The position numbers were made by a program, and so were the translations under genes. From Pseudochryseolinea flava (GTDB lineage Bacteria > Bacteroidota > Bacteroidia > Cytophagales > Cyclobacteriaceae), in NCBI RefSeq assembly GCF_003286915.1, contig NZ_QMFY01000021.1, forward strand, positions 1 to 64,000: DNA of 64,000 nt. The letters run 5' to 3'. Shown one piece after another: positions 1 through 64,000 of this stretch (the first letter of the stretch is position 1; each line of letters opens with the position of its first letter). The notes under the pieces were generated by a model. That model saw only the letters and a list, made by a program, of their open reading frames with translations, was not told the origin of the DNA and made no database searches.

Positions 1-97
1 CCATAGCGCACAATCTTGCAAAAGCGACCGCATGAGTGACGAAGATTTCACGCGCCTACATTTTTCAAACTAGATTAACCCAAAAAAAACAAAAAAA

Positions 98-122
98 GCC
101 GCCTCATGACTTTTGAGACGGC
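98..122 (-). terminator. Rho-independent terminator of the first barrel gene
   Basis: A 9-bp stem with one mismatch and a 7-nt loop (GCCGCCTCA / TGAGACGGC on the plus strand) lies just past the stop codon of the minus-strand gene at 149. T-runs follow on both sides, so it may act in both directions. Confidence 0.8.
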
Positions 123-148
123 CTCCTTTTTTTTATCGACGCTGTAAA

Positions 149-760
149 TTATTCACCGCCGAAAAGTCTATAGCCTAACGATATTTGAATAACGTTGCTC
201 TTCACATCAGCATCGTCATCATCAGCTATACTTGAGAGACCCAGGTTGTATCTCGCAGTGGCGTTTAGTTTGCCAAAATGAGCCCCCAACCCAACACCTA
301 CTCCGATATCCATCCCTTTATACGCTTCTTTTACATCTTCCTCATCTGAGCTGCCATTGATTTCATACTCTGATTTGGCACTGAGCAAAAAGCCAAATTG
401 AGGCCCCGCGTGAATGTTTACTGGCCCAAAGGAGTACACAAGATTAATGGGAATAGAGATGTAAGATAGTTTTACGGTTTCTTCGACCTCAACTGGAACA
501 CCTAAGATTTCATCCTCATATGATCCTTTTGTTCCAACAGAATTAAACAACAATTCAGGTTGAAGAGACAACGCATCAGAGAATGCTAAATTGAGATATC
601 CGCCCACATGAAAGCTGGGTCTGATTTCGGCATCTTCAACATCATCGCCGCCAAAGTTAGCGAGATTTAAACCGGCTTTTAAGCCACCAGATAATCCTTG
701 CGCGCTAGCATATGTAAATGCGGCGGCAACAATAGAAAGGGTCAGTAACACTTTTTTCAT
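149..760 (-). CDS. PorT-family outer-membrane beta-barrel protein
   Basis: This 203-residue protein has a signal peptide (residues 1-20, cleavage before the Q in ASA-QG) and then the GLKAGLNLANF opening strand typical of the small outer-membrane beta-barrel family of Bacteroidetes (PF13568 type). Alternating hydrophobic strands and a final aromatic-rich strand (QISLGYRLF) fit an 8-stranded barrel. An acidic stretch near residue 180 (DDDDAD) probably forms a loop. The gene has its own terminator downstream and a 229-bp upstream gap, so it is likely monocistronic. It is similar in plan to the gene at 1578-2192, suggesting paralogues. Its precise role is unknown; family members are often called porin family or PorT without biochemical proof. 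Confidence 0.85.
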   Translation of the reverse strand: MKKVLLTLSIVAAAFTYASAQGLSGGLKAGLNLANFGGDDVEDAEIRPSFHVGGYLNLAFSDALSLQPELLFNSVGTKGSYEDEILGVPVEVEETVKLSYISIPINLVYSFGPVNIHAGPQFGFLLSAKSEYEINGSSDEEDVKEAYKGMDIGVGVGLGAHFGKLNATARYNLGLSSIADDDDADVKSNVIQISLGYRLFGGE

Positions 761-929
761 GGTCTGTTGTATTTAGTTTACGAAATAATAAAAACGCGTC
801 AATCACGGCCGATCTTAGGAGCGTAGTACAAAGGCTTCTCAGCTTTGCACAATGCGGTTTCGGAAATTGGGCAGACTACTCAAAAATAAATACACAACGG
901 ACGAGCAATCGATAGTAAAAGAAAGAAGA

Positions 930-955
930 AAGACCGTCACACAAATGACGGTCTT
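930..955 (-). terminator. Terminator hairpin after the second barrel gene
   Basis: A perfect 10-bp stem (AAGACCGTCA / TGACGGTCTT) with a 6-nt loop lies 34 bp beyond the stop codon at 990. On the minus strand it is followed by a pyrimidine-rich tract (CTTTCTTCTTT) rather than a clean T-run. Confidence 0.75.
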
Positions 956-989
956 TAAATTTTGATACCTGTTAAGGCATTATTAAAAT

Positions 990-1496
990 TTAGAATACGT
1001 AAGCTACGCGGAAACCGAGGTAGCTAGCGTCGTCGATGATATGATAACGAAGACTGAAATCTACATTTGAAATGTGATAGCCGATTTGAGGAGCTAGACC
1101 TAGTCGTGTTTCGCTATCGTTCACGTCATCGCCAGGGCCTGGATTATTCCATCTCCATCCAATTACGTTAAGTCCGAGTTCACCGCCAAACCAAAAACCT
1201 TTAAAGCTTGAGTCGACGTAGTACTTCAGACCACCGTTAAGTGGAACCTGGTATGCTGAAAAATTAGAATTATTTTTTTCAAAGAAATGGATATAACCCA
1301 ATGTTACCATCCAGTCAAGATTTTTATTGATTACTCCCTCGTAGCGTCCGGAAACACCAATCCCGGCACCGTAACCATTATTGAAATTTCCCTGAGGAAA
1401 CGCAAGCTCCCCGCCGAGAGACCATCTTCCTTGTGCGAAAGATGCTGATGCAGAAATCACTGTTAAAGTAAACGCCATTAGTAACGCCTTTTTCAT
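990..1496 (-). CDS. Small outer-membrane beta-barrel protein
   Basis: A 168-residue protein with a signal peptide (1-21, cleavage after SFA) and a mature part of amphipathic strands ending in Phe (FRVAYVF), the usual C-terminal signature of outer-membrane barrels. Gly/Asn-rich turns, for example around GNFNNGYGAGIG, fit short periplasmic turns. It is shorter than its two neighbours and not obviously a copy of them. No catalytic motif is visible. It sits between two other barrel genes, but the hairpin downstream and the spacing upstream suggest separate transcription. Function unknown. Confidence 0.8.
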   Translation of the reverse strand: MKKALLMAFTLTVISASASFAQGRWSLGGELAFPQGNFNNGYGAGIGVSGRYEGVINKNLDWMVTLGYIHFFEKNNSNFSAYQVPLNGGLKYYVDSSFKGFWFGGELGLNVIGWRWNNPGPGDDVNDSETRLGLAPQIGYHISNVDFSLRYHIIDDASYLGFRVAYVF

Positions 1497-1577
1497 AGTC
1501 GTAGTTTTTAATAAAAAAATTTAGTTATAGAAGTTAAATAAAAATTCAAATAAATGGAAATCGACTCGAGCGACACT

Positions 1578-2192
1578 CTACTTACCAAACTTGATCAGCT
1601 TGTAGCCGAGTGATAATTGAAACACCTGATTCTTTGCTGCAGCAGCGGCCGCGTCATCATCAATTTTAGATAGTCCAAGATTGTAACGTGCATCAACAGT
1701 AAGACCAAATGGAAGATCCCATCCTGCACCTAAACCTACAGTCACATCTGACTTTTTGTATAAGCTTTTCACATCTCGATCTTTGTAGAACTGCTGGGCT
1801 GCAACATCGTAACCGTCAGATTTCGCACCTGCAAGAAATCCAAATTGAGGGCCTACTTGCAAATTCAAACCGGCTATCAAATAGAACTTCAACATCACAG
1901 GAATGTTAACATAACTGAAGTTTGATTCAAGGTCCTGGCCATTTAATTTTAGTTTAGATCCTTGTTGCGAGTAGATCAATTCTGGCTGAATTCCAATCTT
2001 TGTCAGCTTGATCAATGCAAATGCCCCACCATGAAATCCTGTCTTATTTTTTATACTTCCACCTGCGTCATTAGCATCAAACTTCGCAAAGTTCAAACCG
2101 CCTTTCACACCGAGTGCAAACTGTGCTTGACCGAATGATTGTGACGCAATCATCACTAATAAAGCTGCGCCAAGAATTCGTAATTTGTTCAT
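1578..2192 (-). CDS. PorT-family outer-membrane beta-barrel protein
   Basis: A 204-residue protein with a signal peptide ending near residue 21 (SQSFG-QA), followed by FALGVKGGLNFAKF, the typical first strand of the PF13568 outer-membrane barrel family. The pattern of the rest (FHGGAFALIKL, IQPELIYSQQG, YVNIPVMLKFYL, LQVGPQFGFL, LGAGWDLPFGL, ARYNLGLSKI, QLSLGYKL) parallels the gene at 149-760 strand by strand, so the two are probably paralogues. An Ala run (DDAAAAAAK) near residue 185 lies in a loop. Role unknown; such proteins can be structural or help cell-surface assembly. Confidence 0.85.
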   Translation of the reverse strand: MNKLRILGAALLVMIASQSFGQAQFALGVKGGLNFAKFDANDAGGSIKNKTGFHGGAFALIKLTKIGIQPELIYSQQGSKLKLNGQDLESNFSYVNIPVMLKFYLIAGLNLQVGPQFGFLAGAKSDGYDVAAQQFYKDRDVKSLYKKSDVTVGLGAGWDLPFGLTVDARYNLGLSKIDDDAAAAAAKNQVFQLSLGYKLIKFGK

Positions 2193-2402
2193 ATGTATAT
2201 AAGTGTTTAAAAAACTGATTTAGATTCTTAAAACCGGGTCAAAAATATGGAATTTGTGTTAGGCCCGATGATCAAAAAAATGCTATCACGCGGTAAAAAT
2301 TACATCAAACAATCGTGCGTCTATTGGGGCTGCGCTTTCATAAAGGTAGAAAAAACATTAACTCTTTTTACAACCACTCAACGACTCGTATTGTTCACTT
2401 AA

Positions 2403-4412
2403 CTATTCCGTGATCGTTTTGTTCAATAAATTTTCATCGGCGAGATTTGCCTGCGTGATCACCAATAATGGGTTATTCGCCATGGCACGCGCTATTGCTT
2501 GCGTAGCATTTTCGTTGCGTGCCCAAGCTCTCCTTGCCACGCCGTTGTTAACATCATAGTGAAGCATGTTTTTCATTTTACGTTCAGCATCGTCACTCCC
2601 ATCAAGTACCAGGCCAAATCCTCCGTTAATCACCTCACCCCAGCCTACACCCCCACCATTATGTATCGAAACCCATGTTGCACCGCGAAATGAATCACCA
2701 ATGACATTCTGTATCGCCATGTCCGCAGTAAATCGAGAGCCATCATAAATGTTTGACGTTTCTCTATAAGGGCTATCAGTGCCCGACACATCGTGATGAT
2801 CTCGCCCCAATACTATTGGACCAATCTTACCTTGCGCCACGGCACGATTAAATGCTTCCGAAATTTTAATTCTTCCCTCGGCATCAGCGTATAAGATTCT
2901 CGCCTTCGAACCTACTACCAACTTGTTTGCCGACGCTTCTTTTATCCATTGGATATTATCTTGTAGTTGTCCTCTTATATCGCTCGGCGCTGTTGCATAA
3001 ATTTTTTCAAGTACTTCCCGTGCGATCTCATCTGTTCTATCAAGATCTTCTTGTTTCCCTGAGGTGCACACCCAACGGAATGGGCCAAACCCAAAATCAA
3101 AACACATCGGCCCCATAATATCTTGTACATAGGACGCGTATTTAAAATTGATGCCATCGTTATCTATGATTGCCGCTCCTGCGCGCGATGCCTCCAGCAA
3201 AAATGCATTTCCGTAATCAAAGAAGTAGGTTCCCCTACTCGCATGCTTGTTAATGAGATCGGTTTGTTTCCGAAGTGATGCTTTCACCGCTTCTTTAAAT
3301 GAATCGGGATCTTGCACCATCATTGTATTGGCGGTGTCGACCGACACGCCTACAGGATAATAACCACCAGCCCAAGGGTTGTGTAGTGAGGTTTGATCTG
3401 AACCTAAATCAACGAAGACATCCGCTTCATAAAATTTGTCCCACACGTCGACAACATTACCGTTGTACGCAATGGACACCACTTCCCCACTCGCTTTAGC
3501 TTTTTTCACACGATCAACCAAAACATCCAAGTCGCTAATCACTTCATCGACCCAACCTTGTTGATGACGTTTGTGTGTTGCCTTAGCATTTACTTCAGCA
3601 ACGACAGAAATACAACCGGCAATTTTCGCTGCTTTCGGTTGCGCGCCACTCATACCACCTAGTCCCGAAGACACAAATAGTTTCCCTCGCAATCCTTCTC
3701 CCGACTTACTAATTTTGCGTCCGGCGTTGAGCACGGTGATGGTAGTACCATGAACGATTCCTTGTGGACCAATGTACATATATGATCCCGCTGTCATCTG
3801 ACCATATTGCGTTACACCCAAGGCGTTGTACTTTTCCCAATCGTCATGACTTGAATAATTGGGAATCATCATTCCATTCGTCACGATGACACGAGGTGCA
3901 TCTTTCGATGATGGAAACAGTCCCATCGGATGCCCCGAATACATGTGCAAAGTTTGCTCATCATTCATGATCGCGAGATACTTCATGGTGAGTAAGTACT
4001 GCGCCCAATTTTGAAACACGGCGCCATTACCACCATACGTAATCAACTCGTGTGGATGTTGCGCTACTGCGGGATCCAAATTATTCTGAATCATCAGCAT
4101 GATTGCAGCGGCATGTTTGGACTGCGCAGGATACTCCTCAATTCCCCGTGCATACATTGCATACGCCGGGCGAAAACGATACATATAGATTCGTCCATAC
4201 GTTTCGAGTTCTTCTAAAAACTCGGGCGCAAGCATGGCGTGGTGCCGAGGTTCAAAATAACGCAGTGCATTTTTTACAGCTAACTTCTTTTCAGACGCCG
4301 TTAATATTTTTTTACGGTTTGGTGCATGGCTAACACTTTGATCAATGGGTTTGCGTTCTGGCAACACCGAAGGTATCCCCTGAAGAATTTGTTCTTGAAA
4401 TGTTAGCGCCAT
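2403..4412 (-). CDS. hutU: Urocanate hydratase (urocanase)
   Basis: Urocanase converts urocanate to 4-imidazolone-5-propionate, the second step of histidine breakdown, using tightly bound NAD+ as an electrophile. The 669-residue protein has the Gly-rich NAD site GLGGMSGAQPK (about 250-260) and the conserved catalytic Cys in FRWVCTSGK (C449). It is about 110 residues longer than the classical Proteobacterial form (about 555), with extra N-terminal sequence; this long form is common in Bacteroidetes. The start lies 2 nt after the stop of the patatin gene, so translational coupling is likely. No other hut genes (hutH, hutI, hutG) are in the window, so the rest of the pathway must be elsewhere. 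Confidence 0.97.
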   Translation of the reverse strand: MALTFQEQILQGIPSVLPERKPIDQSVSHAPNRKKILTASEKKLAVKNALRYFEPRHHAMLAPEFLEELETYGRIYMYRFRPAYAMYARGIEEYPAQSKHAAAIMLMIQNNLDPAVAQHPHELITYGGNGAVFQNWAQYLLTMKYLAIMNDEQTLHMYSGHPMGLFPSSKDAPRVIVTNGMMIPNYSSHDDWEKYNALGVTQYGQMTAGSYMYIGPQGIVHGTTITVLNAGRKISKSGEGLRGKLFVSSGLGGMSGAQPKAAKIAGCISVVAEVNAKATHKRHQQGWVDEVISDLDVLVDRVKKAKASGEVVSIAYNGNVVDVWDKFYEADVFVDLGSDQTSLHNPWAGGYYPVGVSVDTANTMMVQDPDSFKEAVKASLRKQTDLINKHASRGTYFFDYGNAFLLEASRAGAAIIDNDGINFKYASYVQDIMGPMCFDFGFGPFRWVCTSGKQEDLDRTDEIAREVLEKIYATAPSDIRGQLQDNIQWIKEASANKLVVGSKARILYADAEGRIKISEAFNRAVAQGKIGPIVLGRDHHDVSGTDSPYRETSNIYDGSRFTADMAIQNVIGDSFRGATWVSIHNGGGVGWGEVINGGFGLVLDGSDDAERKMKNMLHYDVNNGVARRAWARNENATQAIARAMANNPLLVITQANLADENLLNKTITE

Positions 4413-4414
4413 AT

Positions 4415-5179
4415 TTATGGTAATTGAAAGTCTTTCGCAGTAAAGTTTTCTATAGTGTATTGATATCCGGCATCAAAAAGATCTTTAGCGCGCGCCATAT
4501 CTGTTCCACTAAATTTTCCAAGCGCAGGAGGTTCAATTAACACTTTGCAAAGGTTTTTGCTGATGGTAACATTGCCACTCACAGCAATGAGCGCGCTGCG
4601 TTCGATTACCGATCTAAAATTAACGACTTTAAATTCTGATGTGATGTAATTGCAATGTGAGCCAATCAAAAAATCAACTTGATCGTGGATAGCCCTCGCT
4701 GGAAGATTGTCCATGAGTCCACCATCGACATAGACGTTGCCATTAAACTGCACAGGGTTGAATACCGCTGGCACGCAGCAGGAGGCAAGGATAGCCGGGA
4801 TAAGCTCTCCACTCGTGAAATAGTCGGGCTTTCCACGCACAATATCGGTTGCTGCTATTGTTACAGGAATCTTGAGTGCTTCAAAAGTATTATCAGGAAG
4901 ATATTTAATAAGCACATCACGCAAACGTTCCAAGCTTAGCAATCCTGTTAGCGTCCATGCAGGGCGAACAGATTTGAAAAAACTTGTTGCAATAATCATC
5001 TCTAGAATTTCATCAGGCTTATAACCGGATGCATAGAGCGACGCAACAATGGATCCTGCACTCGTCCCTGAAAGTCGGTCGAATTTCAATCCGATTTCTT
5101 CCAAAGCTTTGATCACGCCGATGTGCGAGATACCTCTTGCTCCACCGCCTGAAAGGACTAATCCGTATTTCATGCTCAT
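4415..5179 (-). CDS. Patatin-like phospholipase
   Basis: A 254-residue, single-domain patatin-family serine hydrolase, expected to cut acyl chains from phospholipids or other lipids with a Ser-Asp dyad. The full motif set is visible: oxyanion loop GGGARG (11-16), nucleophile elbow GTSAGS with Ser40, and the catalytic Asp in VDGG (D152). There is no signal peptide or membrane helix, so it is probably cytoplasmic, like RssA-type proteins. The gene abuts the preceding hydrolase gene with no gap and is followed 2 nt later by urocanase, forming a tight three-gene unit. An alternative start 6 nt downstream (MKYGLV) is possible. The substrate is not known. Confidence 0.93.
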   Translation of the reverse strand: MSMKYGLVLSGGGARGISHIGVIKALEEIGLKFDRLSGTSAGSIVASLYASGYKPDEILEMIIATSFFKSVRPAWTLTGLLSLERLRDVLIKYLPDNTFEALKIPVTIAATDIVRGKPDYFTSGELIPAILASCCVPAVFNPVQFNGNVYVDGGLMDNLPARAIHDQVDFLIGSHCNYITSEFKVVNFRSVIERSALIAVSGNVTISKNLCKVLIEPPALGKFSGTDMARAKDLFDAGYQYTIENFTAKDFQLP

Positions 5180-6016
5180 TTAAATTTCGTGCAAAGAAAA
5201 AGTTCTATCGACGCGCACACCCTTTTCTGTTCTTTTCACGGTGCAGCATTCATGTTGTGGATCGTGTTCGAGAAAAAGAACGTAGCCACGATCTGCAGCC
5301 TCGTTTAAAAATGATTCTTTCTCTTCTAATGTCAACAAAGGACGCGTGTCATACCCCATCACATAAGGTAATGGAATATGTCCAACTGACGGAAGTAAAT
5401 CCGCCATAAAGCATACGACTTTTCCATTGTAGTTGATTTTAGGGATCATCATCTTATCGGTATGCCCTGAAACGAAATGGATATCGAATGCACTAAACGA
5501 TGTTTGATTTCCTTCATTAACAAAATGCAAGTGCCCACTTTCTTGCATGGGCATAATATTTTCTTTTAAGAATGAAGCCTTTTCGCGCGCATTGGGAACC
5601 GTTGCCCAATGCCAATGGTCTTTATTCGACCAATACTTCGCGCGATCAAACACCATAGAAGGCTTTCCATCAACAACACGAACACCACCACCACAATGAT
5701 CAAAGTGCAAATGGGTTAAAAACATGTCTGTAATATCGCCCGTGCCGAATCCTGCTTTTTGAATTGAACCAACAAGACTATCATTGCCATGGAGGTAGTA
5801 GTGGCTTAGAAATTTTGCATCTTGTTTATCGCCGATGCCATTATCGATCAATATGAGTTTGTCACCATCTTCTATCAGCAGGCAACGCATTGCCCATGAA
5901 CAGAGGTTATTTTCGTCGGCAGGATTCGTTTTTGACCAAAGAGATTTCGGCACAACACCAAACATTGCACCACCATCAAGCTTGAAGAAGCCGGTATTAA
6001 TTACATGGAGTTTCAT
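5180..6016 (-). CDS. Metallo-beta-lactamase-fold hydrolase
   Basis: A 278-residue metallo-beta-lactamase-fold enzyme with the zinc motif THLHFDHCGG (H102, H104, D106, H107), a later metal His in VSGHTD, the bridging Asp in CFMADLLP and a distal His near the C-terminus. The overall plan (a long N-terminal segment GGAMFGVVPKSLW before the core) resembles the branch that includes N-acyl-homoserine-lactone lactonases, but that branch also holds many uncharacterised enzymes, so lactonase activity is only a possibility. It has no signal peptide. It is the first gene of a three-gene unit with patatin and urocanase and is separated from accA upstream by a strong terminator. Confidence 0.9.
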   Translation of the reverse strand: MKLHVINTGFFKLDGGAMFGVVPKSLWSKTNPADENNLCSWAMRCLLIEDGDKLILIDNGIGDKQDAKFLSHYYLHGNDSLVGSIQKAGFGTGDITDMFLTHLHFDHCGGGVRVVDGKPSMVFDRAKYWSNKDHWHWATVPNAREKASFLKENIMPMQESGHLHFVNEGNQTSFSAFDIHFVSGHTDKMMIPKINYNGKVVCFMADLLPSVGHIPLPYVMGYDTRPLLTLEEKESFLNEAADRGYVLFLEHDPQHECCTVKRTEKGVRVDRTFSLHEI

Positions 6017-6040
6017 AGCGAAAAAGTAATTAAAAAAAGA

Positions 6041-6060
6041 GGGCTGTACGAATACAGCCC
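6041..6060 (-). terminator. Terminator of accA with a TTCG loop
   Basis: On the minus strand an 8-bp perfect stem GGGCTGTA / TACAGCCC closes a TTCG tetraloop and is followed by TCTTTTTTTA. It lies 30 bp beyond the accA stop and just upstream of the metallo-hydrolase gene, so it separates accA from the hutU unit. Confidence 0.92.
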
Positions 6061-6090
6061 TTATAATTTTATATGATGTTGTGTCGAATG

Positions 6091-7038
6091 TTACTCCTTG
6101 ACCACGCCCATTGAACAGAACTTATCGATGCGTTGCGAAATTCGCTCGTGCGGATCTAATGCTTGCAACTCCTTCGTTACCGATAGAATCGTTTTCTTAA
6201 TCTCTGCAGCCATCCATTTCACGTCTGTATGCGCACCACCGAGAGGTTCATTGATCACGCCGTCGATGAGACTCAACGATGCCATATCTTTCGCAGTGAG
6301 CTTGAGTAATTCAGCAGCTTGCTCTTTGTAATCCCAACTTCTCCACAAGATTGTAGAACAGTTTTCTGGAGAGATTACAGAGTACCACGAGTTTTGCAAC
6401 ATCAACACACGATCACCAATCGCAATACCGAGTGCTCCACCCGATGCACCTTCACCGATGACGATACAAATGATCGGAACTTTGAGCTGAAACATCTCCT
6501 TCAAGTTACGCGCAATGGCTTCACCTTGTCCGCGCTCTTCAGCTTCTAAACCTGGAAATGCACCTGGCGTATCGATGAATGTTATAATTGGCTTATTGAA
6601 TTTTTCTGCAATACGCATTAAGCGCAAGGCCTTGCGATACCCTTCCGGATTCGCCATGCCGAAATTGCGCATTTGACGTTGCTTTGTATTTCTACCTTTT
6701 TGTTGACCAATTAACATGAAGGTTTGGCCATCAATCGTTCCAAAGCCACCGACCATTGCTTTATCATCCGATACAGTACGATCACCATGCAACTCGATAA
6801 AGTCGGTTGTGATTTCATAAATGTAGTCTAATGTATAAGGTCTGTCGGGATGACGGGACAACTGAACGCGTTGCCAACCAGTAAGATTCTCAAAGGTCTC
6901 TTTTTTGAGATCTAAAATTTTTCTTTCGAGGGCTTTAACTGCAGCCTGAACTTCCTTATCACTGTCGCTGGCAAGGTGCTTCATATCTTCCAGTTTCCCT
7001 TCCAACTCGGCGATAGGCTTTTCAAAATCCAATAGCAT
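6091..7038 (-). CDS. accA: Acetyl-CoA carboxylase carboxyltransferase subunit alpha
   Basis: The alpha subunit of the carboxyltransferase component of acetyl-CoA carboxylase; with AccD it moves the carboxyl group from biotin to acetyl-CoA to make malonyl-CoA, the first committed step of fatty-acid synthesis. The 315-residue length is normal. Visible signatures are the N-terminal helical segment with [50 protein letters not shown] and [12 protein letters not shown], the crotonase-type Gly-rich oxyanion region. It seems to be transcribed alone, with a 207-bp gap upstream and its own terminator. accD is not in the window. Confidence 0.97.
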
Positions 7039-7245
7039 AGTGTCGATTTTGTGGGCACAAAGTTAGAAGTATTGCTAAATATCGGTAATTAATCGGAGAG
7101 AAATCCACTCCCTTCGATTTAAGTCATAAGTTATTGACGGACAGGTTATTCTTTCGGCAACACCCTTCACCACGAAAAAAAATGATGACCTTAGTCGCGC
7201 GTATGTGGATGAAAACTTGAGTAAAGATTCATTTTTGCATGCGAT

Positions 7246-9816
7246 TTATAATTTCACAAAGCGACCGGAATCAGTTACGTTACCAGCGCGTTCGTATTGA
7301 AAATAATACAGACCTGGTGACAATCTCGCAATATCAATTTCTTCTATCCGTGTACCTAACTCGAACGACAAAAGGTATCGCCCCTGCCGATCGACGATAT
7401 GCAGCTTCCCCCCGTCACCCTCCGACAAGACTGTAACGAATTCATCTGCCGGATTCGGAAAGAGTATCGCCCGGTTCTTTTGCTCGACGAGCACCGACAC
7501 AATTTCAGTTGACAGTCGCGTTCCATCCACCAATTCAACGACAGCTGTATATCGCATGATCTCACCCGTAAGGTGCTCATCCAAAAAAGTAAAGTATTTC
7601 TGTTTTCCAGGCGACTGAGTGTCTAATGCTTTAAGCATGCCATTATCGTCAACAAGAAAAAATGTAACCCGACTAACGTTCCAATGCGTACTCAAATGAA
7701 TTTCAACTTTATTGCTGACGTCGTCGAATCGATAAGCCGAAAACAAATTCACATAACAATTGGAACCCTGCATGTTATAGTTTATCATATCAGCTTTCAA
7801 GCCCGTCTTGGATTCTATGCGTGGTTGGACCGTATAAAAATGATTTGCACCTTTCGCGCCGACAAAGAGTGTATCGTTCGCACGCCTCACAACAGTCGTG
7901 CTATCGCCCACTAAGGTCACAAGGTCATAAGTACTTGCTCCTGCTACTGGCGACCACGACAAAGCAAATACATCGTCACAAACAAAGGGAACCGTTAATT
8001 TCGGGCGCGGCGAGATTACGAACGCCGGCGACTCAATGATTTTCCCTCCAACTTCCAAACGAAGAGACGCGTTGGCCAATGTATCGGGTGTAACCCAACT
8101 CACACTCGTTTCACCTTCAGCTACGTCGTCGACGATCGTATTCCACTCCCCTTCATTTAATTTCATGCTGATCGCCGCGCGTTGATCAAGTGGATTATTC
8201 CAAAACAACTTCACGCGTGTATCGGCTTCTATAACCTCGTCCATCGCGGGAAAGTCCCAAGCTAAGTCAGCACTTTTTACGCTGTAAGCAACCGCTACGT
8301 CCTGCGCGCTTGAAACAAGGTTTGCATAGAGCACTAACTGATACGTTCCTGCTTTTGGATTGTTAATGCTAATAAGTTCTACATTGTTAAGGTGATCTTG
8401 CCTTCTTTCATTGCGTGCCGAAAGAGAATCGCTGTGCGGAAAATGATTAAGCACCCATGGAAGTACTTTCTGTTCATCATAAATTAAATAGCTATCAATA
8501 TCATTTACCAGCGCTTGTAACGCGTTTACGGTTGACGGCGGATCAGTCCAAGCAGTAGCGATACGCAACTCGCGAACGTTCTCAGGAACCGTTATGGTAA
8601 ATTGTTTGAACTCATCATGATTGAGTGAAGCATTAAAAAAACGTTCTTGTTCTACATCCTGAACCGCCTGCCACAGATTTATGTAACCATATCCGAAAGT
8701 AAAATCAATTCCCTCGTCTCCAACATCCTCCGCAGAAGCAATGAGCAAAGCTTTCAACAACGCAGCCGATGTAGGCATAGTTTTGTTCTTGACAGCCTCG
8801 CGAATTAGAGCAGTCATTCCTGTTACTAAAGCCGCAGCGTCTGATGTGCCGCCTTCACCATAGGCTGTAAGTTCAGGTTTTACGCGGCCATCAAATGTTG
8901 GTCCACGCGAATTCATGGGATTTCTATTTAGCGAGGTATCAATCGCCGTCACTACCAAAACATTTTTCGCGTGTTTGAAGTTACCCGACAAATTTGCCCA
9001 ATTAAGATCATGATAGTCGCCGGCGGTTGGTTTTGAATTGCCGATATTTCCCGCAGAGAAAACGTGCAACAAGTCTGGGTTGGAATAAACTTGCTCATCA
9101 TATGACACGGCTTCGTTTCCGTAATAATTCTCTATGGAAGTGCCATAAGAATGATTTTGCTGTAAGATGTTATAATCATCAAAATAGGCAACGTCATCCG
9201 GGAAGATATCACTAAAGTCGGATGCCGTCACAATGGCTTCATTGGCAACACCAAGTCCTTTCTCCGAAGTGTTTCCGATACCAGCGATGAATGTAGCCAT
9301 CGCGGTCGCATGTTCAGAAACAACTCGTGGCGATTCTGAAGTTTCAACAGTGCGCCCACGAAGATCAAGGTCGGTTTTATCAAATGATTGCTCTTTAATC
9401 GATATCATCATGTTGTGACCGCGTAATGCCGGACGTAGCTGTTTTGCTTTATTAATACGATTAAGTGCTGTGTTCAACGTGCTGTTTCTTGACTCGACAT
9501 GAGGCCGCGTCAAAAGGTCTACAAAGAGAATATTCTTATCTGCTGCGAATGCATGCACTACAAAGTCGATAGATGAAGAGATGCGGAATATGCGCGTCGT
9601 CTCATAAAAATCTACGAGAACAACTTTCGATTGGTATTGACTTTTGAATTTTTGAGGATCACGAACAGCAACAGAAAATTGTATTTGCTGTGCTAGGCGA
9701 GCATGCGATGCCGACTTAATCTTTGGTGAGAATTTTTCTTGCGCCAAGGCATTCGTGCAAAGGAGTAATGCATCAATCATGGAGGCGATCAACAAAATGG
9801 TGCGCAAGGAAATCAT
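7246..9816 (-). CDS. S8 family (subtilisin-like) peptidase with T9SS sorting domain
   Basis: A secreted subtilase-like protease. I start it at the ATG at 9816 because MISLRTILLIASMIDALLL there gives a clean signal peptide; a longer reading from 9855 would precede it with 13 polar residues. In the 856-residue protein the catalytic His is in EHATAMATFIAG (H169), the oxyanion Asn in SAGNIGN (N257) and the nucleophile in GGTSDAAA (S325). The position of the usual catalytic Asp (DTG) reads EQS, so Glu seems to replace Asp; this may be a family trait. Beta-sandwich and fibronectin-like regions follow. The C-terminus (ILFPNPADEF ... SPGLYYFQYERAG ... VKL) is a type A T9SS sorting domain, so it should be exported to the cell surface or medium. 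Confidence 0.9.
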   Translation of the reverse strand: MISLRTILLIASMIDALLLCTNALAQEKFSPKIKSASHARLAQQIQFSVAVRDPQKFKSQYQSKVVLVDFYETTRIFRISSSIDFVVHAFAADKNILFVDLLTRPHVESRNSTLNTALNRINKAKQLRPALRGHNMMISIKEQSFDKTDLDLRGRTVETSESPRVVSEHATAMATFIAGIGNTSEKGLGVANEAIVTASDFSDIFPDDVAYFDDYNILQQNHSYGTSIENYYGNEAVSYDEQVYSNPDLLHVFSAGNIGNSKPTAGDYHDLNWANLSGNFKHAKNVLVVTAIDTSLNRNPMNSRGPTFDGRVKPELTAYGEGGTSDAAALVTGMTALIREAVKNKTMPTSAALLKALLIASAEDVGDEGIDFTFGYGYINLWQAVQDVEQERFFNASLNHDEFKQFTITVPENVRELRIATAWTDPPSTVNALQALVNDIDSYLIYDEQKVLPWVLNHFPHSDSLSARNERRQDHLNNVELISINNPKAGTYQLVLYANLVSSAQDVAVAYSVKSADLAWDFPAMDEVIEADTRVKLFWNNPLDQRAAISMKLNEGEWNTIVDDVAEGETSVSWVTPDTLANASLRLEVGGKIIESPAFVISPRPKLTVPFVCDDVFALSWSPVAGASTYDLVTLVGDSTTVVRRANDTLFVGAKGANHFYTVQPRIESKTGLKADMINYNMQGSNCYVNLFSAYRFDDVSNKVEIHLSTHWNVSRVTFFLVDDNGMLKALDTQSPGKQKYFTFLDEHLTGEIMRYTAVVELVDGTRLSTEIVSVLVEQKNRAILFPNPADEFVTVLSEGDGGKLHIVDRQGRYLLSFELGTRIEEIDIARLSPGLYYFQYERAGNVTDSGRFVKL

Positions 9817-9991
9817 TTTCCAAGTATAGGAATAATGATGTAAACCTCTCCACAAGACGGCGATCGTTTGCGATAAATTTGATCAAGAGTATTTCTCAGG
9901 TTTTGTATTGAAAGTTTTCGATTACAAAAAAAAATATGATAGTTTCATCGCGCTGATATCAGCAAATATCATTAACCTAAACTCAGAGCAA

Positions 9992-10816
9992 ATGAAAAAG
10001 TCACTTTACTTTTTTAGCGCAATGCTATTGTCATCAGTTTCATTTTATTCTTGTGAATCCGATGATCAATCCGCTAAAACAAATGAAATTCCTACCGAAA
10101 CGGTAGCCAAAATTGCAAGCCTTGGATTTGATGTTAACGACAAAGCGCCGATGCGTTATGAACAAGGTTATCTTGTTGAAGGCGACATTTATTTAACAGA
10201 CGCCGACCTTGCAACGATGAGTGAACCCGTTGCTATTCCAAATGCAGAACAGTATCGCACTACAAATTTAGTAAAGGGTACACCGCGTAATATCAAGGTG
10301 TACATTCCTACATCATCTTTCAGCTCAACATACGTTGCTGCGTTAGACGAAGCGATAAGAAGGTATAATGCTGAAGGTCTCACCCTCACGTTTTCCCGCA
10401 TCACAACAAGTACGGGTGCAAACATTATTTATAAAAGATTATCGCGAAGCGATGAGCGACGTGGCGTCTTAGGATCGGCAGGATTTCCCACTTCCGCTGG
10501 CAACCCTTACTCACAAATCGCCATGAGTGGAATATTAGAATCAACGTATGGGCTAAGCGTTAATGGAATTGCAACTATTATGGCACACGAAATGGGACAC
10601 TGCATCGGGTTCCGTCATACCGATTACTTCAACAGAGCAATTAGCTGCGGAGGTTCAGCAAGTAATGAGGGCGATGGTGGTGTTGGTGCAATACATATCC
10701 CAGGTACACCCACAGGTGCCACTGCGTCGGCAAAATCGTTTATGCTAGCATGTACCGATGGAAGTAACCGTCCATTTAATACCGACGACAAGACCGCGCT
10801 GAACGCACTGTATTAA
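9992..10816 (+). CDS. Lipoprotein zinc metalloprotease, M57/HEIGH family
   Basis: A 274-residue predicted lipoprotein. The ATG at 9992 is chosen because it begins a lipoprotein signal (MKKSLYFFSAMLLSS ... FYSC, Cys21); a longer in-frame reading from 9908 has no signal. The zinc motif HEMGHCIGFRH (H199, E200, H203, H209) is the HExxHxxGxxH form of metzincins, and the surrounding sequence (IMAHEMGH ... FRHTDYFNR) fits the Bacteroidetes dual-action HEIGH peptidases (M57). The region before it is a beta-rich propart or N-domain. It likely cuts proteins outside the cytoplasm. It is divergent from the S8 peptidase gene, with a 175-bp shared upstream region, and ends in a clear terminator. Confidence 0.88.
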   Translation: MKKSLYFFSAMLLSSVSFYSCESDDQSAKTNEIPTETVAKIASLGFDVNDKAPMRYEQGYLVEGDIYLTDADLATMSEPVAIPNAEQYRTTNLVKGTPRNIKVYIPTSSFSSTYVAALDEAIRRYNAEGLTLTFSRITTSTGANIIYKRLSRSDERRGVLGSAGFPTSAGNPYSQIAMSGILESTYGLSVNGIATIMAHEMGHCIGFRHTDYFNRAISCGGSASNEGDGGVGAIHIPGTPTGATASAKSFMLACTDGSNRPFNTDDKTALNALY

Positions 10817-10838
10817 TTCGATTTACGTCGTTTACTTG

Positions 10839-10867
10839 GGGCAGGTGCTACAGAGCCGCATCTGCCC
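10839..10867 (+). terminator. Terminator of the metalloprotease gene
   Basis: A 10-bp stem with one G-U pair (GGGCAGGTGC / GCATCTGCCC), a 9-nt loop and the tail TTTTCTTTTC lie 22 bp after the stop codon at 10816. The convergent gene at 10880 ends just beyond it. Confidence 0.88.
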
Positions 10868-10879
10868 TTTTCTTTTCTC

Positions 10880-11242
10880 CTATTGTTTCACTGAACGTTT
10901 TACTTTCTCTGCAGAGCGATGTTCTGCGGATCTCTCCGTATTGGCGTCTATCCTCAACTTCTCGATCATAGTAGGACTCAATGCTTCACTATAAGCGCCG
11001 TAAGCATCAACAAGTAATCCCTTCACGCCTTTCGATGAAGATATCGCATAGAGTATTGCACTGTCGTCAGGATTTGTCATCCCTTCAAAACGATGCACAG
11101 CGTCCACATGAAATTCTTCCGGCTTAAGTTTATATTTCGAATCTGATGATTCTAATCTATCACTGTGAATATTAAAATCGACATTGTAGCCTGATTTCTT
11201 CAAGGCTATCATCGCCTCAGAAAGTGTTTCAAAAGTATCCAT
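10880..11242 (-). CDS. Conserved small protein of unknown function
   Basis: About 120 residues from the ATG at 11242 (MDTFETLSEAMIALKKSGY); an alternative ATG at 11278 adds 12 residues. The core pattern (a helix, then FNIHSDRL, LKPEEFHVDAVHRFEGMTNPDDSAILYAISS, then GVLVDAYG-like GLLVDAYGAYS) belongs to a small family I recognise from many Bacteroidetes. Some automated annotation calls this family phosphoribosylpyrophosphate synthetase, but the protein is far too short and shows no PRPP-binding motif, so I do not accept that name. The C-terminal 25 residues are charged and low-complexity. No signal peptide. Function unknown. Confidence 0.75.
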   Translation of the reverse strand: MDTFETLSEAMIALKKSGYNVDFNIHSDRLESSDSKYKLKPEEFHVDAVHRFEGMTNPDDSAILYAISSSKGVKGLLVDAYGAYSEALSPTMIEKLRIDANTERSAEHRSAEKVKRSVKQ

Positions 11243-11366
11243 ATAGCTTCGTTTATATCCAACCACTAATATTTCCATGCCAGCGACCTTACAACATACG
11301 CCTTGCCTGGTCGGCTGTGCGAATGTCGGTATGTGACAATGCCGTATGCTGATCCCACGATTTCAA

Positions 11367-11935
11367 CTACTGTACAGCATACTTCAACACCACAACACCA
11401 CTTTTGAATCGATGATCATTCATTAGCTTAAGATTCATTTTGGCATGTTCTGGAAAGAATCGTTTACCTCCGCCTACGATCACAGGGCAAACGATCATGT
11501 GAAATTCGTCGACAAGTCCGGCGCGTATGGCTTGCCCAGCGAGGTTGGGGCCGTCTATAGAAATATTTTGTACGGCATCTTTCTTTATCCGCTTGATCAA
11601 GTCGACATCGAAATTATTTTCAATTCTGGTACGTGCACTGGTTGGCGCGCGAAGCGTTCGTGAAAAGACAATTTTATCAGCCGACTGCCATTGACGCGCA
11701 AAGTCCAACGCTACCTTGGGTTGATCTGGAACACGATGGGCAGTTTCCCAATACACCATGGTTTCATACATTTTTCTGCCGTAGAGATAAGTGCCGATCG
11801 ACGAGTTTATTTCGTTCATGAAAGCGTGTACTTCCTCGTCGTCAGGTGCACCCCATCCGAATTTACCGTCTTGATCCTCAGTATAACATCTAACGACAGC
11901 AGCATCGAATAGATGAGTTTGCTTTTCCCGCTCAT
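11367..11935 (-). pseudogene. Dihydrofolate-reductase-family gene broken by a one-base frameshift
   Basis: From 11879 down to 11367 the sequence encodes the body of a RibD C-terminal/DHFR-family reductase (GKFGWGAPDDEEVHAF, SIGTYLYGRKMYETM, SADKIVFSRTL, IDGPNLAGQAIRAGLVDEFH, PVIVGGGKRFFP). The N-terminal strand expected before it is in another frame: the ATG at 11935 gives MSGKSKLIYSMLLSLD, matching the KLIYSMSVSLDG start of the family. The two halves join if one G is restored near 11887 (reading LDGYTEDQDGKFGWG). An internal ATG at 11819 could give a 150-residue protein, but it would lack the first strand of the nucleotide-binding fold. Either a real recent mutation or an assembly error. Confidence 0.85.
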
Positions 11936-12124
11936 AACGTCATATTTTCCCGCACTGAAGAAAATTTCGTACCTGCCAGGTACACATGTATTTGTATATT
12001 ACGGCGTTATCCATGAAGACATTCCGAGAAAAAGAAATGATACCGCACAATCACGTAGTCGCATCGGTGGTATACGACGTTTGGCATACGTTTTCTTCAA
12101 TCTCGTAAACTGCAAAATGCACGA

Positions 12125-14791
12125 ATGACCAAAACGATTTACCAAGACGATTATAAGCAGCGTTTTCACAGCTTAATTCAAGACGCGCCGTTTTCAGCTG
12201 CGCTATTCACAGGAGACGACCTGACGGTGGAAATGGCAAATGCTATATCCCTGCAAATCTGGGGCAAAGACAAAAGTGTTATTGGCCTCCCCTTGCTCGA
12301 AGCTATTCCGGAAATCAAAGACCAATATGTCTTTGAGCAACTAAAAAATGTGTATCTCACGGGACAACCCTACGAAGGAAAAGAACACACCGCCTGGTTA
12401 AACAAATCAGGAGTATTGACAAAAATTTTTGTCAACATTGTCTATCAGCCGATCAGAAACGATGAAGGCGATGTTACCGGCGTGTTTGCCGTGGGGCATG
12501 ACGTAACGGATCAGGTATCATCGCGTAAGGAACTAGAAGCGTCAGAGACACGCGCACGGGTAGCAATCGAGTCTGCGGGTCTCGGTACATTTGAATTACA
12601 CTACGCCTCAGGAAAATCAAAAAGTTCGGCACGTTTCGATGAGATCTTCGGGTTTGAAACAGGTGCTCCACACGCTGAATACGTTAAGCGTATTCATCCC
12701 GATGATTTAACCACTCGAAATATTGCACATCAGCAAGCGCTAACGACAGGCAAGCTCGAATATCAAGCGCGCGTCATCCTACCTACGGGCATCACGCGCT
12801 GGGTAAGGATAAACGGTTCAATCATCTTTGATGAAAAGCACGAGCCCATGCATCTCATTGGCACGGCACTAGACATTACCGAGGAGGTCACATCTTTTCA
12901 AAAGCTGCGCGAAAGTGAAGAAAAATTTCGAACACTCATCAGCGAAACTCCAGAGATTGCTGTTGGGCTGTATGTCGGTAGGGAGATGCGCATTCAATAT
13001 GTGAACGACATGATGTTACAGTTCTGGGGTAAAGATGCATCGATCATCGGAAAAACCTGGAAAGAGGCGCTCCCTGAACTTGATGGGCAACCATTCTTTG
13101 AAGAGCTTGACAACGTATTCGCTACTGGTCGTCAATTTACCTCGAAGGAGACGAAGGCAACCTTGAAACGAAATGGCAAATTAGAGATTGGTTACTTCGA
13201 CTATACATTTAAGGCGCTCAAGAATTTAAACGGCGATATCTATGCCATTCACCACATGGCCATCGACGTCACAGAACAGGTGAAAAGCAAAGTAGCGCTG
13301 GTTGAGCGCGAAGGAAGTGTTCGACGACTTTTTGAACAAACACCGGTAGGCATTGCGATGTTCAAAGGCGAATCGTTTGAAGTAGAAATGGTGAATGAAA
13401 CGCTACTCAGCTACTGGGGACGGCCCCGCTATGAGATCATCAACCGATCGATTTGGGATGCTATGCCGGAGCTTGTGAGTCAAGGCATAAAGGCAATCGC
13501 ACAAAATGTCTATCATACCGGAGAATCGTATACCTCTGGAGAAACGCCTGTATCTCTCCTACGTCATGGCCTGCAAGAAACGATTATTGTCCGTTTTGGA
13601 TTTCAAGCTATTAAAGATTGGCAAGGAAACATTACGGGCGTACTTGCCATTGCCAATGAAGTAACCGACCTCGTCGTCGCGCGCAAAAATGTGGAGAAGA
13701 ATGAAATGCGTTTAAATTTCCTGGCGAACTCGATGCCGCAAGTTGTGTGGATTGCCGACAGCGATGGACAAGTGAAATATTATAATGACCGAGTGTTAGA
13801 GTTTGCAGGCGCGAAACAAAATGACGACGGCACGTGGATTTGGGAAGGCATACTACATCCTGATGATCTTGAACGAACCAATACTTGTTGGTTAACCTCC
13901 GTCAAAAATTTAACACCATATGAAACGGAACATCGTGTATTGATGCGTGACGGTTCTTATCGATGGCATCTAAGTCGTGCTTACGCGTATGCTACACATG
14001 AGGGCACAAAATGGTATGGTACAGCAACGGATGTACACGACAAGAAAGTTCTTGAGATGGGTTTGGAAGCCATCGTGAAAGAGCGCACGTTGGAGTTACA
14101 ACGTTCTAATGACGACTTGCAACAATTTGCCCACGTTGCGAGCCATGACCTCAAAGAGCCTGTGCGAAAAATAAAAACATTTAGCTACAAGCTGCAAGAT
14201 GAATACAAGAATGTACTGACGGATCGTGGCAATACTTTCGTAAACAAAATCATTAACGCCGCCGACAGAATGAACGCCATGATCAACGGCGTTCTCAACT
14301 ATGCATCAATGCCTTCATCATCCAACAAATTTGAATTGGTAGATCTCAACGCTACTATCTCGAATGTGCAGAATGACCTGGAGATTTTAATCCACGAGAA
14401 GCACGGCACCATCACCTATCACGCGTTACCGAGCATTTACGGAATCGTTGATCTCATTCATCAGCTATTTTACAACCTTATTAACAATGCGCTCAAATTC
14501 AGCAAAAAAGATATCCCGGCATTAATTCACATCACCGCTAAAAAGACCGTGGTCAATGATCAACAATTTTGCGAAATCATTCTGACCGATAATGGCATTG
14601 GATTCAATCAGGAGCAGGCTGAGCAAATTTTCAGTACATTCGTGCGATTGAACTCAAAGGATCAATACGAAGGCAGCGGACTCGGACTGGCACTGTGTAA
14701 GAAGATAGTCGAGCGACATGGTGGTATGATTCGCGCTGTAAGCGAAAAAGACAAAGGCGCACAATTCCATATTCTCCTTCCCAGCCCATGA
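12125..14791 (+). CDS. Multi-PAS sensor histidine kinase
   Basis: An 888-residue sensor kinase with no obvious signal peptide or membrane helix, so probably cytoplasmic. About five PAS/PAC units can be traced (roughly 10-135, 140-265, 270-395, 400-525, 530-655); several end in the PAC-like patterns VFAVGHDVTDQ, LIGTALDITEE, IHHMAIDVTEQ and GTATDVHDKK. A coiled-coil linker leads to the HisKA domain with the phospho-acceptor His in VASHDLKEPVRK and then the ATPase domain (N box NLINNALKFS, G1 DNGIGF, G2 GSGLGLALCKKI). The stop overlaps the start of the receiver gene by 4 nt (ATGA), so the two form a pair. The signal is unknown. It resembles the kinase at 41316-43748. Confidence 0.95.
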   Translation: MTKTIYQDDYKQRFHSLIQDAPFSAALFTGDDLTVEMANAISLQIWGKDKSVIGLPLLEAIPEIKDQYVFEQLKNVYLTGQPYEGKEHTAWLNKSGVLTKIFVNIVYQPIRNDEGDVTGVFAVGHDVTDQVSSRKELEASETRARVAIESAGLGTFELHYASGKSKSSARFDEIFGFETGAPHAEYVKRIHPDDLTTRNIAHQQALTTGKLEYQARVILPTGITRWVRINGSIIFDEKHEPMHLIGTALDITEEVTSFQKLRESEEKFRTLISETPEIAVGLYVGREMRIQYVNDMMLQFWGKDASIIGKTWKEALPELDGQPFFEELDNVFATGRQFTSKETKATLKRNGKLEIGYFDYTFKALKNLNGDIYAIHHMAIDVTEQVKSKVALVEREGSVRRLFEQTPVGIAMFKGESFEVEMVNETLLSYWGRPRYEIINRSIWDAMPELVSQGIKAIAQNVYHTGESYTSGETPVSLLRHGLQETIIVRFGFQAIKDWQGNITGVLAIANEVTDLVVARKNVEKNEMRLNFLANSMPQVVWIADSDGQVKYYNDRVLEFAGAKQNDDGTWIWEGILHPDDLERTNTCWLTSVKNLTPYETEHRVLMRDGSYRWHLSRAYAYATHEGTKWYGTATDVHDKKVLEMGLEAIVKERTLELQRSNDDLQQFAHVASHDLKEPVRKIKTFSYKLQDEYKNVLTDRGNTFVNKIINAADRMNAMINGVLNYASMPSSSNKFELVDLNATISNVQNDLEILIHEKHGTITYHALPSIYGIVDLIHQLFYNLINNALKFSKKDIPALIHITAKKTVVNDQQFCEIILTDNGIGFNQEQAEQIFSTFVRLNSKDQYEGSGLGLALCKKIVERHGGMIRAVSEKDKGAQFHILLPSP

Positions 14792-15222
14792 AAAAAATCG
14801 TACTACTCGCGGATGATGATTCGGACGACTATGAAATTTTTAAAGAGTCGTTACACGAGGCAGATTGTGCCACCGAACTGATTCGCGTCGACAACGGCGA
14901 AGGTGTTTTTGAATACCTCAGCACGAGTCGTCCCAGACCAGACATCATTTTTTTAGATCTTAACATGCCTGTGATGAGTGGATGGCAGTGTTTAGCAAAA
15001 CTAAAAAACACATCAGTCTATCGAGAGATACCCGTGATCATGTACACTACATCATCACACTATCGCGATGCAGAGATTGCAAAAGATTTGAATGCTCATG
15101 GATTGATCACAAAACCAAGCGACTATAAACTGCTTACTCAAGTGCTGAAGCGAATTATTTGCACGTTGGGAAGTGATGATCTTGGGAGCGCCATTCACGA
15201 AGCGTACTTAATCACTCAGTAG
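14788..15222 (+). CDS. Single-domain response regulator (Rcp1-like receiver)
   Basis: A 144-residue stand-alone receiver domain. The acidic pocket (LADDDSDD, residues 8-14), phospho-acceptor D57 in IIFLDLNMP, Thr in MYTTSS and Lys in ITKPSDY are all present, so it should accept phosphate. No DNA-binding or enzymatic output domain follows; the last 20 residues are a short tail. Single-domain receivers of this type often shuttle phosphate or bind a partner protein. It overlaps the kinase gene by 4 nt and is its likely partner. The gene overlaps the convergent cheB-like gene by 11 nt at the 3' ends. Confidence 0.95.
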   Translation: MKKIVLLADDDSDDYEIFKESLHEADCATELIRVDNGEGVFEYLSTSRPRPDIIFLDLNMPVMSGWQCLAKLKNTSVYREIPVIMYTTSSHYRDAEIAKDLNAHGLITKPSDYKLLTQVLKRIICTLGSDDLGSAIHEAYLITQ

Positions 15223-15790
15223 CATACATAACATCAGGAAACGCCTGTGCAAGTTTGGCGGGTGATAGAATTAAATCCGGAGAATCTGATTCGATTGCCG
15301 ACGTGGGCATCCAAGAAAAAGACGCAGACGCTGGTGCTTGTACAAGAACTTTTCCGCCTTGATCATGAATACATTTCACGCCTTGGGCACCGTCGTTACC
15401 GCCACCAGAAAAGATCACACCGATGGCCCTATTCCCTGCATCTTTGGCCAACGATCGAAGAAACACATCCACAGCATGGTTCACGCGTTCGGTCGACGAC
15501 CTCGCTTGCAAATGAACCACACCTTGTTCAACAGTAGCCATCGCGTTTTCGGGCAACACATATATATGACGAGATTGTAGGGAATCTTTTCCGCTCAATC
15601 TTACGACGGGCATTGGCGCAAACTTCGACAGGATCGTGGGGAGCTGACTCACACGATCGCGCGCGAGATGGGTCACAATAATAAATGCAGCGTTTGTATC
15701 GCGAGACAAATTTTCAAAAAACTCCTTCAGCGCAGCATGACCACCTGCGGATGCACCTATACCCACCACAAAAAAATCGTTTAGCATCAT
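15212..15790 (-). CDS. Stand-alone CheB-type methylesterase domain
   Basis: A 192-residue protein made only of the CheB catalytic domain, which removes methyl groups from (or deamidates) glutamates of chemoreceptors. The catalytic triad is intact: Ser14 in GASAGG, His41 in IVTHL and Asp133 in SGGGNDGAQG. The regulatory receiver domain of classical CheB is absent, and no cheR, cheA or chemoreceptor gene is nearby. In many Bacteroidetes such domains occur beside large PAS kinases, so a role in modifying a sensory kinase system rather than flagellar chemotaxis is a reasonable guess. A Met-Met start gives alternative ATGs at 15790 and 15787. Confidence 0.9.
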   Translation of the reverse strand: MMLNDFFVVGIGASAGGHAALKEFFENLSRDTNAAFIIVTHLARDRVSQLPTILSKFAPMPVVRLSGKDSLQSRHIYVLPENAMATVEQGVVHLQARSSTERVNHAVDVFLRSLAKDAGNRAIGVIFSGGGNDGAQGVKCIHDQGGKVLVQAPASASFSWMPTSAIESDSPDLILSPAKLAQAFPDVMYATE

Positions 15791-15893
15791 TCCATTTTTT
15801 TATTCCCTTCAATAGTTAAAACCTGATGCCTAATACCATTCAATTCAATGATCAACTTTAAAAATCACAGATCTGTCATTTGATAACAAAAGA

Positions 15894-15920
15894 AAAGCTT
15901 CCTGTTCACCAAGAAGCTTT
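15894..15920 (-). terminator. Terminator of the GH76 gene
   Basis: An 8-bp perfect stem (AAAGCTTC / GAAGCTTT) with an 11-nt loop lies 47 bp beyond the stop at 15967 and is followed on the minus strand by TCTTTTG. It closes the long minus-strand polysaccharide locus. Confidence 0.75.
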
Positions 15921-15966
15921 CTACAATGGGATCACTGCAAATGCAGACGATCGTTAAACAAAATGA

Positions 15967-18810
15967 TTATTCCAGCAAGTATTTCTTTACCCAAGTCTTA
16001 CCCTCATGACGAATCCGGATTAAATACAATCCAGCGGTCATTGAAGAGATTGGGACGGCAACTTTTGAATCGATGACATCAAATTTGCCACTCATGATCG
16101 ATTGACCTTTATCGTTTATCATCGACAGCGATATATTCCCCGAGCTACGATGAAACGCAAGTGTTAGTTGATGTACTGTTTCACTTCTGCCTGGGTTGGG
16201 ATAAATTTGTAAGCCATCATCTTCATCAACCGATATCGTTTCGAATGTACGCGTACGCACCGAGGTACTTGTATAGAGTTGAGACGTTGGAACGACCTCG
16301 CGTGTTTGAAGCGGACTTGACCATTCTAATTTCGTTTTTGCTCCCCCACCATTTTCATAGAACTCTAATCTCAGGTTGTATCGCTGACCACCGTTCAATG
16401 CAATTACACCAGACACTTCCGTTCCGCCGTCATCTCTCCACTTGTCGACAACAAGCTGATTGTTAATCCACAATCTACAACCATCATCGGCGGTGAGATA
16501 AAATGTGTAGTTACCGAAATAACGTGGTTGAATTTGCCCGCTCCAGCGCGTTGAGAACTGATCGACATTCACGAGCGTATTGGGAGAGCCTGTTCCCCAG
16601 TCAAAGTTCACATTTGCATCCGTGCGTGTTAGTCGCAGGGTTTCGAAATTTCTTCCGTTAAAATAGTTCGCAGTCAATCCATTTCCAGTTCCATTAATCG
16701 CTGTTGGTCGGACTAATCTCCACATGGCGCTGGTTTGATTGAGATTGTCCCATTGCTGCACTACGCCACCGTTCGCCGTACTGAAACCCGCTACCTCTAA
16801 AACCTTACCACTATGTTTCGCGATGAGCTTATAAAATCCATCACCTGTTGACACCGCCACAAACTGCTGATTATTGAATCCAAAGTAACTCCATTGCTGC
16901 ACGTTAATGCCATTTTCCTTTCCACTGGAGTTTACATCAAGCGCTTTCCCACTGTTTACAGGTGTAATTCTATATGCGCCATCGCCGACATGCTCTAGTA
17001 TGAACTGTTGATTTGTATTCTGCGTCAAACTCCATTGGTGAATGATAATACCATCTGCGGTTGAGCCAGGTCCACCTGACACATCAACATATAAATTACT
17101 ATTGCGATTTTGTATTTCATAGATTCCGCTAAGTGACGGATCTCCATTTGCGCTTACACGAATTGATCCAATTCTATCGTTCCAATCAGCGAGCCATCCT
17201 GTATCGGTAGTGTACACTGCAGAAGTTCCAGTAAGGTTATCACTATCGTAAGCCGTAACTTTAAAACCTTGTGCAATTTTCAATGATGTGACGTCGTTAT
17301 TCAAAATACCTTTTGCTTGAAGTTGGGCAAGTGTATACGTACCCACGTCGAGCCCAGCTGCATAACCGCCGTAGTTAATATCTTGATAAACGCTGACAGG
17401 CCCGCCTACCTCAGCAACTTTAATAGATGTGATACGATCATTCCAATCTGCAAGCCATCCTGAGTTTGCCGTGAACGTCTTGAACGCGCCCGTGAAATTG
17501 TCATTCTCGTAAACCGTCACCGCATAGCCAGCAGGAACAGTCATCGAAGTTATGCCGTTGTCCGCAATACCTTTGCCTTGCAATTGCGCAAGTGTATACG
17601 AACCCACAGCAAGCTGCCCATAAAAACCGCTATAATTTAGATCTTGGTAAACATGGACTTTTTTCAAGCTCGCAATTGCTTCAAATAAGTGAATACCACT
17701 CGCCTGTGTTGAAAGATCTATCGTGCCACTGGGTAGCACTGACCAGTCAGGACTAATTAAAAAGTTAGATTTATTAACGGCTTTATTCCAGGCATAATTA
17801 CCGGTGAACTGAATCATCTGCATGTAGCGATCACGTTGTGCCGGTGTTAAATTCCCCAGGCGAACAAAGTCAGCAAAAGCCTTCGCAAAAATTCCTTTGA
17901 ACAATCCTCCGTCACCTTGCCCTGTCTCGTTCAGAAAGAAAACACCACCGTTGTAATTCCTAAAGTTCATCACAAATTCACAGGCCTTGATCGCATCATC
18001 GAGATAAGACTGCGTGCCTGTGATGATATTTAATTCAAGCGACGCCGTGATAAACATACCTGAGTTGTATGAAAACTGCCAACCTTCATCGAAGTTTCCG
18101 GGAGCGTCCCAAATACCGCCATTAGCATTAAAGACGTTAGCTTTCATCCACGCATGAATATCTTTTGCCATCTGCAGATTGGCATTATCGCCTTCTAACT
18201 TGTAAAGACGTGCAGCCATCACGATCGCAGGACTATTCCCGATGGAATTGTTACAAGGTGTCGTACAACCTTTCTTCCACGACATCTTTCCGCCGGAATA
18301 GCCTGTTTTTATTTCGGTCCATATTTGATGCGCAGCGTCAAGAAATTCGTTGTCTTTCGTAGCATAGTAACAATTCAACGCCGCTAAGCCAAGCCATTCG
18401 AGATCGTCATAATAATCATTGCGATACGTTCCAGCGCCGTATCGATTATACTTACGAATTCCAGCAATGATGCTCTTCATACGGTTATAGTACACAACGT
18501 TTCTTGTGCGCTGGTAAGCGTCAGCCAGACCTTCTAATGCATGTGCCGTTACCCAATAACCATACACATAGGGATCGTTATCAGATGCGCTGTTGAACTT
18601 ATAATACGATTGATCTGCCGACATAAAAATATTCTGCAGTGCAATTTGCATGTTCTCGGCGCGCTCGTCAGTTACCTGTGCCTTTGCAGGTTGTAAAAAC
18701 ACCAAACATAAAATCAGTAATAAAATACTTGAACGAAATTCTCTCACACCACCCACCAACACATCGGTTTCTCTTTGCATGCTCACCGCACGCATGTGTA
18801 CGTTTTTCAT
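15967..18810 (-). CDS. GH76 endo-alpha-mannanase with crystallin, ricin, PA14 and T9SS domains
   Basis: A 947-residue secreted glycoside hydrolase. The ATG at 18810 is preferred; a reading from 18849 adds 13 polar residues ahead of an already long signal segment (FRSSILLLILCLVFLQPAKAQ). Residues about 45-380 form an (alpha/alpha)6 GH76 domain, with the paired catalytic Asp residues in NDYYDDLEWLG (D135, D136) and a conserved CNNSIGNSPAI loop. GH76 enzymes cut alpha-1,6-mannan backbones. Then come two tandem beta/gamma-crystallin-like repeats (DNA about 17149-17658), a ricin-type lectin (about 561-700), a PA14 domain (about 705-845) and a type A T9SS sorting domain. The many binding domains suggest cell-surface attack on complex mannan. 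It is the last gene of the locus. Confidence 0.92.
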   Translation of the reverse strand: MKNVHMRAVSMQRETDVLVGGVREFRSSILLLILCLVFLQPAKAQVTDERAENMQIALQNIFMSADQSYYKFNSASDNDPYVYGYWVTAHALEGLADAYQRTRNVVYYNRMKSIIAGIRKYNRYGAGTYRNDYYDDLEWLGLAALNCYYATKDNEFLDAAHQIWTEIKTGYSGGKMSWKKGCTTPCNNSIGNSPAIVMAARLYKLEGDNANLQMAKDIHAWMKANVFNANGGIWDAPGNFDEGWQFSYNSGMFITASLELNIITGTQSYLDDAIKACEFVMNFRNYNGGVFFLNETGQGDGGLFKGIFAKAFADFVRLGNLTPAQRDRYMQMIQFTGNYAWNKAVNKSNFLISPDWSVLPSGTIDLSTQASGIHLFEAIASLKKVHVYQDLNYSGFYGQLAVGSYTLAQLQGKGIADNGITSMTVPAGYAVTVYENDNFTGAFKTFTANSGWLADWNDRITSIKVAEVGGPVSVYQDINYGGYAAGLDVGTYTLAQLQAKGILNNDVTSLKIAQGFKVTAYDSDNLTGTSAVYTTDTGWLADWNDRIGSIRVSANGDPSLSGIYEIQNRNSNLYVDVSGGPGSTADGIIIHQWSLTQNTNQQFILEHVGDGAYRITPVNSGKALDVNSSGKENGINVQQWSYFGFNNQQFVAVSTGDGFYKLIAKHSGKVLEVAGFSTANGGVVQQWDNLNQTSAMWRLVRPTAINGTGNGLTANYFNGRNFETLRLTRTDANVNFDWGTGSPNTLVNVDQFSTRWSGQIQPRYFGNYTFYLTADDGCRLWINNQLVVDKWRDDGGTEVSGVIALNGGQRYNLRLEFYENGGGAKTKLEWSSPLQTREVVPTSQLYTSTSVRTRTFETISVDEDDGLQIYPNPGRSETVHQLTLAFHRSSGNISLSMINDKGQSIMSGKFDVIDSKVAVPISSMTAGLYLIRIRHEGKTWVKKYLLE

Positions 18811-18910
18811 AGTTGTAACTTTTTTGGGTTGTTTATTTCTATCGACCAAAGCTTTCCTTACTGAAGAGATGGATGGCGTTACGTTTTACTAATCATTTTG
18901 AAAAAATATT

Positions 18911-21900
18911 TTACTTGATCACCTTAATTTTCACATTCCTAAACCATACCTGATTTCCATGGTCCTGCAGTGCGATGTGCCCTTTCCGCGATTTCCCAAA
19001 TCCAGGCATATCTTTGAATTTACTTTTGGAGACCAAATCATTCCAAGCTTGGGTGTTCATCTCAAATGAAACGACACGATGTCCATTCAACCAAAACTCA
19101 TACTTACCGCGATTAGCGATGAGTCTAATGCGATTCCACTCTCCGACAGGATTCACGGCGACAAAATTACTTTCGATCAAATCATAGAGGTCGCCCGCAC
19201 GATGCTTCTCGATTCTTGCATCCGGATGACAAAGATTGTCGAGTATCTGCATCTCCGGACCAGTTTGCCAGACAGCATTGTATTCATTCGCCTCGACAAC
19301 ATTAAAGATGATGCCGCTATTCCCGCACTTCTCAATTTTCCACTCGAGGGCCAATTCATAATTCTCATATTCGTCGACCGTGATAATGTCGCCACCTTCT
19401 AAGTTGTTCGGTGCATTGAATGGTTTGTTTAATGTGAGTGCGCCGTCCCTCACAACCCATGCGCTACCGGTTTTCTCACGTTTATAAGATCGCCAGCCTG
19501 CTGTGGTCTTTCCATCGAACAACAACTTCCACCCTTCTTTCACTTCTGCTTCTGTCAACGTGTTCGCTGCAATCTTCACCTGCGGCGAAGTAAAACCTGG
19601 CGTATGCTGTGGAATTTGATTTAGCGTATACCACGCTTCGGTAGCCCACAAACTTAGATTTGCTTTGGACTTAAACACACCTTTCAACCTAATGTACACG
19701 ATATGATTTGGCTGCATGCCGTCTATTGCCAAGAATACTTTCTTACGATCGGCGGATACGTTAACCGATTTCACGGCCAATTTTCGTTCGTCTAATTTAG
19801 GCCCGCCGTAGTCAGCGGTAGGCTTGTAATACCATTGCTTAACTTCATAATCTTCTATTGCATTACCATCACCATCAGCAATCGGTTCTGTCATTTCTAT
19901 CTCCATTCCATTTGTCTTGGCGCGCACGGCGAGCATTTCAAAAGTTGGATTACCAGTCCAAATCATTTTCTGAAGACCAAACCATTTTCCGCCTGCATGC
20001 GACCAATTGCCTGGATTACCAATCATACCTGCATACAGCGCACCATCAGATCCCCACACAGCGCGATTCACACCACCTTCCAAGCCTTGTGTAAAGCGGA
20101 ACACAACGCCTTGGTAATCGCCGTTCACTTTTTCCATGAACACACGCTTGAAACCACCATGGGTAACCTCGCCATGAAGCATCTGTCCTTTATAAGGGCC
20201 AACGTTAATCGGTACTGGCTGACTTGGCGAGTTACCAATATCATCTTGAGGCAGCCACACTACGGGCAATTTCTCTTTGAGCGTTGCTGTGCCTTCCGGA
20301 TCAACGGAACGCGATCCATACCATGCACCTGGAATGATGTGCAACAGTTTACTTGACGGAACCCAATCGCCTTGATTGTCGGTGACAAATAATTCTCCTG
20401 CAACATCGACGTTAATACCATTCGGTGTACGCAGACCGCTGGCAATAAACTCGAAACTTCCATCCTTTTTCGAAATCTTAATAACCTTACCGCGATCTGG
20501 AATTTGAGGCTGCGTGCTTGCGCCACCCGGATTGATTGCTGTTGCCAACGCCGCGTAGAAATAGCCGTCTTTATATGCTAATCCAAACGCAAACTCGTGG
20601 AAGTTTGCAGACACTTTCCACCCATCGCAAACCGTTTGATATTCGTCGATGATACCATCGCGATCTGTATCAAGGAGTCGTGTCAGTTCTTGTTTCTGCA
20701 AAACATATAGCGTGTCGTTTACGACTTTTACTCCCAAAGGCTCCGCCAACCCTGAGGCTATGCGCGTCACTTTAATTTTCTCTGGATCGTGGCGCGTCAC
20801 GCCCTCAAGTTTATACACTGGTCCGGTAGAATCCCATGTACAGACAATCAAACTGCTGTCGGATAAAAAATCCATTCCACCAACCTTAGGCTCAAAAGTA
20901 GAAGGTCTGGCTTGTTCTAATTTAAATGATGGATGCAGGCCGGCTTCGTCACGCTTATCACCAGGAACGTTCTTCACCAATTTATCCATGGAAACATAGG
21001 GTATCGAACGCTTAAAGTGTGACTTCGTATGAACAAAGTTATTTTCTTCGATTACCGTAAACGCGCCCTTATCATGTGTTGCCCATTGAAGCGATAACAT
21101 CAAGTCGCCAGCACCTTGATAGTAGATAACCTCAACGGGATGTTTCCCTTTCTTGAGCGTAATCTCAGCTTCTTTTGGTTGTGCACTGTGGAAACCATCG
21201 TTATCGATAAGCATTTTGTTATCCAGCCACATTCTTGAACCATCGTCGCTTACAAGTCTAAAAACAAAATTATCATCCTTCTCGACGGTGATAAATCCCT
21301 TTGCATGCAGCAACATATTTTCGCGCGATCGCGGCGCATTCTTAAAACTCTCTTGATTGAAATGGAGTACCGGCGCTACCATTGTGTAAATCGGATCGCG
21401 TTGCTTGGGCAACTCGTAAAGATCATTGCCACTTGATTCGAGCGTATAAATGGAAGTTGCTAACCCGGGATATTCCTTGTTCGCATCTAACTGTTCAAAG
21501 GCATTTTTTTCATCTAGATCAACGGTTACAAAAGATTTCCCAGCCGTGATATTGTTATTGCCTTCAACTTTTGTTTCAAATTTTTCACCATCCAGCGATA
21601 ACACGTAAGTTATCATCTTTGCTGCATCTTCAGGCGTCAGGTCAGGGTGCGCCGACATTGGAACCGCTCCCCAATTACCAGACCCGCCGTCAATAACTTT
21701 TTCTGCTAATGTATTCAGGTTCGCCTCTGTCGATGCGTACTTTTTGGCAATGTCTAGATATGCAGGTCCAACTGTTTTTACTTTTTCATTGTGGCACGTT
21801 TTACAATCTGATGTTTCGATCAATGACGCACCCTGTGCAACTACATCGACTGGCTGTGCTTCTTTCTCTTCTACCTTCTCTTCGAAACCGGGATGAAAGT

Positions 21901-22597
21901 AAACTTGAAGATTTGTCTTGTCTTGCGCATTTAATAAAACTTCAACGTCAACCTCATGTGTTGTGCCCTTCGCATCTTTTTTCTCATTGCTTTTGATGAC
22001 CTTTAAATCGCCAGTGGAACTATAGTCATCTGGCTGTTGAAGATTCGAGAGCTTTGTTTTGATTTTAACCTTCGTCTCTACAGTAGCGTTAACGATCTGA
22101 AATGTTCGCGTGAGACCAGGCTGATCTCCTCTCGATTCATACTCCGGCGTTTCATCCATGAGAACCGTGTTTCCATTTTCATCCGACAATTCAAAATGGA
22201 ATGTCACTTTATCATTCTTGATGCTGTATCCCTTGAAATTGGTCTTCGCTGGCGATTCATTTTCTCCACGCACCAAATACCAAAAGTCTTCGTCCTGCTG
22301 AACGAAGTAGGCATACCCTTTTGAGGACGGTTGCGGTCCATGGTGAGTTGTGTAAACAGCACCGTCGAAAATCACGCCACCCTTCCAAGCTTTATATAAC
22401 TCACATGTTTGTGCGCTATATGCGACATAGAGGTTGTCGTTCAAAGCCACGGTAATCATCCGCGGCTTGCTATCGAGTACCGACCTGAACACCCATGGAT
22501 CACGCGGGCGTTTGATTTCCTTCCTAGAATTACAACTGATGAAACTTAATGTGAGCAGGCTTACTGCTAATAATTGGAGTATGTTTTTTCTGATCAT
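18911..22597 (-). CDS. Large lipoprotein: cytochrome c, PA14, beta-propeller and DUF1080 domains
   Basis: A 1228-residue predicted lipoprotein (signal with Cys22 in SFISCNS). After an N-terminal beta domain it has a c-type cytochrome domain with a heme motif CKTCH (265-269) and probable axial Met314 in VPMSAHP. A PA14 domain follows (about 365-515), then a glucose/sorbosone-dehydrogenase-like beta-propeller (about 550-880), and a C-terminal 3-keto-disaccharide hydrolase domain (DUF1080, about 1035-1228, opening WKLLFDGKTTAGWRSY). The set suggests periplasmic oxidation and 3-keto-glycoside cleavage of sugars. It lies between susE and the GH76 gene in the same orientation, 51 bp after susE but behind a hairpin, so it may have partial readthrough or its own promoter. 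Confidence 0.9.
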   Translation of the reverse strand: MIRKNILQLLAVSLLTLSFISCNSRKEIKRPRDPWVFRSVLDSKPRMITVALNDNLYVAYSAQTCELYKAWKGGVIFDGAVYTTHHGPQPSSKGYAYFVQQDEDFWYLVRGENESPAKTNFKGYSIKNDKVTFHFELSDENGNTVLMDETPEYESRGDQPGLTRTFQIVNATVETKVKIKTKLSNLQQPDDYSSTGDLKVIKSNEKKDAKGTTHEVDVEVLLNAQDKTNLQVYFHPGFEEKVEEKEAQPVDVVAQGASLIETSDCKTCHNEKVKTVGPAYLDIAKKYASTEANLNTLAEKVIDGGSGNWGAVPMSAHPDLTPEDAAKMITYVLSLDGEKFETKVEGNNNITAGKSFVTVDLDEKNAFEQLDANKEYPGLATSIYTLESSGNDLYELPKQRDPIYTMVAPVLHFNQESFKNAPRSRENMLLHAKGFITVEKDDNFVFRLVSDDGSRMWLDNKMLIDNDGFHSAQPKEAEITLKKGKHPVEVIYYQGAGDLMLSLQWATHDKGAFTVIEENNFVHTKSHFKRSIPYVSMDKLVKNVPGDKRDEAGLHPSFKLEQARPSTFEPKVGGMDFLSDSSLIVCTWDSTGPVYKLEGVTRHDPEKIKVTRIASGLAEPLGVKVVNDTLYVLQKQELTRLLDTDRDGIIDEYQTVCDGWKVSANFHEFAFGLAYKDGYFYAALATAINPGGASTQPQIPDRGKVIKISKKDGSFEFIASGLRTPNGINVDVAGELFVTDNQGDWVPSSKLLHIIPGAWYGSRSVDPEGTATLKEKLPVVWLPQDDIGNSPSQPVPINVGPYKGQMLHGEVTHGGFKRVFMEKVNGDYQGVVFRFTQGLEGGVNRAVWGSDGALYAGMIGNPGNWSHAGGKWFGLQKMIWTGNPTFEMLAVRAKTNGMEIEMTEPIADGDGNAIEDYEVKQWYYKPTADYGGPKLDERKLAVKSVNVSADRKKVFLAIDGMQPNHIVYIRLKGVFKSKANLSLWATEAWYTLNQIPQHTPGFTSPQVKIAANTLTEAEVKEGWKLLFDGKTTAGWRSYKREKTGSAWVVRDGALTLNKPFNAPNNLEGGDIITVDEYENYELALEWKIEKCGNSGIIFNVVEANEYNAVWQTGPEMQILDNLCHPDARIEKHRAGDLYDLIESNFVAVNPVGEWNRIRLIANRGKYEFWLNGHRVVSFEMNTQAWNDLVSKSKFKDMPGFGKSRKGHIALQDHGNQVWFRNVKIKVIK

Positions 22598-22618
22598 TTT
22601 TTAAGATATAAAAAGAAC

Positions 22619-22640
22619 CCTGGGATTAAAACATCCCAGG
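22619..22640 (-). terminator. Terminator hairpin after susE
   Basis: A perfect 8-bp stem CCTGGGAT / ATCCCAGG with a 6-nt loop, followed on the minus strand by GTTCTTTTTAT. It lies 8 bp past the susE stop and 21 bp before the next start codon, so it should lower expression of the downstream oxidase/hydrolase genes relative to the transporter genes. Confidence 0.85.
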
Positions 22641-22648
22641 ATGAATGC

Positions 22649-23824
22649 TTACTGCTTTATGATGGTAATGGTCTCTTTAAGCTGATTAATGGTGATTTTA
22701 TACATACCATCTTCTCCTACCTTCACCTTAAAATTGTTAGCAGGCGTTCCATCTTCAGTAAAGGCAACCTGCGTCGTGCTAATACTTGCATCTGCAGCCG
22801 GCGCAACGAATGAAGCCTGATTCAAATCCTTCGTTGTCAAAAATCTAAAGTACCCATCGCCGCTAGATTTTAGTTCGCCCGTCCATGTGAACACGTTGGC
22901 ATCGACACCATCTTTTGTCATCGCGATTGCGTTCGCGGCATCCCAACCTGCAGTCGTCGCATCGCCAATGAGATAAATATTTTGATATGGGGTAAAGGGT
23001 GTGATTTTGATAAAACCAATCGTACTGATGTTCAATAGAATTTTATAGGCGCCCGGTGTGTCAATGATCCATTTGTTGTCGGGGGTTCCTCCTGGCGTTA
23101 GTTTTACACTGGTGCTCGTGATCGCGGGATGATTTACCGGAGGCATGTAGAAATCTGCACCCCAACTGCCCGTTGCCACAGGAATCTTAAACTCACCTGC
23201 CTTCAGTACCTCGTTGTATTTAAACTGATAAGCGTTTAATGGATCGCTCACCATTACATTGGGATCACCAATATTCCAACCATTCGGTGTAGCGTTTCCG
23301 ACAATCCACAATTTCGTGTACGCAGGCGGTGGCTCCACTTTGTTATCAGGCGTTACAGACAACGTTATTGTATTGGATGATGCTGTCTTATTATTATCCG
23401 CAATAGCTACCACGGCAGAATATACAATTACGTTTACACTGGCTACCTCACCCACCGTTAAGTCAAGCTCATCAAGAAGGATGCCGTTGAATTCTACATT
23501 GGTAAATTTCTTATTCACTTCCGTCGACACATCAACTGTATCCGATTCTTCTCCCGACATCAAGATTAACTTGTTAACGACATGAGAATTTTTCTTCGCG
23601 GTCCAAGTAAAAGAGACTGCTTCATCGAAAGGCTTTGTATTGTCAATAACAACCGTAGTCTTCGAAGCGGATAGTGTTCCGGTTTCCAATGGTGGAATCG
23701 TTGGCGCATCTAATTCCTTGTCGCAAGAACTTATCATTATCGCGAATAGCAGCAGTGCACAGCTAAACACAACACCTGTGCCTCGCCCTGTATATGCCAT
23801 ACTTTTGTCATTCAAATTTTTCAT
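22649..23824 (-). CDS. susE: SusE-like outer-membrane glycan-binding lipoprotein
   Basis: A 391-residue surface lipoprotein (signal segment with the lipobox MISSCDKE). It has an N-terminal immunoglobulin-like SusE domain (TLSASKTTVVID ... FTWTAKK) and two C-terminal starch-binding-type repeats, each starting with a KLWIVGNATPNGWN or NIYLIGDATTAGWD pattern and ending in a beta-strand run. Such proteins bind glycan at the cell surface and help SusCD capture it. The gene lies 19 bp after susD and closes the susC-susD-susE operon with a hairpin just after it. An internal Met at residue 9 is an alternative start. Confidence 0.92.
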   Translation of the reverse strand: MKNLNDKSMAYTGRGTGVVFSCALLLFAIMISSCDKELDAPTIPPLETGTLSASKTTVVIDNTKPFDEAVSFTWTAKKNSHVVNKLILMSGEESDTVDVSTEVNKKFTNVEFNGILLDELDLTVGEVASVNVIVYSAVVAIADNNKTASSNTITLSVTPDNKVEPPPAYTKLWIVGNATPNGWNIGDPNVMVSDPLNAYQFKYNEVLKAGEFKIPVATGSWGADFYMPPVNHPAITSTSVKLTPGGTPDNKWIIDTPGAYKILLNISTIGFIKITPFTPYQNIYLIGDATTAGWDAANAIAMTKDGVDANVFTWTGELKSSGDGYFRFLTTKDLNQASFVAPAADASISTTQVAFTEDGTPANNFKVKVGEDGMYKITINQLKETITIIKQ

Positions 23825-23843
23825 AATGGTTCATGTATGAAGT

Positions 23844-25562
23844 TTAATAACCAGGATTTGGCTTAAGATTTGTCGAAAGCGTCATGATGTTTCTGCCTAT
23901 CGGGTATATTTTTGTATGATCGTCGGTATCTGGAAGTTTATCCCACCAAGTTCCGCTGTTGAACACACCCCAACGAACGAGATCAGTACGTCTACGTCCT
24001 TCACCGATAAATTCACGCCCCCATTCATCTAACATTTCAATGTCTGTCAACTCGCTACCACTCACAGAATATAAGCTGGTTGAGCCCTCAGGATAATTCC
24101 GTTTCCTTACTGTATTTAACAAGGCAGCCGCGGCCGCTTTATCTCCTGCTCTGTATTTGCATTCTGCGAGCGAATAATAAATCTCAGCGTACCGAATTTC
24201 TGCATAGGCTGAGGCAAGTTTATTGGCATCGGCTGTTGGGTAGAATGGATACTTCACAAGCCAAACGCCGGAATTATCATCGGCGTGGTTCATGTTGGAA
24301 ACTTTATCTTCCAGCGCTTGTCCTGGTGGTGTGTCTTTAAAAAAGCCTACTTGATCTCTGCTGAAAATGGTATAACCGCGATTGCTTTTTAAGTTTACAA
24401 TCTTTCCTTGCGCTGCATCAAAGTAAGGTAAGTATCCATAAAGAAACATTCCCTCTCTTGTGCTATTGCCGAGGTTTCGATACTTCTTCAACCGCAGGTC
24501 ATCAGGATACTTTTGAAATTTCACAAAAGGCTTTCCTAGCGCGAACGGATATTCAACACTATCAACGTCACGACCAGGTTGCAACGCAAAGCGTGTATTG
24601 AAACCTATTACATCGAGTCCAAAGTATTTACCTGCCTGATGTGGCGCCATCCAGCCAAACATATCGCCACTGTAATGCCAGTGTGTCCTGGAAAAACTCG
24701 AAGGGAAACCGAATACAACTTCTGGAGATGTAACGTTTGTATAATCGAACGGCGCGTCCCAACGACTTTCAATTTGATAATCACCGTAATCACCTTCCAT
24801 AAAATTCTCACAAATCGTTGCACACTCAGCATATTTCTCTTGGTCGATGTAAACTTTGGCATTGAGATACAAACGTACGAGGAGTGCTGCTGCGCCACCT
24901 TTCGTCCAACGACCGATTGCATTTTCGCCAAGCGCCTCGCGTGTTGGAAGATTAGGAATCGCCTCTAATAATTCTTTCTCAAGAAAATTAAATACTTCTT
25001 GGGGTGTTGATTGTTCAGGCATAAAGCTCTCGCCTTTCACTTTCGTCACGATAGGAATATTTCTGTAAAGATCGAATGCACGCAAATGATACCAAGCGCG
25101 AAGTGCTCTTAATTCAGCAATAAAATCCGCCTTCTCCGCTTCCGTTAAACCGAACTTCACCGGATCTATTTTTTCAATATCTTCCAATGAATTCGTCGCT
25201 AAGCTGATGCCCTGATACAACGCGTTCCACATGTCGTTCGTGTAGTTATCTTGATCCGTCCAAGTGTGGTAATGGCTACGTTGATAAACACCGCCATCGA
25301 ACCAATCGCCATCACGGTTGGGCGTCATCAATTGGTCTCCCGATAGTTCTTGAGCGTAGTACAAACCGCCGCCTTGAATAGACCAATATCCATGTTCAAA
25401 GGATCGTAAAAAATCACGAATCACATCATCCTTTGTTTGCAAAAAAGTCTCTGAAGTTATTCTATCATACAGCGTCTCATCGAGGTCGGTACAGCTGTTG
25501 GACGACAGCATTAACACCAATGACAACGCGATGCTAATCTTATATCTTATGATTGATTTCAT
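23844..25562 (-). CDS. susD: SusD/RagB-family glycan-binding lipoprotein
   Basis: About 572 residues from the ATG at 25562 (MKSIIRYKISIALSLVLML ... NSCTD lipobox); the frame opens 9 nt earlier at a TTG, but the ATG gives the better signal peptide. The helical TPR-like SusD fold is clear: LRALRAWYHLRAFDLYRNIPIV, TKGGAAALLVRLYLNAKVY, EIRYAEIYYSLAECKYRAGD and a C-terminal GEGRRRTDLVRWG ... YPIGRN. SusD lids the SusC pore and binds the glycan substrate. It follows susC by 20 bp and precedes susE. Confidence 0.96.
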   Translation of the reverse strand: MKSIIRYKISIALSLVLMLSSNSCTDLDETLYDRITSETFLQTKDDVIRDFLRSFEHGYWSIQGGGLYYAQELSGDQLMTPNRDGDWFDGGVYQRSHYHTWTDQDNYTNDMWNALYQGISLATNSLEDIEKIDPVKFGLTEAEKADFIAELRALRAWYHLRAFDLYRNIPIVTKVKGESFMPEQSTPQEVFNFLEKELLEAIPNLPTREALGENAIGRWTKGGAAALLVRLYLNAKVYIDQEKYAECATICENFMEGDYGDYQIESRWDAPFDYTNVTSPEVVFGFPSSFSRTHWHYSGDMFGWMAPHQAGKYFGLDVIGFNTRFALQPGRDVDSVEYPFALGKPFVKFQKYPDDLRLKKYRNLGNSTREGMFLYGYLPYFDAAQGKIVNLKSNRGYTIFSRDQVGFFKDTPPGQALEDKVSNMNHADDNSGVWLVKYPFYPTADANKLASAYAEIRYAEIYYSLAECKYRAGDKAAAAALLNTVRKRNYPEGSTSLYSVSGSELTDIEMLDEWGREFIGEGRRRTDLVRWGVFNSGTWWDKLPDTDDHTKIYPIGRNIMTLSTNLKPNPGY

Positions 25563-25582
25563 ATTCAGCAATTTGTTTGACG

Positions 25583-28500
25583 TTAAAACTTTAGCTGTAA
25601 ACCAGCGATTAATTGAAGTGACGATGGATAGTAGGCCAATGATGTGTTGATTCCGGGCGACAAACCGTTCACATTTACAAGTTCCGGATCTCCACCCGTA
25701 AATTTGGTGAACGTATACAAGTTCCGCCCAGTGAAGTATACCCTTGCCGACGAAATGAACTTTACCGGCGCGCTAAAGTTGTAGCTCAGCGTAACGTTAT
25801 CAATCTTAACGTAGTCCCCTTTCTCTAAGAAATAATCAGACAGCGATGAATATGTTTCTTCGTTTGTAAGCGCGGAATATTTTCCACCATCGTAAGCTGT
25901 TGACAACACATTAACACCTTTTTGTGTTGCTGGTGTTCCGATGAAATAGGCTGTCGTATTGTAGAGATCAAATCCAAAAGCACCGCGTAGAAATACGCTA
26001 AGTGTAAAACTTCCGTACGAAAAATTATTACCAAGACCAGCTGTAAATTTTGGAAGACCATTTCCAACATAACGTCTATCATCCGCTTTGGCTGTATTCG
26101 CCGGAATCACCTCACCAGCTTTGTCATACACCAATAGCCTTCCCGTTGCGTCTACACCAGCTGACTTCCACATGTAGAAGCTACCGATTCGTCTGCCCTC
26201 TTCTAAGCGTTGTGCGTTCAAACCTGAACTCCCCATACCTCCGAGGCCAGCGATGTCTTGATAGTTGTTTCCTTTATAAAGGTCGTTGGAAAATGAAATG
26301 AATTTATTGTTGTTTGTCGCCCCAGCAAATGAAATGGTATACTGAAATTTATCAGAGGTATACGCTTGTGCGTCGAGTTGTATCTCAACACCAGAATTTT
26401 TCATTGTTCCTACGTTAACATAGGTTTGGCCTTGCACATTGGGTGGTACGGGCACATTGTAAAAACCGAGCAGATCTTTATTGGTCCGTGAAAAATAATT
26501 GACCGTCCCTGAGATTTTGCTTTCAAACAGTTCAAAATCCAAGCCGACATTAAAGTTCTCAGCTTTTTCCCAGCGAAGATCTGTGTTAATATTTTGACTT
26601 GGCCCCCATACTTGATAATAGGTGTTCTGGTATGCATAAAATCCGTATCCAGAGTAGGTATCCAACGACAAGTAATTACCAAAATCTTGATTCCCCGTTA
26701 CACCAAAGTCGGCACGCAATTTCAAATCTTCAATCGCATCAATCTTCGGGAAGAATGATTCATTGATAATGCGCCACCCGACAGATACGCCTGGAAAACT
26801 TCCCCATTTATTTCCTGCACCAAATCGTGACGATCCCTCGCGGCGCAAACTTGCAGAAACATAGTATCTACTCGCGTAGTCATAGGTAATACGACCGAAG
26901 AAGGCAATCAGTCGCGAATCGTTTTTGTAAGACCCCAATCTATTTTGTGGACTTTCAAGAATCCACGTTCCCGTTCCAAGGTTGTGATAAGTGAGTACAT
27001 CGGAAGGAAATTGCTCGTTTGAAGCGTTCATCCCACTACTATTAAAATAGTTAAATGAATAGCCTCCCATCACTTCTACGTCGTGATCATTAACATCGAA
27101 GTTGTAGTTACCAATCCATTCAAAAGTTTTTTGATCTGTTTTATTGTAAGCGCGCCCCGCTGTATTTCGTCCACCGTTGCTATTGATTCGTCTATTATTG
27201 GTCGACGGCGTAAAATTAAAATCAAAGAAGTCACTGGTTTGTTGCCCCAGTGTTATTTGAGAATATAGATTTTTCAAGATGTTAAGCTTGAACGAGGCAC
27301 TCCACTCAAGGTATTTCCCTTCTGATCCAGTTTGTACGGTGTTCAATTCTTCCGCAGGATTATATGCGCCGTCAAATCCCCCTTTATTCAAAACATTAAA
27401 ATATCTGCTTGGTGCTGTCTCGTCGTACACAGGAAACGTCGGATTCAAGAATAGAGATTGTGTGAATGCACCATTGGAATTATCAGATCTCATGGCCAGT
27501 GACTGTGACGACAACCCAACACTGGCGTTATCAGCGAACACATATCGTGGCGCAATCGTGACGGTTGCTTCATAAAGATCATTGGCAGATTTATGATAGA
27601 GATTCAACCGCGCTCCATACTCTTCTCTTGCCGATCGCAAGTCGAGCCCGTCCGCATCTCTATAGTCGAACGAAAGCATGTAATTTGTTGAGTTACTTCC
27701 TCCCGACAATTGCAGGGTGTGCTTATGCGATATGGCTGGTGATTTCGTAATAGCTTTGGCCCAATCGGTATCGCCGCCATAATCTGTACCACGATTATGT
27801 TTCAAGAAATCGTCTTTCGACAAAACATCTATTTTGTTCGTGAGGTAGTTAAAACTCACATAACCATCGTAGAAAGCTTGCGGTGTACTCGCACCGCGTT
27901 TCGTTGTAATCAATACAACACCATTGCTACCACGTGTACCGTAGATTGCAGATGCAGCTCCGCCTTTTAACACATCAATGGATTCAATGTCATTTTGATT
28001 TAAGTTATCAATGTTACCGCCGGGTATCCCATTGATGACAAACAACGGCCCCAGTCCTGCGTTTCGTGATGATACACCACGCAATTGAAAGTTGGGCGAT
28101 GAATTCGGATCCGCTGCCGCTGTATTGGTAATTGAAAGTCCGGCTACCTTTCCTTGTATTGCCATTAGCGCACCGTTACCGGCCACTTGCAAAATATCTT
28201 TCGACGTGAGGTGCGTTACCGTTGTCGTGATATCTTTTTTGTCTTGCGTTCCGTAACCTACCACAACCACTTCACTAAGTGATGTGATGTCGGTGATCAT
28301 CGTTACGTCAACCGTGGTTCGATTAGAGACAGCCACCTCTTGCGTTGCATAACCGATGAATGAAAACACCAATACTTCGTTGTTGGACGGTTCACCTGGG
28401 ATTTGCAAACTGTATTTTCCGCTCGCATCGGTTACAACACCAACGAGCGTACCCTTTAATATTACGTTTACACCGGGAAGGACAGCACCATCTTCATCGG

Positions 28501-28624
28501 TTACGGTGCCCGAAATGACCCGATCTGCCCGATTTTCTGCGATTACGGTTCCGGATATTGCCAGACTCAGCTGAATAGCTACAATAGTAAAAATCAAACC
28601 GCGGAGTGTCTGATGTTTTTTCAT
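25583..28624 (-). CDS. susC: SusC/RagA-family TonB-linked outer-membrane transporter (no STN)
   Basis: A 1013-residue TonB-dependent glycan importer. A signal peptide is followed by a carboxypeptidase-regulatory-like domain (ISGTVTDEDGAVLPGVNV, about 37-120), the TonB box region (VVVVGYGTQ), a plug domain with GAASAIYGTRGSNGVVLI, and a 22-strand barrel ending in LIAGLQLKF. It lacks the N-terminal STN signalling domain that the second SusC has, so it should transport but not signal to FecR. The first eight residues (MKKHQTLR) equal those of the other SusC. A conserved leader with a short upstream ORF ends 37 bp before the start. Pairs with SusD at 23844. Confidence 0.97.
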   Translation of the reverse strand: MKKHQTLRGLIFTIVAIQLSLAISGTVIAENRADRVISGTVTDEDGAVLPGVNVILKGTLVGVVTDASGKYSLQIPGEPSNNEVLVFSFIGYATQEVAVSNRTTVDVTMITDITSLSEVVVVGYGTQDKKDITTTVTHLTSKDILQVAGNGALMAIQGKVAGLSITNTAAADPNSSPNFQLRGVSSRNAGLGPLFVINGIPGGNIDNLNQNDIESIDVLKGGAASAIYGTRGSNGVVLITTKRGASTPQAFYDGYVSFNYLTNKIDVLSKDDFLKHNRGTDYGGDTDWAKAITKSPAISHKHTLQLSGGSNSTNYMLSFDYRDADGLDLRSAREEYGARLNLYHKSANDLYEATVTIAPRYVFADNASVGLSSQSLAMRSDNSNGAFTQSLFLNPTFPVYDETAPSRYFNVLNKGGFDGAYNPAEELNTVQTGSEGKYLEWSASFKLNILKNLYSQITLGQQTSDFFDFNFTPSTNNRRINSNGGRNTAGRAYNKTDQKTFEWIGNYNFDVNDHDVEVMGGYSFNYFNSSGMNASNEQFPSDVLTYHNLGTGTWILESPQNRLGSYKNDSRLIAFFGRITYDYASRYYVSASLRREGSSRFGAGNKWGSFPGVSVGWRIINESFFPKIDAIEDLKLRADFGVTGNQDFGNYLSLDTYSGYGFYAYQNTYYQVWGPSQNINTDLRWEKAENFNVGLDFELFESKISGTVNYFSRTNKDLLGFYNVPVPPNVQGQTYVNVGTMKNSGVEIQLDAQAYTSDKFQYTISFAGATNNNKFISFSNDLYKGNNYQDIAGLGGMGSSGLNAQRLEEGRRIGSFYMWKSAGVDATGRLLVYDKAGEVIPANTAKADDRRYVGNGLPKFTAGLGNNFSYGSFTLSVFLRGAFGFDLYNTTAYFIGTPATQKGVNVLSTAYDGGKYSALTNEETYSSLSDYFLEKGDYVKIDNVTLSYNFSAPVKFISSARVYFTGRNLYTFTKFTGGDPELVNVNGLSPGINTSLAYYPSSLQLIAGLQLKF

Positions 28625-28661
28625 AGATTTGAAAGGTTTTAGGTCATGTAAATGGACTAAA

Positions 28662-28697
28662 CTATCCCCTGGGGTTGAATACGACCTGCAACTTCAT
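28662..28697 (-). CDS. Upstream ORF (leader peptide MKLQVVFNPRG), copy A
   Basis: An 11-codon ORF with ATG start and TAG stop, ending 37 nt before susC. The peptide is identical to that of copy B; the one base difference between the two 36-nt ORFs (AAC versus AAT for Asn8) is synonymous. That pattern suggests the peptide sequence may matter, though two copies are too few to prove selection. No Shine-Dalgarno sequence precedes it, as is normal for this phylum. Confidence 0.55.
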   Translation of the reverse strand: MKLQVVFNPRG

Positions 28698-28750
28698 AGT
28701 CAAACCCGGGGATGCGAAAGCAGATCGGTGACGCTTCCAACGTCACCGAT
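28662..28750 (-). promoter_or_regulatory. Conserved susC leader, copy A
   Basis: An 89-nt element upstream of susC that recurs as an 89-nt copy at 34496-34584 with only about ten differences. In transcript order it has a perfect 10-bp hairpin (ATCGGTGACG / CGTCACCGAT, loop TTGGAAG; 28724-28750), a linker with ATCCCC (28708-28713), then an 11-codon upstream ORF whose last codons contain GGGGAT (28664-28669), complementary to the linker. The adjoining GGG and TTGA segments also pair with CCC and TCAA. The start of susC is 37 nt beyond the ORF. Probably a post-transcriptional control leader; mechanism unknown. Confidence 0.75.
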
Positions 28751-29117
28751 TTTTTTTGTATCATTATTTCATAGCACGATCATTTTAGTGGATTCTTTTC
28801 GAAAACAATAAACAGCACGCCAGCACACCACAAGTTGCAACGTTGTATTCACAACGGACGTGACTTAACGCTATAGTGCACAACGGCGCGCGTTTTTACT
28901 CTCCTAATTCTGAAAATATTTTTCTTCGACACCGGTCGATAACGGGATCAACAAACACCAGAGAACCGTAAAGATGCCAGACCGTTGGCCGGCCTGATAT
29001 ATATTCTCAATTCACCCAAATTGAAACCGCTGCAATGGTTGATTACCATCAATCTATTGTGACACATCAATCATCACATCGTAGTGGTTTATCGGCGCTG
29101 TTTCATTTAATCTAGAA

Positions 29118-29155
29118 GATTACTATCCAAGGAAGCTTGTACTTGGATAGTAATC
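29118..29155 (-). terminator. Strong terminator after the second SusD gene
   Basis: A perfect 14-bp stem (GATTACTATCCAAG / CTTGGATAGTAATC) with a 10-nt loop lies 15 bp beyond the susD stop at 29171; the minus-strand tail is TTCTAGATT. It separates the STN-type Sus operon from the following one. Confidence 0.85.
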
Positions 29156-29170
29156 TTTATCTAGTGCTAA

Positions 29171-31009
29171 CTATTGCCAGAAGGGATTCTGTACAAGATT
29201 CGGATTTTTATCGATCTCCGATTGTGGTACAGGGAACCAGTAGTTCTTCTTTGTGAATACGCGTTTTTGATAAACTGTTCTCTTGAAGAACGCGTTGGCA
29301 TTCCCTTCATCGTCACTCATTGCTGTACCGAAGAAGTTCATTCCTGTAAAATCAGCATTGAGTACTTGCTCACCAATTTTCCATCGTCTGATATCTGTAT
29401 AGCGAATTCCCTCGCAGTTCAGCTCAACACGTTTTTCTCTCCGAATGGCCTCACGCATTTCAGCTTGACTTAAACCTTCTTCAAGGTCTGGTATCCCGGC
29501 GCGTTCGCGGATAAGATTCACGTATTTAAGAATGTCTGCATTTCCAGGATCTGATTCGTTAAGTGCTTCTGCATAGTTGAGGTATGCTTCACCCAGGCGA
29601 TATAAAATACCTGGTCGATATGGATTTGCACCACTACGACTATCGTGATCAGGATGAACTTTTTTTCTTAGAAGATAACCGTTCTGAGGAGCATCCCATG
29701 TCGGGCCACCATCCCATTCGTCTATCAGGAAACGTGTCGTACGATTCTCCCGGCGATGCCACGCGCGATTATACAAAACCGAAATATAAAATCGTGGCTC
29801 GCGCTTCACATACATATTGTAGGTACCGGCAAGTGTAACTTTACCGTTGCCTTGCACTTCCTGCCACTTCGTGTTTCTAACCTCGTCAGCAGCAGAAAAT
29901 CCTTTCTCAACATAACCTGATCCAGGTGCATCGATCGGCAAACCGTTTTCCATGAAGAATGCATCCACAAGCGACTGCGTCACGCCCAATCCACCGTTAC
30001 CGCCGGTTCCTCTCGGTTGCGCATGTCTATCATACTCCCATACATTACTATTCGGTCTTGCAAACAGGATCTCTTTATTTCCGTCAGAGAATTTTTTAAA
30101 CATCATGTTCTGGTAAGAAAGAAACGGATCGATACTCGCATCATCGTTGTATTCATAGTACAGGGCGTGACCAGCTTCATGCGATTTATCAATAAGTAAT
30201 TTACACGCATCCGTTGCTCTTGTCCATTTGCTTGCGTCGTAAGCACTATTGAATAACGCTTCACCTTTGTTGTTAACAAAATTCAGGTAGTCTTCATTAC
30301 CATTTACCAAAGGGCTCGCAGCAAACAACAGCATGCGTGCGCGCACCGCCAAACACATGATAGACGTAGCGCGACCATACTTACTCGCATTCGAATACAT
30401 CGCGGGTAATTTTGTAGACAAATCAAGCAATTCTGCATCGATCCAGTTGATCACATTATCGAATGGTGTCTGACCGATGAACAATTCATCAGGTGTAGCA
30501 TTGCTGGGCGTTAATCCAGGATTGAATGGAATCACACCATACATCTCAGTCATCAACCAATAATAGTAAGCGATCAAGAAACGCGCTTCATTTCGCATCA
30601 GCGCTACTTCTTCTTCCGTCACTTTCTGCGCTGGATTTGGTTTTACATTCTCGATGAAAATATACGCCGATCGTATGCGTTTCGGCAACACATCCCAATA
30701 ATTAGGTTCGACGTTCCCGGGTGTCCAGTTGCCTTGCTGCCTATCCACAACCCACCAGCCGAATTGCGCCCATCGATGTGAAGGATTCATGTCGTCTGAT
30801 AGCGGGTCGTATCCGATGTGACGTGTAAATCCCCAATAAGGATCAGGAATACTCGCATACACTCCCGCGAGCCAATCTTCGGTCCTGATCTTATCGTTAA
30901 AGATCATCTCCATCGTCAACTGATCGTCAGGCGTTCTTTCCAAAAAGTCAGCACACGAGCCTGCGGATATCAGCACACTGACGAGTAATATATTCTTGAG
31001 AAATTTCAT
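29171..31009 (-). CDS. susD: SusD/RagB-family glycan-binding lipoprotein
   Basis: A 612-residue SusD homologue. I start it at the ATG at 31009 (MKFLKNILLVSVLISAGSCADFL), which gives a perfect lipoprotein signal; the frame is open to a GTG at 31033 that touches the susC stop codon. SusD features are LMRNEARFLIAYYYWLMTEMYG, SIMCLAVRARMLLFAASPLV, LYRLGEAYLNYAEALNES and the C-terminal REKRVELNCEGIRYTDIRRW ... WFPVPQSEIDKN. It is coupled closely to the upstream SusC with STN domain. It is longer than the other SusD here (about 572) and not a close copy, so the two pairs likely bind different glycan parts. Confidence 0.96.
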   Translation of the reverse strand: MKFLKNILLVSVLISAGSCADFLERTPDDQLTMEMIFNDKIRTEDWLAGVYASIPDPYWGFTRHIGYDPLSDDMNPSHRWAQFGWWVVDRQQGNWTPGNVEPNYWDVLPKRIRSAYIFIENVKPNPAQKVTEEEVALMRNEARFLIAYYYWLMTEMYGVIPFNPGLTPSNATPDELFIGQTPFDNVINWIDAELLDLSTKLPAMYSNASKYGRATSIMCLAVRARMLLFAASPLVNGNEDYLNFVNNKGEALFNSAYDASKWTRATDACKLLIDKSHEAGHALYYEYNDDASIDPFLSYQNMMFKKFSDGNKEILFARPNSNVWEYDRHAQPRGTGGNGGLGVTQSLVDAFFMENGLPIDAPGSGYVEKGFSAADEVRNTKWQEVQGNGKVTLAGTYNMYVKREPRFYISVLYNRAWHRRENRTTRFLIDEWDGGPTWDAPQNGYLLRKKVHPDHDSRSGANPYRPGILYRLGEAYLNYAEALNESDPGNADILKYVNLIRERAGIPDLEEGLSQAEMREAIRREKRVELNCEGIRYTDIRRWKIGEQVLNADFTGMNFFGTAMSDDEGNANAFFKRTVYQKRVFTKKNYWFPVPQSEIDKNPNLVQNPFWQ

Positions 31010-31032
31010 ACTTGCATTTATTAAGGTCTTCA

Positions 31033-34000
31033 CTAAAATTCAAGATTTACCCCAGCTGAAAAAGATTTCATGATCGGATAACGGAAACCATTATCCGTAT
31101 CAAGTTCAGGGTCCCACATTTTGAAAGAAGATAATGTGAGTAGGTTATTTCCTGTAACGAAAATACGCAACGATTTAAGGTGTGCTTTATTGGTGATGTT
31201 CATTGGCAAACTGTATCCGATCTCAATATGTTTCATGCGTAACATACTCATATCTTTTAGCCACCAAGAAGAGCGAACATTATTGTTGCTAGCCGGCGCA
31301 AATGCTAACCGCGGCCAGAATACATCTTGGCTTGGGTTATCAATTGTCCAACGGTCGTCTAACACGTTTGTATAAATATTACCCGCAGCACCACCACCTG
31401 TTCCTGGCAAGAAAAAGTTACCACCGAGTATTCGATACGTGCGTGCATTTCCTTGAAAGAAAAAGCCAAGGTCAAAATTCTTATAGCGCATATTCAAACC
31501 AAAGCCATAAACGATTTGAGGATTCTTTGTACCCTTCAAAGACGTTTGATCAGCATTGGTAATGGTGCCATCACCATTCAAATCGCTGTACTTGATATCG
31601 CCAGGACGAACAGGACCGAGTCCTGCACTTGGTAGTGTCCCTACCAAAACACCATTGTCGATATCGGCAAAGTCTTCATTCGTGTAAAGACGTTCGGCAA
31701 CATAACCAAAGTTTTGATCAACCATTTTCCCAGTGGTAGAACGATACGTTCCGATTTTCGCTGGCTCTTCGTCTTGCTCTAATATCTTATTCTTGGCGTA
31801 CGTAAATGCACCGTGCGCGGAAATAGAAAAATCTTTGGAGATCTGTTTGTTCGCATTTAACGACATATCAAAACCTTTATTCTCTACTTTACCATAGTTT
31901 GCAAATGGCGAGTTGATAAAGCCACTCGAGCTTGGTATCGTCTTACGGTTCATGAAAATATCCTTGCGCTCTTCTTTAAAGAAATCAATTTGGAGCGTTA
32001 AGCTGTTCCATAGACCAAGCTCCGCACCGAGATTTGCTTTCGTGACTGTTTCCCAGGTTAAGTTTTGTACACCGTAATCACCTTCTCTTCTTCCCGCACG
32101 AGAATAGTCGTTGTTGATCCCCCAACTGTATCCATCAGTATCTCCGATTGTAGTGATGTAAGCAAAGCGATTGATAGGACTAAAAGGTTCTGGTCCAAAC
32201 CGATCATTACCGACTTGGCCGATGGATACACGAAACTTTAATTTAGATATCGTGTTTTGCAAATCCTCCATAAAGGCTTCCTCCGATGCTACCCATCCCA
32301 ATGCTCCAGACGGGAAGAATCCAAAACGATTGCCTTTCGCTAAGTTCTCAGATCCATTAAGTCCGAAGTTGGCCTCAACAATATATTTACGTTTATAAGA
32401 ATACGAGGCGCGCGCAGCAATACCTTGAAAACGAAATGGAACTTTCGCACCATTATCGTAACTGCGTTGGTTATACAAAACGAGTCCGTCGATGTAATGA
32501 TTACCAATATTATGACTATAGCTAAGTGTACCCTCTACATAGATACTTTTGTCACCAAATTCCAATTCGTTATTGTGATCAAGAAACACCTGACCAAATC
32601 GATCGATATCGAGAATCAATGAACCGTCTTCATTTCTGCCAATGGTCGGTTTATAATAATCAGGATCTTTCCTACGCACTACACGGCTTCCGGAATATCG
32701 ATCGAAAGAAAAAACAAAACGTCCTGTAAGACCCGGCACAAGGGCATCCATATTCTGCTCGACCGAAAACAGTGATTCGATTTTACTTGAGCTTCCTCGC
32801 GCAAAACCAGTTTGCGTAGCCAGTGCCCATGGGTTCGTGCGATCTGCATTAACGCGTGGAATTTCACCACTTGAGTAGCGCGTTGGATGCACGTGGGGCA
32901 CAGTCTGAAAAGCTTGATCAAACAAGAAGTCCATCGACTGTGGTGGGCTATCTCTGTCTTGAAGGAACCCGCCTATGTTGACACGTAGCAGTGTTGTTGG
33001 CGTGACGTCGAGGTCTACGTTAGAGCGAATATTATACCGTCGAGACTTTAGTGATGAATCCCATTCTTGACTTCGGTCGCGCTCCACGATACCTTGTTCA
33101 TTAAAATATGAACCAACAATCGCATAACGCAAGAAGTTACTTCCGCCGGTGGCCGTCAAATTAACCCGTGAATTTGTTGAATGATCTTTCGTAATTGCAT
33201 CAAGCCAATTTACGTCGGGATAGAGATCGGGATCGACATTGTTGCGTGTGTTATTGATGCGTTCTTCGCTGTATGAAGGAACTTGACCTGCATCCGCCGA
33301 AATGCTATTCATCAGTTCCATGTAATCGGCAGCACCGATATACTCCGGAAGCTTAACGGGACTGGTGAAGCCTTGCTCATATCTTAATTGCACACTTGGC
33401 TTTCCTACCTTTCCACGTTTCGTGTTGATTAAGATCACACCATTGGCACCGCGTACACCATACACCGCGCTTGCTGAGGCATCTTTCAAAACGGAGAACG
33501 ATTCAATTTCGGCAGGATCAAATGTATTGAGTGATCGCTCTACACCATCAACTAATATCAAAGGTTGACGGGCTCCCTGAAAAGTCGATATACCTCGAAT
33601 CCAAAAATTAGAATCATCGTAGCCAGGTTCACCAGAACGTTGCACACCGATAATACCTGCGACCTGACCTGCAAGGTTGTTACTCATTGATCGGTTTGTT
33701 CCATACTGAAGTTGTTTCTCGACGCTAACCGTTGTAATCGCGCCCGCATTGGTATATTCCTTCTGCGTTCCATAACCGACAACGACTACTTCTCCAAGTG
33801 CGGCAACATCGGTTACCATTTTCAAATTCACAGCAGTTTGATCACCGATCAATACTTCATCTGTTCTATAACCAATAAATGAAAACACGAGAATGCTCCC
33901 TTCGTCCGCGCCGGCGATCATGAAATTTCCTTCGGAGTCAGTAACCGTTCCAATCAATGTTCCTTTGATGGTAACGTTAACACCTGGAAGTGGCGAGTCT

Positions 34001-34455
34001 TCTTCGTCGGTAACCCTTCCTGAAATTGATCGGCTGAGATCAATAAAATCATACGGTCGAACTTTGTCTCCCACCGTAGTGGACACTTGGTGTTTTACCA
34101 GAATGATATAATCTCCGGAAAGTTGATACTCTACATTCAGTGGCTGGAATATACCGTGAAGGATTTCTGACAATTTCTGATTTTTGTATTCAACAGAAAT
34201 TTTATCGTCGACGGCAATCGATTGCGGGTTATAAGCAAATTTTATTTTCGCAGATTTTTCGATCTCCAATAAAACGTGCTTAATCTTTTTACTTTCGACA
34301 TTGATCGAAATGACTTTATCCAAAACTGTTTGTCCGAAGGCATCGTCGGGCGTAGCAGTAGCCGCTCCCGACACAACAAGCACAAGCAAAATTTGAAACA
34401 GTGTAAATCTCATGATGTCAATAATCAAACATCGAAGTGTCTGATGTTTCTTCAT
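31033..34455 (-). CDS. susC: SusC-family TonB-linked transporter with STN signalling domain
   Basis: A 1140-residue TonB-dependent importer. After the signal peptide it has an STN domain (about 48-122: KVISINVESKKIKHVLLEIE ... YQLSGDYIILV), a carboxypeptidase-regulatory-like domain (SGRVTDEEDSPLPGVNV), the TonB-box region (VVVVGYGTQ), a plug (SASAVYGVRGANGVILI) and a barrel ending SAGVNLEF. The STN domain lets such transporters signal substrate binding to a FecR anti-sigma factor, and fecR and the ECF sigma gene lie immediately upstream. It is preceded by leader copy B. Its start MKKHQTLR matches the other SusC. Confidence 0.97.
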   Translation of the reverse strand: MKKHQTLRCLIIDIMRFTLFQILLVLVVSGAATATPDDAFGQTVLDKVISINVESKKIKHVLLEIEKSAKIKFAYNPQSIAVDDKISVEYKNQKLSEILHGIFQPLNVEYQLSGDYIILVKHQVSTTVGDKVRPYDFIDLSRSISGRVTDEEDSPLPGVNVTIKGTLIGTVTDSEGNFMIAGADEGSILVFSFIGYRTDEVLIGDQTAVNLKMVTDVAALGEVVVVGYGTQKEYTNAGAITTVSVEKQLQYGTNRSMSNNLAGQVAGIIGVQRSGEPGYDDSNFWIRGISTFQGARQPLILVDGVERSLNTFDPAEIESFSVLKDASASAVYGVRGANGVILINTKRGKVGKPSVQLRYEQGFTSPVKLPEYIGAADYMELMNSISADAGQVPSYSEERINNTRNNVDPDLYPDVNWLDAITKDHSTNSRVNLTATGGSNFLRYAIVGSYFNEQGIVERDRSQEWDSSLKSRRYNIRSNVDLDVTPTTLLRVNIGGFLQDRDSPPQSMDFLFDQAFQTVPHVHPTRYSSGEIPRVNADRTNPWALATQTGFARGSSSKIESLFSVEQNMDALVPGLTGRFVFSFDRYSGSRVVRRKDPDYYKPTIGRNEDGSLILDIDRFGQVFLDHNNELEFGDKSIYVEGTLSYSHNIGNHYIDGLVLYNQRSYDNGAKVPFRFQGIAARASYSYKRKYIVEANFGLNGSENLAKGNRFGFFPSGALGWVASEEAFMEDLQNTISKLKFRVSIGQVGNDRFGPEPFSPINRFAYITTIGDTDGYSWGINNDYSRAGRREGDYGVQNLTWETVTKANLGAELGLWNSLTLQIDFFKEERKDIFMNRKTIPSSSGFINSPFANYGKVENKGFDMSLNANKQISKDFSISAHGAFTYAKNKILEQDEEPAKIGTYRSTTGKMVDQNFGYVAERLYTNEDFADIDNGVLVGTLPSAGLGPVRPGDIKYSDLNGDGTITNADQTSLKGTKNPQIVYGFGLNMRYKNFDLGFFFQGNARTYRILGGNFFLPGTGGGAAGNIYTNVLDDRWTIDNPSQDVFWPRLAFAPASNNNVRSSWWLKDMSMLRMKHIEIGYSLPMNITNKAHLKSLRIFVTGNNLLTLSSFKMWDPELDTDNGFRYPIMKSFSAGVNLEF

Positions 34456-34495
34456 AAATTTTTTAGGGTTTAGGTGTATGGAAAAAGAACTAGAA

Positions 34496-34531
34496 CTATC
34501 CCCTGGGATTGAATACGACCTGCAACTTCAT
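34496..34531 (-). CDS. Upstream ORF (leader peptide MKLQVVFNPRG), copy B
   Basis: An 11-codon ORF, ATG to TAG, ending 40 nt before the STN-type susC. It encodes exactly the same peptide as copy A with one synonymous base change. Its tail overlaps the 3' arm of the predicted leader stem. Confidence 0.55.
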   Translation of the reverse strand: MKLQVVFNPRG

Positions 34532-34584
34532 AGTCAACCGAGGGATGCGTAAGCGGAATCAGTGAGGCTTCCAACATCACCGAT
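34496..34584 (-). promoter_or_regulatory. Conserved susC leader, copy B
   Basis: The second 89-nt copy, between fecR and the STN-type susC. The hairpin (ATCGGTGATG / CCTCACTGAT) keeps the loop TTGGAAG; compared with copy A it has one G-C to G-U change and one lost pair. The linker arm (AGGGAT on plus, 34541-34546) can pair with ATCCCC (34498-34503) at the end of the upstream ORF. Copy B sits entirely in the 177-nt gap after fecR, so susC could be made both by readthrough from fecR and from a promoter just before the leader. Confidence 0.75.
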
Positions 34585-34632
34585 CAAAAATTTTGTAATT
34601 GTTTATTTCATAGGCGAACTTTTAACATTAGT

Positions 34633-35709
34633 TTATTTACATCCTGCGCTATTAATGACGACGTTGGCATCAATAATCTCATACGATGCCCCGATGGTCT
34701 GACAAATTATCTTTAGTTTTTCTGTCATCGACTCTGTTCCCAATGGAACCGTTAAAAAACAGTTCTTCATGGTTTCTTCATTGAAAATAATCTCTATACC
34801 GTAGGCGTTCTCGATCTTTTTAAACACGGTGGCAATCGGTGTATTTTCAAATACAAAGTCTTCAGGTTTGATTGTGGCGTTGAGAATTTCTGGCATCTCT
34901 ACAAGTGTTTTTTCGAAAGACTGTTCTTTCCGCACATAGTTCACCTGTTGGTTAGGCAGTAGAATTACACCGTCTTTTTTCTCACCATTACTATTGCTTG
35001 TATACACGGACACTTTTCCTGTTTTTACAGCGACCAAAAAACTTGGTGTATTTGCCTGCGCTGACACACGAAAACTTGTACCCAACACCTTCACAAATAA
35101 TTCATCGGAGTGTACTATGAATGGCTTGTATGGATTGTGCGCGACGTCGAAAAAAGCTTCGCCAGACAAATACACGTTTCGGGTCGAGTCGTCGAGGTAG
35201 TTTGCCTTATACTTGAATGCACTTTTCGCTGCCAACACAACTGTACTTCCATCCTGCAACACCACGCGCTGAGCTTGATCTGTCTCGTTTACATGCTCGA
35301 CGAAATCCGATGAAACCGCAGCGTAGCTATAATATTCCAGCGATTGATTGGCATTGTGCTCTTGGGTGTAATACCAAATTGAAGTTGCAGCGCAAATAAA
35401 AATAGCGGTAGCAAGCACGAACGCGTAACTGAATTTTCTCGACTTGGACTTTGTGTTTACAGGGACTTCAACGCCAGATTCTATCTTCTTCCACATCGAT
35501 GCGACTTGTCCTGCATCATATGGCGTTTTCTCTGCATGTTTTAGATTCAGCACCAAAATTCGCGCTTTTTCAACTGTATCACGAATTTCGGGGTGCGTCG
35601 ACAAATAAAGATTCCAGTACTTCACAGCCTCCGGATCTGACTGGTTCACCCAATCAATAAAGCTGTCATTCGACGCAAAATCTTCTACATTAAACTTCGT
35701 ATAATCCAT
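34633..35709 (-). CDS. FecR-family anti-sigma factor
   Basis: A 358-residue single-span inner-membrane regulator. The N-terminal cytoplasmic part (1-93) should hold the ECF sigma factor; one membrane helix spans about 94-114 (FSYAFVLATAIFICAATSIWY); the periplasmic part has the FecR domain (QRVVLQDGSTVVLAAKSAFKY ... GEAFFDVAHNPYKPFIVHS) and a C-terminal DUF4974/STN-like domain (NTPIATVFKKIENAYGIEI ... LTVPL). It is expected to receive the signal from the STN domain of the SusC encoded just downstream. It follows the sigma gene by 63 bp. Confidence 0.95.
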   Translation of the reverse strand: MDYTKFNVEDFASNDSFIDWVNQSDPEAVKYWNLYLSTHPEIRDTVEKARILVLNLKHAEKTPYDAGQVASMWKKIESGVEVPVNTKSKSRKFSYAFVLATAIFICAATSIWYYTQEHNANQSLEYYSYAAVSSDFVEHVNETDQAQRVVLQDGSTVVLAAKSAFKYKANYLDDSTRNVYLSGEAFFDVAHNPYKPFIVHSDELFVKVLGTSFRVSAQANTPSFLVAVKTGKVSVYTSNSNGEKKDGVILLPNQQVNYVRKEQSFEKTLVEMPEILNATIKPEDFVFENTPIATVFKKIENAYGIEIIFNEETMKNCFLTVPLGTESMTEKLKIICQTIGASYEIIDANVVINSAGCK

Positions 35710-35772
35710 TATTATAATGTTTACCTAACGTATCCATTATACTAATGACACAAAGCCGGCGGATTTACTGTC

Positions 35773-36369
35773 CTAACTCAAAAAAAATTTCAGGAAAATC
35801 AATAAAGATGTGACCGAGACCTTGAGGTTAAGCTTTAGCTTCTGAAGTGCGGAAAAAATGAAATTGCATGCAGATTGATAGTTCACGCCCATAATCTGAG
35901 CAACTTCCTCGTTAGAAAAATTATGAAAATAGCGAAGATTGATCGCCTCTTGCTGACGCTTCGGTAGTTGCTTAATGAGCGACCGCAAGTTCTCCATTTG
36001 CAGGGACTGAACCTCCAGGCCGATCAAATTACTCTCGTGAGAAGCATACGACAAATCGTTTTGATGATGCTCAATATCTTGCGAATGAAAGAAATTATCA
36101 GTCTTTAGTTTGCGGTAAACCTTGTAGCGAAGCGCTTTAAAAAGATAAAACTTCACGGATGTAGTATCAGAAACCCGTTCGCGATTTTGCCACAATTCAA
36201 TAAATAAATCTTGAATACTGTCCTCAATCAAAGTACGGTCAGAAGAAATTTTATTGCCGTAATTCACCAAAGCACCAACATGCGTACGATACAAAGTAGC
36301 GAAGGCTTCTTTGTCGCCGCGTTTAAATAAACGCCACACCTCGTCGTGCTGTGTATTGTAGTTGGGCAT
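35773..36369 (-). CDS. ECF-type RNA polymerase sigma factor
   Basis: A 198-residue ECF sigma factor from the ATG at 36369 (MPNYNTQHDEVW); a GTG three codons upstream is less likely. Region 2 is visible (FATLYRTHVGALVNYGNKI ... DLFIELWQNR) and region 4 (LPKRQQEAINLRYFHNFSNEEVAQIMGVNYQSACN helix-turn-helix). The last 17 residues are hydrophobic (VTSLLIFLKFFLS), a tail seen in many Cytophagales ECF factors. It should be held by the FecR protein encoded downstream and switch on the Sus genes when the glycan is sensed. Confidence 0.95.
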   Translation of the reverse strand: MPNYNTQHDEVWRLFKRGDKEAFATLYRTHVGALVNYGNKISSDRTLIEDSIQDLFIELWQNRERVSDTTSVKFYLFKALRYKVYRKLKTDNFFHSQDIEHHQNDLSYASHESNLIGLEVQSLQMENLRSLIKQLPKRQQEAINLRYFHNFSNEEVAQIMGVNYQSACNFIFSALQKLKLNLKVSVTSLLIFLKFFLS

Positions 36370-36569
36370 AAAATACACTTATTTGATTAGGACTCTGCGT
36401 TGAAAGGTAGAGCAAAAATTAATTTCTGCAAACGTTTGTCAAAAATTTTAGTGATGACCCATTCAAAATCAACCATCAACGAATGTTAATTCGCGACCGT
36501 GTGAATCGTGCTTTCGCGCATATCGCGAGCGTTGCGGATTATTTTTCTGTATGGGAATTTCTTCTTTGA

Positions 36570-36848
36570 CTAGCAATAAGTCGACTCCTGCTCGCGATGT
36601 TTCATGATGACCTGTCTGGCGATAGCCTGTACTTCTTCAAATCGATAAGGCTTCGTAAAAAATCCACTCGCACCGCGATCATCGGCAATTTTTCTATCGC
36701 GATCGTTCGAGGAAGTAGAATACATGTATACGGGGATTTGTTGAAACAGCTCATGACCTCGAATAGCTTTCAATGTACTCCAACCATTTACATTCGGCAT
36801 ATTGATATCAAGAAAAATTACGTCGGGTAGTGGTCCGTTAATTGTTTT
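36570..36848 (-). pseudogene. Response-regulator receiver remnant, N-terminus missing
   Basis: An open stretch reading KTINGPLPDVIFLDINMP, then NGWSTLKAIRG, VYMYSTSSNDRD and FFTKPYRF: the second half of a single-domain receiver like the one at 14788, with phospho-acceptor Asp, Thr/Ser switch and Lys. About 50 N-terminal residues, including the acidic metal pocket, are missing. Reading upstream, the frame ends at 36849-36851, which is exactly the stop codon of the porP-like gene, so the fragment is in frame with it. An ATG at 36800 could start 76 residues but would lack the phospho-acceptor Asp. Probably left by a deletion. Confidence 0.8.
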
Positions 36849-37880
36849 TCAAATCAAGGGCGTTGAAATCCCTTTCATCCCATGCTTGCTTCTAATGGCG
36901 AACGCGGCTGAAACTTCAAATGCGCCCGCGTTTCCCATATAACGACTGAACGATGTTGTATTACGATCGTAACTAACACCACAAGTCAATGGTCCTTTTT
37001 GAATGCCCGTCGTGATTATGAATGAGTCACGTAGTCGATACCACGCGCCAAGAATTAATTTTGTCCCACGCCGCCCGCGCCCTGCAGATGTCAGATTATA
37101 GTTCGCATACGCTCCTGTGTTTGTTTGAATCAAACCATTTTCATAACGCACTAAGTAGGCAGGGCAAATTTCCCAACGTTTACTACCGCTGAACATCAAT
37201 GCACCGTGAAGTTGATATCGCATAGGCAAAGTCGCTGGTGCCCCAGCGAAGACGCTTTCATTAGGTCTGTTAAGGTTCGATGCCGAGAAGCCATGAACAG
37301 TTCCGAATACATTTCTGAAATGTGATTTCCGATGATATGACCAAGCGATACCCGCATTCAGCACCGGATACATTGTACGCGTCGAAAAATCCTCGCCTGC
37401 GGCAAGATTCCTGTCAAAACCAAAATGTTCGATATACTGAGATGACCACAATAGATCTTCCGCCTTGATGATTCGTTGGTGCAGTCCTCCCTGCATAGCA
37501 AATGCAAGAATATTATTGCCCTTTGAATTCAATTGAAAATTATAAGCTGTTGCCGCACATAGCCCATTCGTTGTAAAATCACGTGAAGCTCCGGCCACAT
37601 CATTAAATGCAGTTAAAGCAATTCCTCCGAGATGTTTCTTTCGAAGACCCTGAGACATGAGGGGATAAATGCAACTTACCTGAAAAGTCTCGAACGGCAT
37701 ATCCACTGACTTCCATTGTGATCTATAGCTCGCACTGATTGTAAAATCTTTTTGAAGCCCCGCTTCTGCAGGATTTACAAAAAGTCCAGCTGCATAATAC
37801 TGCGAGAAAATCACATCCTGTGCATACAAAGTATCTGTCAGTAACGCAGCTAAGAGCAGTATGGTGTATTTCACGCTCAC
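36849..37880 (-). CDS. PorP/SprF-family T9SS-associated outer-membrane protein
   Basis: A 343-residue protein of the PorP/SprF family. The signal peptide (MSVKYTILLLAALLTDTLYA) is followed by the hallmark QDVIFSQYYAAGLFVNPAEAG, then barrel strands (TISASYRSQWKSV, GLCAATAYNF, YLVRYENGLIQTNTGAYANYNL, TTGIQKGPLTCGVSYD). Members work with type IX secretion and gliding, often handling one large type B cargo encoded next to them; here the gene before it encodes such a cargo. It overlaps that gene by 4 nt. The C-terminal tail after FEVSAAFAI (RSKHGMKGISTPLI) may reflect the deletion that created the receiver remnant. Confidence 0.93.
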   Translation of the reverse strand: MSVKYTILLLAALLTDTLYAQDVIFSQYYAAGLFVNPAEAGLQKDFTISASYRSQWKSVDMPFETFQVSCIYPLMSQGLRKKHLGGIALTAFNDVAGASRDFTTNGLCAATAYNFQLNSKGNNILAFAMQGGLHQRIIKAEDLLWSSQYIEHFGFDRNLAAGEDFSTRTMYPVLNAGIAWSYHRKSHFRNVFGTVHGFSASNLNRPNESVFAGAPATLPMRYQLHGALMFSGSKRWEICPAYLVRYENGLIQTNTGAYANYNLTSAGRGRRGTKLILGAWYRLRDSFIITTGIQKGPLTCGVSYDRNTTSFSRYMGNAGAFEVSAAFAIRSKHGMKGISTPLI

Positions 37881-39034
37881 CTCAAAATTGTGATTTTTCC
37901 CTTTTGACTAATCAATGCGCCGTCAATCGACTTCGCTCGAAGGGTATAAGGATAAGCACCACTGGGAAGCATGGAGCCATTTAATGCTACACCGCGCCAA
38001 CCAGATTGCTGCATATTAATTAACGACGTGGTTTCAAAAACAATGAAACCTTGGCGATTGAACACTACCAGATGAAAATCATCTTCTACCAGATAATCAC
38101 CAAAAGCTTTGATGGATTGGTTCACCGTGTTAGTAGCGTTTGGCGAAAGTGTTGTAGAAATATACTGCTGAGAATCTTCTCTCACTGGCGAAGTCCTTGC
38201 CAAGGCAAGCATAAAAATATTTCCAGTAGCACCTTCTGCTGAAATAATATTAGACCACCGACCACTCTCGGCAATTTGTTCAGTAGCGAGCAGAGAAAAA
38301 GCATCATCAAAATTATTACCCTGGATAAGCATAACTTTATCGCTGCTCATATCGTCATGTTCATAAGTAGCCGAAACGGGTGAAGAAAAAAAAGTACCCG
38401 ATACTGTTTCGCGTTTCCAATAGAATTTTTCACACACGTCCGTGTATCCACTAATCGACACATTGGGCATATCAATCATTAGTTCGAGGCTAATACGAGG
38501 CGAAATTCCAGAAACATCCAATAGTTCGAACGGTCGATATAGATCACCTTTACCAACTGGGAAAAATTTGTAACCTACGCCTTCCTGCGTCAACGCGCCG
38601 GAGATATAACTTTGTTCAGAACCACCGACAATCTTTGCATGTGCTTCAAGGGACAAGCTTCCGCCCTGGGAAAATTGCACAATTCCTTCTTCCAACGTCA
38701 GCAAGTTTTTAACATGAACTTTATCTTCAAAAATCTTAACCCCTCCACCGCTAATCCGTAAACGTTCAAATGGCTGATCGTTAATCTTCACAGATTGGGC
38801 GTCTCCGCCGACCAAAGCAAGTATACCCGTTCCATGATATACCCCTTTGTTTATCCAATCTCCCCCAGCTTCCACCAGCCCATTGTTCTCAAAGTATCCT
38901 TCATTACTAACCTCTGCGGGAAGATGAATCATTCCTTCGTTTGCAACATATATGGACGTGCCATTAAACACCGTTTGTGCACACAATGGACATGCAAGAA
39001 AAAATAATATGACAGACATAAATTTCATCATCAT
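37877..39034 (-). CDS. Secreted protein with type B T9SS (gliding-type) C-terminal domain
   Basis: A 385-residue protein with a signal peptide (after the MMMKFM start, ending PLCAQ), a beta-helix-like middle of short strands (LPAEVSNEGYFENNGLVEAGG, INKGVYHGTG, GGDAQSV) and a C-terminal domain matching type B sorting signals: ISTTLSPNATNTVN, DDFHLVVFNRQGFIVFET, QSGWRGVALNGSMLPSGAYPY and QKGKITILR. Type B cargo is usually exported and held with the help of the PorP/SprF protein encoded next door. It overlaps both neighbours by 4 nt. Binding target unknown. Confidence 0.85.
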   Translation of the reverse strand: MMMKFMSVILFFLACPLCAQTVFNGTSIYVANEGMIHLPAEVSNEGYFENNGLVEAGGDWINKGVYHGTGILALVGGDAQSVKINDQPFERLRISGGGVKIFEDKVHVKNLLTLEEGIVQFSQGGSLSLEAHAKIVGGSEQSYISGALTQEGVGYKFFPVGKGDLYRPFELLDVSGISPRISLELMIDMPNVSISGYTDVCEKFYWKRETVSGTFFSSPVSATYEHDDMSSDKVMLIQGNNFDDAFSLLATEQIAESGRWSNIISAEGATGNIFMLALARTSPVREDSQQYISTTLSPNATNTVNQSIKAFGDYLVEDDFHLVVFNRQGFIVFETTSLINMQQSGWRGVALNGSMLPSGAYPYTLRAKSIDGALISQKGKITILR

Positions 39035-40329
39035 GGCTGATATTGAATTTTCACACCGTACACACGATGATTGGCTTCGGAAGGCCTGTTCGCCGCTGCC
39101 GTCGGATTCAGCGTTACTTCGACACGATAGGTGTATGCATTGTTATCGATAATCTGTCGACTATTGAAAGCCGTAAATGTTTGGCTCCTCACTGTCGATG
39201 CATTACCTGTCGTCGTCCAGTTAATGATTTCCTCATTAGAAGAACCAATGGACTTTCGCAGCAAACGAATTTGAATATTGGCAGCCTCACGATCCATATA
39301 GTGCAACGCCACTTGTTGTAATGTTGCGCCATGCGGAAGGTTAATCGGTGCGATTAGCGTACCGCCTTCTGCCCTGCTGTGTATGGTGACAAAACTATCG
39401 TCACTCTCGAAGATGGTCATATTATGCTTATCAGCTTTACCATCGGGCTTCAAGATTGTGAAGGCAGACGGATCGATCGTGTAAAACTGTGCTGCATTTA
39501 AAGTGAAAACGTTATGCGCAACCCACTGCGTACCATCCCACATCAAAAGTTTTCCATTGTCGGCAGTCGTGAGCTTAGCGTTATGAATCGGGTTGCCTTG
39601 AATTTTTGTCACCGCGGTGGCATTAATCATCCCAGATGCGTCGCCATTAAGAATTAATCCGCCGAGATTTTGCGTGCTCGTAAGCGTACCTTCCGTGATG
39701 CGGAGCTCATTGTTTACCAGCTGCATATTATTAATCGTCTCGTTGGATGTGGAGTTGTCACCAACAACTGCGGCCATCCATTGCGATCCACTCCACATTA
39801 AGGATTTCCCTGCGTCCGCAACACTAAGTTTATTGCTGGCGATAGCATTACCTTGAATGCTATTGACTACTGTCTTGCTCAGCGTTCCTGCCGCGTCACC
39901 TGTTACTTGAAGCGAACTTAAACTTTGTGTATATACCTTACCTGCTTCGTTGATACGAATGTCATTGCCAACCAATTGAACTTGCGTGATTACCTCATTC
40001 GTGATGGAATTATCGATCACATTTGCTGAACCAGTAGCCCAAGCGTTGTTTTTCCAAACGAATACTTCTTTTAGATTCTGATCAAAAACCATGAGACCAT
40101 CGTCGCCGGGTGATTTTGTCTGTATCGCTAGTCGTTGTGCTGTGGTAAGCTGTGGTAGTAAGAAGCCTTGATCTTTATTTTCAGGATTGAGTTGTAGAAT
40201 AGCATTGGGCTTGTTGTCTTTTGCACCGATGACCACAGACCGTAGCGTCGACGTTGACTGAGCCGTAATCGTCAATGCGCTGCCGAGCATTAGCAGTGTT
40301 AGGTTGATCCGCCAGAAAGGATGTAACAT
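39031..40329 (-). CDS. Secreted repeat protein of unknown function, first gene of the porP operon
   Basis: A 432-residue protein with a signal peptide (ending TITAQ). The opening region (NAILQLNPENKDQGFLLPQL ... LAIQTKSPGDDGLMVFDQ) is a pattern common in Bacteroidetes surface proteins that resemble tail-fibre tips. Two internal repeats of roughly 80 residues follow (LVGNDIRINEAG ... GKSLMWSGSQWMA and LVNNELRITEGT ... GKLLMWDGTQWVA), then a beta-sandwich C-terminal half. Its stop overlaps the next gene (ATGA), so it forms one operon with the type B cargo and PorP/SprF. No enzyme motif is visible; a surface fibre or adhesin role is a guess. Confidence 0.8.
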   Translation of the reverse strand: MLHPFWRINLTLLMLGSALTITAQSTSTLRSVVIGAKDNKPNAILQLNPENKDQGFLLPQLTTAQRLAIQTKSPGDDGLMVFDQNLKEVFVWKNNAWATGSANVIDNSITNEVITQVQLVGNDIRINEAGKVYTQSLSSLQVTGDAAGTLSKTVVNSIQGNAIASNKLSVADAGKSLMWSGSQWMAAVVGDNSTSNETINNMQLVNNELRITEGTLTSTQNLGGLILNGDASGMINATAVTKIQGNPIHNAKLTTADNGKLLMWDGTQWVAHNVFTLNAAQFYTIDPSAFTILKPDGKADKHNMTIFESDDSFVTIHSRAEGGTLIAPINLPHGATLQQVALHYMDREAANIQIRLLRKSIGSSNEEIINWTTTGNASTVRSQTFTAFNSRQIIDNNAYTYRVEVTLNPTAAANRPSEANHRVYGVKIQYQP

Positions 40330-40752
40330 TTAACTAGGTTTAAAGGTTGGTCACTTAAATGATGCTAAACTGATACCAGGAAAATAAGCAACCGATGAGG
40401 CGTTCATGCTACAAAAGCTGTCCGGTTATTAAACTGATTCCCATGTCTTTGAGGCGATATGAGTGTATTGTTCCCCCAACGCAGATTCAGTCGTTCAAGA
40501 GAGCGATGTAACATTTCACACGATTTACGCAAATTATGCGGCGAGTATAGGATATGGAGCGATGAGAACTTGAATCAATTACACACCGCGTCTAGCCCAG
40601 CAGTTGTATGGAGATCCAATTTTTTAATCACCAAGTTTCCTTACGTCAAATCACCAAAAACATTTTATCGGGCTTGCATCGCAAATGATAAACTTGTTAT
40701 CTTAAATAATCTTTCACGTGCGATACACCTGAATGATTAAACAATTTTATCC
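40330..40752. other. 423-bp intergenic region between divergent genes
   Basis: Divergent control region for the porP-like operon (minus) and the receiver gene (plus). A 93-codon plus-strand open frame (40459-40740) is present but its composition (Arg/Ser rich, no family pattern, no signal) does not look coding. No hairpin, repeat or RNA gene was recognised. Confidence 0.5.
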
Positions 40753-41154
40753 TTGAGCAAGAATATTTTACTCGTCGACGACGAAGTGATCACCAACGTT
40801 GTGCACAAATCAGTATTGAATCGCAGTGGGTCATTTGGATACATTGAAAGCGTGTTGAATGGCCGGCAAGCGTTAGAATTTCTGGAACGTGCAATTACCG
40901 AGAACAAACCTCTACCCGACTATATTTTTCTCGATATCAATATGCCCGTGATGAATGGATTTGACTTTCTTCAAGACATCAATAATCATTTTGCGATTGA
41001 CCACGAAAAAATGAAAATCATCATGCTTAGCTCGTCGATCGATCCACGCGATAAGATACGCGCACGCGAGTTGGGTGCCGATGATTTCATCTGCAAGCCG
41101 TTAGGACCACCCGATTTGCAGCGAATATTTTCGGATGCTGAGCCGCAGCGATAA
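40753..41154 (+). CDS. Single-domain response regulator with a TTG start
   Basis: A 133-residue receiver domain. The acidic pocket is LLVDDEV, the phospho-acceptor Asp is in IFLDINMP, the switch Ser in MLSSSID and the Lys in ICKPLGPPD. There is no output domain. The start is a TTG at 40753: a stop codon lies four codons upstream in frame and the next ATG would remove the whole first half. It precedes the PAS kinase gene by about 160 bp on the same strand and is its probable partner. Confidence 0.9.
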   Translation: MSKNILLVDDEVITNVVHKSVLNRSGSFGYIESVLNGRQALEFLERAITENKPLPDYIFLDINMPVMNGFDFLQDINNHFAIDHEKMKIIMLSSSIDPRDKIRARELGADDFICKPLGPPDLQRIFSDAEPQR

Positions 41155-41315
41155 CGTAATCCGGCCCATATACTCGTAAATTGAAGAGCGTAGTGGCCTT
41201 TTTTGCCGCAAGGAAGATTCATGCGGTGTCGTGACCAAAATAAATCCGTTGGCACAAGATTTTATCAACCCAGCAGCTGAGTACATTGCATGATAATCAG
41301 CACCAGCTGACGAAT

Positions 41316-43748
41316 ATGACACCGGATATCATTCCTCCCGAATCGGATGCTGCAAAAGCCATTCTCCAAGTGGACATGCTGAAGCAATTATCGCTGGCTG
41401 AACAACAGCGGCATGCATTACAGCACGAACTTGATACACTCAAGGAGAGATTTCGATACTTGCATCAAGCAACGCAAGATGCCGTTTGGGAATGGGACTT
41501 GTTGAAGAATGTTGGGTGGTACGGCGACGGTCTACACCAACTCTTTGGCTATACGCCAGAAACGCTCGGGGACGGGATTCAATTTTGGTATAATTCAATT
41601 CACCCATCTGACAAGGATCGGGTTTTAAACGGAATACATGCTGTTATCGATAGCGGCGAAAAAAACTGGCGCGACCGGTATCGGTTTAAGCGAGCCGATG
41701 ATTCTTACGCTTGGGTTCTTGACAGAGGATATGTAATTCATGATGCAGCGGGCGTCGCCGTGAAAATGATTGGCTCGATGCAGGATGTTACAGTCGAAAT
41801 AGAAGCCAAGGAAGCGCTTCGTGAAAGTGAAGAGAAGTTCAGGGGAGCGTTTGATCAACTTGCTGTGGGCATCTCGATCGCAGATCCTAGCGGAAATTTC
41901 TTGTCGGTAAACAAAGCATACCCAAACATCTTTGGATACAGCGAAGCAGAGCTGACGTCAAAAAAAATCTCCGACCTTTCCCATCCTGACGAATTGGAAG
42001 GTGATCGAAGGATTATTCAAGATCTATTATCTGGCCGACAGCAAATGGTCGCAAGGGAAAAGCGATACATTCATCAATCAGGAAAAATTATTTGGGGACG
42101 TGTTTTCGGAACTGTCATTTACGATGCATACGGGAAACCCAAGTACATCGTCGGTGTATTGGAGGACATCACTGAACAGCGTCAGGTCGTTCAAGCACTC
42201 AGGGCGAATGAAGAACGCCTGCGCCTGGTCATTGACGCCGCAAAAATAGGTACATGGAACTACGATCCTCTCACTGGCATTGTGATGTGGGATGATCGCT
42301 GCAAGGCAATGTTTGGCATGCGACCAGAGGATCCTATTGACTATGCCGAATTTCTTTTGCGTGTACATCCCGAAGATCGAGAACGCGCCGACCGTGCAAA
42401 CCAAAATGCAATTAAAGGACTCGACAATGGTGAGTATGATTTAGAGTATCGTACGATCGGAAAATACGATCAAAAAATCCGTTGGGTTCGCGCGAAAGGA
42501 CGCAGCTACAAAGATGAAACGGGCACGACGGTTCTTTATACAGGCACCACGATCGACATCACCGAAGAAAAAGAACGAACACAAAAATTACAGGAGCAAG
42601 AAGAACGTTTCCGTTTGCTTGCAACAAGCATACCCCAAATTGTATGGACTACCGACGAGCACGGCATCGTTGATTACATGTCAGAGAAATGGGTGCAGTA
42701 TACCGGCCATGTTCCAACGTATGAAAAATTCAGCTTCCGTACCTTGATGCATCCCGACGATCTAGAGCGTGTGATACCCGCTTGGAATGAATGTATGCGA
42801 AAAGGAATTACCTTCCGTATGGAATACCGTCTGCGGAATATCCATACGAATGAGTATCGTTGGTTTGATTGTACGACGGCACCGTTGATGGGCCAGCAAG
42901 GAAAGGTCGTGAAATGGATTGGATCTGCCACCGACGTACATGACCAAAAGATGGTAGAACTGCATTTGGAGCAGAAAGTTGCTGAACGAACGAAGGAACT
43001 CGTTCAATCCAATCAGCAACTTGAAAAGTCTAACGCCGAACTTGAACAGTATGCATATGTTACCTCGCATGATCTAAAAGAACCACTTCGTAAGATCCGT
43101 ACATACAGCAACCTGATCACAACAAAGTTCCATTCGCAACTCGCGCCAGATGTTCAGCATTACTTTACCAAGATTGAATCCGCTTCGTTCAGAATGACAG
43201 CGCTGATCGATGACTTGCTAAAATACTCCCAGCTATCGACGACGGAAACGCCTTTCATTGAAGTCGATATGAATGAAATTGTTGCCAGGATTGCAGCCGA
43301 ATTCGATGACACGCTTAAGCAAAAAGAAATAACCATCGACGTGGCGCCACTGCCAACATTGCAAGCCATCCCGATTCACCTCCATCAGCTTTTCCTCAAC
43401 CTTTTTAGCAATGCAATCAAGTTTTCAAAACAGGATATACCGAACAATATCACGATTACATCGTCCCTGCTCTCTGCAGAGGAAAAAAACAGTTATCCAT
43501 CACTGACGAATGCTGGCGACCACTACAAAATCCAATTCAAAGATAACGGCATCGGATTTTCGCAGCAGTATGCTGAGCAGGTCTTCAATATCTTTCAACG
43601 TTTACATAATCGAAAAGACTTTGAAGGCCATGGCATCGGACTAGCGTTGTGTCGAAAAATTGTACACAACCATCATGGCGTAATTTCAGTGACTAGCGAA
43701 GAACAGAAAGGCGCTACGTTTACTATTATTCTTCCGTCTGGTCAGTAG
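41316..43748 (+). CDS. Multi-PAS sensor histidine kinase
   Basis: About 810 residues from the ATG at 41316 (MTPDIIPPESDAAK); an in-frame TTG at 41286 would add ten residues. A helix is followed by four PAS/PAC units (about 40-165, 170-295, 300-425, 430-550), each ending in a PAC-like pattern such as MIGSMQDVTVE, IVGVLEDITEQ and YTGTTIDITEE. The HisKA domain has His in VTSHDLKEPLRK, and the ATPase domain has NLFSNAIKFS, DNGIGFSQQ and GHGIGLALCRKI. No membrane segment, so a cytoplasmic sensor. It is closely similar in plan to the kinase at 12125, but with one PAS fewer. Convergent with the permease gene. Confidence 0.95.
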   Translation: MTPDIIPPESDAAKAILQVDMLKQLSLAEQQRHALQHELDTLKERFRYLHQATQDAVWEWDLLKNVGWYGDGLHQLFGYTPETLGDGIQFWYNSIHPSDKDRVLNGIHAVIDSGEKNWRDRYRFKRADDSYAWVLDRGYVIHDAAGVAVKMIGSMQDVTVEIEAKEALRESEEKFRGAFDQLAVGISIADPSGNFLSVNKAYPNIFGYSEAELTSKKISDLSHPDELEGDRRIIQDLLSGRQQMVAREKRYIHQSGKIIWGRVFGTVIYDAYGKPKYIVGVLEDITEQRQVVQALRANEERLRLVIDAAKIGTWNYDPLTGIVMWDDRCKAMFGMRPEDPIDYAEFLLRVHPEDRERADRANQNAIKGLDNGEYDLEYRTIGKYDQKIRWVRAKGRSYKDETGTTVLYTGTTIDITEEKERTQKLQEQEERFRLLATSIPQIVWTTDEHGIVDYMSEKWVQYTGHVPTYEKFSFRTLMHPDDLERVIPAWNECMRKGITFRMEYRLRNIHTNEYRWFDCTTAPLMGQQGKVVKWIGSATDVHDQKMVELHLEQKVAERTKELVQSNQQLEKSNAELEQYAYVTSHDLKEPLRKIRTYSNLITTKFHSQLAPDVQHYFTKIESASFRMTALIDDLLKYSQLSTTETPFIEVDMNEIVARIAAEFDDTLKQKEITIDVAPLPTLQAIPIHLHQLFLNLFSNAIKFSKQDIPNNITITSSLLSAEEKNSYPSLTNAGDHYKIQFKDNGIGFSQQYAEQVFNIFQRLHNRKDFEGHGIGLALCRKIVHNHHGVISVTSEEQKGATFTIILPSGQ

Positions 43749-43751
43749 ACC

Positions 43752-44816
43752 TCACGTTGGACCATTAGATCTTCCGAGGATCAGCGATAGCGTTTTCCAT
43801 TTTGGATTGCGATCAGCTATGAGTTTAACGATGCCAACGAAAGGAACGAAAAGAATCATCCCCGCCATTCCCCAAACAACGCCACCAATAAATATCGCAA
43901 CCAACATTACGAGGGTGTTTACATTCAGTCGGTCACTGACAGCAATTGGAAAAATTACATTAGCCTCCAGGTATTGCACCAACGCAAAAATACCGACAAC
44001 ACCAATCGGATACCACATCGAATCGTACGTAATCCAGGCCATGGCCATTGGCAATAATGAACCCACGATAATGCCTACATAGGGAATAAAAGTTAAGATC
44101 GATGCTATGAATCCAAATAAGATGGCATGTGGCACACCTAGTAAAAGAAGACCGACACTATTTAAACTCCCAACAACAATATAAACGATTGCCATCCCTT
44201 TGATGAAAGCATAATACGTCTGAATCGTTTCCAGGATAATGCTGTGCAAAACTTCTTCTTTCTCTCCAGAAAAAAGCCGCACAAGAATTTTCATCCATTG
44301 CCGACGATAATACAATATAAACACAGCGTACACTGGAATGATAATCATCAATACAAATGAAAAAGTAGATGCCGAAATTGTCCCGCGAATAAAACCAAGC
44401 AAATCTGACCCCGACTGATCAACGATCTTTGTCACAAGTCGGTGTTGCTGCTCTTGCCCGATCCCAAATACTTCTACACTTTTGCTAAGGATCGTTATGG
44501 CATCAACGAGCTTGGATTGAATGGTGGACCACTCTCCTAGAAATTCCACAAATTGATAGATCAGCAATCCAACCACGAGCAGCCCAAGCAGTACCAAAAA
44601 AAGTAGCGATATGATTATGGCAGATAGGCGTGTTAATCCCTTCGTTTCAAGCCATGCACATATTGGATAAAGCACGAAGCTAATCAACACCGCGAAGCTT
44701 ATTGGAACAAAAACAGTTCGGCCAAAATACAAAATGACACCACCGAACACGATGTATTGAAACACGCTCAGTAAAGACGTCTGCCGATTTAGAAGCGTGC
44801 GCGAGTTTAGCATCAT
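43752..44816 (-). CDS. AI-2E family transporter (PerM/TqsA-like permease)
   Basis: A 354-residue inner-membrane protein with about seven or eight hydrophobic segments, including two near the N-terminus (VFQYIVFGGVILYFG; FVPISFAVLISFVLYPICAWL) and a long C-terminal set (LIFIAVGSL-like IVYIVVGSLNSVGLLLLGVP, FIASILTFIPYVGIIVGSLLP, LVMLVAIFIGGVVWGMAGM). The PYVG and the GGxxWG region are typical of the UPF0118/AI-2E exporter family, whose members move small molecules or ions; actual AI-2 transport is shown for few. It is the last of three minus-strand genes (flavodoxin, dehydrogenase, permease), 10 bp after the dehydrogenase. Confidence 0.92.
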   Translation of the reverse strand: MMLNSRTLLNRQTSLLSVFQYIVFGGVILYFGRTVFVPISFAVLISFVLYPICAWLETKGLTRLSAIIISLLFLVLLGLLVVGLLIYQFVEFLGEWSTIQSKLVDAITILSKSVEVFGIGQEQQHRLVTKIVDQSGSDLLGFIRGTISASTFSFVLMIIIPVYAVFILYYRRQWMKILVRLFSGEKEEVLHSIILETIQTYYAFIKGMAIVYIVVGSLNSVGLLLLGVPHAILFGFIASILTFIPYVGIIVGSLLPMAMAWITYDSMWYPIGVVGIFALVQYLEANVIFPIAVSDRLNVNTLVMLVAIFIGGVVWGMAGMILFVPFVGIVKLIADRNPKWKTLSLILGRSNGPT

Positions 44817-44826
44817 GGTTTCAGAA

Positions 44827-45843
44827 TCAGTTTTGACGATTTGCCACTTCCGACTTCCAAACAGTCAACTCATTGCTACATGCAAGGTGGTTCGAAAAAC
44901 GATTAAGATTCTCAAGTGTCGTTCCGGCAATTTGTTCCACCGCATCTTGCGTTAAGAATCCCTGATGAGCCGTGATCAAGACATTCTTAAAACTTCTCAA
45001 TCGAATAAAATTTGCATCAAGACAGGATTCATTCGTATGATCTTCAAAGAAAAGCCCCCTTTCGAATTCATACACATCAAGGCAAGCACCGCCAAGATGA
45101 CCAGCAGCCAAGGATTCGATAAGGGCTACGGTATCAATAACTGCTCCGCGCGATGTATTGATAAGAATTGCACCGGCCTTCATGCGTTTCAAATTTTCAT
45201 GCGAGAACAAATGTTTCGTTTCGGCCTTAAGGGGACAATGGATTGAAATTACATCACACTCCGATAGCAGCGCTTGCAGCGTACCATACTGGACGCCTTT
45301 TTCAATCGCCTCTTGATTCGGCGCCGGATCATATGCCATCACCTTAGCGCCAAACCCTGTCATAATATTAGCGAATGCCCTACCAATTTTTCCAGTTCCA
45401 ATAACGCCGACTGTCTTTCCATGAATATCAAATCCCATGAGTGAATCAATGCGAAAATCTTGAAGCTGCATGAGAAGTTGCCCTTGAATAATTTTCCGGT
45501 TCACAGCCATGAGCATTGCCACGGCGTGTTCGGCTACAGAATTCGGCGAGTATTCAGGCACATGAGCAACGCGCATTCCCAACGTATTTGCCTTTTGAAT
45601 ATCAACATGATCATATCCCGCCGAACGTAGCAACACATAGCGTACGCCCAATCCATGCAGCATATCTAACACTGTCCCACTTCCATCATCAGATGTGAAT
45701 AATGAAACCGCGTCGTGACCTGAAGCCAGATGTACAGTCTCTTTTGTAAGCCTGCGCTCGGTAAAAAATAGCGCGTGATCCGTAGGCATCTTTATCAGTG
45801 CTGCCCTGTCATAAGATCTTGAACTGAATACTAAAACTTTCAT
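44827..45843 (-). CDS. D-2-hydroxyacid dehydrogenase, D-lactate-dehydrogenase-like
   Basis: A 338-residue NAD-dependent D-2-hydroxyacid dehydrogenase. The Rossmann motif VGVIGTGKIGRAF and the catalytic set (Arg in INTSRGAVIDT, Glu in the LDVYEFERG segment and His in LITAHQGFLT) are visible. The YEFERGLFFEDHT insertion and the HQGFLT ending are characteristic of fermentative D-lactate dehydrogenases (LdhA type), so reduction of pyruvate to D-lactate is the likely reaction. No signal peptide. Lies 24 bp after the flavodoxin gene, suggesting a redox-linked operon. Confidence 0.93.
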   Translation of the reverse strand: MKVLVFSSRSYDRAALIKMPTDHALFFTERRLTKETVHLASGHDAVSLFTSDDGSGTVLDMLHGLGVRYVLLRSAGYDHVDIQKANTLGMRVAHVPEYSPNSVAEHAVAMLMAVNRKIIQGQLLMQLQDFRIDSLMGFDIHGKTVGVIGTGKIGRAFANIMTGFGAKVMAYDPAPNQEAIEKGVQYGTLQALLSECDVISIHCPLKAETKHLFSHENLKRMKAGAILINTSRGAVIDTVALIESLAAGHLGGACLDVYEFERGLFFEDHTNESCLDANFIRLRSFKNVLITAHQGFLTQDAVEQIAGTTLENLNRFSNHLACSNELTVWKSEVANRQN

Positions 45844-45867
45844 AAACGTAATTTACAGACACCGACA

Positions 45868-46407
45868 TTATACTACCGCTACATAACTGCGCTCTTTCAC
45901 TAAGAACTCCTTTAGTTGTTCATGATATTTTATAACTTCTTCTGCTTCGATTCTGAATTGAGAGGTATGCTTCACGCTATCCTTTTGCGCAGCTGGAAGC
46001 AAATCATTTATCCAGAGTTCGATCATGTAACGCGGCGCGCTGTGGAGCAATGACGTGAGATACTTGTTAATTTTCTCCTTCTGGCCACGTTGCCCACCAC
46101 ACAAAGTGATAAAAGAGTACTGTTTAATATTTGACCGTTCGTTCAACAAGAACGACGTCATGGGCATAGCGATCTTTCCACCCCAAATAGGTGCGATCAC
46201 GATAACATGATCGTAGTTAAGCGGCCAATAGTGAATGGGCTTAATCTTAGGCTTGCGATTAAACAATAAGTCAAGGAAAATTGAAAATCCGTTCCGCGAC
46301 TTCACTGTTTCAATTTCTGCAATATCACACTGTAATTGTGTTTGAAGATACTTTGCAAGTTTTTCGTTATTTCGGGTAAACGAGTAGTAAACAATTAAGG
46401 ATTTCAT
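45868..46407 (-). CDS. Flavodoxin-family protein
   Basis: A 179-residue flavodoxin-fold protein. The FMN phosphate loop is at the N-terminus (LIVYYSFTRNNEKLA, a TxTGNT variant) and the second FMN loop resembles APIWGGKIAMPMTSFL. The middle strand FITLCGGQRGQ fits the third loop. Such long-chain flavodoxins serve as electron carriers or, with some relatives, NAD(P)H-quinone reductases. It is the first gene of a minus-strand trio with D-LDH and the permease, and is divergent from the P-type ATPase gene over about 190 bp. Confidence 0.88.
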   Translation of the reverse strand: MKSLIVYYSFTRNNEKLAKYLQTQLQCDIAEIETVKSRNGFSIFLDLLFNRKPKIKPIHYWPLNYDHVIVIAPIWGGKIAMPMTSFLLNERSNIKQYSFITLCGGQRGQKEKINKYLTSLLHSAPRYMIELWINDLLPAAQKDSVKHTSQFRIEAEEVIKYHEQLKEFLVKERSYVAVV

Positions 46408-46601
46408 AGGGGTGATTTTTTAGTTTTCGGGAGAGCCCAACAACGAATCAAAGAACACGAATACTGTGTTCAGATTTCCTGATTTATATCAGCACTTGCA
46501 AGTGATTATTGTCACATCAGTCTTAAACATCATCTTCACCTGACTTTCGTCACCATTTCCGTACGCTATTTATCTTTCCTTTATTGTTATATTTCATATC
46601 G

Positions 46602-49199
46602 ATGCATGATCAATCCGCTACCGAAACAATATCAGCGCTAACCACCGATGGTGAAACAGGGCTAACAATCATCGAAGCGAAAAATCGGCTTCTTAACGTT
46701 GGCCCCAATGCATTGGAGCAAGGCAAAAGCACGTCAATCTTTACTTTGCTGATGCGACAATTTAAGAGCCCTATCGTTTTTCTGTTGCTCGCTTCAGCGA
46801 TACTCTCTTTTTCTCACGCAAGCTGGAGCGATGGCATTGCCATACTCATCGTGTTGCTGATTAACACCTGTATTGGATTTTTCATGGAGCATAAAGCGGA
46901 ACGTTCTATGGACGCGCTCCGCGGTCTTACGAAAACATTTTCGAAGGTGATCAGAAGTGGATCACTCATAGAAATAAACACGAGCGATATTGTGCCAGGT
47001 GATCTCATTTACCTCGAAGCCGGCGACATCATACCAGCCGATGCGAGAATTATCAATGCTTATCAGCTGCAAGTAGATGAGTCCGCCCTCACTGGAGAGT
47101 CAATACCTGCCGAGAAAAACAACAAGGAACTACCCCTAGACACACCGTTGGCCGACCGAACGAATTTGCTTCACAAAGGCACGGCGGTTACACGCGGCAA
47201 CGCCAAAGCGGTTGTTATCGCCACAGGCATGAACACCGAACTTGGGAAGATCGCATCGCTTGTTCAACATTCGGAAGACGTTACCACGCCGCTAGAAAAA
47301 AAACTATCCCAATTCAGCAAGAAGCTCATCTGGATAACATTGCTTATCGCCGCGGCCATTTTCCTAACGGGAATTGTAAACGACAAGAGCTTCGTTCAAA
47401 TGCTTAATACGGTGATCGCGTTATCTGTTGCAGCCATTCCCGAAGGACTACCCATTGTTGCAACGCTGGCACTCGCGCACGGAATGATCAAAATGGCTAA
47501 ACGAAATGTAATCGTAAAGAAACTTGCGTCGGTTGAAACATTAGGAGGAACCAACATCATCTGCACGGATAAGACAGGAACGCTTACGTATAATAAAATT
47601 AGTGTAAGCCACATCATCACACCGGATTTCAATAGTAAATTGAACACCACCGATACGACAAGTTTTCGTTTGACGCTCCAGGCTATGACCCTTTGCAATA
47701 ATGCGAATATCAATGACGGGCAGAACAACGCAGGCGATGTGGGCGATCCCCTGGAAGTTGGATTATTGCATTTTGCGACTAACCGAGGTTTAGATCCTAC
47801 CGTTATCAAATCCACACTACCACGCGTGTCTGAAGAACCATTTTCTTCGGAGACCAAAGTAATGGGGACACATCATGTCACAACCGATGGCAGCGTCACT
47901 TTTACAAAAGGTGCCGCCGAATCAATCATTTCACTTTGCACGCATTACCGCGATGGAGAAACATCAAAAGAATTTTCAAAAATAGAGAAAGAGAAGTGGC
48001 TGGCAGTGTCAGAAGCAGAGGCGTCCAACGGTTTGAAGGTGATTGCATTCGCTCACAAGGCAAGCAAAAGTAAGGAAACAGCTATCACCTTAAGCGACCT
48101 AACCTTTCTTGGCATCGCTAGCCTCATTGATCCACCGAGAGAAGATGTTGCTGACGCTATTCACCTTTGTCATAAAGCAGGGATACGCGTGATCATGATC
48201 ACTGGAGATCATCCGGCGACGGCTCGAAACATCGCATCACAGATAGGCATCGAACACGGTGACGTTATGCAAGGGGCATCAATGCCTTCACGCGAGATTT
48301 ATACAAAGGAAGATAAAACGAAATGGCGCGCAACATCAATATTTGCGCGTGTTAGTCCCGCACAAAAATTAGATCTGATCGAAGTATTACAGGAGGATCA
48401 AAGTATTGTCGCGATGACCGGTGATGGCGTAAATGATGCACCGGCACTAAAGAAGGCCGATATTGGCATTGCGATGGGCATGCGTGGTACCGATGTGGCA
48501 AAAGAAGTTGCTGACATGGTATTGAAGGACGACTCATTTTCATCTATCGTTACTGCCATTAAAGAAGGTCGTGTCATCCTTGAAAACATTCGAAAATTTC
48601 TAATGTTTTTGTTGTCCAGCAACCTTAGTGAAATATTGGTGATTGCCACATTGTTTATCACCAATTCACCGCTTACGATTACGCCGTTACAAATTCTTTT
48701 CATCAACCTCTTGTCCGACGTCTTCCCTGCCCTAGCACTTGGATTTAACACGGGCAGTGACGCTATTATGCACAGACCGCCACATGACCCTAAAAAACCA
48801 GTACTGAGTAATCTCCAATGGATGTCGGTGATCATCTACGCAATCATTATTGCTGCTTCAACCTTCAGCAGTACAATTTACATGGCAGACGATCACGAGC
48901 ATTCCAGCGCATCAACTATACTTTTCTACACACTGATATTGTGCCAACTCCTACATGTGTTCAACGTGGGCAATCACCGGCAAGCGTTCTTTAAAAGCGA
49001 CATCGCTAAAAACTCCTACGTGTGGGCTGCCCTAGCGATCTCGATTCTATTGGGTGTGCTTGCGTACATTATACCACCGTTCAAAGACGCACTTCGTCTT
49101 GGAAACTTAAACGGCACACACCTGCTAATCATCTTTGGATGCGCCCTACAATCCTTTGTTATAATTCAAGTATTCAAAAAGCTCAATGTGATTCACTAA
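46602..49199 (+). CDS. P2-type cation-transporting ATPase (Ca2+-type)
   Basis: An 865-residue P-type ATPase starting at the ATG at 46602 (MHDQSATETISAL); the frame opens at a TTG 18 nt earlier. It has the cation ATPase N-terminal domain, actuator motif TGES (164-167), the M4 ion-binding PEGLP (280-284), phosphorylation Asp323 in CTDKTGTLT and the hinge MTGDGVNDAPALK. M6 carries NLLSD, with an acidic ligand as in Ca2+ or Mn2+ pumps. The C-terminal four helices are present, so it looks complete. The absence of heavy-metal Cys motifs argues against Cu/Zn pumps. Ion specificity (Ca2+, Mn2+ or Na+) cannot be fixed by eye. Confidence 0.94.
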   Translation: MHDQSATETISALTTDGETGLTIIEAKNRLLNVGPNALEQGKSTSIFTLLMRQFKSPIVFLLLASAILSFSHASWSDGIAILIVLLINTCIGFFMEHKAERSMDALRGLTKTFSKVIRSGSLIEINTSDIVPGDLIYLEAGDIIPADARIINAYQLQVDESALTGESIPAEKNNKELPLDTPLADRTNLLHKGTAVTRGNAKAVVIATGMNTELGKIASLVQHSEDVTTPLEKKLSQFSKKLIWITLLIAAAIFLTGIVNDKSFVQMLNTVIALSVAAIPEGLPIVATLALAHGMIKMAKRNVIVKKLASVETLGGTNIICTDKTGTLTYNKISVSHIITPDFNSKLNTTDTTSFRLTLQAMTLCNNANINDGQNNAGDVGDPLEVGLLHFATNRGLDPTVIKSTLPRVSEEPFSSETKVMGTHHVTTDGSVTFTKGAAESIISLCTHYRDGETSKEFSKIEKEKWLAVSEAEASNGLKVIAFAHKASKSKETAITLSDLTFLGIASLIDPPREDVADAIHLCHKAGIRVIMITGDHPATARNIASQIGIEHGDVMQGASMPSREIYTKEDKTKWRATSIFARVSPAQKLDLIEVLQEDQSIVAMTGDGVNDAPALKKADIGIAMGMRGTDVAKEVADMVLKDDSFSSIVTAIKEGRVILENIRKFLMFLLSSNLSEILVIATLFITNSPLTITPLQILFINLLSDVFPALALGFNTGSDAIMHRPPHDPKKPVLSNLQWMSVIIYAIIIAASTFSSTIYMADDHEHSSASTILFYTLILCQLLHVFNVGNHRQAFFKSDIAKNSYVWAALAISILLGVLAYIIPPFKDALRLGNLNGTHLLIIFGCALQSFVIIQVFKKLNVIH

Positions 49200-49359
49200 G
49201 TTTTTTTTAGAACACGTGATACGACGCACTGGCGACTTTCTGCTTCGCCGCGAAAAGTCATTTACCATTCACTCCGAAAAATTAGCAGGTCACACCGCAT
49301 ACCTGCATAGCTTAGGGATAATCGCTAATCAAAAGCTGCCGCAGACGGGTTAATGGTTC

Positions 49360-50817
49360 ATGAATAATCAAAACCATATTCAAACTCGTATGAAAATGAA
49401 CATTAATCCAAAGTCATGGCTATCGACTTTCCAAAAAGGAGCCCTAGCATTGACGCTCGTAATGTCACTGGTATTGATATCCGGTTGTGACAATGATGAC
49501 GACTCCGACACGCCTGAAGGCAACTCCATTGTGAAGATCGCCCAGGGCAATAGCAACCTCTCGACATTGGTTGCTGCACTAACAAAATATCCAGACCTCG
49601 TAGCAACACTCAGTGGAGACGGTGAATTCACTGTATTTGCACCGACGAATACTGCATTCACCAATCTATTAAGTGCTATCGGTCAGACTTCGATCAATGA
49701 TGTACCTGAAGACGTTCTCAAAAGTGTACTGCAGTATCACGTCATCACGTCCGGCGCAGTTCGTTCAACAGCACTGACGAACGGCAATGTTGAAGCCGCT
49801 AATGGAGAAGATATCGCCGTGAACACATCGGGTGGTGTAAAACTCAATGGTACCGTTAATGTAACAACTGCTGATGTTGTTGCCTCCAATGGTATTGTGC
49901 ACGTAGTTGATGCTGTATTGGTGCCGCCATCAATTGTACCAATCGTCGGCACCATTGTGGCACCCGCATACTTCAACAAAAACTTCACGACGTTGATCGC
50001 TGCCGTAAAAGCAGCCGATGCATCTATACTTACCACGTTGTTGGGTAACGGTCCTTCCAACAAAAAGCTAACGTTGTTCGCGCCTACAAACGCTGCCTTT
50101 GCTGCTGCGGGTATCACCACGCTTCCGAACAAAGAAACGCTAAATGCAGTGTTAAAGTACCATGTTATTGATGATGAAGTTCGCGCCGCAGAGCTTCCTG
50201 AAGGTAGTGCCGCAATTACGACGCTCGGAGGAAAATTCTATTTAAGTAACAATGGTAGCGAAGGCGTATTCATCAACGCAAAAACAAAAGTTACAGCCAC
50301 CGATATTGTTGGAAAAAATGGCGTCGTCCATGTGATCGACAGAACGTTACTACCACCGTCAAAAACAATTGCTGGTATTGCAACAGATCTTTCAACGGCA
50401 GCAACGCCACAGTTCACACAACTCGTTGCAGCATTGGCGCGCACCAGTGGCACTGAAAATGATCTGCTCGCCGCCGTAAGCAGCGGTGATGCAAACCTGA
50501 CCGTGTTCGCGCCGACAGACGCTGCTTTCGAAGCGCTTTACGATGCTTTGGAGGTGGACGGTGTGAATGATATTCCGCTGGCAACATTAACCGCCGTACT
50601 CAAGCACCATGTCGTAGCTGCACGTGTTTTCTCGACAGATCTGACAAACGGTAGTGTTGCTACATTGAATGGAAATGTCACCATCAGTGCAACCAACAAA
50701 ACGGTTACCGACGAAAACGGAAATGTAGCAAACCTCAGTGCCGATGCTGCGCTACTTAACGTACTCGCTACCAACGGTGTAATTCACACGATTGATCGGG
50801 TTCTGCTTCCCGACTAG
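49360..50817 (+). CDS. Lipoprotein with three fasciclin (FAS1) domains
   Basis: A 485-residue protein starting at ATG 49360 (internal ATGs at 49390 and 49396 are alternatives). The signal LVMSLVLISGCDND has a lipobox Cys43, followed by an Asp-rich spacer. Three FAS1 repeats of about 135-140 residues follow, with the classic H1/H2 motifs: FTVFAPTNTAFTNL and NGIVHVVDAVLVPP; LTLFAPTNAAFAA and NGVVHVIDRTLLPP; LTVFAPTDAAFEAL and NGVIHTIDRVLLPD. FAS1 domains mediate adhesion or matrix binding at the cell surface. The gene has its own terminator, so it is separate from the LytS/LytTR pair downstream. Confidence 0.95.
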   Translation: MNNQNHIQTRMKMNINPKSWLSTFQKGALALTLVMSLVLISGCDNDDDSDTPEGNSIVKIAQGNSNLSTLVAALTKYPDLVATLSGDGEFTVFAPTNTAFTNLLSAIGQTSINDVPEDVLKSVLQYHVITSGAVRSTALTNGNVEAANGEDIAVNTSGGVKLNGTVNVTTADVVASNGIVHVVDAVLVPPSIVPIVGTIVAPAYFNKNFTTLIAAVKAADASILTTLLGNGPSNKKLTLFAPTNAAFAAAGITTLPNKETLNAVLKYHVIDDEVRAAELPEGSAAITTLGGKFYLSNNGSEGVFINAKTKVTATDIVGKNGVVHVIDRTLLPPSKTIAGIATDLSTAATPQFTQLVAALARTSGTENDLLAAVSSGDANLTVFAPTDAAFEALYDALEVDGVNDIPLATLTAVLKHHVVAARVFSTDLTNGSVATLNGNVTISATNKTVTDENGNVANLSADAALLNVLATNGVIHTIDRVLLPD

Positions 50818-50846
50818 TAGAAAAAAAAATAATTAAAACAATTTTG

Positions 50847-50874
50847 CCCACATCTTGTTTCATCAGGATGTGGG
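50847..50874 (+). terminator. Terminator of the fasciclin gene
   Basis: An 11-bp stem with one wobble pair (CCCACATCTTG / CAGGATGTGGG), 6-nt loop, then TTTTTC. It lies 29 bp past the stop and 15 bp before the start of the histidine-kinase gene. Confidence 0.9.
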
Positions 50875-50889
50875 TTTTTCACCAGAACC

Positions 50890-51942
50890 ATGGACTATCG
50901 TAACGACAAAACCATGTTTCGAAATAAATATCGGTACGCGTTCATCTTGATGCTATCGGCTTATTCGCTTATCAACATACTCTTTGTTGTAGGTGACAAG
51001 CTATTCGATTTTCCTATCCCACCGGTGGCATTGTTCTTCCTTCTGTTTATCGTTGTGCTAGGTATCTGGGAACTTAATCGCTTCACTCAGCACCTTCAGG
51101 AAAAAATACCCAGCCACATCAGTAGCAGAGTACATCCACTCGTGGTGCTTTTTTTAGTGAGCCAACTTAATGCCATGATTGCATCGGCAGCGGGCCTGGC
51201 ATTTGCGTATACGATGCTGGGGCGTGACCTTACTTGGAACGCCGAACATTATAAACTCGTCGTTGCCTTCGGATTCAGGGTGAATCTTTTTTTGAACTGT
51301 GTAAATGCAATCTGGTATTTTATGGAGCGCTATAGATCTGCTGAGCTGCGTGCAGAACAATTTAAGAAGGCCAGCGTGGAAGCTCAATTTGAAGCGCTTC
51401 GGAACCAGATCAACCCTCACTTCCTGTTCAATTGCTTGAATGCGTTATCGAATCTTGTCTACAAGGACGCAGATACGTCAGCGAGATTTATCGCACAACT
51501 GTCGAATGTTTATCGCTATCTCTTGTACAGCCAGGAGCGAAAAATCGTCACACTGCAGGAAGAACTCGACTTTATTGACTCCTATCTATACCTCCTTAAA
51601 ATTCGATTTGGCAATAACATCTCCATTGTAAAAAATATTGAGATCGACATGGCGCGGTTTCACATTGCTCCCGCTACACTACAAATGCTTATTGAAAACG
51701 CCATTAAGCACAACGTTGTCTCCGGCAAAGCACCACTCAAGATTAACATAGAATCACTCAATGGTTCGATCACTGTGACCAATAACCTGCAAGAAAAAAA
51801 GGTGAAAGAGCCTTCTGCTTTCGTCGGCTTGAAAAATATTATGAAGCGATACGAATTTTTGAGCGACAAACCTGTGGAGATAAAGAAAACGGAATCTTCA
51901 TTTTTTGTCACTGTCCCCCTTGTTGAAGTTGACCCAAATTAA
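50890..51942 (+). CDS. LytS-type membrane histidine kinase
   Basis: A 350-residue sensor kinase with four membrane helices in the first 147 residues (about 16-36, 43-62, 82-108, 121-145) and a cytoplasmic His_kinase/ATPase module. The phospho-acceptor His177 is in RNQINPHFLFN, the hallmark of the LytS/AlgZ family, and the ATPase part has LIENAIKHN and GLKNIMKR. There is no separate extracytoplasmic sensor, so the signal may come from within the membrane. The stop is followed 3 nt later by the LytTR regulator, its clear partner. An ATG at codon 9 is an alternative start. Confidence 0.95.
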   Translation: MDYRNDKTMFRNKYRYAFILMLSAYSLINILFVVGDKLFDFPIPPVALFFLLFIVVLGIWELNRFTQHLQEKIPSHISSRVHPLVVLFLVSQLNAMIASAAGLAFAYTMLGRDLTWNAEHYKLVVAFGFRVNLFLNCVNAIWYFMERYRSAELRAEQFKKASVEAQFEALRNQINPHFLFNCLNALSNLVYKDADTSARFIAQLSNVYRYLLYSQERKIVTLQEELDFIDSYLYLLKIRFGNNISIVKNIEIDMARFHIAPATLQMLIENAIKHNVVSGKAPLKINIESLNGSITVTNNLQEKKVKEPSAFVGLKNIMKRYEFLSDKPVEIKKTESSFFVTVPLVEVDPN

Positions 51943-51945
51943 TGT

Positions 51946-52713
51946 ATGAAAGCACTGATCGTAGAAGATGAAATAGAGGCAGCAGAAAGACTTAGTCACC
52001 TGCTTCAAGAATGTGATCCTGGAATTAACATTTTACAAACAATTGACTCTGTGCAAGAAGTTGTTAACTACTTCTCATCCGGCAAGCAGGCTGACATTGT
52101 GTTCATGGATATCCAACTCGCTGATGGAAAAAGTTTTGAAATCTTCGACAAGATCAATATCGAATCCCCCATCATCTTCACAACAGCGTTTGATCAATAT
52201 GCATTACAGGCATTTAAGCTTCACAGTATAGATTATCTTCTCAAGCCGATTCAACAAGATGAATTGATGACTGCACTTCAAAAATTTAGGAAGCTATGTT
52301 TCAGCGACACGCAGTTATCCGTTGCCGACATTCAAGCGATCAAAGGAATTATCGCCGGCGCGAACAATCGATTCAAACAACGCCTTCTTATTAAGTCTGG
52401 AAACAAGCTTCAATACAAGCCAACGGAAGGTGTATGCTACTTCTTTGCTGATGGCAAAACCACCTACCTGGTTTCAAAAGGCGACGGGAAACGGAGTATC
52501 ATCGACCACACACTTGAAGAACTGGAGGGCATTCTAAACCCTGCGCAATTCTTCCGCATTAGCCGAAAGTACATCATCAACTTTGATTGCGTTGTAGAAG
52601 TTAAAGGCTTGATGAGTTCTAAGCTCGAAGTGCGTGTAAATCAGGCATGTGATCACGACCTTGCGGTAAGCCGCGAGCGCGCACATGAGTTTAAGCGGTG
52701 GATGGACCGCTAA
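51946..52713 (+). CDS. LytTR-family response regulator
   Basis: A 255-residue DNA-binding response regulator. The receiver domain (1-120) has the acidic pocket IVEDE, phospho-acceptor D55 in VFMDIQLAD, Thr in FTTAFDQ and Lys in LLKPIQ. The C-terminal LytTR domain (about 140-255) reads LLIKSGNKLQYKPTEGVCYF ... HTLEELEGIL ... FFRISRKYIIN ... LAVSRERAHEFKRWM. It should bind promoter DNA when phosphorylated by the LytS-type kinase encoded 3 bp upstream. Its targets are not evident from the sequence. Confidence 0.96.
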   Translation: MKALIVEDEIEAAERLSHLLQECDPGINILQTIDSVQEVVNYFSSGKQADIVFMDIQLADGKSFEIFDKINIESPIIFTTAFDQYALQAFKLHSIDYLLKPIQQDELMTALQKFRKLCFSDTQLSVADIQAIKGIIAGANNRFKQRLLIKSGNKLQYKPTEGVCYFFADGKTTYLVSKGDGKRSIIDHTLEELEGILNPAQFFRISRKYIINFDCVVEVKGLMSSKLEVRVNQACDHDLAVSRERAHEFKRWMDR

Positions 52714-52715
52714 AC

Positions 52716-53072
52716 TTAAGGGCTCTGTTTGCGCGATGCGCGTCCCAGAAATTTGAAAGCATCAACCATCAGAAACGTACCTGTAATACCCGTAGCGCCA
52801 CCCGCGATGAGTAATCCTTTACCAACATCGTCATGTTTCCGCCCGAGCATCAACCCTCCCGCTATCGTGATAGAATAACCTAATGTAGCAACAGCTATAC
52901 CTGTCTTAAAGCGACGTTCCGACTTTCCCAGATTCAGTTGAATATTATTTACGTCAGCGCGTAATGTTAAAAGCGCTGTTTTAAATTGGTCTACATGAGC
53001 AGTTGAATCTACCTTTTGAGCGTGCGCGAGAGAACAAACAAAAAAAGACATTAAAATAAATATGCTTCGCAT
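52716..53072 (-). CDS. Small secreted or membrane protein of unknown function
   Basis: About 118 residues from the ATG at 53072, which starts a signal peptide (MRSIFILMSFFVCSLAHAQ); the frame is open 72 nt further upstream without a sensible start. The mature part has a helical segment (TALLTLRADVNNIQLNLGKSE), then two Gly-rich hydrophobic stretches (IAVATLGYSITIAGGLMLG and GKGLLIAGGATGITGTFLM) that could form a membrane hairpin. Not recognised. Convergent with the LytTR gene, 2 bp apart. Confidence 0.7.
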   Translation of the reverse strand: MRSIFILMSFFVCSLAHAQKVDSTAHVDQFKTALLTLRADVNNIQLNLGKSERRFKTGIAVATLGYSITIAGGLMLGRKHDDVGKGLLIAGGATGITGTFLMVDAFKFLGRASRKQSP

Positions 53073-53264
53073 AGGGTTTATGATAATATTAAAACAATTA
53101 AACAGCCAAGGGGGATAATTGTTTACGATATCTTTCAAGCTCAAGTAACGTTTTTAACAAAATAAACAAATGCTAATCACTCCTAAATAATTGCAGCTCA
53201 CCCACAAAACCGTGCATTTGATCACTTGATGTTATTGTTTTGAATGTATACTGGCGAATAATCT

Positions 53265-53618
53265 ATGACAAAGTCAATCACGACATTCAGCGTTATCTCC
53301 AGCGATCCCAATTCGTATAAACTTTCTATCGAGGCACCGCACAATAGCGACTACTTCCAAGTAATGACGGATGCCATCCAATATCGAATGACCGAGCTCA
53401 TTGACAAAAACTCGCTGACCCTCATCGGCCTATCCACCAAAATTGACATGTTCGAAATCGAATGCGGGCATGAAAACTGTTTCATCGAGATAGACACCCT
53501 ACACGTTTCTGCGCAAAGTATAGCCTTTGAAACATATTTCTACGTAGGGCGTCATTTGAAAGGAAAAGGGTCTTGTTCACTTTTTTTCAAGCCGACTACG
53601 TTCTCAATCGCGGAGTAA
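53265..53618 (+). CDS. Small protein of unknown function
   Basis: A 117-residue soluble protein without signal peptide or membrane segment. It is mostly beta-strand-like with a central helix (DYFQVMTDAIQYRMTELIDKNS) and a CGHENC pair of Cys residues with a His, which might be a metal or redox site but is only a hint. Its ATG is preceded by an AT-rich 120-bp gap shared with the divergent gene. No family was recognised. Confidence 0.6.
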   Translation: MTKSITTFSVISSDPNSYKLSIEAPHNSDYFQVMTDAIQYRMTELIDKNSLTLIGLSTKIDMFEIECGHENCFIEIDTLHVSAQSIAFETYFYVGRHLKGKGSCSLFFKPTTFSIAE

Positions 53619-53798
53619 ATGTGGAATTTTACAAACGTGCCTGCTCGCATTAAAACGGGATTAAAAACTTTACTTCGCTCCTAACAATTTTACATTTCTC
53701 AGCCCATATCCGGCCGCTTCGTTCCATTTTCCAGTAATATTGAGGAACAATTTAGCAACGCTAGCGTTTACGATAGCATTACTATCACAGAAAGTAAG

Positions 53799-54485
53799 AT
53801 GGCTATCGTCTCATTTCAACTTAATGCCAAGCTGTACGTGCGCGACCCGCAGTCGACGCAATTGGGACAGAACATCATTCAGACGAGCATAAAAATGATC
53901 GAGAAGCGAGGTTTTGACGAATTCACTTTCAAGAAACTTGGCCTTGAAATCGGTTCACCGGAAGCATCGATCTACCGCTATTTCGAAAGCAAACACCGCT
54001 TGCTGCTATACCTGATCGATTGGTATTGGACATGGCTCGAATACCGAATCGATTTTAGTAATAACAACATTAAAGATCCTATCACGCGGCTGAGTAATGC
54101 TATTCGATTACTCGTAGAACCAAAGGCTTTTGATCCTAACATTTCGTTTGTAGATGAAGCTCGACTACATCGCATCGTAAATTCGGAATTCGAAAAAACA
54201 TATTTAACGCGAAATGTAGACGCCGACAATAAAGAAGGACTTTTCCTTCCTTACAACGCACTATGCAACAAAATAGCGTCGATCATCAAGGAGGTAAATC
54301 CAAAATACCCTTACCCCCGAGCGCTGATTAGCACGATTCTTTTAAGTGCCAACCATCAGCTCTATTACTCAGACCATTTGCCGTCACTGACGGAAATCAA
54401 ATCAGACTCAAAGAAAAAACATACAGACCTAGCATCGTTCCTAGAGTCACTTGTTTTTAATACGGTTAATGTAAAGATCAAATGA
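53799..54485 (+). CDS. TetR/AcrR-family transcriptional regulator
   Basis: A 228-residue regulator with an N-terminal TetR DNA-binding domain (about 23-75: IIQTSIKMIEKRGFDEFTFKK, then the HTH SPEASIYRYFESKHRLL) and a long helical ligand-binding part. The stop overlaps the start of the ABC gene by 4 nt (ATGA), so it heads the TetR-ABC-HlyD-TolC operon and very likely controls it, responding to a compound handled by the exporter. The SPEASIYRYF recognition-helix region is typical; the ligand is unknown. Confidence 0.92.
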   Translation: MAIVSFQLNAKLYVRDPQSTQLGQNIIQTSIKMIEKRGFDEFTFKKLGLEIGSPEASIYRYFESKHRLLLYLIDWYWTWLEYRIDFSNNNIKDPITRLSNAIRLLVEPKAFDPNISFVDEARLHRIVNSEFEKTYLTRNVDADNKEGLFLPYNALCNKIASIIKEVNPKYPYPRALISTILLSANHQLYYSDHLPSLTEIKSDSKKKHTDLASFLESLVFNTVNVKIK

Positions 54486-56665
54486 ACAATCATACCATTG
54501 TTAAGTTATTGCGCGAAGGCGCCTTGAAACTCAAGCACGATTTTAATCCTGCGGCACTACGTTTCGTAGAGATTAACAACAGAAGCTATGGTATAGATGA
54601 GTTCGCGGAATTTAAACGCGACTTAATCGAAGCCGGAAGCAAGATTAAAATGCTTTTCCTCGAACAAGCCATTCCGCCTACCTCACTGTCTGAATTCATC
54701 ACACACAATACAGGACTTAACATCGTATTTGAAAAATACCGAGACGAACTAAGACCGATACTCATCGAGTGTAAAAGCAAGAAGAAAGTTATCCTAAACT
54801 ATCTTGACGCTGAACACGAAAAGGAAGTAACACTTGACAACATCCAATCGATCCCTTTATATCGGAACGACCACAACGGAGAGGTTATGCTTTTTGTGAT
54901 GCACCCTTACCAAAGTTTGGTAAGCGAATACTCCTACGAAGGTGAAGCTGCGCCAGAGCCAATGAATCCCGTTAAACGATTCTTCAGGTTGCTGTCTACC
55001 GAGCGCCGTGACATTTTCTACATTCTATTCTATTCGGTCGTGATCGGTTTAACCGGACTCATCTTACCCGTGGGCATACAAAACACAGTTCAACTCATTT
55101 CTGGTGGTGTATTTTTTAGCTCAATCTATGTACTGATCGGCGCTGTAATTTTAGGAATTCTATTTACCGGTGTGCTGCAGATGTCGCAAATCACACTGGT
55201 TGAATACTTGCAACGAAGAGTTTTCACAAAAGCTGCATTAGAATTTGCATTTCGTATTCCACGAATCAGGATGGAAGCAATTACCAATAGCTACGCACCT
55301 GAATTGGTCAATCGATTCTTTGATGTCATCACGTTACAAAAAGGTCTTCCAAAACTTCTCATCGACCTGATCTCTGCGGCCGTGCAAATACTTTTCGGAC
55401 TTATACTGTTATCACTGTATCACCCCTTCTTCGTTTTCTTCAGTTTGTTCCTGATCGTATTTCTAGTCCTCATCTTTTGGTTCACAGGTCCATCAGGCCT
55501 AAAATCATCGATCAACGAATCAAAGTATAAATACAAAGTAGCGCAGTGGCTCGAGGAACTCGCGCGTGCATTAAAATCTTTTAAGCTCGCAGGAAACACC
55601 GATCTTCCCATAAAAAAAACGGATGATACGGTGAACAATTACCTGAAGTACCGCAGCTCTCATTTCAAGGTATTACTCACACAGTTTTCGTTCATCGTCA
55701 TCTTTAAGACTGCTGTTACGGCGAGTTTATTAATTCTTGGTACGATACTCGTCATTAACCGGGAGATCACATTAGGGCAGTTTGTCGCGTCCGAGATTAT
55801 CATTATCCTCATCCTGAATGCAGTTGAAAAAGTTATCACCTACATGGATGTTATCTACGACCTATTTACCGCCGTTGATAAGATTGCACAAATCACAGAT
55901 CTTCCACTCGAAAAAGTAGGTGGTCTCGATTTTCCAAAAAGTCACAACGCAGGATATGCGATCAAGATCAAACAACTGCGCTATAAATATCCACACTCAA
56001 CAACGTATGCGCTACGCGGTCTAGACCTCGACATCAAACTCGGAGAACGCGTGTGTATATCCGGTCCGGGCAACGCGGGTAAAACTACCCTAACCGACCT
56101 CATCGCTGGTATTCATCTCGACTACGAGGGAATCATCACCATCAACAATTATTCACTTCGCGATCTTGACATCAGGCACTTGCGCGACAGCATTGCCAAA
56201 AACATTTCACCGGAAGATATTTTCGACGGTACGATCCTCGAGAACATTACGTTAGGAAGCCCAACCCGCACGGTTGAAGACGCCATTGAAACGATTCGTA
56301 AAGTTCACCTTGAAGACGAAATCAATGCGCTTCCCGAGGGATTGAATACCCATATCGTAAGTGGTGGAAAAGGATTCTCAAGCTCGTTCATTCACAAACT
56401 CATCCTTGCGCGATGCCTTGCCAAAAAACCTGCGCTGATCATCCTTAACGATTTCTTTGCAGGACTTAAACGACAAGGAAAATTACAAATGTTGAATTCG
56501 ATCATGCACGAAGAGACGCGGAGCACACTCGTGGCGGTATCCAACGATCCGCTCGTTATGGCAGCATGCGACAGAGTTATTCTGTTGGATAACGGAACGA
56601 TCAAAGACGAAGGACATTTTAATGATCTTCTCAAAAAGGGTACTATCAGCAACTACATCGATTAA
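54482..56665 (+). CDS. ABC-type exporter half-transporter with a degenerate ATPase domain
   Basis: A 727-residue ABC protein: a soluble N-terminal domain (1-165, not a recognisable C39 peptidase), an ABC transmembrane domain (about 175-460) and an ATP-binding domain (about 490-727). Walker A is normal (GPGNAGKTT, K534), but other catalytic motifs are changed: signature LSGGQ reads FSSSF (632-636), the Walker B Asp is Asn656, the catalytic Glu is Asp657, the Q-loop Gln is Ser576 and the H-loop His is Asn688. It may bind but barely hydrolyse ATP. It is followed 10 bp later by HlyD and then TolC genes, so it belongs to a type I-like export system. Confidence 0.9.
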   Translation: MNNHTIVKLLREGALKLKHDFNPAALRFVEINNRSYGIDEFAEFKRDLIEAGSKIKMLFLEQAIPPTSLSEFITHNTGLNIVFEKYRDELRPILIECKSKKKVILNYLDAEHEKEVTLDNIQSIPLYRNDHNGEVMLFVMHPYQSLVSEYSYEGEAAPEPMNPVKRFFRLLSTERRDIFYILFYSVVIGLTGLILPVGIQNTVQLISGGVFFSSIYVLIGAVILGILFTGVLQMSQITLVEYLQRRVFTKAALEFAFRIPRIRMEAITNSYAPELVNRFFDVITLQKGLPKLLIDLISAAVQILFGLILLSLYHPFFVFFSLFLIVFLVLIFWFTGPSGLKSSINESKYKYKVAQWLEELARALKSFKLAGNTDLPIKKTDDTVNNYLKYRSSHFKVLLTQFSFIVIFKTAVTASLLILGTILVINREITLGQFVASEIIIILILNAVEKVITYMDVIYDLFTAVDKIAQITDLPLEKVGGLDFPKSHNAGYAIKIKQLRYKYPHSTTYALRGLDLDIKLGERVCISGPGNAGKTTLTDLIAGIHLDYEGIITINNYSLRDLDIRHLRDSIAKNISPEDIFDGTILENITLGSPTRTVEDAIETIRKVHLEDEINALPEGLNTHIVSGGKGFSSSFIHKLILARCLAKKPALIILNDFFAGLKRQGKLQMLNSIMHEETRSTLVAVSNDPLVMAACDRVILLDNGTIKDEGHFNDLLKKGTISNYID

Positions 56666-56675
56666 TGTTTAGACT

Positions 56676-57974
56676 ATGTTGAATCTTTCATCACGCCGTA
56701 TAAACGAGATCATCAAAGAAGGCAACTTGTATTCGCTTCGCGCGCTCAAAACACCCGCGCCAGGCATCCTTCTCGCTAGGTTATTGATGGCACTCGGTGT
56801 CATACTATTTATATTCCTGTTTTTACCTTGGCAACAAAACATCCGTGGAACGGGTAGCGTAACGACCTTAAGCCCAGCGCACCGACCACAAACTGTTCAA
56901 GCGGTTATCGCCGGGCAAATTCAGCAATGGCATGTACGCGAAGGAGATTTTGTCGACAAGGGCGACACGATCGTAACGATACGAGAAGTAAAAGAAAAAT
57001 ACTTCGACCCTGACCTGTTACTGCGTTTGCAAGAACAGCTTACCGCGAAAAAGAATAGCCTTTCTTCTAAAAATGAAAAAGCACAGGCACTAAAACGTCA
57101 GATCGCCGCACTGAAGGATGGCATGCAAAGAAAAATCGAGCAGTCTATTGCCAAAGTAGAAGCGGAGAAAGTAAAATTTCAAAATGCAGAAAATCAATTT
57201 CAACGGAATAAGAAACTTTTTGAAGCCGGTAACATTCCGCTCACAAAATTTCAGGACATTGAATACAAATACCAAGGCAGTTCCGCCGACTATCAAAATG
57301 CTCAACTTGAGGTAAAGAGACTAAAGGCGGAGTTTGATGAAAAGATCAGTAAATCCGAATCAGACTTACGCACAACGGAAGCTGAGATGTTTGAATCACA
57401 AAGTGAAATCGCAAAACTTTCAAATGAATATACCAACACAGAAATCAGGAGTGGTCAATACAAAATTTTAGCGCCGCAGGCGGGCATAATGGTTCGAGCT
57501 ATACGCGCGGGAATTGGCGAAACAATTAAAGAAGGTGATCCGGTTTGCACCGTCATGCCTCAAGCCGAAGACCTTGCTGTTGAGATGTACGTGAAAGCAA
57601 TGGATGTTCCCTTGATCAGCAAAGGACGAAAAGTCAGAATCGAATTTGATGGTTGGCCTGCATTGCAATTTTCGGGATGGCCGAGTGTATCTGTCGGTAC
57701 TTTCGGCGGTACGGTCGAAGTCATTGACTTTGTAAGTTCGCAGCCAGGAGAATTCCGAATCCTCATTACACCAGACGACACGGAAGAATCATGGCCCAAA
57801 CAATTGCGTGTCGGATCGGGCACGAAGAGCTGGGTCATGCTCGACGATGTTCCTGTATGGTATGAATTGTGGCGACAGCTTAATGGCTTCCCACCAAGTT
57901 TGTACAAGGCGCCATCGCCCGCAACGGGTGCAGAAAACAAATCGGACAAAGCATCGTCAGATAAAAAAAAGTAA
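56676..57974 (+). CDS. HlyD-family membrane-fusion (periplasmic adaptor) protein
   Basis: A 432-residue adaptor that links an inner-membrane exporter to a TolC channel. An N-terminal cytoplasmic segment is followed by one membrane helix (about 29-51), a biotinyl-lipoyl half-motif (VIAGQIQQWHVREGDFVDKG), a long coiled-coil hairpin (about 115-255), the second lipoyl half (ILAPQAGIMVRAIRAGIGE) and a beta-barrel domain (AVEMYVKAMDVPLISKGRKV). The C-terminus is charged and Ser/Lys-rich. It is 10 bp after the ABC gene and 4 bp before the TolC-like gene. Confidence 0.94.
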   Translation: MLNLSSRRINEIIKEGNLYSLRALKTPAPGILLARLLMALGVILFIFLFLPWQQNIRGTGSVTTLSPAHRPQTVQAVIAGQIQQWHVREGDFVDKGDTIVTIREVKEKYFDPDLLLRLQEQLTAKKNSLSSKNEKAQALKRQIAALKDGMQRKIEQSIAKVEAEKVKFQNAENQFQRNKKLFEAGNIPLTKFQDIEYKYQGSSADYQNAQLEVKRLKAEFDEKISKSESDLRTTEAEMFESQSEIAKLSNEYTNTEIRSGQYKILAPQAGIMVRAIRAGIGETIKEGDPVCTVMPQAEDLAVEMYVKAMDVPLISKGRKVRIEFDGWPALQFSGWPSVSVGTFGGTVEVIDFVSSQPGEFRILITPDDTEESWPKQLRVGSGTKSWVMLDDVPVWYELWRQLNGFPPSLYKAPSPATGAENKSDKASSDKKK

Positions 57975-57978
57975 TGGT

Positions 57979-59436
57979 ATGAGAAGAATCGTGATCACCT
58001 TTATCTTGCTGCATTCATTATCGGTGCTACACGCGCAAATAATGCGTGACTCAGTTTTTGTGTTACCCGATTCGGTGAAGCCTTTTACGATTCAAAACTT
58101 TTTCGAGTTGATCATTCAACATCATCCCGTTGTAAAACAGACGTTGTTGTTGTCCGAAACAGCGAAGCAAGAGATTCGGCTTGCGCGTGGAAGCTTTGAT
58201 CCAAAAATAGAAACACAGTTTTTACTCAAACATTATAATGACACTGAATATTACCGACTATTCGATGCCGCATTAAAAGTTCCAACACGGTCGCCAATTA
58301 CAACGACTATCGGCGTCGAGCGTAACACCGGTGAGAATTTGAATCCAGAGCACTACATTTCTAACGAATATAATTACAGACAACTTTATGTAGGGATTGC
58401 TGTTCCATTGGGAAAAGGATTGCTCACAGATGAACGCAGAACGACGTTAAAGCAAGCGCAACTTTTTGGCGATATGATGGAAGCTGAACAAATCAAGCTA
58501 ACCAATAAACTTCTTCTAGAAGCTGCTAAAGACTATTGGGAATGGTATTACAGCTTTTATAACTATCGCCTCGCGCACAGTACCGTGACCGTTGCGGAAG
58601 AAATCTTTCGTCGCACTAAATTAAATTTTCAAGGTGGAGAAGTCTCTGCCATCGATACAGTACAAGCACGGATCACACTATTAGAACGACTTGTCAACCA
58701 GCAAGAGTCGCTCAATTCGCTCAAGAACCAGACGTTAAAAATATCGACCTATCTCTGGGATAGTCTTCAGAACCCAGTTGAACTGCCACCCACATATGCA
58801 CCTGCAGGTGAAAGTGACATGCTTCTTTTAACATCTACCGACGTCAAGGCGTTGGTTGATATGGCAAAAGCAAATCATCCTGAACTCCGAAAGTTGAACG
58901 TTAAGCTACAACAACTCGAACTTGATAGAAAGTTATTTCGAGAGTACATGAAGCCGCAAGTTGACCTCTCCTACTATAAGCTCAATCAACCATTTTCTCC
59001 GGAAGGGATCAACAGTAACTTCACATGGAATGACAATTACAAATTTGGTCTCGACTTCTCGTTCCCTATCTTCTTGCGAAAGGAACGTGCGAAACTCGAA
59101 CAAACAAAGCTGAAACTGACCAACACGAAATATGATCGTGACCTAGCCTATCGCCAGATTTTGAATGACATCAATACAGCCTACAACGAGCTAGTAAATA
59201 ACGGACTTGTCTTACAACAGCAGCGCGCTGCCGTGTCATTATACTACACATTGATTAACGCAGAAATGACCAACCTTGAGAATGGCGAGAGCGACTTATT
59301 TAAGATTAACATTCAGCAAGAGAAACTATTCAACGCACAATCCAAACTCATCAAAGGGCTAGCGGCGTATGAAAAGCAAAAAGCGATATTATATTGGTCA
59401 GCCGGAACTTCTCCGTTGAGCGCCATCGGAAGATAA
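57979..59436 (+). CDS. TolC-family outer-membrane efflux protein
   Basis: A 485-residue TolC-like protein from the ATG at 57979, which gives a signal peptide (MRRIVITFILLHSLSVLHAQ); a reading frame upstream into the hlyD gene is spurious. Two internal repeats of long helices (EQIKLTNKLLLEAAKDYWEWY ... LVNQQESLNSLKNQTLKI and KLRKLNVKLQ-like ELRKLNVKLQQLELDRKLF ... YRQILNDINTAYNELVNNG) and the outer-barrel strands fit the OEP family. It forms the outer-membrane exit of the TetR-controlled ABC/HlyD system. Confidence 0.94.
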   Translation: MRRIVITFILLHSLSVLHAQIMRDSVFVLPDSVKPFTIQNFFELIIQHHPVVKQTLLLSETAKQEIRLARGSFDPKIETQFLLKHYNDTEYYRLFDAALKVPTRSPITTTIGVERNTGENLNPEHYISNEYNYRQLYVGIAVPLGKGLLTDERRTTLKQAQLFGDMMEAEQIKLTNKLLLEAAKDYWEWYYSFYNYRLAHSTVTVAEEIFRRTKLNFQGGEVSAIDTVQARITLLERLVNQQESLNSLKNQTLKISTYLWDSLQNPVELPPTYAPAGESDMLLLTSTDVKALVDMAKANHPELRKLNVKLQQLELDRKLFREYMKPQVDLSYYKLNQPFSPEGINSNFTWNDNYKFGLDFSFPIFLRKERAKLEQTKLKLTNTKYDRDLAYRQILNDINTAYNELVNNGLVLQQQRAAVSLYYTLINAEMTNLENGESDLFKINIQQEKLFNAQSKLIKGLAAYEKQKAILYWSAGTSPLSAIGR

Positions 59437-59516
59437 TACATCATCTTTCAAACATTCATATGTTCGGCGATTACAAGTCTAATCATTAGATTTAGGGGAT
59501 ATAGCATCACCAGTTA

Positions 59517-60329
59517 ATGGAAAGATATCCCGACATAGGAAAATTATTTACCCCGCTTCAACCATCGACTGAGCGTACTGTCAATGGGATTGTATATTCA
59601 CAAGTGAGGTCAGCGCCGCCGTTACAAAAGTACATTTACAGTTATTGGGAATTTTACACTGATCAGCCATTACGCCAGCCCTATAGTCATCGAATCGTCG
59701 CCGACGGATGCATCGCATTAATCGTCGACATCCTGAATCCTGAAAATAATTTCATCCGCGGATTTATAACGAGTTACACGGAGTACCAATTCGACGGAAG
59801 TTTTCATTACGCCGGCGTATGTTTTTATCCGAGCGCATTCCCTGTACTCTTTGGGCTACCTGCCAGTGAACTCACCAATGTATTTGAACAGCTGAATAGT
59901 TTTCTGCCTCATGTAGCCAGAACCTTTACACAGCTATTTGACACCAAGACGAACATCTCGCGTACAAAGCAAACGTTTGATGACTATTTCATTCGTAAAA
60001 TGATCCGCGGAAACCTCGCTTATGACGCTCGCTTTTTCAACGCCGTCGACATAATTCTTAAATCAGGTGGGGCGCTAAACGTACAAACCGATTTGAAGAC
60101 CGGCGTTAGCCCCCGCCACTTGAGACGACTATTCGATTTCTACGTCGGAGAAAGTCCCAAGATGTTCTGTACCGTTGTTCGTTTCCAGAATATCATTAAC
60201 CAAAGACCAACGGCCATCTGTATTCGTGAAAAGAAAATTTTTTATGAAGCGGGCTACTATGATCAAGCGCATTTTATCAAAGAATTTAAACGTCTCTATG
60301 GATTAACGCCCTCGTTTGCGTTACAGTAA
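59517..60329 (+). CDS. AraC-family transcriptional regulator
   Basis: A 270-residue regulator. The N-terminal 160 residues form a DUF6597-like sensing domain (PLQKYIYSYWEFYTDQPLRQ ... RIVADGCIALIVDI ... YAGVCFYPSAFPVLFG), and the C-terminal part is the AraC HTH (GVSPRHLRRLFDFYVGESPK and IFYEAGYYDQAHFIKEFKRL ... GLTP). The first helix-turn-helix LKTGVSPRHLRRLF is well kept. It stands alone, with gaps of 80 and 134 bp, and could control the DUF4932 gene or act elsewhere. Confidence 0.93.
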   Translation: MERYPDIGKLFTPLQPSTERTVNGIVYSQVRSAPPLQKYIYSYWEFYTDQPLRQPYSHRIVADGCIALIVDILNPENNFIRGFITSYTEYQFDGSFHYAGVCFYPSAFPVLFGLPASELTNVFEQLNSFLPHVARTFTQLFDTKTNISRTKQTFDDYFIRKMIRGNLAYDARFFNAVDIILKSGGALNVQTDLKTGVSPRHLRRLFDFYVGESPKMFCTVVRFQNIINQRPTAICIREKKIFYEAGYYDQAHFIKEFKRLYGLTPSFALQ

Positions 60330-60463
60330 ACGCGTTTCTGCATCTGCGCAACTTTTACTTTGTCCGTTTTTTACAACGAACTTCATGTGTACTATTTCAT
60401 CTTTGCAGCGGAGCTCAGTCTCCTATCAATAAGTCCAATTTCCCAATAAATTTGTATCAACGC

Positions 60464-61546
60464 ATGCGATTTGCAAGTTTTCTGTTATTTCTCCTTAGCT
60501 CAATAAATGTTTTTTCTCAGAAACAATCTACCGTAACGGTTACGGTGAATCGAGAAACGCAGCTGTTCGCTATTGTGACTTACCTTTCAGGGAATATTCA
60601 ATTTGTTATTCCATCTGATTATGAGTCGGCCGTGAAGAAAGAATTTAAATCCTTTAAAAAACATCCGGCGGTCTCCGAAATAAAGAACCTATACAAAGGA
60701 AAAGATTTTTACATCGAAGCCGTGCATCCCATGTTAGGCTTTAGATGTTCATCGCTTCCTGAATTAAAAATCATATACACTCCCGATCACGTTGACCTAG
60801 CTGCCCTGGAAAAATACTTGCAATACCTGCGCAACTTCGCAGATGAGATTGCGTATCAAGACTTTTACGACGCACATAGACCCGCCATGGAAGCATGGGA
60901 AAAACCAGTACTTGACACCATTGTTAAGTATGAGATGGCCGACAAGCTTGGCAACCTTTTTCGCCAGCACAAAACCTTCACGGTGCACCTCAATCCGTTC
61001 AACAGTTGGGGAGGTCAAGCGTTTGTTCCGAACGAACATTACGCAGATACAAACGCATCCTTCATCTTGGGATACAACAGTTACACGGCATCTTCGGGCA
61101 AAGACAAACCACCATTTTTCAACAGCCGCGCAATGCTTGTAGAACTGTTATGGCACGAAGGTGCCCATACCTATATCAATGCGCGCATCAAAAAAAATTT
61201 AAAGCTGTTTGATGAAAGTCAATCCCTCCTCAACGAACAGCGCCAGACAACGCTTCAAAAGGCTGGCAAATTCAAATGGGAATGGGAATACTTTCTCGAC
61301 GAGCAAATCACCCGCGCTACGGTTGCTTACCTATTACTCATTAATATGGGCGAAGTTGACTGGTTAAAAGAATGCGCACGTCAGGAGCAAATGGGCTTCA
61401 CGTTTACCAAAGAAATTTCGTTGCTATTAAAAACATATGACAACGACAAGGCGAAGTATCCAGACTTCACAGATTTCCTACCTACGATAGCAGACTTCTT
61501 AAAAGTAAAAGCCAAAAATTCATATGGCCAATCGTCGCAAAAATAA
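60464..61546 (+). CDS. Secreted DUF4932-type protein with HExxH motif
   Basis: About 360 residues from the ATG at 60464 (MRFASFLLFLLSSINVFSQ signal peptide); an in-frame TTG lies 12 nt upstream. The middle region resembles DUF4932 proteins, with SLPELKIIY-like segments and the zinc-protease-like motif LLWHEGAHTYIN (H231, E232, H235). A downstream Glu in LDEQITRATVAYLL could be the third metal ligand, as in gluzincins. So a periplasmic or exported metallopeptidase is likely but unproven. It precedes the alpha/beta-hydrolase-like gene by 49 bp. Confidence 0.8.
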   Translation: MRFASFLLFLLSSINVFSQKQSTVTVTVNRETQLFAIVTYLSGNIQFVIPSDYESAVKKEFKSFKKHPAVSEIKNLYKGKDFYIEAVHPMLGFRCSSLPELKIIYTPDHVDLAALEKYLQYLRNFADEIAYQDFYDAHRPAMEAWEKPVLDTIVKYEMADKLGNLFRQHKTFTVHLNPFNSWGGQAFVPNEHYADTNASFILGYNSYTASSGKDKPPFFNSRAMLVELLWHEGAHTYINARIKKNLKLFDESQSLLNEQRQTTLQKAGKFKWEWEYFLDEQITRATVAYLLLINMGEVDWLKECARQEQMGFTFTKEISLLLKTYDNDKAKYPDFTDFLPTIADFLKVKAKNSYGQSSQK

Positions 61547-61595
61547 CTAGACTACGAAAGCATCTTTCATATCCCACAAATACTTACGTCGTATT

Positions 61596-62456
61596 ATGAG
61601 CAGACATATCATTGCAATCATCGCTTTTCTTTTCACAACATCACAACAAGTAAACGCTCAAACACCTGCAACCGTTGCCGTGACGGGGAAAGGTAAACCT
61701 GTTCTATTTCTTCCGCATATCGGTTGTTCACCTGATATGTGGAATGAAGTCGTATCCGAGATATCAAAGACCCATGAATGCCATGTCTTTTCTTTCGCTG
61801 GGTTTGCCAAAGCGCAACCACTAAAAGAAAACTACACCGCTCAATATCTCACTTACATCGCACAATATATTACTGACAAAAAATTGAAGGATGTTACACT
61901 TGTCGGCATGAACTATGGTGGTTTTATATCACTTCAATTGGGCACAACACTGCACGTAAAAAAAATCGTGGTAATCGACACATATCCGTTTCTATCGCAA
62001 GTCCTCAATCCTGACGTTACTTTGACAGAAGCAGCAGCATACGCTTCCCAAGCAAAATCGAGTTACCTCGCTCCCACGGATTCTGCTTTCCACGCCGTCA
62101 TGTATCAAACCGGAAAAGCCATGATTACAAACGATTCTGTAAATGCTAAACGCTATGCAGAATGGAATGTACAATCAGACAGAAAAACGATCGCGGAAGT
62201 ACTCGCAGATCAAATGAAAACTGATTTGCGCCCCGCGCTTGCCAATATAAAAATTCCGGTGTTAATCATCGGCACTTGGTATTTTGGAAAAACATACAAA
62301 AAACTTCCCATTGAAGAAGGTTACCGTATGCATGAAACTTTTTACAAGACTTTGACTAACCGTACCATCAAACTCACGGAAACGGCAAAAGACTTTATGC
62401 AATGGGATGAACCGCAATGGTTTCTGAACGAAGTAAAACACTTTTTGGCTAAGTAA
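61596..62456 (+). CDS. Alpha/beta-hydrolase-fold protein lacking catalytic Ser and His
   Basis: A 286-residue protein with a signal peptide (MSRHIIAIIAFLFTTSQQVNAQ) and a clear alpha/beta-hydrolase fold: PVLFLPHIGCSPDMWNEV, then the nucleophile elbow LVGMNYGGF and a last strand VLIIGTWYF. The usual G-x-S-x-G reads GMNYG, with Asn106 where Ser is expected. At the site of the catalytic His, the segment TAKDFMQWDEP has Asp266 (the usual pattern is KHFxxxD.P). Both key residues are changed, so it is probably not a normal hydrolase; a binding role is possible. Confidence 0.85.
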   Translation: MSRHIIAIIAFLFTTSQQVNAQTPATVAVTGKGKPVLFLPHIGCSPDMWNEVVSEISKTHECHVFSFAGFAKAQPLKENYTAQYLTYIAQYITDKKLKDVTLVGMNYGGFISLQLGTTLHVKKIVVIDTYPFLSQVLNPDVTLTEAAAYASQAKSSYLAPTDSAFHAVMYQTGKAMITNDSVNAKRYAEWNVQSDRKTIAEVLADQMKTDLRPALANIKIPVLIIGTWYFGKTYKKLPIEEGYRMHETFYKTLTNRTIKLTETAKDFMQWDEPQWFLNEVKHFLAK

Positions 62457-62491
62457 ACAATTCGTGACAATAACGGAACGCTCGTCAACCG

Positions 62492-64000
62492 TTAATACAC
62501 AATCAACTTGTACACACTGGTTGAATTTGCTCGAAGTAAGCGTAGGACATATACGCCAGGGTTTAATGTAAAGCTTGATTCGGCATTCGTAATCACTTTC
62601 CGCATCACGGGCTTTCCTTCGATCGTCAGCACTTCATAGGAAGACCCGTGAAGCAGACCTGATGTTTTTAAATACACTGTGCCATTGGAAGGAATCGGAT
62701 AAAGCTGAAATTGATTGTCCTCCTCAATGTTGGTTATCGTGGGCGCGGCGATAGTTATTGACTTCAGATCGGATATATCACAACGATTGATTGATCGAAC
62801 GGAGATTATTGCATCCCCTGTAAAATCATCATCCCACATGAGGCTGGCATTGTTTGACCCGCCGGCGGTCACTACACCCGCTCTCATCGGTTCAACTTTC
62901 CATACATACTGGGAAGCACCAAACTGCTCATCGATCGACAATGTGGTAACCCGTGCGTTATTTTCCGTATCGTGCGACACCTGAATCTCACCAACAACGT
63001 CACTCAAATTCTCACAAGGCGTGTCTACTTGAAACACAGTAATGTAACTATGCATGTCGCGCGTCCACGCAATGTAGCCGTCGTGAATGACAGGAAGCAT
63101 ATCATCGCCTTCATCCATCGAAAGTTGTATCGTGGAAGTGCCGTTGAATAAATATACCTCTCTGTTGTAGGTATCATTAGCATAAGCATCAAAGACTACT
63201 ATATTTCCTGAAATGCGTGCATTTCCAGAATTGTAAGCAGTGTAGGCAGATATATTTTCAGGTTCACCGCCAAAGGTGTAGTAATAAACTTGCCCTGTTG
63301 ATCCACCTGAGGTAAATGATTGCCACGTGAGGTTGCTCCCAGAAAGTCGGATATCGTAATCATTAACGTCGTTGTTCGTGATTTGCTTGACCTCCCCGTC
63401 CTTGTAGACAAAAATTTCGTTATCGTGACCGTCGTAACCTACCCAAGCGATTAATTCATCGGAAATTCTTCCACCGCCATCGTCATACGCGTTGTCTGTA
63501 AGCTGCGTCGTCGAACCTTCTTCATAGAGAAAAATTTCGTAATCAGCGCCTACTAATTTTTGCCAGAGAACTCTTCCCTGGCAGATCTCCGGGCCAGCAT
63601 CGTCCGCTGCATCATTGGTAATCTGCGTTGTTTCATTTCCATCGAAAGAAAAGACATCATAATTCTTACCACTTGATCCCCATACGATCACGCCATCAGA
63701 TATCTTTGGATGAAACTCAAATCCGGGTGTCTGCGTCACACGTTTTTCAACATTGTCTCTGTAGTAATAGATCTCGGTGTTGCTTGTTGAAAAATTCCTC
63801 ACCCAACTCATCACGCCATTTTCGAGCGTCGGCAATACATCATGTACACGATTTTTCGTGACCTGATACGTTTCATTTCCATCGTAATAATAAACCTCGT
63901 AGTCGTTCGCAAGCGCCATCGAATCTTTATGAGAAGGCTGCCCTGCCCATGCCAACTGATTCCTCCATATCGTGAGATCGCTCGCCGCATAAGCGTCAAC
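62492..64000 (-). CDS. T9SS-exported beta-propeller protein (5' end outside the window)
   Basis: A partial gene: the frame remains open to the window edge at 64000, and the first residues seen (VDAYAASDLTIWRNQLAWAG) continue a repeat. About seven repeats of roughly 45 residues (EIFLYEEGSTTQLTDNAYDD, EIFVYKDGEVKQITNNDVND, EVYLFNGTSTIQLSMDEGDD and similar) form a TolB-like beta-propeller with Asp-rich loops. A Ig-like region follows, and the C-terminus (FQLYPIPSNGTVYLKTSG ... NPGVYVLRLLRANSTSVYKL) is a type A T9SS sorting domain. The N-terminus and signal peptide are not visible. Substrate unknown. Confidence 0.85.
   Translation of the reverse strand, partial: VDAYAASDLTIWRNQLAWAGQPSHKDSMALANDYEVYYYDGNETYQVTKNRVHDVLPTLENGVMSWVRNFSTSNTEIYYYRDNVEKRVTQTPGFEFHPKISDGVIVWGSSGKNYDVFSFDGNETTQITNDAADDAGPEICQGRVLWQKLVGADYEIFLYEEGSTTQLTDNAYDDGGGRISDELIAWVGYDGHDNEIFVYKDGEVKQITNNDVNDYDIRLSGSNLTWQSFTSGGSTGQVYYYTFGGEPENISAYTAYNSGNARISGNIVVFDAYANDTYNREVYLFNGTSTIQLSMDEGDDMLPVIHDGYIAWTRDMHSYITVFQVDTPCENLSDVVGEIQVSHDTENNARVTTLSIDEQFGASQYVWKVEPMRAGVVTAGGSNNASLMWDDDFTGDAIISVRSINRCDISDLKSITIAAPTITNIEEDNQFQLYPIPSNGTVYLKTSGLLHGSSYEVLTIEGKPVMRKVITNAESSFTLNPGVYVLRLLRANSTSVYKLIVY

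Follow-up and report, generated by a model that had tools for sequence, protein, structure and literature searches.

Two susC genes on the minus strand of a 64,000-nucleotide stretch of Pseudochryseolinea flava DNA, referred to here as the window, are each preceded by an 89-nt leader, at 28662–28750 and 34496–34584, and the question raised by this locus is what these twin elements do. In our view they are probably the two strands of an antisense-RNA module resembling DonS, for which transcription, the order of pairing, repression and action in trans are predicted from the sequence. On the minus strand the order is ECF sigma factor, FecR, copy 2 of the element, susC2, susD2, copy 1 and susC1, followed by susD1, a SusE/SusF-like gene and a cytochrome c/PA14/3-keto-disaccharide hydrolase gene; susC2 therefore follows the ECF sigma and FecR genes, and susC1 follows susD2. 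The main features of the locus are as follows.

25583–28624, minus strand: susC1, without an STN match
28872–28901, minus strand: candidate sense promoter of operon 1, GAGTAAAA-N15-CACTATA, matched only once in the window
31033–34455, minus strand: susC2, with an STN-like domain (E 2e-5; 24.8 bits, under the Pfam cut-off of 28.4)
34633–35709, minus strand: FecR-type anti-sigma factor
35773–36378, minus strand: ECF-type sigma factor

The first-pass annotation had described twin leaders with a shared hairpin loop, linker and 11-codon open reading frame (ORF), the two ORFs differing by a single synonymous base, in front of otherwise different susC genes. This description was confirmed on the minus strand. 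Each leader consists of a 27-nt hairpin with the loop TTGGAAG (hairpin 1), a 26-nt linker and a 36-nt ORF from ATG to TAG; the single base difference is AAC versus AAT, and the best local match of SusC1 with SusC2 is 34% over 362 columns, with an additional short match over the first residues MKKHQTLR. A 23-mer core, with at most three mismatches allowed, matched twice in the window and never in any of 100 shuffles, and no third site was found across the organism's own 6.54-Mb genome. Folding gives leader 1 a z-score of −4.7, and leader 2 one of only −1.4. Besides the STN-like domain of susC2 and the different genes that precede susC1 and susC2, two features had been overlooked: the 11-codon ORF sits within a second hairpin (hairpin 2), whose loop region covers 23 of its 36 bases in copy 1, and the plus strand at leader 1 carries a hairpin followed by a T-run.

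28662–28697, minus strand: 11-codon ORF MKLQVVFNPRG of copy 1, judged not to be a conserved peptide
34496–34531, minus strand: 11-codon ORF MKLQVVFNPRG of copy 2
28664–28713, minus strand: hairpin 2 of leader 1, outer and inner stems, foldable on either strand
28675–28703, minus strand: hairpin-2 loop region of copy 1, TTGACTATGAAGTTGCAGGTCGTATTCAA, the same in both copies
34509–34537, minus strand: hairpin-2 loop region of copy 2, identical to that of copy 1; proposed target in trans of the copy-1 RNA
28724–28757, plus strand: candidate terminator hairpin ATCGGTGACG-CTTCCAA-CGTCACCGAT with T-run, which is the opposite-strand view of hairpin 1 in copy 1
34558–34595, plus strand: hairpin 1 of copy 2, then CAAAAATTTTG, the T-run being broken

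Relatives were sought with a covariance model built from the two window copies (R1). The model recovered these copies with E values of 1e-23 and 1e-22; up to E 10 the sole further match (E 4.7) fell on copy 1 again, read on the opposite strand. In the genus, four of seven genomes including our own had a match at E ≤ 1, and among 295 genomes of the family three did, our own counted, all of them within the genus. One genus match was weak (genome G005, locus L008; E 0.3); this locus has the same layout with a different loop and was left out of the six-copy analysis. A pattern scan of genome contigs, from which the record of our own genome was perhaps left out, gave 14 stretches, and R1 confirmed four of these (E below 1e-7), in Parachryseolinea silvisoli and Dawidia soli. 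The other ten were taken as chance, three having weak partial matches over the pattern (E 0.08–0.9) and seven none. We designate the six copies W1 and W2 (window), Ps1 and Ps2 (P. silvisoli) and Ds1 and Ds2 (D. soli). Ps2 was missed by the R1 genus search and recovered by the pattern scan, which indicates that the R1 searches under-report. The expectation of the first-pass annotation that similar elements should lie upstream of other susC genes was thus borne out in part: sequence relatives were confirmed in two further species only, with no R1 match up to E 10 at the 49 other susC loci of the same genome (51 full-length genes minus the window pair), but the architecture recurs.

These relatives lie at places that match those in the window. 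In P. silvisoli the copy-1 leader lies directly before the orthologue of the window's hydrolase gene (73% identity), with a SusE/F-like gene just upstream, and the susC gene that follows copy 2 shares 73% identity with window susC2. In D. soli, copy 1 is preceded by susD2 (81%) and a SusE/F-like gene and followed by a gene, the end of which is outside the fetched locus, that matches the window hydrolase gene at 66% over 538 columns. Copy 1 has no susC behind it in either species, where the resemblance to the first susC codons persists minus the ATG. A block resembling the candidate sense promoter aligns at all three copy-1 loci, with its right half changed.

These relatives bear directly on the 11-codon ORF, which had been proposed to encode a conserved leader peptide. 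W1 and W2 read MKLQVVFNPRG, Ps1 MNCRSYPNRRG, Ps2 MNCRSYPILPG and Ds2 MNCRSYPILPR, while the Ds1 ORF lacks the stop and reads on for 33 codons. The window and Parachryseolinea/Dawidia loops agree at 23 of 27 columns, and a one-base deletion in the relatives shifts the frame, so that nearly the same nucleotides are read as an unrelated peptide. The leader-peptide reading was rejected on these grounds: the six copies have no conserved reading frame of the kind that marks leader-peptide attenuators. The broader suggestion of an RNA device at glycan-transporter genes is supported. The best evidence in favour of the ORF is its length, kept at 11 codons in five of the six copies; we infer that this length follows from the stem.

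Read on the plus strand, copy 1's hairpin 1 has the appearance of an intrinsic terminator that would end an antisense RNA; no terminator was called at hairpin 1 of copy 2 by either of the two detectors used. To place this in a wider group, we analysed regions downstream of FecR (Pfam FecR_C), hand-picked among the matches listed. A first set comprised 80 loci (one from our own genome) among the matches listed of 285, from 14 genomes; a phylum set comprised 40 of 83 FecR_C matches outside our own genome, from 13 genomes across the phylum; and a third set added 60 loci, 40 among the matches listed of the same 285 and 20 from another search. Forty of these 60 are related to the earlier sets, and 18 unique loci remain, nine of which have long gaps (100 nt or more). 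With a symmetric detector, which treats both strands alike, antisense versus sense terminators in long gaps numbered 23 versus 0 of 51 in the first set, 11 versus 0 of 20 in the phylum set and 19 versus 0 of 42 in the third set, whose loci are partly related (unique loci, five versus 0 of nine). Gaps shorter than 100 nt had antisense terminators in 0 of 29, 3 of 20 and 1 of 18 cases, respectively, and no antisense terminator was found in 28 of the 51 long gaps of the first set. In the first set an energy-based detector gave 23 of 51 antisense and no sense terminators at −12 kcal/mol and 29 versus 2 at −6 kcal/mol; sense-strand candidates numbered one of 51 at −9 and two of 51 at −6 kcal/mol. 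In our own genome, four of eight STN-type susC genes have an antisense terminator at −12 kcal/mol and none has a sense terminator; susC2, behind copy 2, is among the STN-type genes lacking one. The other 43 susC genes have one antisense (copy 1 of the window) and two sense terminators at −12 kcal/mol, and three and eight, respectively, at −6 kcal/mol.

That the symmetric detector called no sense terminator in any long gap of the three sets (51, 20 and 42 gaps) also weighs against a sense-strand attenuator, in which translation of MKLQVVFNPRG would control the hairpins and thereby susC expression. The constant ORF length and the single synonymous difference between the window copies would suit such a device, but the relatives read the same stretch in another frame, one copy lacks a stop, and no sense-strand terminator was seen by eye between the leader ORF and the gene in the six copies' own leaders. 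We regard an attenuator as very improbable.

The strand on which a hairpin functions can also be read from its mismatches. RNA tolerates G–U pairs and not the complementary A–C, so the type of mismatch tells the strand; since our detector counts only Watson–Crick pairs, A–C is scored as an antisense wobble and G–U as a sense wobble. The 28 A-run hairpins of the first set and our own loci contain 28 A–C, one G–U and six other mismatches, compared with 22, 6 and 17 in 37 other hairpins. With related loci merged and the phylum set included, 34 hairpins gave 28 antisense, 3 sense and 7 other mismatches (p 5e-6); the phylum set by itself gave five antisense to two sense. The third set, consisting mostly of related loci, gave 17, 1 and 2 (unique loci, 5, 0 and 0). 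The window itself has few hairpins that could serve as a positive control for the wobble test, namely three with a T-run (GT 1, AC 0) and six with an A-run (AC 2, GT 0). The six-copy family shows no antisense bias in hairpin 1, with two antisense and six sense wobble cells, or two of each over the outer nine pairs, i.e. minus the two loop-side pairs; hairpin 2 has seven antisense and ten sense wobble cells. For this family the strand is consequently assigned from the T-run, the promoter box and analogy, and the susC mRNA leader is probably structured too.

One alternative is that the twin elements function as a sense-strand RNA element in the susC leader, such as a protein-binding site or riboswitch, with the antisense signals being by-products. 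The excess of sense wobbles in the six copies is consistent with this, as are the fixed loop between copies and the four of 28 pairs that are changed on both sides, a number reached by 16 of 500 shuffles. It does not account well for hairpin 1 of the wider group, which varies by antisense wobbles, or for the location of the T-run and the −7 box on the antisense strand, and no Rfam match was found in the window at the gathering score. We therefore consider a purely sense-strand element unlikely. At a relaxed E value Rfam gave three weak matches, the best of which (P31; E 0.055, 27.5 bits against a cut-off of 40) was taken as a chance likeness.

The promoter box provides further support for an antisense RNA. 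For Flavobacterium psychrophilum, the relevant part of PMC9723704 gives the sigma-A −7 box as TAnnTTTG, spanning −12 to −5 relative to the start site, and we used this spacing to place the start of the copy-1 RNA.

28624–28631, plus strand: antisense −7 box TAGATTTG (TAnnTTTG), overlapping the susC1 start codon
34455–34462, plus strand: degenerate antisense −7 box TAAATTTT of copy 2
28636–28757, plus strand: predicted antisense RNA of copy 1, about 122 nt, based on the −7 box, hairpin and T-run and ending in an intrinsic terminator

An antisense TAnnTTTG exactly on the start codon (sense CAAANNTATG) occurs in 18 of 59 FecR-linked or STN-type leaders and in 2 of 72 controls (p 1e-5), and four of the five specified bases occur in 33 of 59 versus 6 of 72 (p 2e-9); these p values are indicative, since the loci are partly related and the starts were called mechanically as the longest ORF (those of L104, L122, L136, L166 and L181 are probably wrong and were left in). 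In the third set the counts are 16 of 42 versus 0 of 18 (unique loci, three of nine versus 0 of nine). Bacteroidota start codons are described in sections of PMC7366714 as favouring A at −3, −6 and −11 to −15. This preference partly overlaps the box, and other susC starts were therefore used as the control. Evidence for a −33 box is weak: with a 20-nt spacer, which was selected once the data had been seen, TTG was found in 13 of 79 versus 1 of 91 cases. TAC at +13 is not enriched (17 of 59 leaders, 22 of 72 controls).

The −7 box and the terminator would both be left unexplained if the twin elements were DNA operators. The sequence in question is a 29-bp imperfect dyad, TTGAcTAtGA-N9-TCgTAtTCAA, at which one transcription factor would act on both operons; it is identical at the two operons and its 23-bp core, as noted above, occurs nowhere else in the genome. 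The adjoining stem covaries, however, being GGGTTTG/CAAACC in Ps1 and GGGATTG/CAATCC in Ps2. An operator on its own appears distinctly unlikely to us, and it could coexist with an antisense RNA. What the sequence shows for the DonS-like module that we prefer is the side of the T-run, the promoter box, the identity of the loops and the strand bias in the wider group.

A short ORF does recur in leaders of this type, but it is not the 11-codon ORF. It is a mini-uORF located upstream of hairpin 1, just outside the predicted sense/antisense duplex.

28764–28772, minus strand: mini-uORF ATG AAA TAA in sense leader 1
34603–34611, minus strand: mini-uORF ATG AAA TAA in sense leader 2

At this position the pattern ATG-NNN-stop is common to the six copies. 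Searching from FecR to hairpin 1 (own loci from 90 nt upstream), we found a closed ORF of at most 12 codons ending before the hairpin at 37 of 39 terminator loci, compared with a mean of 17.7 and a maximum of 26 in 200 shuffles. Single-codon ORFs (ATG-stop), found at 6 of 39, are not enriched over shuffles (mean 3.7, maximum 10). As a test of frame, the ATG nearest to the hairpin was taken at each locus, preceded by T where such an ATG was present; two loci have no ATG. An in-frame stop precedes the hairpin at 34 of 37 loci, compared with 10 and 16 of 37 in the shifted frames (p 5e-9), and the median length is 3 codons versus 22 and 15. The corresponding counts are 29 of 32 versus 10 and 14 with relatives merged (p 4e-7), 23 of 25 versus 6 and 10 in the Cytophagales part, and 18 of 18 versus 2 and 4 in the third set (unique loci, four of four versus 0 and 0). 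The phylum set alone, with six of seven versus four and four, is not significant (p 0.34). Control susC leaders gave 13, 13 and 14 of 31 for the three frames.

The two copies were also compared across the three genomes. Copy 1 has a perfect −7 box (TAGATTTG, TAAATTTG and TAAATTTG) and an unbroken T-run in all three; copy 2 has an intact −7 box in none and an unbroken T-run in one. Within each genome the loop is nevertheless identical between the copies (27/27, 26/26 and 26/26), and between the window and the other two genomes it differs at four columns. At 22 left-flank columns W1 shares its base with Ps1 and Ds1 but not with W2; at six it sides with W2 and differs from both Ps1 and Ds1. The corresponding counts are 0 and 4 for the loop (p 0.006), and 8 and 7 for the right-hand part that extends to the start codon. 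Taken together with the matching gene order, the left-flank and loop counts are most simply read as an old duplication whose loops appear to have evolved in concert.

It could be argued that the leader and the signal-peptide start were merely copied by segmental duplication or gene conversion, without function. The similarity does run into the first susC codons, W2 in its left flank resembles Ps2 and Ds2 (0.48 and 0.50) no more than it does W1 (0.51), and a short conversion tract limited to the loop is possible. Against this, both copies lie at matching places in three genomes and the left flanks of W1, Ps1 and Ds1 group by place. This points to an old duplication in which the loop has nonetheless stayed identical. 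We attach very little probability to a functionless copy.

Returning to an antisense RNA, the loss of the box and T-run from copy 2 together with the retention of an identical 27-nt loop suggests that the copy-1 RNA may act in trans, and copy 2 is most simply regarded as a target, possibly of this RNA. The predicted pairing energy of the antisense stretch is −177 kcal/mol for W1 on W2 and −255 kcal/mol for W1 on itself; energies of this size fit trans action without showing it, short gene conversion being the alternative.

The mechanism that we propose is as follows. At copy 1, a sigma-A promoter with its −7 box on the susC1 start codon would transcribe the plus-strand RNA, which would end at hairpin 1 as its intrinsic terminator. 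This RNA would pair with the susC mRNA leader, perhaps making first contact at the hairpin-2 loop. The duplex would cover the stretch upstream of the susC start, so that translation or stability would be lowered in the absence of the glycan. In its presence, the ECF factor would raise sense transcription and overcome the antisense RNA. ECF/anti-sigma pairs typically govern host-glycan loci, according to parts of PMC11697453. The direction of the effect is less certain: passages of PMC10994844 report that antisense RNAs in Bacteroides are anti-correlated with some susC genes and positively correlated with others, so repression is not to be taken for granted.

We tentatively extend this proposal in two respects, which taken jointly are possible but doubtful. 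The first is that the copy-1 RNA gene is a regulator in both cis and trans, which would control its own operon and, through the co-evolving identical 27-nt loop, the susC2 leader; the antisense promoter of susC2 itself would have decayed, and copy 1 would have been kept even where no susC follows. The second is that the mini-uORF, as a ribosome entry site just outside the duplex, and the antisense RNA form a general two-part translational switch.

In the literature searched we found no description of such a two-part switch, of the layout combining a start-codon box with a mini-uORF, or of paired copies with matching loops. The pattern can be stated as a sequence rule, i.e. a −7 box on the start codon, an antisense terminator starting about 58–124 nt upstream of the start and a mini-uORF, by which candidates could be annotated elsewhere in the Bacteroidota. 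The twin locus is a natural setting in which to test whether such RNAs act in trans, and the mini-uORF provides a concrete handle on their mode of action.

Several known systems resemble parts of this module. In the plasmid systems CopA/tap and Sok/mok an antisense RNA lies beside a short leader ORF and pairing begins at a loop. The module described here differs in being chromosomal and in having an ORF of 1–12 codons. The FopS sRNAs of B. thetaiotaomicron, as presented in sections of PMC11697453, form a family of 14 paralogues that have R1 seeds in common (nine intergenic, four antisense and one 3′-UTR derived) and repress susC by RNA near the start codon, as is predicted in the window; the window RNA differs in being a local antisense RNA with its own loop. 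The closest likeness is to DonS and the PUL-associated cis-antisense RNAs of Bacteroides, which are antisense to susC homologues and 78–128 nt long (parts of PMC7366714); RNAs of this type are reported to restrain glycan-uptake genes in gut Bacteroides (passages of PMC7366714, PMC10994844 and PMC9723704). The relevant sections of PMC11697453 call the mechanism of DonS unknown and describe PUL antisense RNAs on susC for Bacteroides only. The copy-1 RNA is likewise predicted to lie opposite the susC 5′ region, with its box at the start codon and its terminator 5′ of it, and its length of about 122 nt falls inside the range given in PMC7366714; the promoter and T-run of copy 2 do not place an RNA opposite the 5′ region in this way. 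A DonS-type antisense RNA in Cytophagales is thus a prediction at the sequence level, likened to DonS by its layout; it differs from DonS in belonging to another bacterial order, in the start-codon position of its −7 box, and in the presence of a mini-uORF and of a second leader that carries an identical loop.

Leaders downstream of FecR contain mini-ORFs of 1-12 codons, in which a start is soon followed by a stop, upstream of the antisense terminator (hairpin 1 and its T-run on the strand opposite susC); examples are found at loci L131, L138, L194, L209 and L212. An in-frame stop precedes the hairpin in 34 of the 37 loci, compared with 10 and 16 in the shifted frames. The twin leaders of the window each carry one:

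28764-28772, minus strand: mini-ORF, copy 1 (before susC1)
34603-34611, minus strand: mini-ORF, copy 2 (before susC2)

As judged by eye, an A/C-rich stretch resembling TAACCTAAACC precedes many susC starts in the strain's own genome as well as many of these mini-ORFs, and is possibly a translation-initiation signal. We also note an A-run and hairpin (AATCG-TTGGAAA-GCGATT) upstream of the susC gene at L028, which lacks a long N-terminal extension; the detector did not classify this A-run and hairpin as a terminator.

The copy-1 leader is retained in two relatives:

L062, 5201-5289: copy-1 leader
L068, 1758-1844: copy-1 leader

At both loci susC is absent behind the leader, which instead precedes a cytochrome c/PA14/3-keto-disaccharide hydrolase gene, and resemblance to a susC start persists. 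A further block is discernible in all three copy-1 loci (the window, L062 and L068):

28872-28901 of the window, minus strand: GAGTAAAA-N15-CACTATA

This block lies approximately 60-100 nt 5' of the mini-ORF and may act as the promoter for sense transcription of operon 1.
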